Assembly: GCF_003063375.1 (NCBI RefSeq)
Contig: NZ_NERY01000001.1
Location: 1,736,001 to 1,800,000 of the forward strand
Reading direction: 5' to 3'
DNA length: 64,000 bases
Source of the DNA: Limnohabitans sp. MMS-10A-178
GTDB lineage: Bacteria > Pseudomonadota > Gammaproteobacteria > Burkholderiales > Burkholderiaceae_C
The position numbers and the translations under genes were made by a program. Below, piece by piece: positions 1-64,000 of the stretch. Position 1 is the first letter of the stretch. Every line of letters begins with the position of its first letter. A model generated the notes under the pieces. That model was not told the origin of the DNA, searched no databases, and saw only the letters and a list, made by a program, of their open reading frames with translations.

Positions 1-1
1 G

Positions 2-313
2 GCTGCCGACATTGTGGGTTTGATGATGCTCGAAGGAAGTGCTGTGGCTCGCAGCGTTGGCATTGATTTGAAGGTTGATCCGCTGGCCGAGTTAGAGCGT
101 GTACGACACAACTTGGCACAAACACCCTCGATGCTTCAAGACGTTCGTGCGGGACGACCGATCGAGTTTGATGCCATCATGAATGTGGTTGTAGAAATGG
201 CCCAGCTCACAGGGGTAGCTGTGCCTACGCTGAAGTCTGTTGCTGCCATGCTGGATGTGCTGAATGCAGGGGTCATTCGCCAAGGAAAGGGCATTGGCTT
301 TTTGAACAGTTAA
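2..313 (+). CDS. 2-dehydropantoate 2-reductase (ketopantoate reductase), C-terminal part, truncated by window start
   Basis: Frame open from base 2; C-terminal sequence (VGIDLKVDPLAELERV...GRPIEFDAIMNVVVEMAQLTGVAVPTLKSVAAMLDVLN) fits the ApbA/PanE C-terminal domain. Confidence 0.75.
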   Translation, partial: AADIVGLMMLEGSAVARSVGIDLKVDPLAELERVRHNLAQTPSMLQDVRAGRPIEFDAIMNVVVEMAQLTGVAVPTLKSVAAMLDVLNAGVIRQGKGIGFLNS

Positions 314-464
314 TAATTGGGGTCAGATCAACATTAATTTCCAATCTGTGAGGGCTGAAGGCAAGGGGGGCTGAACGATTTCTGGTACTCCAGTATGAGG
401 AAGCCCCCCTTGCCTTCAGCCCTCACGGATTGACCAAATTAATGTTGATCTGACCCCAATTATT
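312..464. repeat. Foldback element copy A: near-complete inverted repeat with ~60-bp arms around a conserved core loop
   Basis: Left arm AATAATTGGGGTCAGATCAACATTAATTT...GTGAGGGCTGAAGGCAAGGGGGGCT is complementary to the right arm AGCCCCCCTTGCCTTCAGCCCTCAC...AAATTAATGTTGATCTGACCCCAATTATT; core TGAACGATTTCTGGTACTCCAGTATGAGGA. Confidence 0.9.
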
Positions 465-485
465 TTTTTGGAGAAGTTTGTGGCG

Positions 486-2624
486 ATGTCCAAACGTTTG
501 ATTTTTTGCTTGCGTTCTGCCGTTGGTATGGGCGCTCTTCTGTGTGCATTTTTTGTAAAGGCTCAGCCCGTGAATTCAGCGCTCATCGATCCCCATTTAT
601 GGCTAGAAGAAGTGCAGGGCGAGAAGGCCTTGGCATGGGTGCGTGAGCGCAATGCAGTTTCGACGGCTCAATTGCAAGCCGTGCCGGTGTTTGCAGAAAA
701 CCGCGCCAAAGTACTCGGTGTGCTCAACAACCGCGATCAAATTCCAGGCATCACACGTCGGGGTGATTACTTTTACAACTACTGGCGAGATGCCAAGAAT
801 CCGCGGGGAATCTGGCGTCGCACCACGCTGGATGAATATCGCAAAGCCGAGTCAAAATGGGACGTGCTCTTAGACCTCGATGCACTAGGGAAAGCAGAAA
901 AAGAAAACTGGGTGTGGGGCGGCTCAGACTGTTTGGCGCCTGAATACAACCGCTGTTTGATTTACTTGTCGCGTGGCGGTGCAGATGCCAAGGTATCGCG
1001 TGAGTTTGACATCGGCAAACGAGAGTTTGTGAAAGATGGCTTTAACTTGCCAGAGGCCAAATCGCAGCTCGATTGGGTGGACATCAACACCTTGTATGTG
1101 GGCACCGATTTTGGACCTGGCAGCATGACGCAAAGCGGCTATGCCAGAATCATCAAGCGCTGGACGCGCGGTACGCCGCTGGCCCAAGCTGAGCTAGTTT
1201 ATGAGGGCAAAGAAAGTGATGTGGCCGCGTTTGCCACCGTTGACAAAACGCCCGGATTTGAGCGCATCACCTTTGGGCGATCAACAGACTTTTACAACAA
1301 CGAGATCAATCTGTTGGTTGAAGGCAAGCTGGTCAAGATTGACAAGCCCAGCGACGCAACATTGTCTTGGCGGCGCGAATGGGCTTTTTTGTTGTTGAAA
1401 AGTGATTTAAAAGTTGCAAACAATACATTCAAATCAGGGAGCTTGCTGGCCATTCGATTTGATGCTTTGATGAAAGGTGAGCGTAACTTTGAGGTGTTGT
1501 TTGAGCCCACAGCAACGCGCTCATTGTCGCGAGGCGGTCCTACTATTACGCGCGATTTTGTGTTGCTCAACATCATGGACAACGTTGCCAGCCGCATTGA
1601 AGAGCTCCAATTCCTTGGTGGCAAATGGCAACGCCGCGAAGTGAAAGCGCCATTTCCGGGCGCATTGGGTGCAGCGGGCATGCACGATCCTTTTGTCAAA
1701 GATGATCCGCTGGCCAACCACTACAGCATGTCGTACCTCGACTTTTTAACGCCGGCCAGTTTGTTCTTGGCCAAGGCTGGCAGCGATGAACGCGAGTTAC
1801 TCAAGCGCAACCCGACTTTTTTTGACAACACAGGAATGCGCACGGAACAACGCTTTGCCACATCAAAAGACGGCACCAAAGTGCCTTACTTTGTGGTGTA
1901 TCCCAAAGGCGCAAAAACCGATGGCACCAACCCAACCGTGTTGTACGGCTATGGGGGCTTTCAAATTTCAATGACACCTTTTTACAGCGGTGGTTGGGGC
2001 ACCACATGGCTCCAGCGCGGCGGTGTTTTTGTGGTGGCCAACATACGCGGTGGCGGTGAGTTCGGTCCTTCTTGGCATCAAAGCGCCGTGAAGCAGAACA
2101 AGCAAAAAAGTTATGACGACTTTGCTGCTGTGGCCGAAGATTTGATCAAAGCTGGCATTACCAAGCCACAGCACTTAGGCATCATGGGCGGTAGCAATGG
2201 TGGCTTGTTGGTGGGCGCAGTGATGGTGCAAAGGCCAGAGTTGTTTGGTGCTGTGGTGTGCAGTGTGCCCTTGCTCGATATGCAGCGCTATCACAAGCTA
2301 TTGGCCGGCAACAGTTGGATGGCTGAGTATGGCAACCCTGACAAAGCCGATGAGTGGGCTTACATCAGCAAGTACAGTCCTTATCAAAATGTCAAAAAAG
2401 GCGTGAAGTACCCCAAGGTGCTGTTTGCCACCTCAACGCGCGATGACCGTGTTCATCCTGGGCATGCCCGCAAAATGGCAGCTCGGATGTTGGAGCAAGG
2501 CCATGATGTTCTTTATTTCGAGAACATAGAGGGTGGGCATGGCGGCGCTGCCAACAATGAGCAGCGTGCCAATTTGGTGGCGTTAGAGAATACGTTTATG
2601 TGGGTTAGTTTGGGCGGACTATGA
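486..2624 (+). CDS. Prolyl oligopeptidase family serine peptidase (S9), exported
   Basis: ORF 468..2624; ATG at 486 gives a signal-peptide-like N-terminus (MSKRLIFCLRSAVGMGALLCAFFVKAQ). GYGGF, GGSNGG nucleophile motif and C-terminal ARDDRVHPGHARK-like region. Confidence 0.88.
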   Translation: MSKRLIFCLRSAVGMGALLCAFFVKAQPVNSALIDPHLWLEEVQGEKALAWVRERNAVSTAQLQAVPVFAENRAKVLGVLNNRDQIPGITRRGDYFYNYWRDAKNPRGIWRRTTLDEYRKAESKWDVLLDLDALGKAEKENWVWGGSDCLAPEYNRCLIYLSRGGADAKVSREFDIGKREFVKDGFNLPEAKSQLDWVDINTLYVGTDFGPGSMTQSGYARIIKRWTRGTPLAQAELVYEGKESDVAAFATVDKTPGFERITFGRSTDFYNNEINLLVEGKLVKIDKPSDATLSWRREWAFLLLKSDLKVANNTFKSGSLLAIRFDALMKGERNFEVLFEPTATRSLSRGGPTITRDFVLLNIMDNVASRIEELQFLGGKWQRREVKAPFPGALGAAGMHDPFVKDDPLANHYSMSYLDFLTPASLFLAKAGSDERELLKRNPTFFDNTGMRTEQRFATSKDGTKVPYFVVYPKGAKTDGTNPTVLYGYGGFQISMTPFYSGGWGTTWLQRGGVFVVANIRGGGEFGPSWHQSAVKQNKQKSYDDFAAVAEDLIKAGITKPQHLGIMGGSNGGLLVGAVMVQRPELFGAVVCSVPLLDMQRYHKLLAGNSWMAEYGNPDKADEWAYISKYSPYQNVKKGVKYPKVLFATSTRDDRVHPGHARKMAARMLEQGHDVLYFENIEGGHGGAANNEQRANLVALENTFMWVSLGGL

Positions 2625-4880
2625 TTAAAGGCGCATGTCCAATGACAGGTTCAGCTGTGGCTTGGCATAGCGGTCAGTGCGTAGGTAATCGCCGTTGGCG
2701 TACTGCGAGAAGTTGACCCCGTTGGGTGGGCCAAATTGCTGAACGCCTGCGCTGGCTGCGGCTCTGAAAGACATGGTGGGACTCAAGAACATCAATGCAA
2801 ACACGTCGACGCTTCGAGCTGATGAGCGTTTGAGAACCAGGTCTTCAGTCTGGCGGGTGTCATAGCCAGGCGTATAGTTGAAGTTGCCGCCAATGCTCAA
2901 AGGCAAACCCGTAATCCGTTGATCAAAACCAAAGTTGGCAGACCAAGGCTGTTGGCCATCCAAGCGATTGTTGGGTCCATTCAGGGCGGCAATGCTTGAG
3001 TTGTAAATGCTCAGTGAAGTCCGAATATTCAAAGCCTTGGCAGTGCCCAGCAATTTGGGCATCAAATCGGAAGCGCGGCCGCGCAACTCAAACTCAAGCC
3101 CACTGGTAACGGCGTCTGAAAAGTTTTGTGGCTGCGAGATCCAACGCGGTGCATTGGCCCAGTTCACTGTGCGCAACTCAGTCACATTCCTCACCACATT
3201 GGTGAGGTTGCGATGAAATATGCCGACGCTGAAGATGCCGTCATTGGTTAAATAATTTTCATAAGCGATGTCAATGCCTGTTGCGAGTTCTGGTGTGAGG
3301 GCAGGGTTGCCCATGCGATCGGGGGCCAGCGGCGTATTGGTAAGGTTGGTGTTGGTGTATGCCCCGTTGATCTGGGGCCTGGCCAGCAATGTGTTAAGGC
3401 CTGGCGCTTTGTAGCTTCGTGTCAAGCTGGCACGAATCATGTCCCGACTTTTGGGGTTGAACTTGTAGGTTACATGGGCCAGCGGCGACAACACACTGCT
3501 TTCATTGCGAACTGGAGATGCTGTAGTGGCGCTTTCAGAAATAATGCGCTCATTGCGCAAACCCAAATAGAGTTGCCACTGGGGTGAAATTTCCCACTCG
3601 TCTTGAATGTAAAAAGCTTGTCTGCGCACTTGCGCTTCAAAGGGTTGACCTTCAAAGCTTGGCAGCAAAGCATTGCCAGCCGCATCCTTGGTGGTTCGGC
3701 GTTCCAGACGATCTCTGTTTTCTAGATCCCATCCCGCAGTCAATGAGTGCGAGCTGCCCAGCAGGTGGCTGTACTTGCCAGACTGCGTGATGGCATCGTC
3801 TTGGTTGCTGCCCACGGTGTTGAGCTGCAAAGCGCCTGAGCGCAAGTTGCGCGAGTCAAAAGCAGAGCGTCCTTGCTGAAAGCCCGCCTTGATTTCAATG
3901 CGTTGGTCTGGGCTGAAACGATTGACCCAAGTTAAATTGCCGCGTCGATTTTCCCAATAACCATCTTGGATGGAATTGTCGTCAAAAACGGGATTGCCAG
4001 AAATGGTGCGGTTGAGAAAATCGTTGCGGAAGTTCCAGTAGCCTTTTTGGAAAAATGTGGCAATGGAGAGGGTTTGTTCATCGCTGAACTTGAAGTTAAA
4101 ACGCGGAGCAATGTTGTAGCCCCAGCCCCATGAAGTGGCAGTGCCTATTTGTTCAGAAACGGCAGTCTTTCCATCAGTGCCTTCCATTTGACGGTCTATG
4201 GTGGTGCGAGTCTGGCGGTCCCACTCAAACAGCGAAACCGGCAGAGACATGTTGAAAGGACCTTTCGATTCGCTGATCGAATAGTTGATGTTGGCCATGG
4301 GCCTGTCGCGGCCGTTGCTAACACCAAGGCGCAAGCTTTGTTGTGAACTGCGCGGGGCTTCTTTCAAAATGATGTTGATCGTTCCAGCCACGGCTTGTGC
4401 ACTTTGATCTGCTGTAGGTGCGCGAAGAACTTCAATGCGCTCAATCTGGGAGGGGCTGAGTTGGTCAAGGTTAAAGCCTTGAGGTGCGGGATCGCCATTG
4501 ATCAGAATTTGAGTGTAGCCAGCACCCAGGCCACGCATGCGGGGGCCACCCGAGCTGACATTTACCCCTGGCAGGCGGCGCATCACGTCGAGCGCGTTGG
4601 TGTCTCCAAAACGATCGAGTTCTTCGCGACCATAAATCTGTTTGGCCACACTGGCCGCACGCCTGAGTTCGGTAGAGCCTTGCCGGCCCACAATCTCAAC
4701 GCGTTGGATGACGCTGGTTTGTGGGGCAGTGGTGGTTTCAGTTTGGCCACCAACGCTACTGTCTTGGGCCCAAACGCTCATTGGCGCTGTCAGCGCAGCC
4801 AGTGCCATCCATGTAACGGGCTGACGCGGGATCATGCCAACAGGTTCACGCCTAATGGCATGGATGGATAAGCTTTTCAT
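2625..4880 (-). CDS. TonB-dependent outer-membrane receptor
   Basis: Signal peptide, plug domain (ALDVMRRLPGVNVSSGGPRMRGLGAGYTQILINGDPAP...IERIEVLRAP), beta-barrel composition and a terminal aromatic-rich strand (LNLSLDMRL). Confidence 0.9.
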   Translation of the reverse strand: MKSLSIHAIRREPVGMIPRQPVTWMALAALTAPMSVWAQDSSVGGQTETTTAPQTSVIQRVEIVGRQGSTELRRAASVAKQIYGREELDRFGDTNALDVMRRLPGVNVSSGGPRMRGLGAGYTQILINGDPAPQGFNLDQLSPSQIERIEVLRAPTADQSAQAVAGTINIILKEAPRSSQQSLRLGVSNGRDRPMANINYSISESKGPFNMSLPVSLFEWDRQTRTTIDRQMEGTDGKTAVSEQIGTATSWGWGYNIAPRFNFKFSDEQTLSIATFFQKGYWNFRNDFLNRTISGNPVFDDNSIQDGYWENRRGNLTWVNRFSPDQRIEIKAGFQQGRSAFDSRNLRSGALQLNTVGSNQDDAITQSGKYSHLLGSSHSLTAGWDLENRDRLERRTTKDAAGNALLPSFEGQPFEAQVRRQAFYIQDEWEISPQWQLYLGLRNERIISESATTASPVRNESSVLSPLAHVTYKFNPKSRDMIRASLTRSYKAPGLNTLLARPQINGAYTNTNLTNTPLAPDRMGNPALTPELATGIDIAYENYLTNDGIFSVGIFHRNLTNVVRNVTELRTVNWANAPRWISQPQNFSDAVTSGLEFELRGRASDLMPKLLGTAKALNIRTSLSIYNSSIAALNGPNNRLDGQQPWSANFGFDQRITGLPLSIGGNFNYTPGYDTRQTEDLVLKRSSARSVDVFALMFLSPTMSFRAAASAGVQQFGPPNGVNFSQYANGDYLRTDRYAKPQLNLSLDMRL

Positions 4881-5016
4881 GGAATGGGACTTTTAAAAAT
4901 GTATTGAAATAGTTCTTATTTTCGCAACTGAACAGGGCTTCGCAAGCCAGTATTTGGGATTTGAAAATAGTCAGAACAGGTATTATGCAAATTATTGCAA
5001 ATCTAATCACTAAATA

Positions 5017-7281
5017 ATGAAATTTATAAAGTTCAATTTTTGTTTTGTCGGTTTTTGCTTGTCTTTTGCTGTCTTTGCCCAATCGAACAAGGCCTTTCAC
5101 TTTGCCGGCATTGATGTTCCCCCGCCATTGGCAGCACAAAATGTTCAAGATGTTTATTGGGGTGTGGCTGTCAATGATCCATATAGATTTCTAGAGCAAG
5201 TCAAAGATCCTGCGGTCGTGAATTGGATGAAAGGGCAGGCAGAAGCAACAGAGTCTATTTTGAAGCAAATTCCCGGAAGAGCTTCCATCTTGGCGTCTCT
5301 GAAGGAGAAAGACTCAGTGGGCGGTTCGGTGATTTCGGCTATTACCCGAACCGAATCGGGGCGCTGGTTTTATTTGAAACGCGAGCAAGGGCAATCTCAA
5401 GCGAAGCTGGTTTGGCGAGATGGGGTGGCTGGTGAAGAGCGGCTTTTGGTTGATCCAGTAGCAGTGACCAAAGAAAAAGGCAGGCCGCATGCCATTCAAA
5501 GTTTCCATCCTTCACCCGATGGCAAATTGCTGGCCTACGGCATGCATGCATCAGGTTCTGAAATTGGCCACATGCATGTGATTGAAGTGGCAACGAGCAA
5601 GTCGCTATTGCCGCCCATCGATCGGGTTCGATTTGCGGGTGCCAGTTGGCGCAAAAATGGATCTGGCTTGTTTTTTTCACGTTTGCGTCCAGGTTTTGAG
5701 TCTATGCGGTCGACAGAGCGATTTGCAGACACTGGGCGTTATTACTTGGATTTGAATCAGACCAATCCAGACAAGCTGATCTTCAGTGCTTCGATGTATG
5801 CCGAACTCAAGCTGCCAAGCTTTGCGACAGGTTATGTACAAGAGCTGCCTGGCACCGATTTGGCGGGCATGGTGGTTAACTTTGGGGTTGACAGGCGCTT
5901 GGCCATGTACGTGGCCAACTTGGACGACGTGATGAACGGCAAGGCCAAGTGGCGCGAGGTTTTCAACCAATCGGCCGATATTCGCGAAGTTGACATGGGG
6001 CATGGCAATGTCTACTTGCGCAGTGCACTCGACGCGCCTCGTTTCAAAATTTTGAAACTCAAATTGACACAGCTTGATTTGAAATCTGCTGAAACTTTGT
6101 TGCCAGAGTCTGAAGGCGTGCTGCGCGCCATGACGGTCAGCCAAGACAGCCTGATTGTTACGCGAAGAGAAGGTGTGAACACGGCATTGCTTCGATTGCC
6201 TGTGGCTTCTATCAATGGTTTGGGGAGTTCAAGCTCAAGTTCAAGCGCTAACAAAATAGATGTCCAAAAAGTGTCCTTGCCTTTAGAGGGCAATGTCACT
6301 GTGGTGGGCAGCATTGATCATCCCGATTTGATTGTGGCCGTGAGCAGTTGGACGCAATCTTTGCGTCGCTATGTCTTTACGCCAACGGCTTCAAGCAACT
6401 CAAATGCCGGTCAGTTTGTTCGTTTGAACTTAGCGCCGCCTGTAGAGCCTGTGCAAAGGGCCGAAATAGTGGCCCGTGAAGTGATGGTGCCCAGCCACGA
6501 TGGGGTGAGAGTGCCGGTCTCCATCATCATGCGCAAGGATGCAGTTCTAAATGGCAAGAACCCCACCATTTTGTATGGCTATGGTGCTTATGGGACCACT
6601 GAAGAGCCAGCCCGAAGCAATGGTGTGATGGCGTGGGTGGAGCGCGGCGGTATTTATGTTTATGCACACGTGCGCGGGGGTGGCGCGCTGGGCAGTCAGT
6701 GGCACGAAGCAGGTCACAAAACCACCAAGTTCAATACTTGGAAAGATGGTATTGCTGCGGCCGAATGGCTGATTGCCAATGGCTATACCAGTGCGGCAAA
6801 GTTGGGTATTTATGGTGGCAGTGCGGGAGGTATTTTTGTAGGCCGCGCCATCACTGAACGTCCTGATTTGTTTGCTGTGGCAGTACCTTCTGTGCCCGTG
6901 TTGGACATGGTTCGTTCTGAGCAGCGTGCCAATGGCGTGGCCAATATTCCTGAATATGGCACCGTGAAAGTGGAGCCTGAGTTTCACGCACTTTTGCGAA
7001 ACAGTTCTTACCACGCAGTGAAAGAGGGCGTGCGCTATCCTGCCACCATGCTGATGCACGGCGTGAACGATTCCCGTGTGGATGTTTGGCAAAGCTTGAA
7101 ATTTGCGTCGCAATTGGCCAATGCGCAAAAGGGCGCTCAGCCTGTGTTGCTGCGCTTAGATTATGAAGCCGGTCATGGGTCGGGATCTAGCGCTGAACAG
7201 GCGATGCAACGCACTGCTGAGTTCCAAGCATTCATGCTTTGGCAGATGGGTGAATCAGGATTTCAACCGGAACGCAAGTGA
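5017..7281 (+). CDS. Prolyl oligopeptidase family serine peptidase (S9A), exported
   Basis: N-terminal signal peptide (MKFIKFNFCFVGFCLSFAVFAQ), DPYRFLE, ILYGYGAYG, LGIYGGSAGGIFVG and C-terminal YEAGHGSGSS motifs. Confidence 0.9.
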   Translation: MKFIKFNFCFVGFCLSFAVFAQSNKAFHFAGIDVPPPLAAQNVQDVYWGVAVNDPYRFLEQVKDPAVVNWMKGQAEATESILKQIPGRASILASLKEKDSVGGSVISAITRTESGRWFYLKREQGQSQAKLVWRDGVAGEERLLVDPVAVTKEKGRPHAIQSFHPSPDGKLLAYGMHASGSEIGHMHVIEVATSKSLLPPIDRVRFAGASWRKNGSGLFFSRLRPGFESMRSTERFADTGRYYLDLNQTNPDKLIFSASMYAELKLPSFATGYVQELPGTDLAGMVVNFGVDRRLAMYVANLDDVMNGKAKWREVFNQSADIREVDMGHGNVYLRSALDAPRFKILKLKLTQLDLKSAETLLPESEGVLRAMTVSQDSLIVTRREGVNTALLRLPVASINGLGSSSSSSSANKIDVQKVSLPLEGNVTVVGSIDHPDLIVAVSSWTQSLRRYVFTPTASSNSNAGQFVRLNLAPPVEPVQRAEIVAREVMVPSHDGVRVPVSIIMRKDAVLNGKNPTILYGYGAYGTTEEPARSNGVMAWVERGGIYVYAHVRGGGALGSQWHEAGHKTTKFNTWKDGIAAAEWLIANGYTSAAKLGIYGGSAGGIFVGRAITERPDLFAVAVPSVPVLDMVRSEQRANGVANIPEYGTVKVEPEFHALLRNSSYHAVKEGVRYPATMLMHGVNDSRVDVWQSLKFASQLANAQKGAQPVLLRLDYEAGHGSGSSAEQAMQRTAEFQAFMLWQMGESGFQPERK

Positions 7282-7673
7282 GACGTTACAAATTTTTCTT
7301 GCTACTTTTGTTGTTGGGTCTGACGGGGTGTGCAAGTCAAACGCGCAATATGGCCGAAAGCATCAATCCAAGTACGCCGCAATTCAGGGAACCGGCTTGT
7401 CAGCGTTCGTTTGCATTGGCGCCGCTGCATGATGAGATCAAGTTGGCGCGGACCATTGCAACGCCTTCATTGTTGTTGCTTACAGGAGGTGGCTATTTGT
7501 TGCCATTGTTGGGGTTGAACATGGGCTTGGATGCAATCGATCACTACGATGCTTCTTATGTATCAAAGGTGTGTGGAGGCATGGCAACCCCGAGTCGAAA
7601 TATTTTGGAGAAAGTGTTGTTGGGCGCGGGGTTTAGTTTGTTCACTGGGAATATGAAGGTGTGGTCGCAGTAG
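7278..7673 (+). CDS. Small putative lipoprotein of unknown function
   Basis: Overlaps the S9 peptidase stop by 4 bp; lipobox LLLLGLTGC. Confidence 0.65.
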   Translation: MRRYKFFLLLLLLGLTGCASQTRNMAESINPSTPQFREPACQRSFALAPLHDEIKLARTIATPSLLLLTGGGYLLPLLGLNMGLDAIDHYDASYVSKVCGGMATPSRNILEKVLLGAGFSLFTGNMKVWSQ

Positions 7674-7694
7674 TTTTTTGTCTTTGAAATTTGC

Positions 7695-7790
7695 TGTGCT
7701 CGCTGCGGAAGGTTGCATTGGGCAGGATCCTCATACTGGAGTACCAGAAATCGTCACCTGTCCAATGCAACCTCCCACAGACTGCGAACA
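7695..7790. repeat. Foldback element copy B (core in reverse orientation, 7728-7756)
   Basis: Core TCCTCATACTGGAGTACCAGAAATCGTCA is the exact reverse complement of the copy C core; flanked by 15-bp arms GGTTGCATTGGGCAG / CTGTCCAATGCAACC (one mismatch). Confidence 0.85.
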
Positions 7791-7862
7791 GTATTCAATT
7801 TTTTTGAGAGATTTGCACCCTGCAATCAATTTTGCTTTAGTGGAGTTGTTCACCTGAACTAA

Positions 7863-7983
7863 GTTGCAAAGCATGGGTGAGGGGGCTGACGATTTCTGGT
7901 ACTCCAGTATGAGGAAGCCCCCTCACCCATGCTTTGCAACGTTCCCACTCAAAGAAACCAAAAATTAATGTTGATCTGACCCC
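7863..7983. repeat. Foldback element copy C with right-hand ATTAATGTTGATCTGACCCCA end
   Basis: Perfect 25-bp arms GTTGCAAAGCATGGGTGAGGGGGCT (7863-7887) / AGCCCCCTCACCCATGCTTTGCAAC (7916-7940) around TGACGATTTCTGGTACTCCAGTATGAGGA. Confidence 0.9.
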
Positions 7984-7985
7984 AT

Positions 7986-8885
7986 TTAAAGCTTCACAAC
8001 TTGAAGGGACTTAGAGAGGCACTCAACTTCGATGCGAGTTGCAAAACCCAGTGTTTCGCCATCTGCCGCTACGGGTACCAATGTGGTGCAGTGGAGGGTG
8101 GCGTTTGAAAAAGCATGGCACTGAATGCGGGGGTGACCCAGATGCTTGCCAATTAAAAGGCGTGGCAGCATGAGCAGAGTTTGCAAACGGTTGAACGTGC
8201 CGCCCACGAGCAAGTTGAGTTGACCGTCATTGATGTTGGCATGGGGTACGGCGGGCATACCGCCGCCATAAGTTGGGGTGTTGAGAGAAGACGCTAGCAA
8301 GCTTTGCCCCTCGAAGACCTGTTCACCATGGATTTCAATTTTCAGTGGCCAGTTCTTCAAATTGACCAACTCACGCAAAGTGGCAAGCAAGTAACGGGGC
8401 AGACCTCTTAGAAATTTAGGCCCTGCCAATGCGCGGTTGCCAACCGAAGCATCAAAGCCAACCGCTAAACTTGAATGAAAAAAAGTAGTTGTATTCTGGT
8501 CTAGCACAGCACGACCTATATCGATGGCGCTAACTTGACCTTCAAGTGCATAGGCCAATGCTTGTTGCCAGGTCATGCGATGCAAACCCCATGCGCGTGC
8601 GCAATCGTTGCCGCTACCGTATGGCACCAGACCGACTGAATGTCTGCCTTGTAACAAACCGGGCAGCATTTGATTCAAGGTGCCGTCGCCACCTATAAGC
8701 ACAACGCGTGTTTTGGGCGGCAACTGAGACAGAAGCTCGAGCGCCTTCTCAATGCTGTCGGGAACCACAATTTGGGGCGAATCATTTTGCGGTGGCAGTG
8801 CATGGCACCATGCCTGCACGTGGCTGATAAGTTGCTGTGCCCGACCCCCAGCCGCATGAGGGTTGATCAAAATGAGTGCAGTCAT
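7986..8885 (-). CDS. Diacylglycerol/lipid kinase family protein (YegS/BmrU-like)
   Basis: ORF extends to 8927; MTALILINPHAAGG start preferred. VVLIGGDGTLNQMLPGL, GLVPYGSGNDCARAWGL and DGE motifs of the DAGK catalytic family. Confidence 0.87.
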   Translation of the reverse strand: MTALILINPHAAGGRAQQLISHVQAWCHALPPQNDSPQIVVPDSIEKALELLSQLPPKTRVVLIGGDGTLNQMLPGLLQGRHSVGLVPYGSGNDCARAWGLHRMTWQQALAYALEGQVSAIDIGRAVLDQNTTTFFHSSLAVGFDASVGNRALAGPKFLRGLPRYLLATLRELVNLKNWPLKIEIHGEQVFEGQSLLASSLNTPTYGGGMPAVPHANINDGQLNLLVGGTFNRLQTLLMLPRLLIGKHLGHPRIQCHAFSNATLHCTTLVPVAADGETLGFATRIEVECLSKSLQVVKL

Positions 8886-9021
8886 GTGCGCGAGCAAACC
8901 CTGTTCTAGGAAATTACGCAAGGACAAAGACCCTGCTGTAAACGCAGCTTAGTAATAACCCGAATACGCAGGTCTTTAGAATGAATAATATTGTTAAATA
9001 AGATTTTATTGGGAATTCCGC

Positions 9022-11718
9022 ATGTCCAGGTCCAAAACACCCTCCTACAAATTGACCACCCTGACAGTTGCATGCATTGGCCTTTTGGCTTTGACTGCAG
9101 TTCAAGCTCAGACACCACCAGCACCCGACTCTCCTCCAGCAGCTCCAGCCGCTCCAGCTGCTCCATCGGCTGCACCAGGCGCCGCACCTGCTACGCCGCC
9201 AACCCCTCCCGCTGCCCCAGGCGCATTGAGGCCCATGAAAGACTTTCTGAGGGATGCCAAGGCTACACCCGGGTTTTTTACACTCCACCAAAAGGACGAC
9301 AAGATCTGGCTCGAAATTTTGCCCAGCCAATTAAACAAACCATTTTTCTTTTCCTACAACATCCCCAATTCAGTGGGTGAGCGCGGTTTGTATGGCAGCC
9401 AAATGGGCAGTTCCAGATTGGTTGAATTTAAGAAAATAGGCAATCAAATTCAATTGATTGCCAAGAACACCCAGTTCTTTGCGAAAGAGGGCACACCGCA
9501 AGCGCAGTTTGTCTCAGAATCTTTCTCCGACAGTTTGCTAGCCAGCGCAGCTGTGCTTACGCAGCCCCATCCCGAAACCAAATCGGTGTTGATTGAGGCC
9601 AACAGTTTGTTGTTTTCAGATATTCCTGGATATCAAACCCGATTGGAGGCAGCATTCAGAATGCCTTTTGCTGTTGACACGCGCAACACGTCTTTCTCTG
9701 CTGTCAAAAACACAGACAAGCTCACAGGCTTAGAAGTGAAGGTGCATTTTTCAGTGCCCAGAATTGCTGCGCCGCCCATCATGCCAGGTCCTGGGGCCAT
9801 GACGTCACCGCCGCGCGCTACGCCCGACCCACGCAGTCTTTTTGTGTCTTTCTATTACAGCCTCATGCCCCTGCCTGAGCCGATGCAAACGCGCATTGCC
9901 GATGAGCGGGTGGGTTTCTTTACAGTGGCTCGCACCGACTACACCACCGACCTCAATATCAAACCAAAAACGCATTTCCTCAAACGTTGGCGCTTAGAAA
10001 AGAAAGACGTCGCTGCTGCTGTGTCTGAGCCTAAAGAGCCTATCGTTTTTTGGCTTGACAAAAACATTCCAGAAAAATATCGCAAATCGGTTTCTGAAGG
10101 TGTTTTGGAATGGAACAAAGCATTTGAAAAAGCGGGCTTTAAAAACGCCCTGGTCGTGAAGCAACAACAGGCCACAGACGACTTCAACAACATGGATGCC
10201 AAGCACGCATCAGTTCGTTGGTTCACGGGCGCTGATGTAGGCTTTGCCATTGGCCCTTCTCAAGCCGACCCCCGCACCGGCGAAATTTTGGATGCCGACA
10301 TTGGTATGTCGGATGTTTTTGCTCGAGGCGCACGTAGGGCTGTGATTGAAGACATGGGTCATGCGCACTCTGCCCACGGTGCCCATGGTGTAAATGGCGA
10401 GATGTGCAACCACGCACATTCTTCTGCGCAAGAATTGAATTACGCCCTAGATTTGCTAGAAGCCCGCGGCATGGAGCTAGACAGCCCTCAAGCTGATGCC
10501 TTAGCGCAGGCTTATGTCAAAGACGTCATGATGCACGAGGTGGGCCATACCTTGGGCCTGCGTCACAATTTCAGAGCCTCTACGGTGTACGACTTGAAAC
10601 AAATTCAAGATCCCAACTTCACCAAGATCAATGGCGTGACATCTTCCGTCATGGACTACAACCCCTACAACATTTCACCCAAAGGTGAGAAGCAGGGCGA
10701 GTACGTCATGTCCACGTTAGGCGCATATGACTATTGGGCCATTGAGTTTGGTTACAAACAATTTCCACCAGGCCAAGAGGCTCAAGGACTGGCACAAATT
10801 TTGGCCAAAGCCAGCCAGCCTGAATTGCAATTCGACTCCGATGAGGATGCAGGCTTTGGCAGCATGGGCGGTGTCGACCCCTTGGTCAATCGATTTGACC
10901 TAGGTGCAGACCCTCTGGCTTATTACAAGCTGCGCATGAAACTCTCACGCGAATTGTGGGACCGTTTGCAAAACATGAACTTGGCCACGGGTGACAGTTA
11001 TGAACGCCTCACAAGGAGTTTCCGAAGCGGCTTTAATCAGCTGAATCGCGTTGCACCATTGGCAGCCAAATACATTGGCGGTGTGCACATTCGCCGGGAG
11101 CGCGCAGGCAGCAAAAAAGCAGTGTTTGAGCCTGTGAGTGCTGCGCAGCAAAGAGAGGCATTGGCCGTCATTACCAAAGACTTCTTTGGTACAGACAGTT
11201 TCAAATTCAAACCAGAATTTATTGCCCGTTTGGCTACAGATCGATTTGAGCGCACAGAAGCCGAAGGCAGTATGCAGACCTCTGTTGCCGCTTTGGTAGC
11301 TGGCGTGCAAAGAGGCATTCTCGATCATGTTTATTCTCCTTCTGTAGCCTCTCGCTTGGCTGAAGTAGGCATGAAGGTGAATGATCCAAAAGAGACTTTG
11401 GGTTTGTCTGACGTGTATGACACCATTCAAGATGCCATTTGGTCAGAGGCCAAAACAGGTCAAGAGACCAGTTTGATGCGCCGCAACTTGCAACGCGAAC
11501 AACTGCGCCGCATGGCCGATGTGCTGGTGAAGCCCGCAGGTCCATGGCCAGCCGATGCCCGCAGCATCATGCGTGAAAACGCACGTCAGTTGGTCAGCGT
11601 GTTGGAAAAAGCCAATGCCAAACCCGGTTTGTCTAAAACGACACGTGCGCACTATGCAGATGCACTTGACACTTTGAATGCGAGTTTGAAAGCTTCCATG
11701 CAAAGAGCAACGCCTTAA
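9022..11718 (+). CDS. Zinc-dependent metalloprotease (DUF5117/DUF4953-type), exported
   Basis: Signal peptide, Pro/Ala-rich linker, HEVGHTLGLRHNF (HExxHxxGxxH) zinc site followed by SSVMDYNPYN. Confidence 0.88.
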   Translation: MSRSKTPSYKLTTLTVACIGLLALTAVQAQTPPAPDSPPAAPAAPAAPSAAPGAAPATPPTPPAAPGALRPMKDFLRDAKATPGFFTLHQKDDKIWLEILPSQLNKPFFFSYNIPNSVGERGLYGSQMGSSRLVEFKKIGNQIQLIAKNTQFFAKEGTPQAQFVSESFSDSLLASAAVLTQPHPETKSVLIEANSLLFSDIPGYQTRLEAAFRMPFAVDTRNTSFSAVKNTDKLTGLEVKVHFSVPRIAAPPIMPGPGAMTSPPRATPDPRSLFVSFYYSLMPLPEPMQTRIADERVGFFTVARTDYTTDLNIKPKTHFLKRWRLEKKDVAAAVSEPKEPIVFWLDKNIPEKYRKSVSEGVLEWNKAFEKAGFKNALVVKQQQATDDFNNMDAKHASVRWFTGADVGFAIGPSQADPRTGEILDADIGMSDVFARGARRAVIEDMGHAHSAHGAHGVNGEMCNHAHSSAQELNYALDLLEARGMELDSPQADALAQAYVKDVMMHEVGHTLGLRHNFRASTVYDLKQIQDPNFTKINGVTSSVMDYNPYNISPKGEKQGEYVMSTLGAYDYWAIEFGYKQFPPGQEAQGLAQILAKASQPELQFDSDEDAGFGSMGGVDPLVNRFDLGADPLAYYKLRMKLSRELWDRLQNMNLATGDSYERLTRSFRSGFNQLNRVAPLAAKYIGGVHIRRERAGSKKAVFEPVSAAQQREALAVITKDFFGTDSFKFKPEFIARLATDRFERTEAEGSMQTSVAALVAGVQRGILDHVYSPSVASRLAEVGMKVNDPKETLGLSDVYDTIQDAIWSEAKTGQETSLMRRNLQREQLRRMADVLVKPAGPWPADARSIMRENARQLVSVLEKANAKPGLSKTTRAHYADALDTLNASLKASMQRATP

Positions 11719-11766
11719 GCCAATTCAGCGTCCTTTGAAGAATCAGCGCTGTAGTGGGCTGCGTCT

Positions 11767-14700
11767 TCATGGAACGCTGAAGCGAACGATGTTTTCTTGC
11801 ACCAACATCATGGCTGGGGCATTGGAAGTCGCCAAATAAACGTCGTAAACAATTGAATTGGCGTCACGCACCTTACCGCTCTGGAGAGTCCAGCCACTGG
11901 TGTTGACGCGATCGTTGCTGGTGCCATCGATGGCCACTTGATGGTAATTCACACCAGAGGCGCTAAATGATGTACCTGTACTGACGTTTTGCCAACCACC
12001 TGCGCCAAGTGTGTTCAATGTACTCAAATTCGCCCAATTGCTACCCGCCATGTCCAAAACATCTGCAACTCGCAGTGTGATTTGGTTGGCAGCCGTATCC
12101 GTTCGCAAATCAATGCGTTCAATGCTGTTGATGCGACTGGCACCCTCTATGTTGCCCACTGACGTGTTGCTGATCAAAGAGAAATCCAAACCCAGTCCGC
12201 CAGTACCGCCCATGCGCAGCGTATCAATGCCGCCGCCGCCATCGATCTTGGCCAGTTGCGTGGTGTTGCCGCCAGCGCCATAGTTGTTTTGCAGTGCGGT
12301 GATCATGCTGCTGTTGACGGTAAAAATGTCCTTGCCCATGCCGCCTAACAAAACGTCGGCACCGCTGGCCACAAACGTGTCATTGCCAGTGCCAGCGGAG
12401 AAGCTGCCGCCTGCCAATGTTTGACTGCCAGTGGAGGTGAGGGTGTCGTTGGCACTGGTGCCAGTGTTATCCACCGCAGTGCCAGCTGCAAACGCGCCTG
12501 CCTTGCTACCGAAGATGATGTAAGACCGACCTGTTTGAACACCACTGTGAGCTGCGTCATACCCGTGTGCACCCACAATCAAATCGGCCAAGCCGTCGCC
12601 ATTCACATCCCCAGCAGCTCCTACCGAGTAGCCACTTAAATCTTGCGCACCTTGACCCACGATGGCAAAGCCGCCAATGTTGTTGCCAATGTCCGTTAAA
12701 TTCACTTGCGTGGTGCTTGACTTGCCATACACCACAAAGCTGTGGCCTGTATTGGCGCCACCACCTTCCGCTTTAAAGGGTGCGCCCAAAATAATGTCGG
12801 CCAAGCCGTCGCCATTGATGTCACCTGCACTGCTCACACTGTGACCGCTTTGTTCATCGTCGGTACTTGACACAATGGCAAAACCGCCTACACCCGCGGC
12901 TACTTGACCTAAGTCGATGGTGGCATTGGCGGTGCTTCTGCCAAAAACAACATAGGTTTTGCCGCTGTAGGGGTTGGCGTTGGCCGAACCACCGATGATG
13001 GCGCCAATGATAATGTCGCCCAAGCCATCGCCATTGATGTCACCGCCACTGCTAACCGACACGCCGCTGAAGTCGGAGGTATTTTCGCCGCGAATAGCAA
13101 AGCCACCGATGTTGTTCTTGATGTCTTCAAGGTCAACTGCAGCGTTCCCATTTTTACCCAACACGACATAGGTCATGCCAGCATTGGTGCCGGCGGTGTC
13201 ATTGAAATAAGCGCTGACCAGCATGTCTGCTTTGCCATCGCCGTTAAAGTCGCCAGCGCTGCTGACGGAAGTGCCACTTTCTTCGCCAGCTTGCCAGCCA
13301 GAAATCACAAAGCCTGGCACACTGCCGCCCACACTGCCTAGCGAAATGGTCTGCAGGGCTGACAAAGCAGCACTCCCGTAAACCACATAAGTTTTGCCAG
13401 TGTTACCTGCCAAACCCGACACCACTTGAAAGTGCGCACTGATGATCATGTCACTCCAACCATCACCATTCACATCGCCCGCACTGCTGACAGAAAATCC
13501 TGCCGTGTCAAAGGTGCTGGTGATGCTGAGGGCGGCTGATGTGGCGCCTAGCGCGACGATGTCTTTTTGGTATTCGGCCAAGCTGCCCGTGGCGTTATTG
13601 GCTTTGCCATAGACTAAAAATGCGCCACCTGGGTTTGAGCTGGCGGCATCTTGCGGCATGCCAATTAGCACATCTGCAAAGCCATCTTTGTTCATGTCAC
13701 CCACACCCGCCACAGAAAATCCCAGCCAACCTTTGGTGACGTTGTAGTACATGTACTGACCATTCACTTGCCCCGTGTCGCTGTACCCTGTAGGGACATT
13801 GCTGGTGTTTTGGCCGCCTTGGTAAACAACGGCTGCGCCGCTTTGAGATCTCACGGTGCCATTGCTTTCTGTGAAGTTGCTCAGTGGAGCACCCATCACC
13901 ACATCGCCATAGCCGTCGCCATTGACGTCACCAGCCAAACTCACCGCAAAGCCAAAGTAGGCGCCCGTGTTGGGAGCTTCAATGGCATAGCCGCCAATGT
14001 TGTTGGCAATGTCGTCCAAGTAGATGGCGTTTTTGAAGGTGTTGACGTTGAGGGTGGGGGAGGCGCCTGCAAGGCCCGCATTGCCGGCGGTGTCGGTGTA
14101 GCTGCCGGCTGTCACGGTGATGCTTGCTGCAACCAAGGCTGTGTCTGCAAAGGGGGTGTACACCGCTGTGCGCGTGAGGCCTGTACCAGAAATGGCGCTG
14201 AGCGTGCCTTGTGTTACCACCACATCGCCAGTGGTGCCATCCCACGCAAAGGTACTGCCAGGGTCTTCACTGAACGTGAAGGTGATGTTGGCGGTTTGGC
14301 CCATACCCACGGTTGATAAGTTGGAGGTAATGACCACCGTCGGCACGGCTGTGTCGTAGCTGATCGAGACTGTGCCGCTGGCAGAACCCAAATTGCCTGC
14401 GGCATCTTGATAGCTGAGGTTCTTGACGGAGACGGTGGTAGTGCCGGCATTGACGTTGGCGGGTGGTGTGAAATCAAAGCCTCTTATCACGCCCACTTGT
14501 TGGCTCGGTACGGTGCTGAGAGTCACGGTACCCGCGCCAGTCACAGTCAAATCGCCAACGCTGCCATCCCACGTGAAGCTAGTCCCTGGGTCTTCACTGA
14601 AAGTGAAATAAACCCGTGTGGTTTGACCCGCTACGAGGTTGTTTGAATTGGCGCGACCTGTGACGGTGGGTGCCACAGTGTCAATGCTGAGGCTGGGCGT

Positions 14701-17700
14701 GGTACCAGCCGCCCCTAAATTGCCTGCAGTGTCTTGATAGCTGAGGTCCGTGACGGTGATGCTGGCGTTGCCACTTGCCAAATTGGCAGTGGGTGTGAAC
14801 ACGGCAGTGCGTGTGAGGCCTGTGCCACTGATGGCCCCCAGTGTGCCGCCGGAAACCGAGACATCACCCGCGGTGCCATTCCAAGTGAAACTTGTGCCAG
14901 GGTCTTCGCTGAACGTGAAAGTGATGTTGGCCGTGCTGCCTGCTTTGACAGACGTCACGTTGGAAGTGATGGCCACAGACGGCGCCACCAAGTCGATGCT
15001 GATGGCCGGTGTTGTACCTGCAGTGCCATTGTTGCCTGCCAAGTCTTGGAAACTGTTGGCTGCCACCGTGATGCTGGCCGTGCCGCTGGCTGTGTTGGGG
15101 GTGGGCGTGAAGGTGGCTGTGCGCGTGAGACCTGTGCCGCTGAGGGCGCCCAAGGTGCCGCCAGAAACACTGACATCACCGGTGCTGCCGTCCCACTTAA
15201 AACTGGTGCCCATGTCTTCACTGAAGGTGAAAGTGATGGTGGCAGTTTGGCCTGCCAAAAGGACGCTTCGGTTTGAAGTGATGGCCACAGTGGGGGCTGT
15301 GGTGTCGACTTTGTAATTGGCATTGTTGGCCACCGCGCTGTAAATGGTGGACGCCAAGTTGCCGTAGGTGTCTTGCAAAATGGCGCCGTTGTAGCTGATG
15401 CCATTGGCATTGAGGCTGATACCGTCAATGTCTGTTTGCCCAGCCTGAATGGTGTATTGGAAGGTCAAGGCATTGACGTCAATGCTCACATAACTGGCTT
15501 GCACCACGGTGCTACCAACGGTCAAGGCCAAGGTGGGTAGCCCTCCGCTGGTGATCATCTGCATGTTGAATTTATTCATGTAGACCGAGATGGTCAATAC
15601 ATCACCAGCATTGAGGAAATTGTTGACAACGCCTGAGCCTGATAAAGCAAATCCTGAGGCCAAAGGTGCAATGTTTTCAATGTGGTAATTGGGGCTGGTA
15701 CCCAGTACGCCTAGGTTGCCAAATGCATCTGTATAGCTATTGGCTACAACAGAAAGTGTGAGGTTGTAAATTTGCGTTGCCGCAGTGGGTGCCGTGAAGG
15801 TTGCGGTGCGTGTCAGGCCCGTGCCACTGATGGCGCCGATGCTGCCGCCGGTAAAGGACAAATCGCCAGTCGTTCCATTCCAATTGAAGGATGTCCCTGG
15901 GTCTTCAGAAAATGTGAAGGTGATCAAGCTGGTGCGTGTACTAGACAACACGCTGTTGCTCATGCTGATGCTGACACTGGGGGCTTGGGTGTCAATGAGA
16001 ATGGCAGGCGCTGAACTGGCGACCAAGCTGGCATTTTCGGCGTAGTCCTTAATGGCACCCGCATTCAAAACGATGGACGAGTTGACCAGTTGTTGGTTGG
16101 CCGTCGGCGTGAAGGTGGCGGTTTTGACCAGAAGACTGGATACCGTTACCCAATTGCTCAATGAACCGCCCGAAATGACAATGTCGCTGCCTAGACCAAA
16201 TGTATTGAAGTTTTGAATCCATTCGCTGGCTGTAAAAGTGAACGTCGCTGTTTCACCCGATTTGAGGGCGGTCTTGTTACTGGTGATGATCAGTGTGGGC
16301 GCTGTGGTGTCGACGATGTTGCCGCCATTGAGTCTTTCTAAATGGGAGAGTGACGCACTGTTGCCTGATGCATCTTTGATGGTGCCACCGTTCAGGGTCA
16401 AGGTGTTGGCCACAATGCCATAGCCGTTGGTATCGGTTTGACCGGCCAAGATGGTGTACCTGAACAGCATTATCTTGCTATTTTGTTGCCAGCTTGGGTC
16501 GTAGGTTGCTTTGACGACGGTGCTGCCAATCAATAAATCAATGGTGGGTAAGCCACCTGTCGTCACGATCACTGGTGCCTCAAGAAATGAGACATAAGCA
16601 CCAATCCTCGTTCCTGCTGCGCTGTAGGAAAGCATATCGCTTTGGAACGAGACGCTCGAAACGCTCATTCCCAACGTATCTAGCGTCATGCTAGGCGTGT
16701 TACCTTGTGCACCCGTGTTGCCTGCTGCATCGGTGTAACTGCCCGCATTCACCACCACGGTGGCGTTGCCACTGTTGACATTGGCTGTTGGCGTGAAGAC
16801 CGCGGTACGTGTCAGACCCGTGCCACTGATGGCGCTCAAAGTGCCATTGCTGAGGGTGATATCGCCCGCGCTGCCATCCCATACAAAACTGCTACCTGGG
16901 TCTTCAGAAAACGTAAAGGTGATATTGGCTGTTTGCCCCACCAACAACTGGGTCCTGCTGCTGGTAATAGCTACTGTCGGCGCAGTGGTGTCTACCTTAT
17001 AGGCTGCATTGTCAGCCCGTGCAATGGCCGTGATAACAGCGCTGTTGCCAGAACTGTCTTTGATGGTGCCGCCGTTGAGCACCAAGGCGTTGGCCGCATA
17101 ACTCAAACCATTGGCATCATTTTGCCCAGCCACAACCGTGTAGTTGAACAGCAAATCCGTTGTGCCAGAGCCTGAAACATAGACTGTAGCATCCCCTGAA
17201 CCGCCCACATTCAATGAAACTTTGGGTGAGCCGCCGCTGGTATTCACAAGCACCGCCTCACTGAATGTGGCAGTGATTTGCACCACATCGCCCGCATTCA
17301 AGGTGTTGCTCAAAATGCCGCTTGCACCCGAGATGTTCATGCTGGTGAGCGTGGGCACACTGGTGTCAATGGACACGCTGGCACTACTGCCTACTTGGCC
17401 TGGGTTGCCGGCCAAATCGGTATAGACCGCTGAGGCTGTAGACACCACACCTGCGGTGGTACTGCCCGCCGTCGGTGTGAAGGTAGCGGTGCTCACATAG
17501 TTGGCGCCGCTTAAAACAAAAGGACCGATGGCACTGAGCGTACCGCCGCTAACGGTTAAATCGCCTGCGGTGCCATTCCATGTGAAGCTGGTGCCAGTTT
17601 TATCGTTGGCTGTGATGGAGAGCGTGGCTGTTTCACCTGCTTTGAGACTGGCCATATTGAACGACAGTGACACCGAAGGTGCAAGGGTGTCTACCATGTA

Positions 17701-20700
17701 AACCGAGTTGCTGTTGACTGCGGCAGAACTTATGCTGGCAGAGTTGCCAGCTGCGTCTAGCAGCACCGCACCATTCAAACTCAAAGCGTTCAGTGCAATG
17801 GCAATGCCATCGGCATCGTTTTGCCCAGCTGCAATGGTGGTGGTAAACACCAGCGTATTGCTGCCAGCACCCGAAACATAAGTGGCCTGCACGGTGCTGC
17901 TGCCCACCAGCAATGCCAGTGTGGGTGAGCCCTCAGTTAAATTTAAGTTAACTGCCTCTGTGAAAGTGACACTCACATTGGCGGTGTCGTTTTCATTGAG
18001 GTACGTATTCAGAATGCCCGTTGAGCCACTGAGTGCCAAAGTAGAAATGGTGGGCGCCAGTGTATCGATGGTTAGGCTGGGTGTGCCGCCTGCACTGCCG
18101 TTGTTGCCTGCGGCATCTTGATAAGCCCCAGAACTCACAGCAATGCTGGCGGTACCTGTATTCAAGCTTGGCGTCGGGGTGAACACCGCCGTACGTGTGG
18201 TGCCTGTGCCTGAAATAGCGCTCAGGGTACCGTTGTTAAGCGTGATGTCGCCGGTGGTGCCATCCCAAACAAAGGTGTTGCCTGGGTCTTCGCTGAAGGT
18301 GAAGGTGATGTTGGCTGTCTCACCTGATTTAAGCTGGCCCACATTGGATGTGATGCTCAAAAATGGCGCAGTGGTGTCAACCGTGAAGCTGCTGTTGTCG
18401 GCTGTGCCAGGGGCAAGCAAGGTGGTGGTGTTGGTCCGCGGGTCTTGTAAGGTACTGCCGTTCAATGACAAAGCGTTGGCACCAATGGCAATGCCATTGG
18501 CATCGGTCTGGCCCGGTTGAATGGTGTACGTGAACAACAAATTGGCAGTGCCTGCACCTGAGGCGTATGTGGCATTCACGGTGCTGCTGCCAATCTGCAA
18601 AGCCACTGTGGGCGAGCCCGATGTTGTGTTGAGCGTTTGTGCTTCAGAAAAATGGGCTGTGACAGTCACTATGTCGCCAGCATTCAGGGCGTTGTTTTGA
18701 ACGCCTGTGGCGCTGCTAACTTGAACGTCCATCAAGGTGGCAGGCGTGGTGTTGAGTAACAAGCCGTCCAGTGTGTTGCCGCTTCCCAAATTACCAGCCG
18801 AATCAGTGTACAAATTGTTGCTAACAGTGATGCTGGCATTGCCACCCGACAAACCCTGCGTAGGCAAAAATGTGGCGGTACGGGTTAGGCCTGTGCCAGC
18901 TAGCGCAGACAAGGTGCCGTTGACCAAGCTCACATCTCCCGCACTGCCATTCCATGTGAAGGTGCTGCCCGGATCTTCGCTGAAGGTGAAAGTAATGAGG
19001 GCGGTTTCGCCGCTTAAAAAGACGCCCTTGCTGCTGGTAATGCTGACCAGCGAAGGTGCCGTTGTGTCCACCAAATAGTTGGCGTTGTCGCCAACGGCGG
19101 CAAAGGTCAGAGTGGGTGTGTTGCCTGCAGTATCGGTTAAGACTTTGCCGTTCAAACTCAGGCTGTTGGTGTTGATGGCAATGCCGTTGACATCGGTTTG
19201 CCCATTCAAGATGGTGTAGTTGAAAACCAATTGCGCCGTGCCAGAGCCAGAGGCATATTGCGCGCTAACTTCGGTGTTGCCAATGGTGAGGTTAAGGCTG
19301 GGTGTGCCTACGTTGGCATTCAAGAAAACAGCTTCTGTAAAGTTAACGGCTACCGACACCACATCGCCTTGATTGAGCAAACTATTTTGAATGCCAGTGG
19401 CGCTGAGCAGGGCCACGCTAGAAACTGTAGTCGTGGTGGTATTGATGCTGATGTTTTCCGATTTGTCCGTGACGCCTGCCGATGCTTCTAGGCCAATGTT
19501 GCCTGCGGCATCGGTGTAGCTGTTGAGTACGATGGCCACATTGGCCGTGCCTGCACTCACGCCAGAGGCGGGTGTAAGGAGGGCAGTGCGCGTTAGTGGG
19601 TTGCCGGTGGTGCTAAGGGCGCTTAAGGTTCCCCCCGTTCCGACTAAGTCGCCGCTGGTGCCATTCCAAGTGAAGCTGCTGCCAGGGTCTTCGCTGAAGG
19701 TGAAGGTGATAGTGGCCGTTTGTCCAGAGATCAAAGCACTGGTGTTGCTGGTCACTGTGGCTGTAGGACGGGTGGTGTCTACCAAATATTTTGCATTGTC
19801 AGCTACTGCATTAGACGCAATGTTGCTGTTGTTGCCCGAGGCATCTTTCAAGGACCCGCCATTGAGATTGAGTGCGTTGGCACCGATGGCAACGCCATTG
19901 CTGTCGTTCTGGCCATTGGCCACTGTAGCTGTGAACACCAAAGCATTGCTACCCGAACCTGAAACATAGGCCGCTTGTACCGTTGTACCCCCCACAATCA
20001 GTGCCAAATAAGGCGTGCCGCCACTTGTGTTTACGGTGATCACATCGCTGTAGGTAACGGTAGCGCTGAGCGTATCGCCAGTATTCAAATTGTTGATGGT
20101 GGCGTCTGATGCGCTAACCACACCTCCCGAAGATTGACTCAAAGCTAAGCTTGAAATGGTGGGGGCTAACGTGTCTAAATTGAGCGTAGGTGTGGTACCT
20201 GCACTGCCATTGTTGCCCGCACTATCTTGATAGCTGTTACTTGTAACGCCAATACTGGCCGTGCCACTGCCTTGGTTTGTAGCAGGCGTAAAAACAGCAG
20301 TGCGCGTGAGGCCTGTACCGCTAATGGCACCCAAGCTACCGCCAGTTACCACCACATCGCCCGAAGTGCCATCCCACGCAAAGCTGGTGTCTGGATCTTC
20401 AGAGAAAGTAAACGTGATATTGGCGGTGGTACCTACCGTCATAGAGGAAATGTCGGATGCGATGGTGACCGTGGGGGGCGTGGTGTCCACCATGTATGCA
20501 GCATTGCTGCTCACGGCCAACAAGCCGATGCTGCTGGTATTGCCATTGGCATCTTTGAGGGTAGCGCCGTTTAACAGAAGTGCACTCGCTGGAATGGCGA
20601 CACCATCGGTGTCGGTTTGGCCGCTGACAATGGTGGTGGTAAATAGCAAGGCATTGGTGCCTGAGCCCGATACATAGGCTGCAAACACAGTGCTTGCGCC

Positions 20701-23700
20701 AATGGTCAATTTGAAGGTTGGCTGACCTCCATCGGTGTTTAAAACGATGACATCGCTAAACGTGGCCGTCACACTCAAGGTGTCGCCCGCGTTGAGTGTG
20801 TTGTTGAGCTTGCCCGTTGATCCGCTTAAAAGGACGCTACTGATGATGGGTGCCAAAGTGTCGATGCTGATGCTGGGCGTAGTGCCTGCTGTGCCCAAGT
20901 TGCCGGCCACATCGGTGTAACTTGAATCGGAAACGGTAATGCTGGCTGAGCCACTGGCCAAATTGTTGGTAGGCGTAAAAGTAGCGCGGCGCACGTTGCC
21001 TAGGCCAGTTAGCGCACTGAGCGTGCCGCCTGTTACAAGCACATCGCCTACGCTGCCGTCCCAGGTAAAACTGGTGCCCGGGTCTTCTGAAAATGTGAAA
21101 CAAATCAAACTGGTTTCACCCTTTATGAGGCTTGCAGCCGAAGAGGTGATGACCACTGTGGGGGCCGTGGTGTCAACGGGGTACAAAATGTTGTCGGCCA
21201 CGCTGGCATTGCCCAGTGCTAAGTTGTTGCCTGGCACACTTTTTAAAGTGCTGCCATTGAGGGTGAGGGCGGACGATGGAATGGCAATGCCATTGGCATC
21301 GTCTTGCCCTGCCAAAATGGTGTAGCCGAATACAAAGTCGGTGGTGCCACTGCCAGACACATAAGCGGCTTGAACCAAGGTGCTGCCAATGGTCAAGCCC
21401 AAGGTGGGTGATCCTGCAGTGCTGTTTAAAACGATGGCTTCGCTGAAAACCACTCTGGCCAAAATCACATCGCCCGCATTGAGCAAGTTGCTAACAGCAC
21501 CCGTGGCGCTGCTCAGACCAACTTGGCTGACGGTTGGGGTGGTTGTGGAAAAGGTGAGCAAAGGGGTAGTGCCGGCACCGCCCGTATTGCCCGCTGCATC
21601 TGCGTAAGTGCCTGCATTGACCGAGATACTGGCGGTGCCAGATACCACATTGACATTGGGAGTGAAGGTGGCTGTTCGCGTTAAACCTGTGCCGCTGATA
21701 TTGCCCAGTGTGCCGCCACTCACTACCACATCACCTGCATTGGATGCCCAAACAAAACTGCTGCCAGGGTCTTCGCTAAAGGTGAAAGTGATGCTTGCAG
21801 TTTCGCCTGCTTTTAAAGTGGCCACATCGGAGGTGATGCTGACACTTGGCGCAGTGGTGTCGACCAAATAGAGCGGATTATTGGCTACTGCGATGGACGT
21901 GACGACGCTGGTGTTGCCTGCGCTGTCTTTCAAGGTTGCGCCATTCAAGCTGAGCGCATTCAAAGCAATGGCCACACCATCGGTGTCGGTTTGCCCGCTA
22001 GCAATGGTGGTGCTGAACACCAAATTGGCTGTACCAGAGCCTGACACATATGTGGCTTGCACCGTGCTACTGCCAATTAGCAAAGCCAGCGTGGGCGAGC
22101 CTGCCGTGGTGTTGAGCGTGACCGCTTCGTTGAAAGTCACGGTGGCACTCAGAGTGTCAGTCGCATTGAGCAGTTTGACAGTTGCATCAAGAGGGCTGGC
22201 TACAGCGCCAGTGGCGTTGCTAAAGACAAGACTAGAAATGCTAGGGGCAAGGGTGTCGAGGGTGATGTTAGATGAAACGCCAGTGCTGCCGTTGTTGCCA
22301 GCAGCATCTTGATAGCTGCTGGCTGTGACGGTGATGTTGGCGGTGCTGTTGGCCAAATTGGGCGTTGGAGTGAATACCGCTGTGCGAGTGGTGCCAGTGC
22401 CGCTGATGGCACCCAAGGTGCCGCCGATTATTACCAGGTCGCCAGAGCTTCCGTCCCAGGCGAAGCTTGATCCTGGATCTTCAGAAAATGTGAAGGTGAT
22501 ATTGGCCGTCTCACCGGCTTTGAGCGCAGCTACGTTGCTGGCAATGCTGACTGTGGGCGCTAGGGTGTCGATCGAAATGCTGGGTGTAGTGCCTGCGCTG
22601 CCAGAATTACCCGCACTGTCGGCGTAACTCAAATTGGTCACAGTGATGCTGGCGTTGCCACTGGCCAAATTGGCAGTGGGTGTAAACACTGCATTGCGAG
22701 TCAGTCCTGTGCCGCTGATAGTACCCAAGGTACCTCCGGTTACAACCAAGTCGCCTGAACTGCCATTCCACGCGAAGCTTGTTCCTGGATCTTCAGAAAA
22801 TGTGAAGGTGATATTGGCCGTCTCACCGGCTTTGAGTGCGGCAACATTGCTGGTAATGCTGACTGTGGGCGCTAGGGTGTCAATCGAAATGCTGGGCGTG
22901 GCGCCTGTGCTGCCAGAATTGCCAGCACTGTCTGTGTAACTCAAATTGGTTACAGTGATGCTGGCGTTGCCACTGGCTAAATTGGCAGTAGGTGTGAATA
23001 CTGCAGTGCGTGTTAGTCCGGTGCCGCTGATGGCGCCCAAGGAGCCACCCGTTACCACCAGGTCGCCAGTGCTTCCGTCCCAAGCGAAGCTTGTTCCTGG
23101 ATCTTCTGAAAATGTGAAGGTGATGTTGGCTGTTTCACTGGCTTTGAGCGCAGCTAAGTTACTGGTAATCCTGACGGTTGATCTCAGAGTGTCGATGGCT
23201 ATGCTTGGAGAAATGCCTGCACTACCTGTATTGCCGGCGCTGTCTGCGTAACTCAAATTGGTCACAGTGATGCTGGCATTGCCACTGGCTAAATTGGCAG
23301 TGGGTGTGAATACTGCAGTGCGAGTCAGTCCTGTCCCGCTGATGGCACCCAAGGAGCCACCCGTTACCACCAGGTCGCCTGAACTACCATTCCAAGCGAA
23401 GCTTGTGCTTGGATCTTCCGAAAATGTGAAGGTGATGTTAGCTGTCTCACCGGCTTTGAGCGCGGCAACATTGCTGGTAATGCTGACTGTAGGCGCTAAG
23501 GTGTCGATCGAAATGCTGGGAGTGACTCCCGCACTGCCAGAGTTGCCCGCACTGTCTGCGTAGCTTAAATTGGTCACAGTGATGCTAGCGTTGCCACTGG
23601 CTAAACTGGCAGTGGGTGTGAACACGGCAGTGCGTGTCAGTCCTGTGCCGCTGATGGCACCCAAGATTCCGCCCGTTACCACCAGGTCGCCAGTGCTTCC

Positions 23701-26700
23701 ATCCCACACAAAACTGCTACCAGGATCCTCAGAAAATGTGAAAGTGATGTTGGCCGTTTCACCTGCTTTGAGTGCGGCAACATTGCTGTTAATGCTGACT
23801 GTGGGCGCTAGGGTGTCGATCGTAATGCTGGGTGTGACTCCCGCACTGCCTATGTTGCCAGCACTGTCTGCGTAACTTGAGCTGGTTACAGTAATGTTGG
23901 CGTTGCCACTGGCTAAATTGGCCGTGGGCGTGAAAGCTGCATTGCGCGTCAGTCCTGTTCCACTGATGGCACCCAAGGTTCCTCCCGTTACCACCAGGTC
24001 GCCCGAGCTACCATCCCAAACAAAGCTAGATCGTGGATCTTCAGAAAATGTAAAAGTGATATTTGCCGTCTCACCAGCTTTGAGTGCAGCAACGTTGCTG
24101 GCAATGCTGGTGCTTGGCGCGGAGGTATCTACTTTGTAGCCAGCGTTGTCTGGGCTGACAACACTGGCTGGCAAGCTTGTCGTGTTGCCATGGGGGTCAT
24201 TGATGGTGCTGCCATTGAGTTGCAATGCATTGGCGTTAATGGCAATGCCGTTGATGTCTGTTTGACCGGCCAGGATCGTGTAGCTAAAAACCAAATCTGC
24301 TGTGCCTGCACCAGACACATAACTCGCTAAAACTTGGGTGCTGCCGATCTGTAAAGCTAGCGTTGGCTTACCGCCAATGAGGTTGAGAGTTTGGGCCTCA
24401 GAAAAATGTGCAGTGACGCTAACGGTATCGCCGGCATTGAGGATGTTGTTTTGCAAACCTACGGCACTGGAAAGTTGCATTGTCTCAAGAGTGGCGGGCG
24501 TGGTGTTGAGCAACAGACCCGTGAGGGTGTTGCCGATGCCCAAGTTACCAGCTGGGTCTGCAAATACACCGTTGTTAACGGTGATGCTGGCATTTGCTCC
24601 CGTTAAGCCTTGGGTAGGATAAAACGTAGCAGTGCGCGTAAGGCCTGTGCCGATGATGGCTGTTAGAGTGCCTTCAACCAAAGTCACATCGCCCGTGGTG
24701 CCATTCCAAGTAAAGGTGCTCCCAGGGTCTTCACTGAAAGTGAAGGTGATGGTGGCGGTTTGACCGCTCAAGAATGTGCTTTGGCTTGAGGCAATACTCA
24801 CCAGTGTGGGCGCTGTGGTGTCTACCAAATAGCTTGCGTTGTCTGCAACCGCACTAAACACATTGACCGCTGTGTTGCCCGCTGTGTCCGTAAGGGTTCT
24901 ACCGCTGAGGTTGAAGGTGGGGCTGCTCATATTTCTGGCCAAATTGCTGGCCACAATAGAAATGCCGTTGACATCGGTTTGAGCTGCCAGCACGGTGTAG
25001 GCAAATACCAGTGTGTTGGTGCCAGAACCGGAGGCATACATTGCGTCAACTTCTGTGCCGCCAATATTGAGTTTCAGGCTGGGCGTGCCCGCACCAGTGC
25101 CTAAAGTGACCGCCTTGTTGTAGTTGGCTGTGATGTAAACCACATCGCCTGCGTTGAGCAAGTTATTTTGAATGTTGTCGGCACTAGAAATGACCACAGA
25201 AGACAATGTGGCGGGGGAGGTGTTGACAGTGATGTTGGCCGATTTGTCGGTCACGCCAGCCACTGCTTCTAAGCCCAAGTTGCCTGCGGCATCGGTGTAG
25301 CTATTTAAATTCACGGCCACATTGGCTGTAGCGTCAGTAAGCCCCAATGCTGGCGTCAAGATGGCGGTGCGGATCAGTGGGTTGCCTGTGGTGCTCAGAG
25401 CGCCTAAGGTGCCCCCTGTCACAAGCAAGTCGCCAACATTGCCGTCCCATGTCAAAGAGTTACCAGGGTCTTCACTGAAGGTTAAGGTAATGATGGCGGT
25501 TTGCGCCGCATTCAAAGTACCAGCGTCAGAGGAGATTGCCACTGTGGGGCGGGTGGTATCGACCAAATACTTGGCGTTGTCTGCCACAGATGCAGAAGTG
25601 ATGATGGCTGCGTTGCCACTGGCATCTTTGAGGGTGGCGCCATTTAGACTGAGCGCATTGAGTGCCAGGGCCACGCCGTTGCTGTCGTTTTGTCCGGCAG
25701 CGACGGTGGTGCTAAAAACCAAGGTGTTGGTGCCTGAACCAGAAACATAGTTGGCCTGAACAGTTTCAGTGCCAACTGTGAGCGCCAAAGTGGGAGAGCC
25801 CGAAGTGAGATTTAAAAAGACAGGTTCATTGAATGTGACTGAGGCATCGATTTCATCACCTGCATTGAGCCATTGAATGCTTGCGTCGTTGAAGCCGGGC
25901 AATGCCCCTCTTGCATTCGTGATTTTTGTGTCATCAATGCTGGCTGACAATGTATCGATGTCGATAGGCGGACTTGAGGCAGCCAAGCCAAGGTTGCCTG
26001 CAGCATCTTGATACGTTCCAGCGTTCACCGAAATACTGGCACTGACACCCGATTGGTTTGGAGTCGGTGTGAATGTGGCCGTGCGCACAAGGCCTGTGCC
26101 ACTTAAGGCGCTCAATGTGCCGCCTGTGACAACAATATCACCTGCCGTGCCATCCCAAACAAAAGAGTCACCAACATCCTCGCTGAAAGTGAATGTCATC
26201 ACCAGGGTCTCATTGCTTTTGACGGATGTAGAATTGCTTGTGATGACAACGCTGGGAGGGGTGGTGTCGCTTGGAGGTGGAGCGGGTGGTGGTGAAGGAG
26301 CCAGAGGAGGTGTAGGAGCAGGTGGAGTTTCATTGCCGCCTTTGCTCCCGGCAAATACGGGAATGCCAATGGCTGTAGCTGCAATTTCCCCCAAACCTAC
26401 AGTGGCTAACAAAGCAGGTGTTGCGCTTGGCATGAGGCCTATCAAAGAGCCTGGGTTGTATAGAGCTACTTTGCAATCTAAGGCGGAGTCACTTTCAGTC
26501 CAAACCAAGCTTTCGGCTACATCAAATATTTCGGGTGGATAGTGCGAAATGACTTGAACCTCAGTACACGACTCGTTTTCTAAGCGGTAGACGGGTGCGT
26601 TTTCGACAGGCGTGAGTGAGGCTACAAAGTAATCTTGTATTTGAATGGCCGTTTCGTCATCAAATAAAACTTTCAGGTCTTTGTTTTGTCTTAAAAGTTT

Positions 26701-26889
26701 TTGACCTTTTTGATGAGCCCCTGTTTCGATGTTCAACAACTTGTACCGCGCACCAGACTCTGCTTTCACCAGCAAAGGTGCATTGACCAAGTTAAAGCCT
26801 CCTTTAGGCTCAGATGCATTGACCAGTCGCAAAAATCGTTCGGTGCCATCGGGCATCAAAATGTAAAGGTGTAGCTCATTGAAATTCAT
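11767..26889 (-). CDS. Giant type I-secreted repeat adhesin (~5040 aa): BapA-prefix-like N-terminus, Pro-rich linker, ~36 Ig-like repeats, 7 FG-GAP repeats, RTX-like C-terminus
   Basis: Single uninterrupted ORF (track 11767..26955; likely start [10 protein letters not shown] at 26889). Repeated [32 protein letters not shown] units, GDVNGDGxxDxxxGAP units, [15 protein letters not shown] near the C-terminus; adjacent to HlyD/ABC/TolC genes. Confidence 0.92.
   Translation of the reverse strand: [5040 protein letters not shown]
22250..24125 (-). repeat. Tandem array of six near-identical ~312-bp (104-aa) Ig-like repeat units within the adhesin gene
   Basis: Six consecutive (T/N/S)[22 protein letters not shown]... 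units; antisense ORF starts at 22634, 22946, 23258 and 23570 are exactly 312 bp apart. Confidence 0.9.
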
Positions 26890-26894
26890 GACTT

Positions 26895-28058
26895 TTAACG
26901 CTCGTGAAGCGCTCCTGAAAAAGCTTTCTGAATGGGCTTGGACAGGTATTGCCATACTGACCTAGAGCGAGTGCGAATATCCAAAGAGGCTGTCATGCCT
27001 GGCTTCAAATCGGTGGGTTTGATCCGATCTGAAACAGGCATGGGAGCTAACTCAACTTGAATTCGGTAATAGGTTTGTAACGAGCCATTGGATCCAGACT
27101 CCGTCAGGGTGTCTGAGCTGATGTGGCTTAGGTTGCCATTGAGCATGCCGTACACACTGAAATCAAATGCATCCAACTTGACAGAGACTGGCAAGCCAAC
27201 TTTGAGCTCACCAATGTCACTCGGATTGATTTTGGCCTCGATCACTTGGCCACTTTCTGTTGGTGATATTTGCATCAGCTCATCGCCAGCACGCAAGACG
27301 CCGCCAACGGTATTGATTCGAATGACTTTCACAATGCCAGCCACTGGTGTGGTGAGCACACTGTGGTCTAGCAAACTTTGGCGCTCATTCAATTTGAATT
27401 GATTGGATGAAATTTCTTCTTCTAGGCGCACCAGTTCAAGTTTGGCATCTTGCAAATACTTGTTCTTGAGCGTCAATATTCTTCCTTGACTTTCATGCAA
27501 CTGTCGCTGCGATTTCATCAGTTCAATTTGACTTAAGTCGCCAGACTTGAAGAGAGATTGGCTAATGCGCAGTTCTTCTTCTGAAAGCAGCAAGCTCGAA
27601 TTTAAAAGCGCCAAATCTTCGTTCAAGCCTTGCTTTTTTTGCTTGTAAATTTGTTCTTGAGCCAATTTGAATTGACCACGAGCATCAAATTTTTCGTCAA
27701 ATGTTAAGAGTTCGCCACTGGACTCGGCGTAAGCACGCATTCGCGCAGCTTGCAAAGCCGTTAGCTTGGCTTGAATTTCTTGAAACCCAGCCTCCGATCG
27801 GGTGCTTTCTAATTTGGCAACAACTTGACCGGCTTGAACAGCTTGGCCCTCAGATACCAAGAGCTGTGTCAACACGCCGCCATCTGCAGCTTGAATAATT
27901 TGATTTCTTGCCACAGCAATGACTTGGCCTGAGCTGCGAACGGTTTGATCCATTTCGGACTGGGTGGACCAAAGCGCAAAAACCAAAAGGGCCATGGCCA
28001 ATAGACGGGTGGGTGTGATGAGTTGGCGGGCATGAGCCCAAAAATAAAGGCGTGTCAT
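26895..28058 (-). CDS. HlyD family type I secretion periplasmic adaptor
   Basis: Single N-terminal TM, VSEGQAVQAGQVVAKLEST lipoyl-like motif, long coiled coil, C-terminal LKPGMTASLDIRTRSRSVWQYLSKPI. Confidence 0.92.
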   Translation of the reverse strand: MTRLYFWAHARQLITPTRLLAMALLVFALWSTQSEMDQTVRSSGQVIAVARNQIIQAADGGVLTQLLVSEGQAVQAGQVVAKLESTRSEAGFQEIQAKLTALQAARMRAYAESSGELLTFDEKFDARGQFKLAQEQIYKQKKQGLNEDLALLNSSLLLSEEELRISQSLFKSGDLSQIELMKSQRQLHESQGRILTLKNKYLQDAKLELVRLEEEISSNQFKLNERQSLLDHSVLTTPVAGIVKVIRINTVGGVLRAGDELMQISPTESGQVIEAKINPSDIGELKVGLPVSVKLDAFDFSVYGMLNGNLSHISSDTLTESGSNGSLQTYYRIQVELAPMPVSDRIKPTDLKPGMTASLDIRTRSRSVWQYLSKPIQKAFSGALHER

Positions 28059-30139
28059 GCTTGTAGCTTTTGAATCACTTGCTCTTTGGGGCCATCCAGC
28101 ACAATTTGGTGATTGGAAATGACCACCAATCGATTGACCAAGCTCAACATCTCGGGCTTGTGCGTAACCAAAACCAGCGTGTCTTGGGGCCTCAGCGCTT
28201 GTTGCAGAGCTTTGGTAACGTGGTCTGCCAAGTTGCGATCCATAGACGCGGTGGGCTCATCCAACAACCAGATGCGGGGTCGTCGCAGAAAAACACGGGT
28301 TAAGTTGACCAACTGGCGTTGGCCTCCCGACAGTCCTTGTCCGCCCTCAAAAATGGGCAAATCAAATCCCAAAGGGTGTCGAGCGATGATGGCTTGGTGC
28401 AGACCAGTTTGCAGCGACACCCCTTTTAAGATTTCATCGCCCGGATCCAAAATGCCCACCAACAGGTTGTCGCGAAGGGTGCCTTCAAACAAGCGGCCCT
28501 CTTGTTGCAAATAGCCTAGCTGCTCTGACAAAAGAGGTTTTGCAATGTAAGTCAGTGCTACGCCGTCTAGCGTGATATCACCTTTTTGTGGTTTGTACAT
28601 GCCACTTAAAAGGCGAAGTAGGGTTGTTTTTCCAGATCCGATGGGACCCAACACACCAATTTTTTCGCCATCTTGAATTTGCAGCAGTGGCACTTGAAGT
28701 GCTGTCTGGGTGTTGTAGCTGTAGGCCACTTCTTTGAAGTGGTAAGCACCTTGCACAGATTGCAAGAGAATGGGTTGTTGCGTCTGGTGGTCGTCAGGAA
28801 GATGCCAAATTTGGTCAAGACCTTGAAGTGCCGACTTGCAGTAGCCCCAGTGAATCAACTGGCCTGGCAAAGCAGCCACAGGCTGCAAAATACGACCCGA
28901 CAAAATGGTGCAAGCGATGAGGCTCCCCATGCTTAATTCGCCCCGACTGATCATCAATGCACCGGCGGCTACCATGCCAATGTAGGCTATTTGTTGAAAC
29001 GCTTGGATGCTGTGTTGAGCAGATTCACTGATATTTTTCAGGCGCAATTCTTCTGAGCGCGCAGCATCTGAAAGGTTTTGCCAAATACTCAATTGACGCC
29101 AGCCGCCTTGTCCTGACTTGAGTGTTTCAGCGCCTTCGATAGATTCCACCAACAAACCAGTTTTGCGCATGCTGGCGAGGGAAGCCTGGTGACTGCGCGC
29201 TTCCACTTCATGAATACTTTTGAAACCAATCCAAAGTGACACGAGCAAAAAAATCAGGGGAATTAATGCAATCCAGCCTGCAATGGCAGCAACTATGAAA
29301 AAGAAAATAACTGCAAATGGCGCGTCGATGAGCAGCTGGGTGGCTGAGTTGGTTAGAAAACTCCTAACGCTTTCGTAGGCTTTCATCTGCCCTGCCAAAC
29401 TGCCCACACTGGTGGGTAAAGTGTCTAAGCGAATGTTCAAAAAGCGAAGAAATACCTCGCGTCCTAGGCGCTGATCAATTTGAGCAATGATTTTTTCATG
29501 GAGATCAGAGCGAATGGCACGTGTCAGCCACTCAAACAGAACAGCTGCCAGGGCACCCAAACTCAAAACCCAAAGTGTGGCCACCGCGCCTGTAGGAACA
29601 ACTCTGTCATAAACATGCATGCTGTAAAACGAGATGGCCAATGCCAACACATTGAGCATCAAGCCACCAATGCATGCATCCAGAAACAGCCGTTTGTGTT
29701 GTAAAAACTCAAATTTGATCAAGCGCCAAATTGGACTGGCCGAGCGGTCGAAGGGTGTTCGAAAATCAATTTTGACTAACTCAAACGCACGCAAGCTGCT
29801 AGTGCTTATTTCGCCTTCAGAGCCCTCAGAGCCCTTAGAGCCTTCAGCGCCTTGAGCGCCTTCCATGATCCATTCCGATTGGGCATTGAAGCTTTTTAAT
29901 ACGAAGCATTCCCCTTGCTTTGAAATAGCCAAACAAGGTAGGTGAGAGGGGTCTAACTGAGAGTTGCTGATCCAACGAACAGATGACCATTGCATCTGCG
30001 TTTTGAATTTGGACAAAACTTTTTGGAAACTCAATGGAGGAGAGCTGATGTCTGCAAAGCACATCTGGAGGGCTGTTTTGTCGAGGCTTTGTCGTTGCAA
30101 TTGTGCCAAGCGCAGAATAGCCATGAGAAAGGCATTCAT
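28055..30139 (-). CDS. Type I secretion ABC transporter/permease with degenerate C39-like N-terminal domain (LapB-like)
   Basis: Likely start MNAFLMAILRLAQ at 30139 (ORF extends to 30187). TM domain, Walker A GPIGSGKTTLLRLL, signature LSGGQRQLVNLTRVF, Walker B IWLLDEPTASMD. Confidence 0.92.
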   Translation of the reverse strand: MNAFLMAILRLAQLQRQSLDKTALQMCFADISSPPLSFQKVLSKFKTQMQWSSVRWISNSQLDPSHLPCLAISKQGECFVLKSFNAQSEWIMEGAQGAEGSKGSEGSEGEISTSSLRAFELVKIDFRTPFDRSASPIWRLIKFEFLQHKRLFLDACIGGLMLNVLALAISFYSMHVYDRVVPTGAVATLWVLSLGALAAVLFEWLTRAIRSDLHEKIIAQIDQRLGREVFLRFLNIRLDTLPTSVGSLAGQMKAYESVRSFLTNSATQLLIDAPFAVIFFFIVAAIAGWIALIPLIFLLVSLWIGFKSIHEVEARSHQASLASMRKTGLLVESIEGAETLKSGQGGWRQLSIWQNLSDAARSEELRLKNISESAQHSIQAFQQIAYIGMVAAGALMISRGELSMGSLIACTILSGRILQPVAALPGQLIHWGYCKSALQGLDQIWHLPDDHQTQQPILLQSVQGAYHFKEVAYSYNTQTALQVPLLQIQDGEKIGVLGPIGSGKTTLLRLLSGMYKPQKGDITLDGVALTYIAKPLLSEQLGYLQQEGRLFEGTLRDNLLVGILDPGDEILKGVSLQTGLHQAIIARHPLGFDLPIFEGGQGLSGGQRQLVNLTRVFLRRPRIWLLDEPTASMDRNLADHVTKALQQALRPQDTLVLVTHKPEMLSLVNRLVVISNHQIVLDGPKEQVIQKLQA
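29813..29866 (-). repeat. Six imperfect 9-bp tandem repeats encoding collagen-like Gly-X-X units in the ABC transporter
   Basis: GCCTTCAGA GCCCTCAGA GCCCTTAGA GCCTTCAGC GCCTTGAGC GCCTTCCAT; translation MEGAQGAEGSKGSEGSEG. Confidence 0.85.
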
Positions 30140-31443
30140 GGGCTTTCCCATCGTGCAAGGCCAAATGCAAGTATTTGTAAGCGCCAATAACTCAACTGCA
30201 TAGAAGTGTCGTTCTCGATCAAGCTCATTTGGCTTTGCATGGTTTCTTGCGCCGCATTCATTACTTCAATCCAAGTTTTTCGGCCACTGTCAAATTGCCG
30301 AAGCCAAGCCGTTTGAATGTCTTGCAGTGACTCTAAATTCAATTTCAATTCCTCAGCCTTGCTTTGCCTTGCAATGAGGTTCAAAACATCAGATTGAACT
30401 GTTTCGCTGAGGAGGCGTTGGGTCAATGCAATTTCATGCTGAGCGCTATCGTGTTTGGCCATCAAGCTGGCCAGCTGGTTTTGCATGCTCAGTCCCGCGC
30501 CGGTTGTGGCTGTTACTCCTATGAACAAACGATTGACGTTTTGTGCATTGGCGAAAGCGTAATTGCCGCGTTGGTGTTCTGCCCGCAAGTAAACTTCAGG
30601 TTGATAGGCCGCTCGCTTTTCATCAAGCTCTGCCTCTTGAATTTTCAGTTGGCTCTTTAAGCGCAATGCCACCGGGGATTGACTGGTGCTCAGGGCATCC
30701 CAGTCGATGTTCTCGGTGTTTTGCAGATGTGCCTGGCTGTCATTTGAAGGGGCTGAAAGTGCATCTGTTGCTTGGCTGAGTGGCTGTGCTTCGGGTACCC
30801 ATTGCTTCAACCTGAGCCATGCCAAGTCTTCTTGCATTTTGGTTTGGTTCAATAGTTGTTTGACCATCGAAACTCGCAGCCTAGAAAGTTTCACTTCACT
30901 TTGTGTTGACAGGCCTTGCTCAGCACGCCGCTCAATTTTTGCTTGCAAATTTTCTAGTTCGTTTTTGGTTTTCAGAAGCGCTGTTTGCTGTCTTTGAAAA
31001 TTGACAACCTCTGTCCAAGCCTGCAGTGTCTTCAATGCTAAGCCCTGCTGTACTTCAAGCAATCTGGCGACTTCGATCTCTTGGTTTGCAGCGGCTTTGT
31101 TTTGCTGTGCACTCAATCGGCCCCCCGTCCACAGGGGCTGTTGCAATCGATAAATGGCAACTTGTGGCGTTCCTGAATAAGAAGGATCGTTGCCACCTTT
31201 CGATTGAGCTCGCTCTAAGGTTATGGACGGTGTTGGGTAGAAGGCTTGTTTCGAAACCTCAATGTCAAAGCCTGTCGACTTCAGGTTTTGAACCTGAATC
31301 AAAACTTGGGGATGGTGTTGGATGACCTTCTTCCAAAGAAGGTGCAGGTAAGCGGGGGAATGGGAAAAAACCTGCGGCTGCGCGGCCAAGCCAAAATCAG
31401 GATCTTTTGCGTTGGAGTAAAGCGGAATGCCGCTTATCAACAC
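30136..31443 (-). CDS. TolC family outer-membrane channel protein
   Basis: Signal-like N-terminus, coiled-coil TolC repeats (GLALKTLQAWTEVVNFQRQ, QYxL-type helices); position in T1SS operon. Confidence 0.85.
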   Translation of the reverse strand: MLISGIPLYSNAKDPDFGLAAQPQVFSHSPAYLHLLWKKVIQHHPQVLIQVQNLKSTGFDIEVSKQAFYPTPSITLERAQSKGGNDPSYSGTPQVAIYRLQQPLWTGGRLSAQQNKAAANQEIEVARLLEVQQGLALKTLQAWTEVVNFQRQQTALLKTKNELENLQAKIERRAEQGLSTQSEVKLSRLRVSMVKQLLNQTKMQEDLAWLRLKQWVPEAQPLSQATDALSAPSNDSQAHLQNTENIDWDALSTSQSPVALRLKSQLKIQEAELDEKRAAYQPEVYLRAEHQRGNYAFANAQNVNRLFIGVTATTGAGLSMQNQLASLMAKHDSAQHEIALTQRLLSETVQSDVLNLIARQSKAEELKLNLESLQDIQTAWLRQFDSGRKTWIEVMNAAQETMQSQMSLIENDTSMQLSYWRLQILAFGLARWESP

Positions 31444-31637
31444 AAAAATACATAGCGGTAGATGCCTAAGTACTCTTTTGTATTTGTGAAAATGTATCAG
31501 TAAATCAATCAGTTGTGAGTAACTTTATTATCTCACTGATAAAGGAGCCAGCTATTTGAGGCAAATCTGCGCTCAACAAGGCCTTCATTTTATGCGCTAA
31601 TTAGTATTCATTTAAGAATGCCAGGCAGAACTCTCGC

Positions 31638-32738
31638 TTAGTCGTTTGCACCCAAAGACAAGGCCACTTCTCTGGACTTTGCGTTGGCTGCCTCAGCATT
31701 GGCAACTTGGGAGTGTTGCGTGGGCCAGCCCTGCATGTGTTGCAAGGCAATGCCAGCCAAGGCATCGACCCAAACCGGTTCATCATTCAAGCAAGGGATG
31801 TAGTTGAATGTTTTTCCACCCGCATGCAAGAAGGCTTCGCGGCCTTCCATGCTAATTTCTTCCAGAGTTTCAAGGCAGTCGCCGGTAAATCCTGGGCACA
31901 CCACATCGACACTTTGGGTGCCGCTTTGGGCCAGTGAAATGAGTGTGGGCTCGGTGTAGGGCTCGAGCCATTTGGCTTTGCCAAATCTTGACTGGAATGT
32001 CACCATGTACTGTTCGCTGGTGAGGCCTAATTTTTCAGCCAACAAACGACCTGTTTTGTAGCACTCGCAATGGTAGGGGTCGCCCAATTGAAGTGTGCGC
32101 TCTGGTACGCCATGAAAACTCATGACCAATTTTTCTGCGCGGCCATGTTGGGCCCAATTTTTTTGGATGCTTTTTGCCAGGGCATCAATGTAGCCGGCGT
32201 CATCATGGTAGTGATTGACAAACCGAAACTCCGGCAAGTTTCGTGCTTTCAAACTCCAGCGATACACAGCGTCAAAAACGGGTGCCGTGGTAGTGCCACT
32301 GTATTGTGGGTAAGCAGGCAACAACAAAATGCGCGTTGCACCTTCCAATTTCAAAGCATCTATTTGTGAGCCAATGCTTGGAGAGCCATAGGTCATGGCG
32401 TACTTCACTGCAACATGATGGCCTTTGGCGTTCAACGCGGCTTGAAGGCCCTGTGCTTGTTTGTCTGTCCAAACCCGAAGGGGTGAGCCTTCTTGGGTCC
32501 AAATGCTGGCGTACTTGGCTGCCGATTTGGCGGGTCTGATGCGCAAAATAATGCCGTGCAAGATGAGCCACCAAACCGCTTTGGGAATTTCGACCACACG
32601 AGAGTCACCCAAAAATTGAGCCAAGTAGCGACGCAAAGCGGGTGCGGTGGGTTCATCGGGTGTGCCTAGGTTGCAGTAAAGCACACCTGTTTTGGCACTT
32701 TGTCCGTGTTTGAAAGGGGGTTCTTTTTGAAAAGCCAT
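31638..32738 (-). CDS. hemH: Ferrochelatase
   Basis: TGVLYCNLGTPDEPTAPALRRYLAQFLGD, LLLPAYPQYSGTTTAPVFDAV, MSFHGVPERT, VVCPGFTGDCLETLEEI. Confidence 0.95.
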   Translation of the reverse strand: MAFQKEPPFKHGQSAKTGVLYCNLGTPDEPTAPALRRYLAQFLGDSRVVEIPKAVWWLILHGIILRIRPAKSAAKYASIWTQEGSPLRVWTDKQAQGLQAALNAKGHHVAVKYAMTYGSPSIGSQIDALKLEGATRILLLPAYPQYSGTTTAPVFDAVYRWSLKARNLPEFRFVNHYHDDAGYIDALAKSIQKNWAQHGRAEKLVMSFHGVPERTLQLGDPYHCECYKTGRLLAEKLGLTSEQYMVTFQSRFGKAKWLEPYTEPTLISLAQSGTQSVDVVCPGFTGDCLETLEEISMEGREAFLHAGGKTFNYIPCLNDEPVWVDALAGIALQHMQGWPTQHSQVANAEAANAKSREVALSLGAND

Positions 32739-32756
32739 GCGTTATTCTCTCTCACC

Positions 32757-33464
32757 ATGATCGATTTTTTAAAAATTAAAGCAATCTCCCTTGATTTGGA
32801 CGATACTTTGTGGCCCGTTTGGCCAACCATTGGCCGCGCCGAGGAAACCTTGGCAGCTTGGCTGGCCCAAAAAGCCCCGCAAACTGTGGCCTTGTGCGCC
32901 ATTCCGGGATATCAAAGGAAAATCAGAGAAGAAATGCCTGGGCTGCGTCCCGATTTAGGGAACGACTTGTCGGCCCTCAGGCGCGAATCTATTCGGGTGT
33001 TGTTGCAAAGAGCGGGCGAAGATCCCAACTTGGCAGAACCAGCATTCGATGTTTTTTTTGAGGCGCGGCAAAAAGTCGTTTTTTATGAAGACGCCATGCC
33101 AGCCCTTGACTTTTTGAAGTCCAAGTATCCCTTGGTAGCTTTGTCCAATGGCAACGCCGACATTCACAAAGTGGGCCTTGGCAATTATTTTATGGCGGCG
33201 TTCAACCCTATCAACTTGGGTGTGAGCAAACCCGATGCCAAGATGTTTAATGCCGGCGCTCAAGCCCTCGGTGTATTGCCAGAAGAGGTACTGCACATTG
33301 GCGATGATCCACATTTGGATGTGTTGGCTTCACAGCGTGCAGGCATGCAGTCAGTTTGGGTTAACCGTGATGAAAAACAGTGGGCACATGACACACACCC
33401 CGCGCCGTTCACGGTGAAGTGTTTGAAATCGTTGTGCGATGCGTGGCCTGTTGCATCAAGGTAA
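32757..33464 (+). CDS. HAD family hydrolase
   Basis: Likely start MIDFLKIKAISLDLDDTLWP at 32757 (ORF from 32700). DxDxT motif, LVALSNGNAD, GDDPHLDVLASQRAGM. Confidence 0.88.
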   Translation: MIDFLKIKAISLDLDDTLWPVWPTIGRAEETLAAWLAQKAPQTVALCAIPGYQRKIREEMPGLRPDLGNDLSALRRESIRVLLQRAGEDPNLAEPAFDVFFEARQKVVFYEDAMPALDFLKSKYPLVALSNGNADIHKVGLGNYFMAAFNPINLGVSKPDAKMFNAGAQALGVLPEEVLHIGDDPHLDVLASQRAGMQSVWVNRDEKQWAHDTHPAPFTVKCLKSLCDAWPVASR

Positions 33465-34841
33465 TTTTTTGAGGGCTTGAATGGCTTGAATGCCAGACAT
33501 CACTGCGCCTTCCAAAGTGGCAGGGTAGGGGCCCTCGATGTAATCACCACAAACACTCATGCTGGGGTAGGGCGTGGCCGAAGGTCTTTTTAAATGGGGT
33601 GTACAGGCAAACGTTGCCCGCTTTTCAACCACAGTTTGAATCAACTGAAGTTGGTCTGCGTCATGCCCTACATGCCCCACATGCCCCAAGGTTTTCAGTA
33701 AGTCTTTGGCCTGTTGCATCACCTGATCTTCAAGCACTGGTTTGCTTTCTCGAACGGCACTGGCCACAAAGGCCAACAAGCCTGGCGTGTTGGCATGCTT
33801 GCAAATTAAGCCTCTGTCGAATACGAATTGTGCAGGTGCTTTCTTGTTCGAGATCAGGGCCATCATGGGGTGAGGCAGTTGCACGTGCTCGGGTGCTTGA
33901 ATGTAAACAGTGGCAATGGCTTCGTATTCAATTTGCTGTGTTTGAGCAGACCATGTTGCATTGAATGGTTCTATCAATCGGGCGGCTTCACTGGCCGTAG
34001 TGGCTACCACCACTCGGTCAAAGAAAGCGCCATCGACTTGCCAAGATGGGGTGCTGTTTTCGAGCCATTGCAGGCTTTCAATTCGTGCCCCCAAGCGGCA
34101 CTCAACGCCTTTGCTTTGAAGCCACTCGATGGCTGCGTGCGGAAAAATTTGACCCAAATCTTGTTTGGGAAGGAGCAGGTCGGCACTGCCAGCAGGCCCC
34201 AACAGTGCATCCTGCATGACCCTTAAAAAAACACGGCCACTGGCTTCTTCAGATGGGGTGTTGAGGGCGGCCACACACAGCGGGTCAATCAGATCTTGCA
34301 TGAGTGTGGGGGTGAGTCCTTGACAAACATCTGCCACGCTCATGTGCGCATCACAAGAGAATGTGTTGCGTTGCCATTCAAAAGCTTTTTGCAACAAACG
34401 CAACTTGTCGATCAAGCGCCATCCCTTGGCAGTGGCAATGCCCCAAAGCAAATTCAAAGGGAATGGCAGATTTTTTAAAACCAAGCCAGTGCCGTCTGGC
34501 TTGATCAATTGCAAAGGCAATCGCCAAAGCGCTAGATTTTCTTGAACACCGACAGACTTCATGAGGCGCAAACTTTGATGGTAGGCGCCAATCAAGATGT
34601 GTTGGCCATTGTCTAGCACCCAATCATTTTTGCCTTGAATGGCAAGGCTGCGTGCGCGGCCGCCCCAATGCCGGCTGGCTTCAAACAAGGTAACTTGATG
34701 GCCAGCTTGTGTGGCGCAAATGGCAGCACTCAGACCCGCCCAGCCTGCACCCACAATGGCAATTTTTTGAGAGTGTTTGTGATTCACTGTGGCAGTGGGT
34801 CTTAGAGCCGGCCGAGGGCTTGAATTTTCCATGCCAGCCAA
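33456..34841 (-). CDS. hpnE: Hydroxysqualene dehydroxylase HpnE (FAD-dependent, phytoene desaturase family)
   Basis: N-terminal KIAIVGAGWAGLSAAICATQAGHQVTLFEASRHWGGRAR; order hpnC-hpnD-hpnE. Confidence 0.88.
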   Translation of the reverse strand: MAGMENSSPRPALRPTATVNHKHSQKIAIVGAGWAGLSAAICATQAGHQVTLFEASRHWGGRARSLAIQGKNDWVLDNGQHILIGAYHQSLRLMKSVGVQENLALWRLPLQLIKPDGTGLVLKNLPFPLNLLWGIATAKGWRLIDKLRLLQKAFEWQRNTFSCDAHMSVADVCQGLTPTLMQDLIDPLCVAALNTPSEEASGRVFLRVMQDALLGPAGSADLLLPKQDLGQIFPHAAIEWLQSKGVECRLGARIESLQWLENSTPSWQVDGAFFDRVVVATTASEAARLIEPFNATWSAQTQQIEYEAIATVYIQAPEHVQLPHPMMALISNKKAPAQFVFDRGLICKHANTPGLLAFVASAVRESKPVLEDQVMQQAKDLLKTLGHVGHVGHDADQLQLIQTVVEKRATFACTPHLKRPSATPYPSMSVCGDYIEGPYPATLEGAVMSGIQAIQALKKLP

Positions 34842-35641
34842 AGTTTGCGCAGAGGCGTGAGCGAAACACGTTGATGCAAAACTTGAAAGTTGTCTGCTTC
34901 AATCTCACGCAACAATGTTCTGTAAATGCTGGCCATCATGAGGCCTGGTTTTTGAGTTCGTTTGTCGGCGGCCGGCAACAATGCAAATGCTTCTTCGTAC
35001 AAACTGTGTGCGCGTGCAGCTTGGAATTTCATAAGGGCAGTAAATCGATCTGAATACTGCCGCTGCATCAGATCCTGTGCTTTGACATCAAATTGTTTGA
35101 GCTCATCAATGGGCAAATAAATTCTGCCGCGCATGGCATCTTCACCTACATCTCGCAAGATGTTGGTCAATTGAAAAGCCAAGCCCAATTTGTGTGCGTA
35201 TTGGGTTGTTTGAGGGTCAGTTTGGCCAAAAATTTTAGCGGCCACCTCGCCCACCACGCCTGCCACCAAATGGCAATAACGCTGCAAGCCCACATAATCC
35301 AAATAGCGTGTTTGCGACAGATCCATTTGGCAGCCTTCAATGACGGACAACAAATGGTGAGCTTCAATGCCATAGTCGCTGGTATGAACTATCAGTGCTT
35401 TCATGACGGGGTGGGTCGCATTGCCCGCAAAAGATTGAAGCACTTCGTTTTGCCACCAAGCCAGAGTGCTTTGGGCCACGCTGGGGTCTGATATTTCGTC
35501 TACCACGTCGTCTACTTCTCGGCAAAAAGCATAGAAAGCAGTAATGGCAGCTCGCCGATTGGCGGGTAAAAACAAAAAGGCGTAATAAAAACTGCTGCCA
35601 GAGTTGGCCGCTTTTTGTTGAACGTATTCTTGGGGTGTCAT
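34802..35641 (-). CDS. hpnD: Presqualene diphosphate synthase HpnD
   Basis: FYAFCREVDDVVDE and LTNILRDVGEDAMRGRIYLP prenyl synthase motifs. Confidence 0.9.
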   Translation of the reverse strand: MTPQEYVQQKAANSGSSFYYAFLFLPANRRAAITAFYAFCREVDDVVDEISDPSVAQSTLAWWQNEVLQSFAGNATHPVMKALIVHTSDYGIEAHHLLSVIEGCQMDLSQTRYLDYVGLQRYCHLVAGVVGEVAAKIFGQTDPQTTQYAHKLGLAFQLTNILRDVGEDAMRGRIYLPIDELKQFDVKAQDLMQRQYSDRFTALMKFQAARAHSLYEEAFALLPAADKRTQKPGLMMASIYRTLLREIEADNFQVLHQRVSLTPLRKLWLAWKIQALGRL

Positions 35642-35667
35642 GGTGTTTTATTGTCCCACTCTCTGGC

Positions 35668-36486
35668 TTACATCCAGGTGGCTCTCCAGAAAAGAACGGG
35701 TAAGTCCCATGCCTTTAGCGTAGGCCGATGTTGAAAAGCCAAGGGGCCGAGTTTTTCAACTTTTTCTAAAATGCGCAATCCGCCCTGAACCACTCCTCTC
35801 AGCTCTAAACCTGCCCGTCCGGGCACCTCATGAACCAAGGGCGCGCCAGACATCATGAGCGCGCGGGCATGTTGGCAAAGCTCTTGAACAAGTTGGCCTC
35901 TATCCATTGAAGCTTGTAAATTTTGTGGCACATAAAACCGGCCTCGTGGAATGTCTTCACTCAGGTCCTGCCAAAAATTAATCAATTGAAGGGCGCTGCA
36001 AATGGCATCACTTTGGCGCAGTGCGGTTTCATCTTTCACGCCATAAAGATGCAGCAAAAGCCGGCCCACAGGGTTGGCTGACAACTCACAATACTGCAGC
36101 AGTTCATCGATGGTTTTAGCTTGGCTGCTTTGCGCTGTGGCCAAGACATCTTGTTCAAATGCCTTGAGCAAATCATTCAAGTGTTGAATGGGCAATTTGA
36201 AATCTTGGATCACTTGATGCAAAGGCAAAAAGATTTCTGGATGAGGGCCTTGCTGCGTTGGCCCATGCAAAAGCTCATGTCTGAAACTCTGCAAGGCCTC
36301 TAGTCTTTGAGCCGCATTTTCTTGCCCCTCATCGGCAATGTCATCGGCCGCACGGGCGAAGGCATAAATGGCCGCAATGGCGGGCCGAAGGTGAGGCGGA
36401 CACAAAATCGAAGCCACCGGAAAGTTTTCAGGGTGGGTGACGGGAAGGGCTTGGACTTCCTTCGAATTGGCTTGATGGCTTGGCAT
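35668..36486 (-). CDS. hpnC: Hydroxysqualene synthase HpnC
   Basis: ENFPVASILCPPHLRPAIAAIYAFARAADDIADEG and LINFWQDLSEDIPRGRFYVP. Confidence 0.9.
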   Translation of the reverse strand: MPSHQANSKEVQALPVTHPENFPVASILCPPHLRPAIAAIYAFARAADDIADEGQENAAQRLEALQSFRHELLHGPTQQGPHPEIFLPLHQVIQDFKLPIQHLNDLLKAFEQDVLATAQSSQAKTIDELLQYCELSANPVGRLLLHLYGVKDETALRQSDAICSALQLINFWQDLSEDIPRGRFYVPQNLQASMDRGQLVQELCQHARALMMSGAPLVHEVPGRAGLELRGVVQGGLRILEKVEKLGPLAFQHRPTLKAWDLPVLFWRATWM

Positions 36487-36504
36487 GAATCCTTGTATTT
36501 TCGC

Positions 36505-36533
36505 TTGACAAGCATCATGGATTACCCTAGATT
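36505..36533 (+). promoter_or_regulatory. Sigma70-type promoter for the RND efflux pair
   Basis: TTGACA (36505-36510), 17-nt spacer, TAGATT (36528-36533). Confidence 0.65.
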
Positions 36534-36552
36534 ACTAACCAGTCAGTCATTA
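36534..36552. promoter_or_regulatory. Candidate TetR-family-type operator overlapping the RND transcription start
   Basis: ACTAACCAGTCAGTCATTA directly downstream of the -10; resembles AACCNGTCAGT/GACTGACTGGTT operators of TetR-family efflux repressors. Confidence 0.4.
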
Positions 36553-36554
36553 AT

Positions 36555-37682
36555 TTGGATTTTCCAATGCCACAGTCTTTTCCCCGCATTTCTTCTTTGT
36601 CCATGGTGTTGCTTCTTTTGAGCTGGGGCTTAACCGCTTGCACGCCCAAACAAGAAACCGCGGAACCCATTCGATCTGTCAAATTGTTCACGGTGGGTGA
36701 ATCCGATTTGAACGTGCAAGGGGAGTACGCGGCCGAGGTGCGGGCTCGAACTGAAAGTCGATTGGGATTTAGGGTGGGCGGCAAGATCTTGGTGCGCCAA
36801 GCTGAAGTTGGTCAGCGGGTTCAAGCTGGGCAAGTGTTGGCCGAAGTCGATGTTCAAGACTACGCGCTGGCTGCCCAGGCAGCTCAAGCCTTGGTGGTAG
36901 GAGCACGTTCGCAACGCGATTTGGCGGCTGCAGACTTCAAACGTTATGAGGCTCTGTTGGCCCAAAACTTCATCAGCGCAGCCGAATTGGAGAGGCGATC
37001 TACCACCCTGAAGGCCGCGCAAGCTTCATTGGATCAAGCGCTGGCGCAGGCCCAAGCGCAGTCCAATCAAGCAGGGTATGCCAAATTGATGGCCACCGTC
37101 TCTGGTGTGGTCACAGCTGTTGAGGCTGAGCCAGGGCAGGTGGTTTCGGCAGGGCAGCCGGTAGTGAGGTTTGCCCACGATGGTCCTCGCGATGCTGTTT
37201 TTGCAGTTCCTGAACATGTGGTGGGGCGCCTCAAATTGGGACAAAAAATGACGGTCACTGTGGGCAACACGCCGCAAACCATTCAAGGCCAGGTGCGAGA
37301 AATTGGTGCGAGTGCCGACCCCGCTACCCGAACATTCACTGTCAAGCTAGGGCTAGACAAAGCGGAGTCATTGCCCTTGGGCATCACCCTGAATGTGCAA
37401 GCGCCCCAACTTGCTGGAAGCCTATCAGATGTGATCAAAGTGCCCACCAGCGCCTTGCGCCAAGAAGCCAATCAGACCAGCGTCTGGGTGTATGACCCTC
37501 AAACTGCCACCGTGCTTTCTCAAGTGGTTCAGGTGGCAACTGCTGATGGCAATGAGGTGGTCATTGCTTCTGGGTTGAAGCCGGGTCAACAAATTGTGAG
37601 TGCAGGCGTACATGTTTTGTCACCTGGCCAAAAAGTGACGGTTTACAACGCCGCCGCCGCCCCTTCACCTGCAACAAAGTAA
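36555..37682 (+). CDS. RND efflux periplasmic adaptor (MFP) lipoprotein
   Basis: Lipobox-like LLSWGLTAC, RTESRLGFRVGGKILVRQAEVGQRVQAGQVLAEVD, GVVTAVEAEPGQVVSAGQPVVRFA. Confidence 0.92.
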   Translation: MDFPMPQSFPRISSLSMVLLLLSWGLTACTPKQETAEPIRSVKLFTVGESDLNVQGEYAAEVRARTESRLGFRVGGKILVRQAEVGQRVQAGQVLAEVDVQDYALAAQAAQALVVGARSQRDLAAADFKRYEALLAQNFISAAELERRSTTLKAAQASLDQALAQAQAQSNQAGYAKLMATVSGVVTAVEAEPGQVVSAGQPVVRFAHDGPRDAVFAVPEHVVGRLKLGQKMTVTVGNTPQTIQGQVREIGASADPATRTFTVKLGLDKAESLPLGITLNVQAPQLAGSLSDVIKVPTSALRQEANQTSVWVYDPQTATVLSQVVQVATADGNEVVIASGLKPGQQIVSAGVHVLSPGQKVTVYNAAAAPSPATK

Positions 37683-37685
37683 ATC

Positions 37686-40600
37686 ATGCGCGCAGAACCA
37701 AAAACAGGTTTTAACCTGTCAAAGTGGGCCCTTGATCATCCTGCACTCACGCGGTATTTGATGCTGGTCTTGATGCTGTTGGGCGTCTTTGCTTTTTTCA
37801 ATTTGGGCCAAGACGAAGATCCTCCCTTCACATTTCGAGTGATGGTGGTAAGAGCCTATTGGCCTGGAGCAACGGCCCAACAAGTGGCTGAGCAAGTAAC
37901 CGATAAACTGGAGCGAACACTCCAAGAAGTACCCTTTGCAGACAAAATTCGCAGCTACTCCAAACCTGGCGAATCGCAGATTATTTTTCAAGTCAAAGAC
38001 TATTCCAAGCCCTCTGAAGTGGCCAATGTTTGGTACACAGTGCGCAAGAAAATAGGTGACATGCGCGGCAGCTTGCCTACGGGTGTGGTGGGGCCTTTCT
38101 TTATAGATGATTTTGGAGATGTGTATGGCGTGATTTATGCCTTGCAAGCAGATGGCTTCACACCAGCAGAAGTGAAGAAATTTGCAGACGATGTCAGGCA
38201 AAAAATATTGCGTGTTCAAGATGTTGCCAAGGTTGAACTTTTTGGTGTGCAAGATGAAAAAGTTTTCATCGAAATCTCTCAAAAGAAATTGGCGGTCATG
38301 GGCATTGACATGGGGGCAGTCATTGCCCAATTGGCACAGCAAAATGCCATTGAATCGGCGGGCACTTTGAATCTGCCCCAGGATGCTATTCAACTTCGTG
38401 TCAATGGGCAATTTAACAACTTGGAGTCACTCCGGCAAATGCCAATTCGCGGCTTTTCAGGGCAGCAAATTAAATTGGGTGATCTGGGAACCATCAAGCG
38501 CGATTACATCGATCCACCCCAAGTCAAAGTGCGGCACAACGGTGAGCCGGTTATTGGTTTGGGTGTGTCCATGGCCAAAGGGGGCGACATCATTGAGCTT
38601 GGCAAGGCCCTGAAAGTGAGCATTGCCAACATAGAAAAATCACTGCCCGTTGGTGTGAAATTGGTTCAAGTACAAGACCAGCCTCAAGCTGTGTCTAGTT
38701 CGGTCAACGAGTTTTTGAAAACATTGATCGAAGCCGTTGCCATTGTGTTGGCGGTGAGTTTCTTGTCTTTGGGTTTGCACAAGCGCCCCGGCATCCATCC
38801 ATTGTGGCGCCGCTGGACGCTAGACATTCGGCCTGGCTTGGTGGTGGGCATTACCATCCCCTTGGTGTTGTCCGTGACGTTTTTGGCCATGGATTATTTC
38901 AACATTGGCTTGCACAAAATTTCATTGGGCTCGCTCATCATTGCCTTGGGCTTGTTGGTGGACGATGCCATCATTGCGGTTGAAATGATGGTGAGAAAAA
39001 TGGAGGAGGGCTACGACAAAGTGCGTGCAGCCACCTTTGCCTATGAGCTTACAGCCATGCCCATGCTAACGGGCACCCTGATTACGGCGGCTGGGTTCTT
39101 GCCCATTGGTTTGGCCAAATCCATCACAGGTGAATACACCTTTGCCATCTTCGCTGTCACCGTCATTGCCTTGTTAATCAGCTGGGTGGCTTCGGTTTAT
39201 TTTGTGCCTTACTTGGGCACCTTGTTGTTGAAAGCGCCACCGCATGTGAACGCGTCAGAACAAGCGGTTATTCATGAAATGTTTGACACGCCTTTTTACA
39301 ACGCCTTTCGCAGAGCTGTCACTTGGTGCGTGTTCAATAAATGGAAAACCATTGCCATCACCCTGATTATTTTTGTGCTGGGCTTTGTGGGCATGGGCAA
39401 AGTTCAACAACAATTTTTCCCAGACTCCAGTCGGCCAGAAATCATGGTGGAGTTGTGGTTGCCTGAAGGTGCTAGTTTTGTGGCCAGCGAAGAAGTGGCC
39501 AAGCGCGTTGAAAAACGCTTGATGGCTGAGCAAGGTGTGAACTCAGTGAGCACGTGGGTGGGGTCTGGCGTGCCACGTTTTTATTTGCCGCTTGATCAAA
39601 TTTTCCCTCAGTCCAATGTTTCTCAGTTGATTGTGGTGTCCAAAGATTTGAAATACAGAGAGTCGCTGCGAGTCAAATTGCCCGCCGTGTTGGCTGCAGA
39701 ATTTCCAGAGGTTCGAGGGCGCGTCAAACTTTTGCCCAATGGCCCGCCTGTGCCTTACCCGGTGCAGTTTAGGGTGGTGGGCGCCGATCCTTTGGCGCTA
39801 CGCTTGAAGGCCGACGAAGTGAAGGCAGCTTTGCGCACCAACCCCAACACGCGCGGTGTGAACGACAACTGGAATGAGTCTGTCAAAGTCATTCGCTTGG
39901 AAGTCGATCAAGCCAAGGCGCGTGCTTTGGGTGTTACCAGCCAATCCATTGCCCAAGCTTCTAGAACCATTTCATCTGGATCGACCATTGGCCAATTTCG
40001 CGATGGCGACAAGCTGATTGACATTGTGTTCAGACAGCCCCAGTCTGAGCGCGATGCCATTACCGATTTGGCTGGCGCCTATGTTCCCACCGCTTCTGGA
40101 AAGTCCATTCCATTGTTGCAAATTGCCAAGCCAGTGTTCAATTGGGAGCCAGGCGTGATGTGGCGGGAAGGGCGAAGCTACGCCATCACGGTCAATGCCG
40201 ATGTGATTGAGGGTATTCAAGGTGCCACAGTAACTCAGCAGTTGCTGCCCGATTTGAAAAAAATAGAAGCCCAATGGCAGGAAAAAGATGCTGGCGAGTA
40301 CCGCATTGAAGTGGCGGGTGCAGTGGAAGAGAGCTCCAAAGGCTCTGCCTCCATTGCGGCGGGTATGCCGCTCATGCTGTTTGTCACCTTCACGCTATTG
40401 ATGCTTCAGCTCCAAAGTTTTAGCCGAGCTTTGTTGGTGTTCATTACCGGCCCACTTGGCATCGCCGGCGTTGCGGGCGCCTTGCTGGTTCTGGATCGGC
40501 CCTTTGGCTTTGTCGCTTTGCTGGGCGTCATTGCCCTGATGGGCATGATTCAACGAAATTCGGTCATTTTGATCGATCAAATTGAGCAAGACAGGGCTGC

Positions 40601-40838
40601 TGGTGTGCCTGCCTGGGAGGCGATTGTGGAGTCGGCTGTCAGGCGCTTGCGGCCCATTGTGTTGACCGCTGCTGCGGCTGTTTTGGCCATGATTCCACTC
40701 TCGCGAAGTGTTTTTTGGGGCCCAATGGCCGTGGCCATCATGGGGGGATTGATTGTGGCAACAGCCCTCACTTTGTTGGCTTTACCGGCCATGTATGCCG
40801 CCTGGTTCAAGATTGCGCCCCCACCTAAATCAGTCTAA
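37686..40838 (+). CDS. RND efflux inner-membrane permease
   Basis: 1050 aa; MVVRAYWPGATAQQVAEQVTDKLERTLQEVP, LGLLVDDAIIAVEMM, GVIALMGMIQRNSVILIDQIEQD. Confidence 0.94.
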   Translation: MRAEPKTGFNLSKWALDHPALTRYLMLVLMLLGVFAFFNLGQDEDPPFTFRVMVVRAYWPGATAQQVAEQVTDKLERTLQEVPFADKIRSYSKPGESQIIFQVKDYSKPSEVANVWYTVRKKIGDMRGSLPTGVVGPFFIDDFGDVYGVIYALQADGFTPAEVKKFADDVRQKILRVQDVAKVELFGVQDEKVFIEISQKKLAVMGIDMGAVIAQLAQQNAIESAGTLNLPQDAIQLRVNGQFNNLESLRQMPIRGFSGQQIKLGDLGTIKRDYIDPPQVKVRHNGEPVIGLGVSMAKGGDIIELGKALKVSIANIEKSLPVGVKLVQVQDQPQAVSSSVNEFLKTLIEAVAIVLAVSFLSLGLHKRPGIHPLWRRWTLDIRPGLVVGITIPLVLSVTFLAMDYFNIGLHKISLGSLIIALGLLVDDAIIAVEMMVRKMEEGYDKVRAATFAYELTAMPMLTGTLITAAGFLPIGLAKSITGEYTFAIFAVTVIALLISWVASVYFVPYLGTLLLKAPPHVNASEQAVIHEMFDTPFYNAFRRAVTWCVFNKWKTIAITLIIFVLGFVGMGKVQQQFFPDSSRPEIMVELWLPEGASFVASEEVAKRVEKRLMAEQGVNSVSTWVGSGVPRFYLPLDQIFPQSNVSQLIVVSKDLKYRESLRVKLPAVLAAEFPEVRGRVKLLPNGPPVPYPVQFRVVGADPLALRLKADEVKAALRTNPNTRGVNDNWNESVKVIRLEVDQAKARALGVTSQSIAQASRTISSGSTIGQFRDGDKLIDIVFRQPQSERDAITDLAGAYVPTASGKSIPLLQIAKPVFNWEPGVMWREGRSYAITVNADVIEGIQGATVTQQLLPDLKKIEAQWQEKDAGEYRIEVAGAVEESSKGSASIAAGMPLMLFVTFTLLMLQLQSFSRALLVFITGPLGIAGVAGALLVLDRPFGFVALLGVIALMGMIQRNSVILIDQIEQDRAAGVPAWEAIVESAVRRLRPIVLTAAAAVLAMIPLSRSVFWGPMAVAIMGGLIVATALTLLALPAMYAAWFKIAPPPKSV

Positions 40839-40932
40839 ACCCGACGAGGGAAAGGGGGACTTCAGCCCAGAAGTCCTCACTTCCATGGTTAAAATAGAAG
40901 GTTGACCGATTCAACCCATATCGATGGGACCC

Positions 40933-41019
40933 GCGCGGGTGGCGAAATTGGTAGACGCACCAGGTTTAGGTCCTGACGGTAGCAATACTGTGCGGGTTCG
41001 AGTCCCGCCCCGCGCACCA
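40933..41019 (+). tRNA. tRNA-Leu (TAG anticodon)
   Basis: Complete cloverleaf sequence; acceptor GCGCGGG/CCCGCGC, anticodon loop TTTAGGT, T-arm GCGGGTTCGAGTCCCGC, encoded CCA. Confidence 0.95.
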
Positions 41020-41039
41020 CTTACTAACAAGAGAAGACC

Positions 41040-42353
41040 ATGGCAGTTACTGTAGAAACATTGGAAAAATTGGAACGCAAAATCAGCTTGTCACTGCCTG
41101 TGACGGTCATCCAATCTGAAGTTGATGCTCGTTTGAAGAAAATGGCACGCACCGTCAAGATGGACGGTTTCCGTCCTGGCAAAGTGCCCATGAACGTGGT
41201 GGCACAGCGCTATGGTTACTCAGTGCAGTACGAAGTCATGAACGACAAAGTGGGCGAGGCATTTGCCTTGGCCGCCAATGAAGCCAAAGTGCGCGTTGCT
41301 GGCCAACCCCGCATTTCTGAAAAAGAAGGCGCACCTGAAGGTGAGTTGGCTTTTGATGCCATCTTCGAGGTGTATCCCGAAGTCAAATTGGGCGACCTCA
41401 GTGCTGCTACGGTTGAAAAGCTCAGCGCCGAAGTGACCGAAGAAGCCATTGACAAAACGGTCGATATTTTGCGCAAGCAACGCCGCACTTTCTCGCAGCG
41501 CCCAGCTGCTGAAGCGGCCATCGATGGCGATCGTGTGACGGTCGATTTCGAAGGCAAAATTGACGGTGAAGTGTTTTCTGGCGGCAAAGCTGCCGACTTC
41601 CAATTCTTGGTGGGCGAAGGCCAGATGCTGAAAGAATTTGAAGAGGCTGTTCGCGGTATGAAAAATGGCGAAAGCAAAACTTTCCCATTGTCATTCCCTG
41701 CCGATTACCAGGGTCAAGATGTGGCCGGCAAAACAGCCGACTTCTTGGTCACCGTGAAGAAAATTGAAGCGGCTCATTTGCCCGAAGTGAACGAAGCCTT
41801 GGCCAAGTCCTTGGGCATTGCAGACGCTTCTGTTGAAGGCCTGCGTGCCGACATCCGCAAAAACCTCGAGCGCGAAGTTAAGTTCCGTTTGTTGGGTCGC
41901 AACAAACAAGCCGCAATGAACGCTTTGGTTGAAAAAGCCGAGCTCGATTTGCCCAATTCAGTGGTGCAGAGCGAAATTGAGCGTTTGAAAGAAGGCGCCC
42001 GCGCCGACCTCAAACAGCGCGGTATCAAAGACGCCGACAAAGCCCCCATTCCCGACGACATCTTCCGCCCCCAAGCTGAAAGCCGTGTGCGTTTGGGCTT
42101 GGTGGTGGCTGAGTTGGTCAAGGCCAACACCTTGAACGCCACTGAAGCGCAAATCAAAGCCCACATTGAAGAGTTGGCTTCTAGTTACGAGCGTCCCGAC
42201 GATGTGGTGCGTTGGTACTATAGTGACAACCAGCGCATGTCTGAAGTTGAAGCAGTGGTCATTGAGACCAACGTGGCTGACTTCATCATGTCTAAGGCCA
42301 AAGTCACTGAAAAAACCATCTCCTTTGACGAGTTGATGGGTCAACAGGCTTAA
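41040..42353 (+). CDS. tig: Trigger factor
   Basis: [21 protein letters not shown]...[20 protein letters not shown]; followed by clpP and clpX. Confidence 0.96.
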
Positions 42354-42415
42354 GAGCCGATTTAAGCCAAGCGCCTCGCATTTTTCGTATTTACCAACAT
42401 CTGTTTGGAACCACC

Positions 42416-43024
42416 ATGAATTCACTCGATATTCAAGCCTTGGGCAATGTGCCCATGGTGATCGAAACGTCAGGCCGCGGTGAGCGCGCCTACGACATTT
42501 ACTCCCGCTTGCTCAAAGAACGGGTGATCTTCTTGGTGGGCGAAGTCAATGACTACACCGCCAACTCGGTGGTGGCCCAATTGTTGTTTTTGGAAAGCGA
42601 AAACCCCGAGAAGGACATCTCTTTCTACATCAACTCACCCGGCGGTTCGGTCAGTGCTGGCATGGCCATCTACGACACCATGAACTTCATCAAACCCGAT
42701 GTGTCTACCCTGTGTACCGGCATGGCAGCCAGCATGGGCGCATTTTTGTTGTCCGCTGGCACCAAGGGCAAGCGTTTTTCATTGCCCAACTCCAAGGTCA
42801 TGATTCACCAGCCTTTGGGCGGAACGCGCGGTCAAGCCACCGAAATTGAGATTCACGCCCGTGAAATTCTCAAAACTCGCGAACAACTCAACAGAATATT
42901 GGCTGAAAACACCGGCCAGCCTTTGGAAAAGATCCAACTCGACACCGAGCGCGACTACTATCTATCGGCCGATGAAGCCAAAGAATACGGTTTAATTGAC
43001 CAAGTTATTGCAAAACGTCCCTGA
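42416..43024 (+). CDS. clpP: ATP-dependent Clp protease proteolytic subunit
   Basis: [56 protein letters not shown]. Confidence 0.97.
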
Positions 43025-43074
43025 GACGCAACAAACCAGGGGTGAAATGAAGATTTCTGCCCTGTTTTTTGAAG

Positions 43075-43107
43075 ACGGCGCCCCCTTTCATGGAGAGCGC
43101 CGTTTTT
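43075..43107 (+). terminator. Hairpin with T-tract between clpP and clpX
   Basis: ACGGCGC...GCGCCGT followed by TTTTT. Confidence 0.7.
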
Positions 43108-43149
43108 CTTTCGCTATCATAGGGAAAATAGAACCACAGGGCGTCGTTT

Positions 43150-44415
43150 ATGGCCGATAAAAAAGGCTCAGTTACCGAAAAGAATTTGTATTGTTCCTTC
43201 TGCGGCAAAAGCCAGCACGAGGTGAAGAAGCTCATTGCGGGCCCGTCGGTCTTCATTTGCGATGAGTGCATTGACTTGTGCAACGACATCATTCGCGATG
43301 AATTGCCTGTTACCGAAATTGCCAAAGACGCCAAATCTGGTCTGCCCACACCACTTGATATCAAAAGCAATTTAGACAATTACGTCATTGGCCAAGAAAA
43401 AGCCAAGCGCACTTTGGCGGTGGCTGTTTACAACCACTACAAGCGCCTGCGTCACAAAGAAGTTGCCAAGAAAGACGAAGTCGAATTGGCTAAGAGCAAC
43501 ATCTTGCTCATTGGCCCCACAGGCTCTGGCAAAACGTTGTTGGCTCAAACCTTGGCACGCATGCTCGATGTGCCATTCGTCATGGCCGATGCCACCACAC
43601 TCACAGAGGCTGGCTATGTGGGCGAAGACGTTGAAAACATCGTGTCCAAGTTGCTGCAAAGCTGCAACTACGACGTTGATCGCGCCCAACGTGGCATTGT
43701 CTACATCGACGAGATTGACAAAATCACCCGCAAATCAGACAACCCCTCCATCACGCGCGACGTGTCGGGCGAGGGCGTTCAGCAAGCGCTGCTCAAGCTG
43801 ATTGAAGGCACCATGGCCAGCGTGCCACCGCAAGGCGGCCGCAAGCACCCCAATCAAGACTTCTTGCAAATTGACACCACCAACATTTTGTTCATTTGCG
43901 GTGGTGCGTTTGCAGGTTTAGAAAAAGTCATCGAGAACCGCACAGAAGCCTCTGGCATTGGTTTTGGTGCGGTGGTCAAAAGCAAAAAGCAACGCTCTCT
44001 GACCGAAGTTTTCACTGAAGTTGAACCCGAAGATTTAATCAAGTTTGGCCTCATCCCCGAATTGGTGGGTCGTATGCCCGTGGTGGCCACCCTCACCGAG
44101 CTCACTGAAGAGGCCTTGGTTCAAATTTTGACGGAACCCAAAAACGCCTTGGTCAAACAATTTGGCCAGTTGCTTAACATGGAAGGCGTTGACCTGGAAA
44201 TCAGACCCGAAGCCCTGCACGCCATTGCCAAGAAAGCCTTGGCACGCAAAACAGGTGCACGCGGTTTGCGTTCTATTTTGGAGCAAGCCCTCATCGACAC
44301 CATGTTTGACTTGCCCAATACAAGCAATGTCGAAAAAGTGGTGGTTGATGCATCCACCATTGAAGACAACCACACTCCTTTGCTGGTCTACCGAGAGTCG
44401 GCCAAGCAAGCTTGA
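43150..44415 (+). CDS. clpX: ATP-dependent Clp protease ATP-binding subunit ClpX
   Basis: Zinc-finger [11 protein letters not shown]...[33 protein letters not shown]. Confidence 0.97.
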
Positions 44416-44519
44416 ATATTCTCCAGCCCACCCCCTGACCCCGATGAAAAACCCTACTTGTTCAAGGCTTGAAATCGGGAAAACAGGGTCCATCTATCCC
44501 CAATAACCTAGGGAATCAC

Positions 44520-46952
44520 ATGTCTGGACACACCCCATTGCCCGCCGAATTACTCGACCTGCCCATGTTGCCGCTGCGCGATGTGGTGGTCTTTCCACAC
44601 ATGGTCATCCCGCTCTTTGTGGGTCGCCCCAAAAGCATCAAAGCGCTTGAAAGCGCCATGCTCACCGATCGCCGCATCATGCTGGTGGCGCAAAAAACGG
44701 CCGCCAAAGACGAGCCTGAGGCTACCGACATGTTTGAAGTGGGCTGCGTGTCCACCATCTTGCAAATGCTCAAGCTGCCTGACGGCACCGTCAAGGTGTT
44801 GGTTGAAGGACAGCAGCGCGCCAAAGTGAAAAACATCACCGATGGCGAAGCGCATTTTGTGGCCACCGTTTTGCCGGTGGAAGTTGCGGCAGAAAAGGCC
44901 GAGCAAAGCAGCGAGATTGAAGCGCTGCGCCGTGCTGTGATGCAGCAGTTTGACCAATACGTCAAACTGAATAAAAAGATTCCGCCAGAAATACTCACCT
45001 CTATTTCCAGCATCGATGAACCCGGCCGCTTGGCCGACACCATTGCCGCTCACTTGCCCTTGAAGTTAGAAAACAAGCAAGTGGTGCTCGACTTGGCCAG
45101 CATTCGCGATCGCCTTGAAAACTTGTTTACCCAACTCGAGCGTGAAGTCGACATTCTCAATGTGGACAAAAAAATCCGTGGCCGCGTCAAGCGCCAGATG
45201 GAAAAAAATCAGCGTGATTTTTATTTGAACGAGCAAGTTAAAGCCATTCAAAAAGAACTCGGTGAAGGCGAAGAGGGCGCCGACATCGAAGAAATTGAAA
45301 AGAAAATCAAAGCCGCCAAAATGCCTGCTGAAGCACGCAAGAAGGCCGATGCTGAATTGAAGAAACTCAAGCTCATGTCACCCATGTCAGCTGAAGCTTC
45401 AGTGGTGCGCAACTACATTGAGGTGCTGACTGGTTTGCCGTGGAGCAAAAAGACCAAAATCAAACACGACTTGGGCAATGCTGAAGTGGTGTTGAACGAA
45501 GACCACTATGGTCTTGAAAAAGTCAAAGACCGCATCATGGAATATCTGGCGGTGCAGCAGCGCGTTGACAAAGTGAAAGCGCCTATTCTGTGTTTGGTTG
45601 GACCTCCAGGTGTGGGCAAAACATCTTTGGGTCAATCGATTGCAAAAGCCACTGGCCGCAAATATGTGCGCATGGCTTTGGGTGGTATGCGCGATGAAGC
45701 CGAGATTCGGGGTCACCGCCGTACTTACATTGGCGCCATGCCAGGCAAAGTATTGCAAAGCCTCACCAAGGTGGGCACTCGCAATCCATTGTTCTTGCTT
45801 GATGAAATTGACAAGCTGGGCACCGACTTTCGCGGCGATCCCTCCAGCGCATTGCTCGAGGTGTTAGACCCCGAACAAAATCACACCTTTGGCGATCACT
45901 ATGTGGAGGTAGATTTTGATTTGAGCGACGTCATGTTCGTGGCCACCTCCAACTCCATGAACATTCCTTCTGCGCTGCTAGACCGCATGGAAGTGATTCG
46001 TTTGTCAGGCTACACCGAAGACGAAAAGACCAGCATTGCCATTAAGTATTTGCTACCGAAGCAATTGAAAAACAATGGCGTTAAGCCAGAAGAACTCAAT
46101 ATCAGCGATGCTGCGGTGCGTGATGTGGTGCGCTACTACACCCGTGAGGCTGGCGTGCGTTCACTTGAGCGCGAGTTGTCTAAAATTTGCCGTAAAGTGG
46201 TCAAGAGCTTGTTGCTCAAACAAATGACAGCGCCTGTGTTGGTCACCCCCGACAACTTGAACGATTTCTTGGGTGTACAAAAGTACACCTATGGCCGCGC
46301 AGAAGCTGCCAACCAAGTGGGCCAAGTGGTTGGCTTGGCTTGGACCGAAGTGGGTGGCGATTTGCTCACCATCGAGGCCGCCCTCATGCCTGGTAAAGGC
46401 GTGATCACACGCACTGGCTCCTTGGGTGACGTGATGAAAGAGTCGGTAGAGGCTGCTCGCACTGTGGTGCGAAGCCGTGCTCGCATGTTGGGCATCAAAG
46501 ACGACGTGTTTGAGAAAAAAGACTTGCACATTCACGTGCCCGATGGCGCAACCCCCAAAGACGGCCCAAGCGCTGGCGCTGCCATGACCACGGCCATGGT
46601 GTCGGCCATGACCGGCATTCCTGTGCGGGCCGATGTGGCCATGACGGGCGAAATTACATTGCGCGGCGAAGTGACAGCCATTGGCGGCTTGAAAGAAAAA
46701 CTGCTGGCCGCTTTGCGCGGTGGCATCAAGACGGTTTTGATTCCAGAAGACAACGTGAAAGACCTGCAAGACATTCCCGAGAATGTCAAAAATGGCCTAG
46801 AAATTGTGCCTGTGAAGTGGCTAGACAAAGTTCTTGAAGTTGCCCTTGAAAAGATGCCCCAACCCTTGCCAGAAGAAGAGCTTGCTGCAGTAGAAGCACC
46901 GGTGGTTTCAGAGGCAAAGTCCGATCCCAAAGCAGGGGCCATCAAGCATTGA
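44520..46952 (+). CDS. lon: Endopeptidase La (Lon protease)
   Basis: LPMLPLRDVVVFPHMVIPLFVGR, GPPGVGKTSLGQSIA, DGPSAGAAMTTAMVSA with catalytic Ser/Lys; ATG at 44520 preferred over upstream ORF start 44469. Confidence 0.97.
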   Translation: MSGHTPLPAELLDLPMLPLRDVVVFPHMVIPLFVGRPKSIKALESAMLTDRRIMLVAQKTAAKDEPEATDMFEVGCVSTILQMLKLPDGTVKVLVEGQQRAKVKNITDGEAHFVATVLPVEVAAEKAEQSSEIEALRRAVMQQFDQYVKLNKKIPPEILTSISSIDEPGRLADTIAAHLPLKLENKQVVLDLASIRDRLENLFTQLEREVDILNVDKKIRGRVKRQMEKNQRDFYLNEQVKAIQKELGEGEEGADIEEIEKKIKAAKMPAEARKKADAELKKLKLMSPMSAEASVVRNYIEVLTGLPWSKKTKIKHDLGNAEVVLNEDHYGLEKVKDRIMEYLAVQQRVDKVKAPILCLVGPPGVGKTSLGQSIAKATGRKYVRMALGGMRDEAEIRGHRRTYIGAMPGKVLQSLTKVGTRNPLFLLDEIDKLGTDFRGDPSSALLEVLDPEQNHTFGDHYVEVDFDLSDVMFVATSNSMNIPSALLDRMEVIRLSGYTEDEKTSIAIKYLLPKQLKNNGVKPEELNISDAAVRDVVRYYTREAGVRSLERELSKICRKVVKSLLLKQMTAPVLVTPDNLNDFLGVQKYTYGRAEAANQVGQVVGLAWTEVGGDLLTIEAALMPGKGVITRTGSLGDVMKESVEAARTVVRSRARMLGIKDDVFEKKDLHIHVPDGATPKDGPSAGAAMTTAMVSAMTGIPVRADVAMTGEITLRGEVTAIGGLKEKLLAALRGGIKTVLIPEDNVKDLQDIPENVKNGLEIVPVKWLDKVLEVALEKMPQPLPEEELAAVEAPVVSEAKSDPKAGAIKH

Positions 46953-47048
46953 GCAAAATTTTTGAGAGGCTTTAATTTCTCACAAAAATTGCGCTACAAT
47001 CCGTCCAACGCTGTCAAACTGGCATAGAATGCTGAGTTGATTGCAAAT

Positions 47049-47124
47049 GCGGGATTAGCTCAGTTGGTAGAGCGATACCTTGCCAAGGTATAGGTCGAGA
47101 GTTCGAGCCTCTTATCCCGCTCCA
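47049..47124 (+). tRNA. tRNA-Gly (GCC anticodon)
   Basis: GCGGGATTAGCTCAGTTGGTAGAGCGATACCTTGCCAAGGTATAGGTCGAGAGTTCGAGCCTCTTATCCCGCTCCA. Confidence 0.95.
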
Positions 47125-47160
47125 AACATTGAACTATGAACCAACATTGTTCAGCAAATA

Positions 47161-47185
47161 AGGGAAGCAACAGCTTCCCTTTTTT
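47161..47185 (+). terminator. Intrinsic terminator between tRNA-Gly and tRNA-Cys
   Basis: AGGGAAGC AACA GCTTCCCT followed by a T-tract. Confidence 0.75.
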
Positions 47186-47197
47186 GTCATCAAAAAT

Positions 47198-47271
47198 GGC
47201 GCGGTAGCAAAGCGGTTATGCACCGGATTGCAAATCCGTGTAGGTCGGTTCGACTCCGGCCCGCGCCTCCA
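47198..47271 (+). tRNA. tRNA-Cys (GCA anticodon)
   Basis: GGCGCGGTAGCAAAGCGGTTATGCACCGGATTGCAAATCCGTGTAGGTCGGTTCGACTCCGGCCCGCGCCTCCA. Confidence 0.95.
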
Positions 47272-47297
47272 TCATTTCTCTTTTGAAATTAACATTT

Positions 47298-47317
47298 AGC
47301 CCCGCAAGGGGCTTTTT
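47298..47317 (+). terminator. Intrinsic terminator after tRNA-Cys
   Basis: AGCCCC GCAA GGGGCT followed by TTTT. Confidence 0.75.
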
Positions 47318-47509
47318 GTTTTGTGCGTTTTAGTCGTATTCTTCCGGGGTTAAAAGGACAAGGGAAGGACAGAATACCAGTTCTTGAAAATGGCATCAAC
47401 CTTTTAGCTCAACGATGCCGCGCACCATACGCATACTGGATTTCTGTATTCTCAAGACCCCGCCCACTCCCCACCCCCCGTTTTCGAGGTGGTCCTATCC
47501 AGACTGGTT

Positions 47510-47568
47510 AATCACTGTTCTTCAGCCGCAATATAAAAATCCAAGAATCTTTGTCCAACCTTGGACAA
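47510..47568. repeat. 59-bp direct repeat, left copy, containing a TTTGTCCAA-CC-TTGGACAAA palindrome
   Basis: 52/59 identity, ungapped, to 51129-51187 by manual alignment. Confidence 0.85.
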
Positions 47569-47584
47569 AGTGGTTTCGAGTTTT

Positions 47585-47681
47585 AGGGCTTCCTCATACT
47601 GGGGTACCAGAAATCGTTCAGCCCCCCCCCCTTAGTCTTTATCACCCCTGATTGGAAATTAATGTTCATCTGACCCATTTA
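47585..47681. repeat. Foldback element copy D (degenerate stems; core 47591-47620 reversed) with ATTAATGTTCATCTGACCCA end
   Basis: TCCTCATACTGGGGTACCAGAAATCGTTCA is the reverse complement of the copy A core with one substitution. Confidence 0.8.
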
Positions 47682-47746
47682 TTGACACCAATTAGCCAAT
47701 TAAGTTTAGTAACATCAAATCCAAAATCTGTTGTATCTATCCAAAT

Positions 47747-49450
47747 TTGAACAGGGACGCGATGATGATCGAAACAACACAAGTTGAAATATCAGACAGC
47801 AATCTGCTTGCGCTGACTGTTCTGGCTAGTGCCTCTGCGCTCTCAGCATGTGGGGGTGGCACTGGCGCCGCTACAAACACGGCCTTAAATTCTCTAAGCC
47901 CCGCAGAGCTCAATGCCAAATTAACAGACGCTTCTCGTTTTCTTCGTCAAGCCACATGGGGCGGAACTCTGGCAGAAATTCGAGACTTGGCATCTACAGG
48001 TTCACAAAACTGGATCAATGGCCAAGCCGCTACGCCCACCAGTCTGAGCATGACGCGTTGGCTCATTAACAAGGGATTTAACGACGCTGCGGTGAGCACC
48101 AATGTGAATGGCGACGGGGGTTGGTCTCAAGCCATGTGGGCCAAATTGTTTGGGGCCACCGATCTCTTGCGCCAACGCGCAACGTTTGCCTTGTCTGAGC
48201 TTTTTGTTGTATCGTATTTGGGTCTGCCCATAAACTGGCGCAACTTTGCACTGGCCAATTATTGGGACGTTCTTGAAAAAAATGCATTGGGCAACTATCG
48301 CGATTTGTTAGAGGGTGTCACCTTGTCCTCGGCCATGGGTACGTATCTCAACATGAAGGGCAGCCAAAAATTCAATGCCACCACGGGCAGAGCGCCCGAT
48401 GAAAACTACGCGCGAGAAGTGATGCAGTTGTTCACCATTGGCCTTTATGAACTCAACTCGGACGGAACCCAAAAATTGGATTCACTGGGCAAGCCCATTG
48501 AAACGTACGACAACAACGATGTGCTGGGCTTGGCCCGCGTTTTTACAGGCTGGGACAATGCCACCGGCACAGACCCACAAGCTGAATTGGCAGCGACCGC
48601 CTACCGACATGGCCTGCCGATGAGCTTGAATGCCAGTCTTCACAGCCCCGAAGAAAAAAGATTTTTAGACGTGGTGATTCCTGCTGGCACAGATGGCATT
48701 ACAAGTCTCAAGACAGCGCTGGACGCCCTTTTTAATCACAACAACACTGCGCCGTTTGTGGTCAAACAATTGATTCAGCGCTTGGTCACCAGTAACCCCT
48801 CGCCCGCCTATGTGGGCAGAGTTGTGAAGGTTTTTGAAAACAATGGCAAAAACATTCGAGGCGATTTGAAAGCTGTGTGGTCGGCCATCTTGACGGATGC
48901 GGAAGCCAGGCAAACCAATCCTCCCCCAAGCTTTGGCAAGCTCACAGAACCTGTTGTGCGTCTTTTGCAATGGGGCCACACCTTCAACGCCACATCCTCT
49001 GATGGTGCTTGGACTTTGGGTAATACAGACACCGACACCACGCTAGGACAAATGCCGCTGCGTGCACCCAGCGTGTTTAATTTTTTCAGGCCCGGGTACA
49101 TGCCGCCACAAACACAATTGGCCGCGCAAAATTTGCTGGCACCTGAGTTTCAAATTTTGACAGAACCCACCGTGGTGAGCTATATCAACTACATGGCGGT
49201 CACCGTGAACAATGCGCGCAATGTCAAAGCAGATTACAGCTATGAAAAAACCTTGGCAGCAGACCCGGTCAGTTTGGTGGCACATCTCAACCTGTGCCTT
49301 GCTGCTGGCAATGTGTCTGACGCCAATCTAAGCCTCATTTCTTCAGCCGTCGGCAGCATTTCGGCCGCTACAGATGTAGGTGTTCTCAATCGCATTTACG
49401 CTGCCATTCTGATGCTAATGAGCAGCCCAGACTACCTCATTCAAAGGTGA
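47747..49450 (+). CDS. DUF1800 family protein
   Basis: ASRFLRQATWGGTLAEIRDLA, DENYAREVMQLFTIGLYELN, GLARVFTGW; paired with DUF1501 protein downstream. Confidence 0.9.
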   Translation: MNRDAMMIETTQVEISDSNLLALTVLASASALSACGGGTGAATNTALNSLSPAELNAKLTDASRFLRQATWGGTLAEIRDLASTGSQNWINGQAATPTSLSMTRWLINKGFNDAAVSTNVNGDGGWSQAMWAKLFGATDLLRQRATFALSELFVVSYLGLPINWRNFALANYWDVLEKNALGNYRDLLEGVTLSSAMGTYLNMKGSQKFNATTGRAPDENYAREVMQLFTIGLYELNSDGTQKLDSLGKPIETYDNNDVLGLARVFTGWDNATGTDPQAELAATAYRHGLPMSLNASLHSPEEKRFLDVVIPAGTDGITSLKTALDALFNHNNTAPFVVKQLIQRLVTSNPSPAYVGRVVKVFENNGKNIRGDLKAVWSAILTDAEARQTNPPPSFGKLTEPVVRLLQWGHTFNATSSDGAWTLGNTDTDTTLGQMPLRAPSVFNFFRPGYMPPQTQLAAQNLLAPEFQILTEPTVVSYINYMAVTVNNARNVKADYSYEKTLAADPVSLVAHLNLCLAAGNVSDANLSLISSAVGSISAATDVGVLNRIYAAILMLMSSPDYLIQR

Positions 49451-49454
49451 ATTT

Positions 49455-50891
49455 ATGCGCCACTCTGCTGACAATCCGCAACACTGGAACCGCCGGTCTA
49501 TATTAAAAAGCAGCGCGGTTATTGCGCTGCAAAGATTGGGTATGCCCATGGCCAGCAGCCTGGGGCTGATGGCCAATGCGGCAGCCCAATCGGCCAACGA
49601 TTACAAGGCCTTGGTGTGTGTGTTTTTATTTGGTGCCAACGACCACTACAACACCGTCATTCCCTACGACCTCAGCACCCACAGCACCTACTTCAACATC
49701 CGCAAAGGCACCATCACGGCTGGGAGCATTTACGATGGCATTGCCATCCCGCGCGATGCACTGGCCGCTACCGCATTGAGCACGCCATTAAGTGGTGGCC
49801 GACAAATGGCCCTCAATCCAGAAATGTCTGCATTGAAGTCTGTCTTTGAAAACAAGCGGGCCTCTGTCTTGATGAACATCGGCCCCTTGCTTGTACCCAC
49901 TTCACTGGCCCAATACAACAACAAGTCGGTGCCCTTGCCACCCAAGCTGTTTTCGCACAATGATCAGCAGGCTTATTGGCAATCTTCTTATCAAGCAGAA
50001 GGTGCTGCCACGGGCTGGGGCGGACGCGCTGCCGATCTTCTCATGAGCGGCAACTCGCGCTCTGCTTTAACCTGTATATCGGTCAATGGCAATGCCCTGT
50101 TTTTGTCTGGCCAAAATGCAATTTCGTACCAAATGAGCACCTCGGGCGCCACCACCGTCAATGCCATTAGGAGCAAATCTTTGTTTGGCTCTGTAACATG
50201 TGCCAATGCGCTGCAAACATTGATCACTCAATCAAGTGCCATTCCAATGGCCAACGATTATTCAACGGTTACCAAACGTGCACTGGACACCTACGATGGT
50301 ATTCTTTCGGCCATCGGCACCACGGCATCCACCACTGTCAATTCATTGTTTCCCACATCTGCAACCAACTCTCTTTCAGCGCAGCTCAAAATGGTGGCCA
50401 GACTGATAGAGCAGCAGTCCGTATTGGGTATTAAGCGGCAGGTCTTTATGGTGGGAATGGGGGGCTTCGATCTGCACGATTTTTTACCAACGCAACATCC
50501 TGCCTTGCTTCAAAAATTGAGTTCCGCCATGAAGGAGTTTGACGATGCCATGATTTCCTTGGGTAAAAGCAACCAGGTGACTTCATTCACGGCATCAGAC
50601 TTTGGCCGAACACTGGCCTCCAACGGCGATGGCTCGGACCATGGCTGGGGTAGCCACCATTTTGTGATGGGCGGCGCGGTCAATGGGGGTCGATATTTTG
50701 GCATTGCGCCAGAAATTGGATTGACCCACACCCAACAAGTTGGCAGTGGCAGGCTGTTGCCTTCTACCGCCATTGAACAGCTTGGGGCAGAACTGGCAAC
50801 GTGGTTTGGTGTGAGTTCTACCGACGTCAAAACAGTATTGCCCAACGCCAGCAAATTCGACCTGAACAAGTTGGGGCTGTTTAAATCTTAA
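49455..50891 (+). CDS. DUF1501 family protein (Tat-signal candidate)
   Basis: NRRSILKSSAVIAL N-terminus, CVFLFGANDHYNTVIPYD, FTASDFGRTLASNGDGSDHGWGSHHFVMGGAVNGG. Confidence 0.92.
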   Translation: MRHSADNPQHWNRRSILKSSAVIALQRLGMPMASSLGLMANAAAQSANDYKALVCVFLFGANDHYNTVIPYDLSTHSTYFNIRKGTITAGSIYDGIAIPRDALAATALSTPLSGGRQMALNPEMSALKSVFENKRASVLMNIGPLLVPTSLAQYNNKSVPLPPKLFSHNDQQAYWQSSYQAEGAATGWGGRAADLLMSGNSRSALTCISVNGNALFLSGQNAISYQMSTSGATTVNAIRSKSLFGSVTCANALQTLITQSSAIPMANDYSTVTKRALDTYDGILSAIGTTASTTVNSLFPTSATNSLSAQLKMVARLIEQQSVLGIKRQVFMVGMGGFDLHDFLPTQHPALLQKLSSAMKEFDDAMISLGKSNQVTSFTASDFGRTLASNGDGSDHGWGSHHFVMGGAVNGGRYFGIAPEIGLTHTQQVGSGRLLPSTAIEQLGAELATWFGVSSTDVKTVLPNASKFDLNKLGLFKS

Positions 50892-51022
50892 GCCTCAGCT
50901 AAAACTTTGACTTGACCCATCAGTTTTTCAAAGTGCGCTAAGTCTGGCGTGGAGTGGCCCGGTATTTTGGCCAAGTCGTCATAACGACAAAGTCGTAAGA
51001 TTTCGGCGTAAAAAGCCAATTT
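50888..51022 (-). pseudogene. Possible C-terminal coding remnant (44 codons)
   Basis: Minus-strand open frame KLAFYAEILRLCRYDDLAKIPGHSTPDLAHFEKLMGQVKVLAEA* with no ATG start, ending on the DUF1501 stop. Confidence 0.25.
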
Positions 51023-51128
51023 TCAAAATCACCTATTTGCTTTTCGTTAAATGCCCCGCCCTGAAGCTCAAGGCTGTGCTTGGACGCAGGTGAAAGATCG
51101 GCTCAATAGCCTTGATCGACAGCACACA

Positions 51129-51187
51129 AATCACTGTTTTGCAGACGTAATCTAAAAATTCAAGAATCTTTGTCCAACGTTGGACAA
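51129..51187. repeat. 59-bp direct repeat, right copy, containing perfect 18-bp palindrome TTGTCCAACGTTGGACAA
   Basis: See left copy at 47510-47568. Confidence 0.85.
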
Positions 51188-51619
51188 CAGGGGAGTATGA
51201 GCATGTAGCTCGGCAAAGTTGGATTGTTTCATAGCCGCTATTCTCCGAAATTAGCGGACTTTGTTCCATCACTTTGGTACGGCAGGGAGGGGGCAGGTCA
51301 CTTTGGGGTCCAGCGCCTGCGGCGCTGAAGACTGGTGACTACTTCACCCGGGTAGGTCTTATTCATGACAAAGTCATATCCATATTCTTATTCCTAGTTG
51401 TTAGTTTGTGGAATACCGATGGGACTTTAATTCAGGAGGTTAACTCACCGAGATTTTGTGGTTGAATCTCACAAAACTAAACCTTGATTTAAAAGGCGTG
51501 ATACTGGCACTTCGCTTTGAGAGTCAAATAAAGTTTCACGGTGGAAACGCCACTGTTAAGTTGCATGCGAAGAGCAAGTTTAGTCATAGTTTTTAAACAA
51601 CCATTCCGAGGAGACAATC

Positions 51620-52603
51620 ATGAAAAAATCAAACAGTGTCATTCAATTTAAAGTTTCAGCACTCATCGGCGCGATAGCCCTGAGCGCGTCTTTTGCCGCT
51701 CAAGCGCAAGCTTGGCCAAATAAACAAATTACATTTGTGGTGCCATTTACACCAGGCAGTGCCACCGACATCATGGCGCGTGTCATCGGTGAAAAGTTAG
51801 GCCCCCGTCTTGGTCAAACTGTGGTGGTCGAAAACCGCGTGGGTGCAGGTGGCACCATTGGCACTTCCGCGGTTGCCAAGTCAACACCAGACGGTTATAC
51901 GTTTGTGGTGGTTTCAACGGGTCACGTGGTCAATCCGGTTCTGTACAGCAAGCTTAATTACCAATTGAAAGACTTGGCTGGTGTCAGTCCGCTGGGTACC
52001 TTGCCCAGTGCCTTGGTGGCAGCGCCAGGATTGGGCGTGAAGACTGTCAAAGAGTTGGTTGAAAAAGTAAGAGCTACGCCAAACGGTTTGAACTACGCCA
52101 GTGCAGGCGTTGGCAGTGCAGCGCATGTCAATGCAGAAAAATTTGTAGTGGGTTTGAAACTCAAAGGTAACCACGTACCTTACAAAGGGACGCCACAGAT
52201 GTTGGTTGACATTGCAGGTAACAACGTCGATTACGTGTTTGCACCCCTCATTTCTAGCGTGACCATGATCCGCGAAGGCAAGGTGGTGCCATTGGCCGTA
52301 AGCTCCGAAAAACGTGCTGTGGCTTTTCCCAATATTCCCACCATGGCAGAGGAGGGCTACCCACAAGGTCAATTCAATTTCTGGATTGGCATGTTGGCCG
52401 CAGCACAAACACCCAAAGCAATCTTGGACAAAATGAACGATGAAATCAATGCCATTGTCGACTTGCCGGATGTGCGTGATCGCTTTGAAAAACTGGGTGC
52501 ATTGCCTTTCAAAATGAAGCCCGCTGCGTTTGACAAATTCATTCAAGATGAAGCAGCAACGCTTGGTGAAGTTATGAAGGCCAGCGGCGCTAAATTGGAC
52601 TGA
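51620..52603 (+). CDS. Bug-family tripartite tricarboxylate transporter substrate-binding protein
   Basis: Signal peptide, WPNKQITFVVPFTPGSATDIMARVIGEKLGPRLGQTVVVENRVGAGGTIGTSAVAKSTPDGYTF. Confidence 0.93.
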   Translation: MKKSNSVIQFKVSALIGAIALSASFAAQAQAWPNKQITFVVPFTPGSATDIMARVIGEKLGPRLGQTVVVENRVGAGGTIGTSAVAKSTPDGYTFVVVSTGHVVNPVLYSKLNYQLKDLAGVSPLGTLPSALVAAPGLGVKTVKELVEKVRATPNGLNYASAGVGSAAHVNAEKFVVGLKLKGNHVPYKGTPQMLVDIAGNNVDYVFAPLISSVTMIREGKVVPLAVSSEKRAVAFPNIPTMAEEGYPQGQFNFWIGMLAAAQTPKAILDKMNDEINAIVDLPDVRDRFEKLGALPFKMKPAAFDKFIQDEAATLGEVMKASGAKLD

Positions 52604-52606
52604 GCT

Positions 52607-53482
52607 GTGAACCCTTCATCAAACTCTGCCCTTCGGCTTGCCTATATTTCTGGAGGCTTTCCAGTCTGGGCTTTGTTTGTTGCTGAAAGCCAAGGCTTTT
52701 TTGAAGCGCATGGTGTGCAATGCAGTGTTACGCACACAGGCGCTTCTACAGTGCAAATGCAAGGCTTGCGCGAGGGAAAATTTGATGTTGGGTTACAACT
52801 GCCCGACCATGTGGTTCGTGCAGGCTTGAATGGCACCAAGCTGTGTGTGCTGGCCGCTCAGTCACATCCCCCCGATGTGGCGCTTGTGGCTTCGCCTTCC
52901 ATTCAAAATATAGAACAACTCAAAGGCCATCGAATAGCCGTTGATGGTGCCCGAAGTGGTTATGCATTGTTGCTGGTTCAGTTGTTGTCCTCTTTGGGAT
53001 GGACATCCAACGATTACCAATTGGTAGAAGTCGGTGACAGTCAGCAACGCGTTCAAGCATTGCGCAGCGGTGAACTGATGGCCAGCTTCATTAATCCACC
53101 CTTGGACAAAGCCTTGGTCAATGATGGCTTTGTCCGTTTGACCACCACACGCCAAGCCTTCCCTAGTTACCCCGGCCCCGTGGTTGCTGCCCGAAGCGAA
53201 TGGGCTGAGTCGCATCCTCTATTGGCAAAGGGATTTCAAAGCGCCTGGGCTGAAGCTTGGCGTTGGCTTTTGGAGCCTAGCAATCAAGCACAAGCCATCG
53301 AGATTGCGCTCAAACATTTAGGTGCTGAAGCCCCCTCTGCACTTAACGCATTGCAAAATTTGCAACGTCAAGGCATGCCTCAAATTTCTGCAGAAGGCAT
53401 GTCTCAGGTCATTGACTTGGTTTGGCGCAATGAATCAGTCGGCCAGAAACCAAGGCCCGAACCTGCCAGTTATTTCTTTTAA
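52607..53482 (+). CDS. NMT1/SsuA-like ABC transporter substrate-binding protein
   Basis: GTG start; LRLAYISGGFPVWALFVAESQGFFEAHGVQCSVTHTGASTVQMQGLREGKFDVGLQLPDHVV. No obvious signal peptide. Confidence 0.75.
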   Translation: MNPSSNSALRLAYISGGFPVWALFVAESQGFFEAHGVQCSVTHTGASTVQMQGLREGKFDVGLQLPDHVVRAGLNGTKLCVLAAQSHPPDVALVASPSIQNIEQLKGHRIAVDGARSGYALLLVQLLSSLGWTSNDYQLVEVGDSQQRVQALRSGELMASFINPPLDKALVNDGFVRLTTTRQAFPSYPGPVVAARSEWAESHPLLAKGFQSAWAEAWRWLLEPSNQAQAIEIALKHLGAEAPSALNALQNLQRQGMPQISAEGMSQVIDLVWRNESVGQKPRPEPASYFF

Positions 53483-53495
53483 TTTTGGACTCACC

Positions 53496-54044
53496 ATGAA
53501 CCCGATCGCATTGATACCCCGCCAAACTGTGCCTGCTCTTGATTTGGCTTTGACCACCGGTGGCCGCTATGTCAGCGGTCAAAATTCTGGTGAGCGTTTC
53601 GATTTGCTGGTTTTTTATCGAGGCTTGCATTGCCCCATTTGCGCCAAATATTTGTTGGAGTTGGAGCGCTTGGGAGAAGAGTTTCAAAAACGTGGCGTGC
53701 GAATCGTTGCCATCAGCAGCGATGAGGTCACACGAGGTCAGGCCATGGCAGACAAGGTGCAAGGCCGTTTCATTGAGTTTGCCTACGGTTTGGGTCTTGG
53801 CTTGGCCAGGCAATGGGGCTTGTACATCAGCACATCCAAGGGCAAAACTTCAATTGGATTGGATGAGCCAGCCTTGTTCAGCGAACCCGGTGTTTTTCTG
53901 ATCAAGCCTGACCAAACCCTCTACTATGGATCCACGCAAACCATGCCTTTCGCGCGCCCATCCTTTTCCGATTTGCTAGCGGCCGTCGACTTTGCAATTC
54001 AGAAAGATTATCCCGCTCGCGGTGAGTACACAGGCGAGGTTTGA
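53496..54044 (+). CDS. Peroxiredoxin-like AhpC/TSA family protein
   Basis: ATG at 53496 (ORF extends to 53322); LLVFYRGLHCPICAKYLLELERLGEEFQKRGVRIVAISSD. Confidence 0.88.
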   Translation: MNPIALIPRQTVPALDLALTTGGRYVSGQNSGERFDLLVFYRGLHCPICAKYLLELERLGEEFQKRGVRIVAISSDEVTRGQAMADKVQGRFIEFAYGLGLGLARQWGLYISTSKGKTSIGLDEPALFSEPGVFLIKPDQTLYYGSTQTMPFARPSFSDLLAAVDFAIQKDYPARGEYTGEV

Positions 54045-54046
54045 AC

Positions 54047-55237
54047 ATGGCCGACAGCATTCACCGCACCGACGCCATTGATGGCCAAGGCTATCCACTT
54101 TGCTTCAAAACCCAAGCAGGACAAAACCGGCCAGGCGTGCTGGGCATCCACGACGCCCAAGATGTGTTCATCACGCATGCGCGCGCCATGGGGGGTCATC
54201 AGAAAGAAGCTGTGGTGAAAGAGGGGCAGACGGGCTCGAGCTGGCGCATGGTCAGTGACGAGGGGCCCGCGCTCAAGGGCACAGACCTTGCACCGTTTCC
54301 GCTGGGCTACATGTCTGCTGGCTTGCAAGCCGATCTGCTGCAACGCGTTAGACAACTGGCACAGGCGCAGGACATTTCTCTGACTAGCTTAAGCAGCAGT
54401 CTGGAAAACGACTACATGTTCGAGGGCTCATTCTTCAAAGGTACCGGTGTGGGGCATGCTTATGCGCCGCGATTTCAGGTGCGTGCTCAAAGCTCAGCGT
54501 CTGCTCAGCAGGTACAGGGTCTGGTGCGGCAGGCGGTGGCGGCTTCGCCCCTGTTGGCTTCGTGGGCCACGCCTTTGCACAACACCTTTGCTTTGTACGC
54601 CAATGGACGGCGCGTAACCTTGCGCGAATTGGCCTCTAGCACGGCCACGGTTGATGACCCTTTCAAAACTTGGTCTCAGGCGCCCACCCCGCTGGCTAGC
54701 TCTGCCAATACCGATACGCTGCAAGACATCGTCAGCAAAACCCAGCCCGTTGAAGTTAAAAACCCCACATCGCCTTCAGGCTGGGAGGCAGGGCGTGTGG
54801 ATATTCCTATTCATGGTCATTCCGAATTGGCCGATGGTTTGGGCCGCAGCGTCACTTGGGCCAATAGGCTGGGCGGCTCTGCCTTCGCCATTCAAAGCGA
54901 TGACCGCCTTGTGGGCGACCAAGCCCCAAGTGCACTTGCGCATGCCTATGCTGGCATTGCGTTTTGTTTCATGACGCAATTGCTGCGTTATGTAGAGCAC
55001 CATCACATGAAAGTCAGGGCGCTGCGCATGGTGCAGCTCAGCCCTTGCCGCATTGAATCAAGTGTGGCTCAGGCCCAGCCTTTAGACACACACGTGTTTG
55101 TTCAGACCGACGAGACCGATGAGGTGATGGAACGACTCATGCAAATGTCGGCCCGCACCTGCTACTTGCACGCAGCTTTAGGTCAGTCATTGGCGCCCCA
55201 GGTGAGCTTGGTTTTGAATGGTCAAGCGGTGTCATAA
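54047..55237 (+). CDS. OsmC family protein with duplicated (two-domain) architecture
   Basis: Second half has OsmC-like paired Cys (AYAGIAFCFMTQLLRYVE...SARTCYLHAAL); first half is OsmC-like but lacks the Cys pair. Start at 54041 or 54047. Confidence 0.65.
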   Translation: MADSIHRTDAIDGQGYPLCFKTQAGQNRPGVLGIHDAQDVFITHARAMGGHQKEAVVKEGQTGSSWRMVSDEGPALKGTDLAPFPLGYMSAGLQADLLQRVRQLAQAQDISLTSLSSSLENDYMFEGSFFKGTGVGHAYAPRFQVRAQSSASAQQVQGLVRQAVAASPLLASWATPLHNTFALYANGRRVTLRELASSTATVDDPFKTWSQAPTPLASSANTDTLQDIVSKTQPVEVKNPTSPSGWEAGRVDIPIHGHSELADGLGRSVTWANRLGGSAFAIQSDDRLVGDQAPSALAHAYAGIAFCFMTQLLRYVEHHHMKVRALRMVQLSPCRIESSVAQAQPLDTHVFVQTDETDEVMERLMQMSARTCYLHAALGQSLAPQVSLVLNGQAVS

Positions 55238-55246
55238 CGCCTTTTG

Positions 55247-55273
55247 AAATTTCAAAAATTTCAAAAATTTCAA
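55247..55273. repeat. Three perfect 9-bp tandem repeats (AAATTTCAA)x3 between convergent genes
   Basis: Direct reading; overlaps the stop codon of the minus-strand Bug gene. Confidence 0.85.
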
Positions 55274-56274
55274 TTGGCCTGTACGCCAGCTTTAATCAGC
55301 AGGCCGCCCAAGGTTTCAATCTCATTTTTCAAATGAGCTCTTAGTGCATTTGGTGTGGCTTGCTCAACGCTTACCGCTGATACACCCATGCCATCCAAGC
55401 GTTTGATCACATCTGGATCGGCAACAGACTTTTGCAAAGCAGCGGTCAGTTTGTCCAATACAGGTTTGGGTGTGCCCTTAGGTGCATAGAGGCCAAATGA
55501 AATGTTGATGTCAAAGCCTCTCACCCCAGCTTCTGCAATGGCAGGAGTGTCTGGCAAGGAGGGCAGTCTGCTTTTGCCGGCTGCAGCATAGGCCTTGATT
55601 TTGTTGGTCTTCACCGAGGGGACGGTGCCAGAAGTTTGATCGCACAGAATATCGACCTGTCCACCCATCAAGTCAGTGAGCGCTGGGCCTGTGCCTTTGT
55701 ATGGAATTTCATTAAGTTTGACGCCCAACACATTCATCATCATCAAACCACACAAGTGTGAGGCAGAGCCAACGCCTGCATGCGCAAGGCTGACTTTGTT
55801 TTGATTGGTTTTGAGGTAGGCCACAAATTCATTCAAATCTTTGGGTGGAAATTCGTTTCTCGCCACAATCACCATGGGGCCACTGGTGGCCGAGCCAATG
55901 GGTTCAAAATCATCAACGGGGTGATAACTTAAATTCTTGTACATGGCCAAGTTGGTGGCATGGCTCACATGAATCATGAGCAAGGTGTAGCCATCTGGTC
56001 TAGATCTGGCAACCTTAGCTGTTCCAATGCTGCCAGAAGCGCCAGCTGTGTTGTCAACCAAAATTTGTTGGCCCAGTATTTTTTGCATCGAGCCTGCAAA
56101 CAGTCGGGTAATGGTGTCGCCAGGGCCGCCAGCCGCATAGGGCATCACCATGGTAATGGGCTTGGCTGGAAAGTCTTGCGCAGACACACAGCTGGCAGCG
56201 CCAAGCAGCAATACACCCACTACCTTGCAAAGCTTGGCTTGAAAAGATCGCGCTGAATTGAATGTCGAGTTCAT
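55270..56274 (-). CDS. Bug-family tripartite tricarboxylate transporter substrate-binding protein
   Basis: FPAKPITMVMPYAAGGPGDTITRLFAGSMQKILGQQILVDNTAGASGSIGTAKVARSRPDGYTLLM. Confidence 0.93.
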   Translation of the reverse strand: MNSTFNSARSFQAKLCKVVGVLLLGAASCVSAQDFPAKPITMVMPYAAGGPGDTITRLFAGSMQKILGQQILVDNTAGASGSIGTAKVARSRPDGYTLLMIHVSHATNLAMYKNLSYHPVDDFEPIGSATSGPMVIVARNEFPPKDLNEFVAYLKTNQNKVSLAHAGVGSASHLCGLMMMNVLGVKLNEIPYKGTGPALTDLMGGQVDILCDQTSGTVPSVKTNKIKAYAAAGKSRLPSLPDTPAIAEAGVRGFDINISFGLYAPKGTPKPVLDKLTAALQKSVADPDVIKRLDGMGVSAVSVEQATPNALRAHLKNEIETLGGLLIKAGVQAN

Positions 56275-56310
56275 GGTGAAGGTCCTGTTGAATTCAATGA
56301 AAAAATGTTT

Positions 56311-56907
56311 TTACCCCAGTAGGCGCTGTCTGATTTCGATGGGGTCAAGCACTTCCAGTGGCCATGCGCCGCCACCAGGAATGCCAACCTGTGTGGCGTT
56401 TAGTAGCATTGAAACCATCACATAAGTGCCCGACAGCACCGTGAGATCAACAACCGCTTGCTCGCCCATTTTGTCTACGGCTTCTTGCCAAAGTGCATCG
56501 GGCACTCTGTGATTCAAGCTGAGCTGAACACAGTAGTCGTAAACCAAGCGCTCGTCTTCTTGCATGCTGGTGGGGCGTTTGCAAAGTTGCAAATCTTTCA
56601 TCACTGCATCAGACAAACCGGCTTTTCGGGCAATGGTTTCGTGAGCCCACCATTCGTATTGCGCATTTGAAATTCTGGCTTGAATCAAAATGGCAAATTC
56701 GTTCAAGCGCTTGTTAACGCTGGTTCTGAATCGAAGGTAATCTAGAAAATCAAAACAGCGCCTTGCCATGTCAGGACTTCGCAGCAATGCGTTGTAGGGG
56801 CCCCCAAGTGCGGCACTGGAAACTTTGAGAATGTCATCAGCCAAGGGCCGAACTGAATCTGGCAATTCAGAATAAGAAATTTGAGTTAGGCGTTCGTTCA
56901 TCCTCAA
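56311..56907 (-). CDS. Carboxymuconolactone decarboxylase family protein
   Basis: LNEFAILIQARISNAQYEWWAHETIARKAGLSDAVMKDL motif region. Confidence 0.85.
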   Translation of the reverse strand: MRMNERLTQISYSELPDSVRPLADDILKVSSAALGGPYNALLRSPDMARRCFDFLDYLRFRTSVNKRLNEFAILIQARISNAQYEWWAHETIARKAGLSDAVMKDLQLCKRPTSMQEDERLVYDYCVQLSLNHRVPDALWQEAVDKMGEQAVVDLTVLSGTYVMVSMLLNATQVGIPGGGAWPLEVLDPIEIRQRLLG

Positions 56908-56982
56908 ATTCTAGGAAGAACCAAGGAAAGAGGTGGGGGTACAAACCCGAACGTTGAATGACTGAGTCAAGTTGCTATTGCC

Positions 56983-57201
56983 TTAAGTTTTTGGTTTAAC
57001 AAGATTGTTTTTAGGATCAAACCCTAAGCAGGGGCGGCCATCAGTGTTCATCACTTGAATGCAGGGCAAGGCTTGAGATTTGAACCCAAGTAATTTGCAG
57101 GAGTAGGGCATCTTAGGGTCCCAGCTCGTAGCGAAATGCTTGCACTGCCAGCAGTTGACTTTTTCTAAAGGTGATGGAGCGGCGGTCACTTGAGTTGTCA
57201 A
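56983..57201 (-). CDS. Small Cys-rich conserved hypothetical protein (72 aa)
   Basis: VNCWQCKHFATSWDPKMPYSCKLLGFKSQALPCIQVMNTDGRPCLGF; coding-like with ordered Cys pattern. Confidence 0.65.
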   Translation of the reverse strand: MTTQVTAAPSPLEKVNCWQCKHFATSWDPKMPYSCKLLGFKSQALPCIQVMNTDGRPCLGFDPKNNLVKPKT

Positions 57202-57322
57202 TGAAGTTGATGACTTATCTCATCATAAACAATCGTGAAATCATTTGAAATTTGGGTTGCATTTGATCAAGTGCTCAAGGTTTGAGGCAAAATTGTTTTT
57301 TTGAATCTGATCAGAGAACATC

Positions 57323-57736
57323 ATGCAACCTTTCCACTTGGCATTTCCCGTAACGTCTTTGGCAAAAGCCAGGGCTTTTTATGGCGATTTATTAGGCTGC
57401 TCTGAAGGGCGCTCCAGCGATGAGTGGGTCGACTTCAACTTTTATGGCCATCAAATTGTGGCGCACTTAAGTCCTTCTGAAGCCGGCCATCACAATACGA
57501 GCGCCGTCGATGGCGACAACGTGCCTGTCAGGCACTTTGGCTTGGTCATGGAAATGGGCCAGTGGGAAGTGCTTGCAGAGAAACTGAAACAGGCAGGAAC
57601 CAAGTTTGTGATTGAACCCCACATTCGATTCAAGGGCCAAGTGGGTGAACAAGCCACTATGTTTTTCTTGGACCCCTGTGGCAATGCGGTGGAGTTCAAA
57701 GCCTTTGCAAACCCAGCCAGCTTGTTTGCCAAATAA
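57323..57736 (+). CDS. VOC (glyoxalase/bleomycin resistance) superfamily protein
   Basis: FHLAFPVTSLAKARAFYGDLLGCSEGRSSDEWVDFNFYGHQIVAHL...MFFLDPCGNAVEFKAF. Confidence 0.92.
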   Translation: MQPFHLAFPVTSLAKARAFYGDLLGCSEGRSSDEWVDFNFYGHQIVAHLSPSEAGHHNTSAVDGDNVPVRHFGLVMEMGQWEVLAEKLKQAGTKFVIEPHIRFKGQVGEQATMFFLDPCGNAVEFKAFANPASLFAK

Positions 57737-57789
57737 AGCAGTGATGGCAAGCAAGGCCAAATGCTGAATTTCAGCCTTCGATTCAATTC

Positions 57790-58368
57790 ATGAATTTTAA
57801 AATGTCAGACAAATCGCTGTTTGCGATTTTGTTGCGCTCGCCTTGGTGGTATAGCTTTTTAATTGCTGCAGTGCTCATGCTGCTAGCGCGCGTGTTCTTG
57901 CCCGAGGCCTTTCGCGCTATTGGGATGCTCAGCTCACTTCCCTTTGCCGTGTTGGGCATCATTGCCGCTTGGCGGCAGCGCGACAAGCCATCAGCTGAAC
58001 GCGTATCCATGGCTTTAGACCAATTGGCCAAAATGTCGTGGAAGCAGTTTTTGCCCATCATGGAGCAAGCCTTTGTTCAGCAGGGCTTCACCGTAACACC
58101 TCTGAACTCAAATTCGGCAGACTTGCAATTGGAAAAAAAGGGCAGGGTTACCTTGGTCAGTTGCAAACGCTGGAAGGCCGCCACCTTGGGGGTGGAGGTT
58201 TTACGCGATTTGAAGGCCATGCAAGTTGCCGAAGAAGCCTCTTATGCGGCTTGTATCAGTTTGAGCTTGCCCACCGGCGTGGCCCTTAAATTTGCCAAAG
58301 AAAACGCAATTCAATTGATCTGCCAAGACGAGCTGGCATCACTCTGTCTCAAGGTGATGAAAGACTAA
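57790..58368 (+). CDS. Membrane-anchored Mrr-like restriction endonuclease-fold protein
   Basis: Two N-terminal hydrophobic segments, then MSWKQFLPIMEQAFVQQGFTV...ADLQLEKKGRVTLVSCKRWKAATLGVEVLRDLKAMQ. Confidence 0.75.
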   Translation: MNFKMSDKSLFAILLRSPWWYSFLIAAVLMLLARVFLPEAFRAIGMLSSLPFAVLGIIAAWRQRDKPSAERVSMALDQLAKMSWKQFLPIMEQAFVQQGFTVTPLNSNSADLQLEKKGRVTLVSCKRWKAATLGVEVLRDLKAMQVAEEASYAACISLSLPTGVALKFAKENAIQLICQDELASLCLKVMKD

Positions 58369-58382
58369 AGCGCCACCCAAGA

Positions 58383-59453
58383 CTACAAAGCCCGCATGAT
58401 GTGCGCTATGCAGTCGTTGGTTTTGGCGGCATCAATCCACCGCAGGATACACACCAGCTCCAACTGGGGGTCGACCCATGTGATGGACGAGCCGGCGCCA
58501 ATGGCAAACCAAGAACTGCGCGGCGCGTCTTTGAACAGTGCGCCATCTTTGTTGAGCCAAATGAGGTAGCCGTAGTAGGGCGCAACATCGCAGGGTTGTT
58601 GCATCATGTGCATCCACTTGGCCGAAAGTATTTGCTTTCCTTTGTAATGGCCATTGCCCATGAGCATCAAGCCAATGAGGGCTTGGTCCATGGCTGAAAT
58701 TGAAATACCACCGCCCCAATGGCTGCCGCCCGGAACTGACATCATGCGTTGGCCATTGACTTGCGTCCAACCTTGTTCGTAGCCCACCCATTGAAACTCA
58801 TCTGAGCAACCCAAAGGTTTGCGGAAAAATTCTTCAAACACTTCTGGCAGCGGGCGCTTGAACAAATGCAACAAGGCCAAAGACAGTTGGTTGATGCGAA
58901 CGTCGTTGTATTCAAATCTTGAGCCTGGCTCGCCCAAGGGTCTGGGGTCGCCTTTGGTGCCGCCAGCTTCTCCGGTTTGGTAAGTTAACCAACGATATCG
59001 GTCGACCTGCTCGGGAATGCCAAGGCATGTGCCTTCCCACTCGCTGGTTTGCTGCAAAAGGTGGTGCCATGTGATGCGCGATAAGCGCTCTCCCTCAAAG
59101 CCAATGCCAGGACATTGTTGAACCACCGGTGTGTGAACGTCTCTAATCAGACCTTGATCAAATGCAAGGCCCGCCAACAAAGCCAAATAGGTTTTGGCCA
59201 CACTGAAGGTGAGATCGGCCTTGTGCGCTTGGCCCCACTTTGCGAGCAATTGGTTCTTGTGAAACAGAACGCCAGACACAGGGCCACGACCATGAACCGG
59301 TCCATACAAGCGGTTGTAGGGGGGCGGATCGGCTTCGTGAATGCCCCAGGGTGGTGAGGTATCACGAGACCAGGGCGATTCGCACTGCTCTGTGAATTGA
59401 GTGGCTTTTTGAAGTGCAGGCGTCATGTGGGTTTTTTCTTGTAGGGTTATCAC
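58383..59453 (-). CDS. Serine hydrolase, beta-lactamase/class C-like family
   Basis: TFSVAKTYLALLAGLAFDQG (SxxK), RFEYNDVRINQLSLALL (YxN), C-terminal GAGSSITWVDPQLELVCILRW. Confidence 0.85.
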   Translation of the reverse strand: MITLQEKTHMTPALQKATQFTEQCESPWSRDTSPPWGIHEADPPPYNRLYGPVHGRGPVSGVLFHKNQLLAKWGQAHKADLTFSVAKTYLALLAGLAFDQGLIRDVHTPVVQQCPGIGFEGERLSRITWHHLLQQTSEWEGTCLGIPEQVDRYRWLTYQTGEAGGTKGDPRPLGEPGSRFEYNDVRINQLSLALLHLFKRPLPEVFEEFFRKPLGCSDEFQWVGYEQGWTQVNGQRMMSVPGGSHWGGGISISAMDQALIGLMLMGNGHYKGKQILSAKWMHMMQQPCDVAPYYGYLIWLNKDGALFKDAPRSSWFAIGAGSSITWVDPQLELVCILRWIDAAKTNDCIAHIMRAL

Positions 59454-59532
59454 TTGAAGCCCGTTATTGTTCTGATAGATAATATTGTTTCGAGCTATAA
59501 TTTTTTTGATTTAAAGTTTAACAGGAGACAAA

Positions 59533-60690
59533 ATGACCACAGTTCAGCAAGACGTTCAAGTAAGCGATAGCCCCATGGCCAGTCGTCGCCGTTTCTTTGG
59601 CAAGGCTGCAACAGCTGCCGTGGCTGCCCCATTGATGGGCGCGCCACTCATCGCTGTCGCTCAAGCGCCTATCGTTTTCAAGATGCAAGGTTCTTGGGGT
59701 ACCAACGAAATTTTCAGCGAAATGGCGCAGCAATACGTCACACGCGTTAATGAAATGTCCGGTGGCCGCCTCAGAATTGAATATCTGCCAGCAGGCGCTG
59801 TGGTTAAGCCATTTGAAATCATCGATGCCGTGAGCAAAGGCGTGCTCGACGGTGGCCACCACGTTTCTGGCTACTGGTACGGTAAGAACAAATCTGCTTC
59901 TTTGTTTGGCACAGGCCCTGTGAGCGGCGCTACCCCCGAAATCGGTTTGAGCTGGATTCAGGCTGGTGGTGGTCAGCAGCTTTGGGACAAATTGGTTGCC
60001 AAGATGAACCTCAATGTGGTTGGTTTCTTCTCCTTTCCAATGCCATCACAGCCACTGGGTTGGTTCAAAAAGGCGCCACCTAAAAAGGCGTCTGACTTGA
60101 AAGGCTTCAAGTACCGCACCATTGGTTTGGCTGCCGACATGTTGCAGGAAATGGGCATGGCCGTTGCTCAATTGCCAGGCGGCGAAATTGTGCCCGCCAT
60201 GCAGCGCGGTGTGATTGATGCCTTCGAATTCAACAACCCCACCGCCGACATGCGTTTTGGCGCTCAAGACGTGGCCAAGTTCTACTCCATGGGTTCCTTC
60301 CACCAAGCCCAAGAATTCTTTGAAATTATTTTCAACAAAGACAAGTACAACGCTTTGCCCGCAGACTTGAAGGCAATTTTGAAGTACGCTGCTGAAGCTG
60401 CATCTACCGCATCTACAGCGTTGGCCCACGAAAACTACTCAAAGGATTTGCAAGAGCTCATCGTCAAGCACAAGGTGCAGGTGTCTCGCACCAGTGCAGA
60501 TGTCTACAAAGGCCAATTGGCTGCATGGGACGTTGTCACTGCAAAACTGGAAAAAGAAGTCGACATGTTCAAGGAAGTGAACGATTCGTTCAAGGCCTGG
60601 TCACGTCGCGTGGGCTTTTACCACTTCACCAACGAAGCCAACTACCGCATGGCTTACGAGCACGTACAGAAGACCAAGCTGCCAGTCTGA
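59533..60690 (+). CDS. TRAP transporter substrate-binding protein DctP-type, Tat-signal candidate
   Basis: SRRRFFGKAATAAVAAP Tat-like signal; ITxG-type DctP sequence; followed by DctQ/DctM genes. Confidence 0.9.
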   Translation: MTTVQQDVQVSDSPMASRRRFFGKAATAAVAAPLMGAPLIAVAQAPIVFKMQGSWGTNEIFSEMAQQYVTRVNEMSGGRLRIEYLPAGAVVKPFEIIDAVSKGVLDGGHHVSGYWYGKNKSASLFGTGPVSGATPEIGLSWIQAGGGQQLWDKLVAKMNLNVVGFFSFPMPSQPLGWFKKAPPKKASDLKGFKYRTIGLAADMLQEMGMAVAQLPGGEIVPAMQRGVIDAFEFNNPTADMRFGAQDVAKFYSMGSFHQAQEFFEIIFNKDKYNALPADLKAILKYAAEAASTASTALAHENYSKDLQELIVKHKVQVSRTSADVYKGQLAAWDVVTAKLEKEVDMFKEVNDSFKAWSRRVGFYHFTNEANYRMAYEHVQKTKLPV

Positions 60691-60707
60691 TCTTGGCTTA
60701 AAATCCG

Positions 60708-60738
60708 AAAGCTGCCGAAATTCGTTTCGGCAGCTTTT
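60708..60738 (+). terminator. Hairpin after dctP-like gene
   Basis: AAAGCTGCCGAAATTCGTTTCGGCAGCTTTT. Confidence 0.75.
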
Positions 60739-60763
60739 CTTTTTGTATGAATAGGTTAATCAA

Positions 60764-61333
60764 ATGGAATTTTGGATTCGAAGGATTGACATCCTCAACA
60801 AGTCAATTGGTCACGCATTTTCTTGGTGTGTGTTAATCCTCACCGCATCCACCTGCTTCGAGGTGTTCATGCGTTATGTGCTCAACAGCCCCACCGTGTG
60901 GGCGTTTGACATGAGCTACATGTTGTACGGTGCCATGTTCATGATGTCGGGCGCATATGCCCTCTCACGCAACTCGCACGTGCGGGGCGACTTCTTCTAC
61001 CGCAACTGGTCCAACCGCACACAAGCCAAAGTAGATTTGGCTTTGTACTTCTTGTTTTTCTTTCCTGGCATTTTTGCCATGGTGTTCACAGGTGGTCAAT
61101 ACGCTTACGAAAGCATTCGTATTTTGGAGTCCAGCGTGAACAGTCCTGCAGGTGTGCCAGTTTGGCCCCTGAAGTCGATCATTTTTGTAGCCGGCATTAC
61201 GCTTCTCATTGCGGGTGCGGCTGAAGTCATGCGTTGCCTGGTATGCATTCGCACTGGCGAGTGGTTGTCGCGCGGCACCGATGTCGAAGAACTTGAACAA
61301 GTGTTGATCCAACAACACGCTGAGAAAGAATAA
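60764..61333 (+). CDS. TRAP transporter small permease (DctQ-type)
   Basis: Four hydrophobic segments; TCFEVFMRYVLNSPTVWAFDMSYMLYGAMFM. Confidence 0.92.
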   Translation: MEFWIRRIDILNKSIGHAFSWCVLILTASTCFEVFMRYVLNSPTVWAFDMSYMLYGAMFMMSGAYALSRNSHVRGDFFYRNWSNRTQAKVDLALYFLFFFPGIFAMVFTGGQYAYESIRILESSVNSPAGVPVWPLKSIIFVAGITLLIAGAAEVMRCLVCIRTGEWLSRGTDVEELEQVLIQQHAEKE

Positions 61334-61335
61334 TC

Positions 61336-62745
61336 ATGAGTGATCCGTTTGTCGCCCTCCTAATGTTGGGGCTCTTTATTGTCTTTATTTTCTTCGGATT
61401 CCCCATTGCCTTCACCATGATGGCCATGGGTATGGGTTTTGGCTTTTACGCCTACTTCACGCCTGACCAGTTAATCTGGGACAACCGCATCTTGTACCTG
61501 TTCACACAAAACACCTTCAGTGTGATGAACAACGATGTGCTTATATCGATTCCCTTGTTTCTCTTTATGGGATACATCATTGAGCGAGCTAACATCCTAG
61601 ACAGGTTGTTTTTGAGTTTGCAGGTTGGCCTACGAGGTGTTCCCGGCTCTATGGCCGTGGCTGCATTGGTTACTTGTACGCTTTTTGCCACAGCCACCGG
61701 TATTGTGGGCGCGGTGGTGGCCCTGATGGGGCTGATCGCCTTGCCGGCGATGCTTAAAGCCGGTTATGACGAAAAACTGGCCAGTGGTGTGATTACTGCA
61801 GGTGGCACTTTGGGTATTTTGATTCCACCCTCCATCTTGCTCATTGTGTACGCGGCCACAGCCAGCGTATCGGTGGTCAAGATGTACGCCGCGGCCATCA
61901 TCCCTGGCTTCACATTGGCATTTCTTTACCTCATTTACATCATCGTGCGTGCCACGCTCAATCCCTCTTTGTGTCCCAAGCCCAAAGATGTGTACGATTA
62001 CTCCGTCTGGGAAAGCATTGTCATGGTGTTGAAGGCTTTTGTGCCTTTGGCCGTCTTGATCATGTCGGTATTGGGATCTATTTTGTTTGGTTTGGCCACG
62101 CCCAGCGAAGCGGCCGCCATGGGCGTTTTGGGTGGCATTATTTTGGCCATCGTCTACCGCGCCTTCACTTGGGAGCGGCTGCGCGAGTCGGTTTACCTCA
62201 CGGCCCGCACCTCGGCCATGGTGTGTTTCCTTTTTGTAGGTTCGGCCACTTTCGCATCGGTTTTTGGTTATTTGGGCGGTGAGCATTTGGTCAAGGACTT
62301 CATGCTGGCATTGGACCTGTCGCCTTTGCAGTTCTTGCTCTTGTCTCAGTTCATAATTTTCATCTTGGGCTGGCCTTTGGAGTGGAGCGAGATCATCATC
62401 ATCTTCGTGCCCATCTTCCTGCCTTTGCTGCCCTTGTACAACATCGATCCCATCTTGTTTGGCATCTTGATTGCAGTGAACTTGCAAACCGCTTTCTTGA
62501 CACCGCCCATGGCGATGTCGGCCTATTACCTGAAAGGGGTTGCACCCAAGACGCTGCAATTGAACACCATCTTCAGTGGGTGCATGCCTTTCGTGTACAT
62601 CATTTTGTTCACACTGGCCATGACTTATGTCTTCCCAGCCATGGTTACTTACTTGCCAGACCAGTTCTTCAACCAGTCGGTTGAGATGGAACGCGACCCC
62701 AACGACGAGTCGGTGGTCAACCCCGACTTCTTCAAGACGAACTGA
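61336..62745 (+). CDS. TRAP transporter large permease (DctM-type)
   Basis: FGFPIAFTMMAMG, GTLGILIPPSILLIVYA, TPPMAMSAYYLKGVAP. Confidence 0.94.
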   Translation: MSDPFVALLMLGLFIVFIFFGFPIAFTMMAMGMGFGFYAYFTPDQLIWDNRILYLFTQNTFSVMNNDVLISIPLFLFMGYIIERANILDRLFLSLQVGLRGVPGSMAVAALVTCTLFATATGIVGAVVALMGLIALPAMLKAGYDEKLASGVITAGGTLGILIPPSILLIVYAATASVSVVKMYAAAIIPGFTLAFLYLIYIIVRATLNPSLCPKPKDVYDYSVWESIVMVLKAFVPLAVLIMSVLGSILFGLATPSEAAAMGVLGGIILAIVYRAFTWERLRESVYLTARTSAMVCFLFVGSATFASVFGYLGGEHLVKDFMLALDLSPLQFLLLSQFIIFILGWPLEWSEIIIIFVPIFLPLLPLYNIDPILFGILIAVNLQTAFLTPPMAMSAYYLKGVAPKTLQLNTIFSGCMPFVYIILFTLAMTYVFPAMVTYLPDQFFNQSVEMERDPNDESVVNPDFFKTN

Positions 62746-64000
62746 TGGCTGAACCTACAAAAAATGTGTCCGATCTGACCGCTTTGGAGGTGCGCGAGCA
62801 CCTGCTCAGCGGCCAGGAAACGGTGCCAGAGTTCATGGCCAAACTAGGTCGTTTTGTGGATGGCGCAGACAAGGCCATCCACGCCTTTGCACACCGCGAT
62901 GACCGTGTGGTTGATTTGCAAGCAGACAACCTGCAGCGTGATCGCGCGGCGGGGCACTTGCCTGGCCCCTTGTACGGCGTACCGGTGGGGGTCAAGGACA
63001 TCATTGACACAATGGATTTCCCGACTGAATACGGTAGCCCCATTCATGCAGGGCGCTATTCGGTAGGTGATGCCACTGTGGTGTCCCGCTTGCGTGCCGC
63101 AGGCGCCGTGATATTCGGTAAAACCGTTACCACCGAGTTTGCCACCACGCATCCAGGCCCCACCTGCAACCCCCACAATCTGGCACACACCCCTGGTGGT
63201 TCTTCCAGTGGCTCTGCTGCGGCAGTGGCAGCGGGCATGGTGCCCGTGGCGCTGGGCACTCAAACCAATGGCTCCGTCATTCGCCCGGCTTCGTTTTGCG
63301 GTGTGTATGCGCTCAAGCCCTCGCGAGGTCTTTTGCCACGCACGGGTGTGCTGGACCAGTCGCCCTCTTTGGACGAAATTGGTGTGTTTGCACGCAACTT
63401 GGAAGACATTGCCAAGCTTACCGAAATCATGTCGGGTGACGACGGCCACGACAGCGCCAGTGCGCGACAAAGTCCACGCAGGCTCTACGATGTGGCAGTG
63501 TCTCAGCCGCCCTTGCCACCCAAGTTTTGTTTTGTCAAAACCCCATGGTGGGACGACGTCGAGCCTGAAGCTCGCGAGGCCTACGAGGCTTTCGTGGCCC
63601 ACATGGGCGAAAACGTTGAAGTTGTGCAACTGCCCGACATTGTTAAGCAAGTGGCGCCTTGGTTGGTCACAGTTAACGAAATTGAGCTTGGCGTGTGCCT
63701 GCAAAAAGAGTGGTTGCACCACCGCGAGTTACTGAGTGAACCGCTGCGTGCGCGCGTCGAAAAATCCATGACGATGCCAGGTACCAACTACCTTATTGCC
63801 AAAGACCGCATGTTCCACGTCATGAATGCCTTTGACGAGTACTTTGCTACTTACGATGCTATTTTGTGTCCTGCGGCTTTAGGCACGGCTCCCCACAGCT
63901 TGGCTTCCACTGGCAATCCAATTATGCAAACCGTCTGGAGCTTTGCTGGACTGCCCAGCGTGAATTTGCCGCTGCTCACCTTGTCCAATGGTTTGCCCTT
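62745..64000 (+). CDS. Amidase (amidase-signature family), truncated by window end
   Basis: ATG overlaps the dctM stop (TGATG). LYGVPVGVKDIIDTMDFPTEYGSPI, HTPGGSSSGSAAAVAAGMVPVALGTQTNGSVIRPASFCGVYALKPSRG. Missing from the ORF track because it has no stop in the window. Confidence 0.92.
   Translation, partial: MAEPTKNVSDLTALEVREHLLSGQETVPEFMAKLGRFVDGADKAIHAFAHRDDRVVDLQADNLQRDRAAGHLPGPLYGVPVGVKDIIDTMDFPTEYGSPIHAGRYSVGDATVVSRLRAAGAVIFGKTVTTEFATTHPGPTCNPHNLAHTPGGSSSGSAAAVAAGMVPVALGTQTNGSVIRPASFCGVYALKPSRGLLPRTGVLDQSPSLDEIGVFARNLEDIAKLTEIMSGDDGHDSASARQSPRRLYDVAVSQPPLPPKFCFVKTPWWDDVEPEAREAYEAFVAHMGENVEVVQLPDIVKQVAPWLVTVNEIELGVCLQKEWLHHRELLSEPLRARVEKSMTMPGTNYLIAKDRMFHVMNAFDEYFATYDAILCPAALGTAPHSLASTGNPIMQTVWSFAGLPSVNLPLLTLSNGLP

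Follow-up and report, generated by a model that had tools for sequence, protein, structure and literature searches.

Intergenic palindromes of Comamonadaceae with a conserved hairpin tip and freely varying stems, probably recognised as folded single-stranded DNA

The window (the whole stretch of 64,000 nucleotides that was analysed) contains four exact, mismatch-free copies of a core sequence, CGATTTCTGGTACYCCAGTATGAGGA, located by pattern search at 376-401 (+), 7728-7753 (-), 7890-7915 (+) and 47591-47616 (-); 100 dinucleotide shuffles yielded no match, in agreement with the original prediction of a core of about 29 nt common to four loci in either orientation. Copy A (312-464, plus strand) is a composite unit of 154 bp, multicopy in Limnohabitans genomes, in which RAYT-type ends surround one core hairpin: a left end, AATTGGGGTCAGATCAACATTAATTT, at 315-340 (+), a left stem arm (341-372, +), the core as hairpin tip (376-401, +), a right stem arm (402-432, +) and an inverted right end (436-461, -), so that the closure of this copy by inverted ends was correctly foreseen. 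Copies B and C had been taken for separate elements but are two divergent hairpins of a single paired element (about 7690-7950, no strand assigned), hairpin B (7702-7780) having its core (7728-7753) on the minus strand and hairpin C (7863-7940) its core (7890-7915) on the plus strand; the element lies between a lipoprotein-like ORF ending at 7673 and a convergent gene on the minus strand (7986-8927). Copy D (47586-47680, minus strand) retains one hairpin arm, the core (47591-47616) and one degenerate RAYT-type end (47656-47677), its other arm being lost: past AGCCC, the second arm is exchanged for unrelated sequence, giving a stem score of 0. The self-complementary stems proposed for the four loci are therefore present in copies A, B and C, as near-perfect inverted arms of different sequence, but not in copy D, and they are "locus-specific" only in a relative sense, because the similarity of arms is somewhat higher inside one genome (median 0.52) than across genomes (median 0.40). 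In the source genome (Limnohabitans, 2.9 Mb) the stems of the A-type copies are related to one another. This genome carries 17 core copies, plus one with a shorter apical loop, and relatives carry many, showing that the core is not restricted to the window. Cores devoid of flanking inverted repeats, which the original prediction had counted against itself, amount to only two of 243 hairpins, namely copy D and, in L146, a hairpin that a restriction-modification cassette has interrupted. Apart from tRNAs, nothing in the window exceeded an Rfam gathering threshold, and the elements themselves gave only sub-threshold matches to microRNA-type hairpins, no family reaching its gathering threshold.

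The hairpins are best read as a stem of 25-30 bp (median 28) with a closing C-G pair, above which come the 5x5 internal loop GATTT/YATGA, which is symmetric, and an apical stem of 4 bp (CTGG/CCAG) capped by TACY; the tip of copy A has GATTT/TATGA, CTGG/CCAG and TACT at these positions. In the internal loop the opposed bases may be read as G·A and A·G in tandem, then T·T, T-A and T·Y; just under the closing pair, Limnohabitans often has A·G and G·A at two positions that form Watson-Crick pairs elsewhere. Tip variants (CTGCTCGCAG, CTGCGCATTTGGCAG or CTGAATGCGCAGCAGTCAG) occur within the same flanks, whose constancy is partly by construction because the search patterns held them fixed. A strong stem was found in 239 of the 243 distinct hairpins and in only 33 of 243 after arms had been exchanged between loci, and arms from different loci share only about 45% identity. 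In an ungapped alignment of 67 non-redundant tips, 88.7% of the cells were paired (61.5% after shuffling), a percentage that is favoured because the structure came from the very sequences that were scored, with slid controls and shuffles bounding the resulting bias; covariation reached 0.648 compared to 0.156 in shuffled and at most 0.165 in slid controls, and two-sided changes were present at all 13 basal pairs and at both variable apical pairs. Compensation between arms without conservation of arm sequence across loci, as anticipated, is thus a property of the family in general and not of the window alone. A conserved foot was not detected, as none of the 16 positions to each side of the stem base had an information content above 0.18 bits. 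The tip is nearly invariant, while the stem of about 28 bp varies freely yet stays paired.

Allowing up to three mismatches, the core was recovered from 30 of the 401 genomes of the GTDB family, with copy numbers differing from 1 to 61 per carrier, 61 being reached in Polaromonas, and a reversed control pattern at the same tolerance had no match in these 401 genomes. Contigs of named genomes contributed at least 116 loci, nearly all titled Rhodoferax, Limnohabitans, Polaromonas, Comamonadaceae or Burkholderiales. When any apical loop was admitted between CGATTTCTG and CAGYATGAG, 45 of 361 genomes and 27 of 141 genera were positive (control pattern: 0 matches in the 361 genomes). Samples of the GTDB order and class contained no element outside the family. 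Four contigs titled Cryomorphaceae, Akkermansia or Singulisphaera (L084, L098, L118, L178) carry the element; these titles are probably wrong or the bins contaminated. Carriage by phages or plasmids was rejected, since viral contigs contained no element and plasmids searched with copy A gave no match, and a literature search for the exact core strings retrieved only unrelated papers. Judged by its sequence distribution, this appears to be an interspersed family of palindromic elements of Comamonadaceae, freshwater betaproteobacteria, located between genes.

The hairpins often form divergent pairs: among the matches listed, two cores less than 450 bp apart stood in minus-plus order 43 times, plus-plus four times, minus-minus once and plus-minus never, with a core-to-core spacing of 107-276 bp, and 67 of the listed cores were single. 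Elements lie about 45 nt past stop codons, and with genes called mechanically their neighbours are convergent in 33, codirectional in 57 and divergent in 12 cases, single hairpins favouring neither orientation relative to transcription (15 against 18). A Polaromonas genome (G065) possesses about 30 pairs with common stem types that enclose a third, central palindrome lacking the core. Identical chromosomal sites are occupied in different species. This re-occupation was exposed by clustering of the neighbouring ORFs, which gave only ordinary orthologues (aldehyde dehydrogenase, parC, photolyase, ABC transporter) and led us to reject the idea of a gene that recurs alongside the elements; in 11 loci one or two hairpins, with differing stems, lie between an aldehyde dehydrogenase gene and one that, from its protein, we take to be DUF779-like. 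At the B/C locus, genome G435 has an orthologous pair, G428 a deletion remnant, and G423 a pair with stems matching another locus of G423, and the paired element is absent from more distant congeners; no clean empty site and no target duplication were found for it. Comparing hairpins B and C between the source genome and G435 revealed three compensatory double changes and two one-sided changes that keep pairing, together with two pairs restored and two broken; some of the stem changes between orthologues are disruptive, two of them in hairpin C.

Several loci show elements associated with genes or interrupted by them. In the source genome, four paired elements follow serS and tRNA-Ser (G000:C1:828.8-834.8 kb; L078:8835-14830) with one to three genes between them, which encode an MBL-fold hydrolase, a toxin-antitoxin-like pair (DUF1778-like and GNAT) and a photolyase. 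The first of these elements begins right at the T-run of a terminator-like hairpin, and two of the four are followed by tandem half hairpins consisting of right arms from CCAGYATGAGG onwards (L078:13290-13360 and 14770-14820), as might remain after slippage or recombination at the tip. The parC-parE-like gap at L146:5500-7450 gives a single case of a cassette inserted at a tip: there a core hairpin is interrupted at its tip by a DNA methyltransferase together with a restriction-enzyme-like ORF, each side of the cassette retaining half a core. More widely spaced cores were also considered as a possible autonomous copy, and this was rejected: the L146 interval contains the methyltransferase and restriction-enzyme-like ORF just mentioned, L107 and L175 each comprise two RAYT-ended copies, and no transposase was present.

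The mismatches tolerated in the stems are distributed very unequally between the two strands. When arms were aligned with equal scores for G·T and A·C, the stem cells, read along the core strand, comprised 228 G·T versus 24 A·C, 67 G·A versus 9 C·T and 21 G·G versus 3 C·C; per hairpin, G·T was in excess in 104 and A·C in 6 (p = 3e-24, after thinning at 85% identity and with no phylogenetic weighting). The bias is independent of transcription, as it was found both where the core strand is sense to its neighbours (G·T 55, A·C 9) and where it is antisense to both of them (G·T 72, A·C 8). When the stems alone were folded as DNA, both strands being given one and the same palindromic loop, the core strand was the more stable in 129 of 139 cases. 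Because the G·T bias follows the core strand whatever the transcription, the maintained structure is the fold of that strand in single-stranded form; the mRNA of neighbouring genes is excluded. The stem itself is a maintained part of the element because of its near-fixed length, the compensatory changes of arms at orthologous sites and its use of wobbles and mismatches on the core strand. The strand bias alone is as compatible with single-stranded DNA as with RNA made from the element; by analogy with REP/BIME biology, single-stranded DNA is most likely.

Our preferred interpretation, to which we assign a probability of roughly 0.6, is that these palindromes constitute a Comamonadaceae family in which each hairpin works as folded single-stranded DNA of the core strand and is recognised via its tip, B and C forming one pair and A (with D as a relic) being carried in a RAYT-type unit. 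The unit would be a hairpin whose stem of about 28 bp is free in sequence and carries the 5x5 internal loop GATTT/YATGA and a short apical stem-loop; it is often set as a divergent pair just past gene ends. A putative protein might read the core-strand hairpin as single-stranded DNA, either during replication or on extruded DNA; we propose such a protein because REP sequences are known for the same three features: maintenance of one particular strand, irregularity of the tip and inverted pairing. TnpA-REP binds and cuts the folded REP but not its complement, and it reads irregularities of the stem (PMC8266576); recognition of the core family could likewise be strand-specific and operate through the irregular tip. 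Past dissemination would have been driven by the protein's reading of the hairpin, and selection for the fold, aided by recombination between copies, would keep the arms complementary while their sequence drifts. A testable prediction for this repeat of abundant freshwater bacteria is that a core-strand oligonucleotide should be bound or cut, and its complement not.

Each hairpin might instead be an RNA transcribed from its own core strand, e.g., outward from the spacer of a divergent pair, with the tip binding an RNA-binding protein. The divergent order indeed places both cores on outward transcripts, and tolerance of G-U together with a tandem G·A internal loop is also RNA-like; however, the closest pairs (107-115 bp core to core, among the matches listed) leave only about 30 bp between the stems, which can barely accommodate two promoters, the bias is the same in single hairpins of both orientations relative to transcription (15 and 18), and no Rfam family matches, which makes this explanation rather unlikely. 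Templated repair of palindromes is established, and complementarity of the arms could in principle be kept by quasi-palindrome correction (template switching) in the absence of any selection on the fold, the strand bias arising from deamination of an exposed strand. Recombination is visible at the elements (the exchanged flank of the copy in G435 and the tip replacements, both described below), but the mismatched internal loop is invariant instead of being corrected away, stem length is nearly constant, and the excess of G·A over C·T (67 versus 9) and of G·G over C·C (21 versus 3) does not consist of C-to-T deamination products: exposed-strand deamination could add G·T, but not G·A or G·G. We regard correction without selection as decidedly unlikely. 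A role as attC-like recombination sites of a cassette array is suggested by the four paired elements behind serS, with their intervening toxin-antitoxin-like pair and photolyase, and by the restriction-modification pair within the L146 hairpin tip; it is very improbable, given that there is no base conservation at the position of the attC R box, that copies elsewhere are scattered next to ordinary conserved neighbours, and that visual inspection of the ORFs in the 20-kb array region revealed no integrase. Action of the hairpin in the mRNA of its neighbours (as a terminator, or in processing or stabilisation) would suit the position about 45 nt past stop codons and the enrichment between convergent genes, but can hardly be upheld, for at elements whose core strand is antisense to the genes on both sides the bias still follows the core strand (G·T 8 and A·C 72 if read on the sense strand). 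Equally implausible are the two mechanisms first put forward, in which the core entered hairpins that already existed or the DNA beside it was copied to form an inverted repeat. In their favour, stems differ between loci and core-less RAYT-type units exist; against them stand the near-fixed stem length (25-30 bp), coevolving arms with compensatory changes at orthologous sites and a mismatch bias tied to the core strand through the whole stem, which together indicate that stem and tip form one unit, and a matching hairpin lacking the tip was seen at no site.

Copy A is associated with a second type of repeat, RAYT-type miniature elements; in other genera the core family occurs without their ends. 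The source genome has a single Y1/RAYT gene (G000:C1:696075-696401; L047, L079), and on either side of it stand the 26-bp inverted ends found in copy A; in several other species, too, RAYT genes have related GGGGTCAGATC-type ends, so that the likeness to RAYT-associated sequences, initially offered as an analogy for the outer ends, was borne out. The unit of about 154 bp is interspersed, has discrete ends and matches at many places in congeneric genomes with 85-99% identity; simple 87-bp units with RAYT-type ends exist without the core. Because of the ends shared with the RAYT gene, the multicopy units and their core-less 87-bp versions, copy A is to be seen as a core hairpin carried by a RAYT-type unit, and copy D as a relic of one; from the shared ends we infer that the unit of copy A may have been moved by RAYT. 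In G435, the unit adjoins the orthologous gene upstream at almost the same position; it is inverted there and has another right flank, an arrangement such as recombination between copies would give. Two copies (L052:1501-1700 and L059:1501-1700) have a miniature RAYT-type element where the tip of the core hairpin should be; in L059 the surviving right arm is complementary past the normal stem. The lone RAYT-type end at 7962-7987 (-) lies right behind the stop codon of the minus-strand gene 7986-8927. At 70-85% divergence it is kept in several orthologues from Limnohabitans, whether or not these have the paired element, and is better conserved than its surroundings. RAYT was also considered as the enzyme of the core family itself, and rejected: the gene is present in 294 of the 401 family genomes, with or without the core (most genomes of the family have a single-copy RAYT gene), and the RAYT loci of 28 core-bearing genomes, inspected over about 1.5 kb around the gene where contigs allow, contained no core.

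Among known systems, the core family most resembles REP/BIME/REPIN sequences in being intergenic palindromes near gene ends, with inverted dimers (43 minus-plus against 0 plus-minus pairs among the matches listed), strand-specific hairpins with an irregular stem and variable copy number, and the predominance of G·T over A·C on the core strand (228 versus 24) would represent an evolutionary trace of REP-like strand-specific recognition. It differs from them in its conserved tip, free stem of about 28 bp and low copy number, in having neither a GTAG nor a CGTC foot (at most 0.18 bits at the stem base), and in that no cognate RAYT flanked by the repeat was found in the 28 core-bearing genomes; with foot motif and cognate RAYT missing, the element would seem to work like a REP pair and is not filed as one. 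Integron attC sites similarly keep structure with free stem sequence and are recognised on one strand, but have conserved boxes (RYYYAAC/GTTRRRY) at the base, where the core hairpins show no conservation, their constant part being the tip. The end hairpins of IS200/IS605 are folded single-stranded DNA of one strand read via the tip and stem irregularities, as the core hairpins may be by analogy, but no transposase gene was found between or beside the latter. We tentatively entertain the possibility that the family represents an earlier undescribed class of single-stranded DNA substrate, unlike REP, attC and IS200/IS605 ends, in which invariant loop and tip would be the recognition site of an enzyme, the stems being free and the sites re-occupied or kept across genera. 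BRE, a betaproteobacterial repeat of about 90 bp (75-91 bp), is described by Hot et al. (2011) as intergenic and present in Polaromonas, Rhodoferax, Acidovorax, Delftia and Bordetella (PMC3110155). By this description, on which the comparison is based, it is similar to the core family in size, range and location, but unlike it, is said to be alignable over its length and tandem (VNTR) (PMC3110155). Should the two be the same, the repeat would already be known, and its anatomy and strand signature would be new. The asymmetry of G·T and A·C in stems makes it possible to tell from sequence which strand of a palindrome is kept single-stranded, separately from which strand is transcribed, and further orphan repeats of a REP-like kind could be examined in this way.

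Elsewhere in the window, a giant ORF of 5062 codons occupies 11767-26955 (-), with antisense ORFs of 101 aa evenly spaced every 312 nt at 22634-23875; this points to internal tandem repeats and a large repeat protein.
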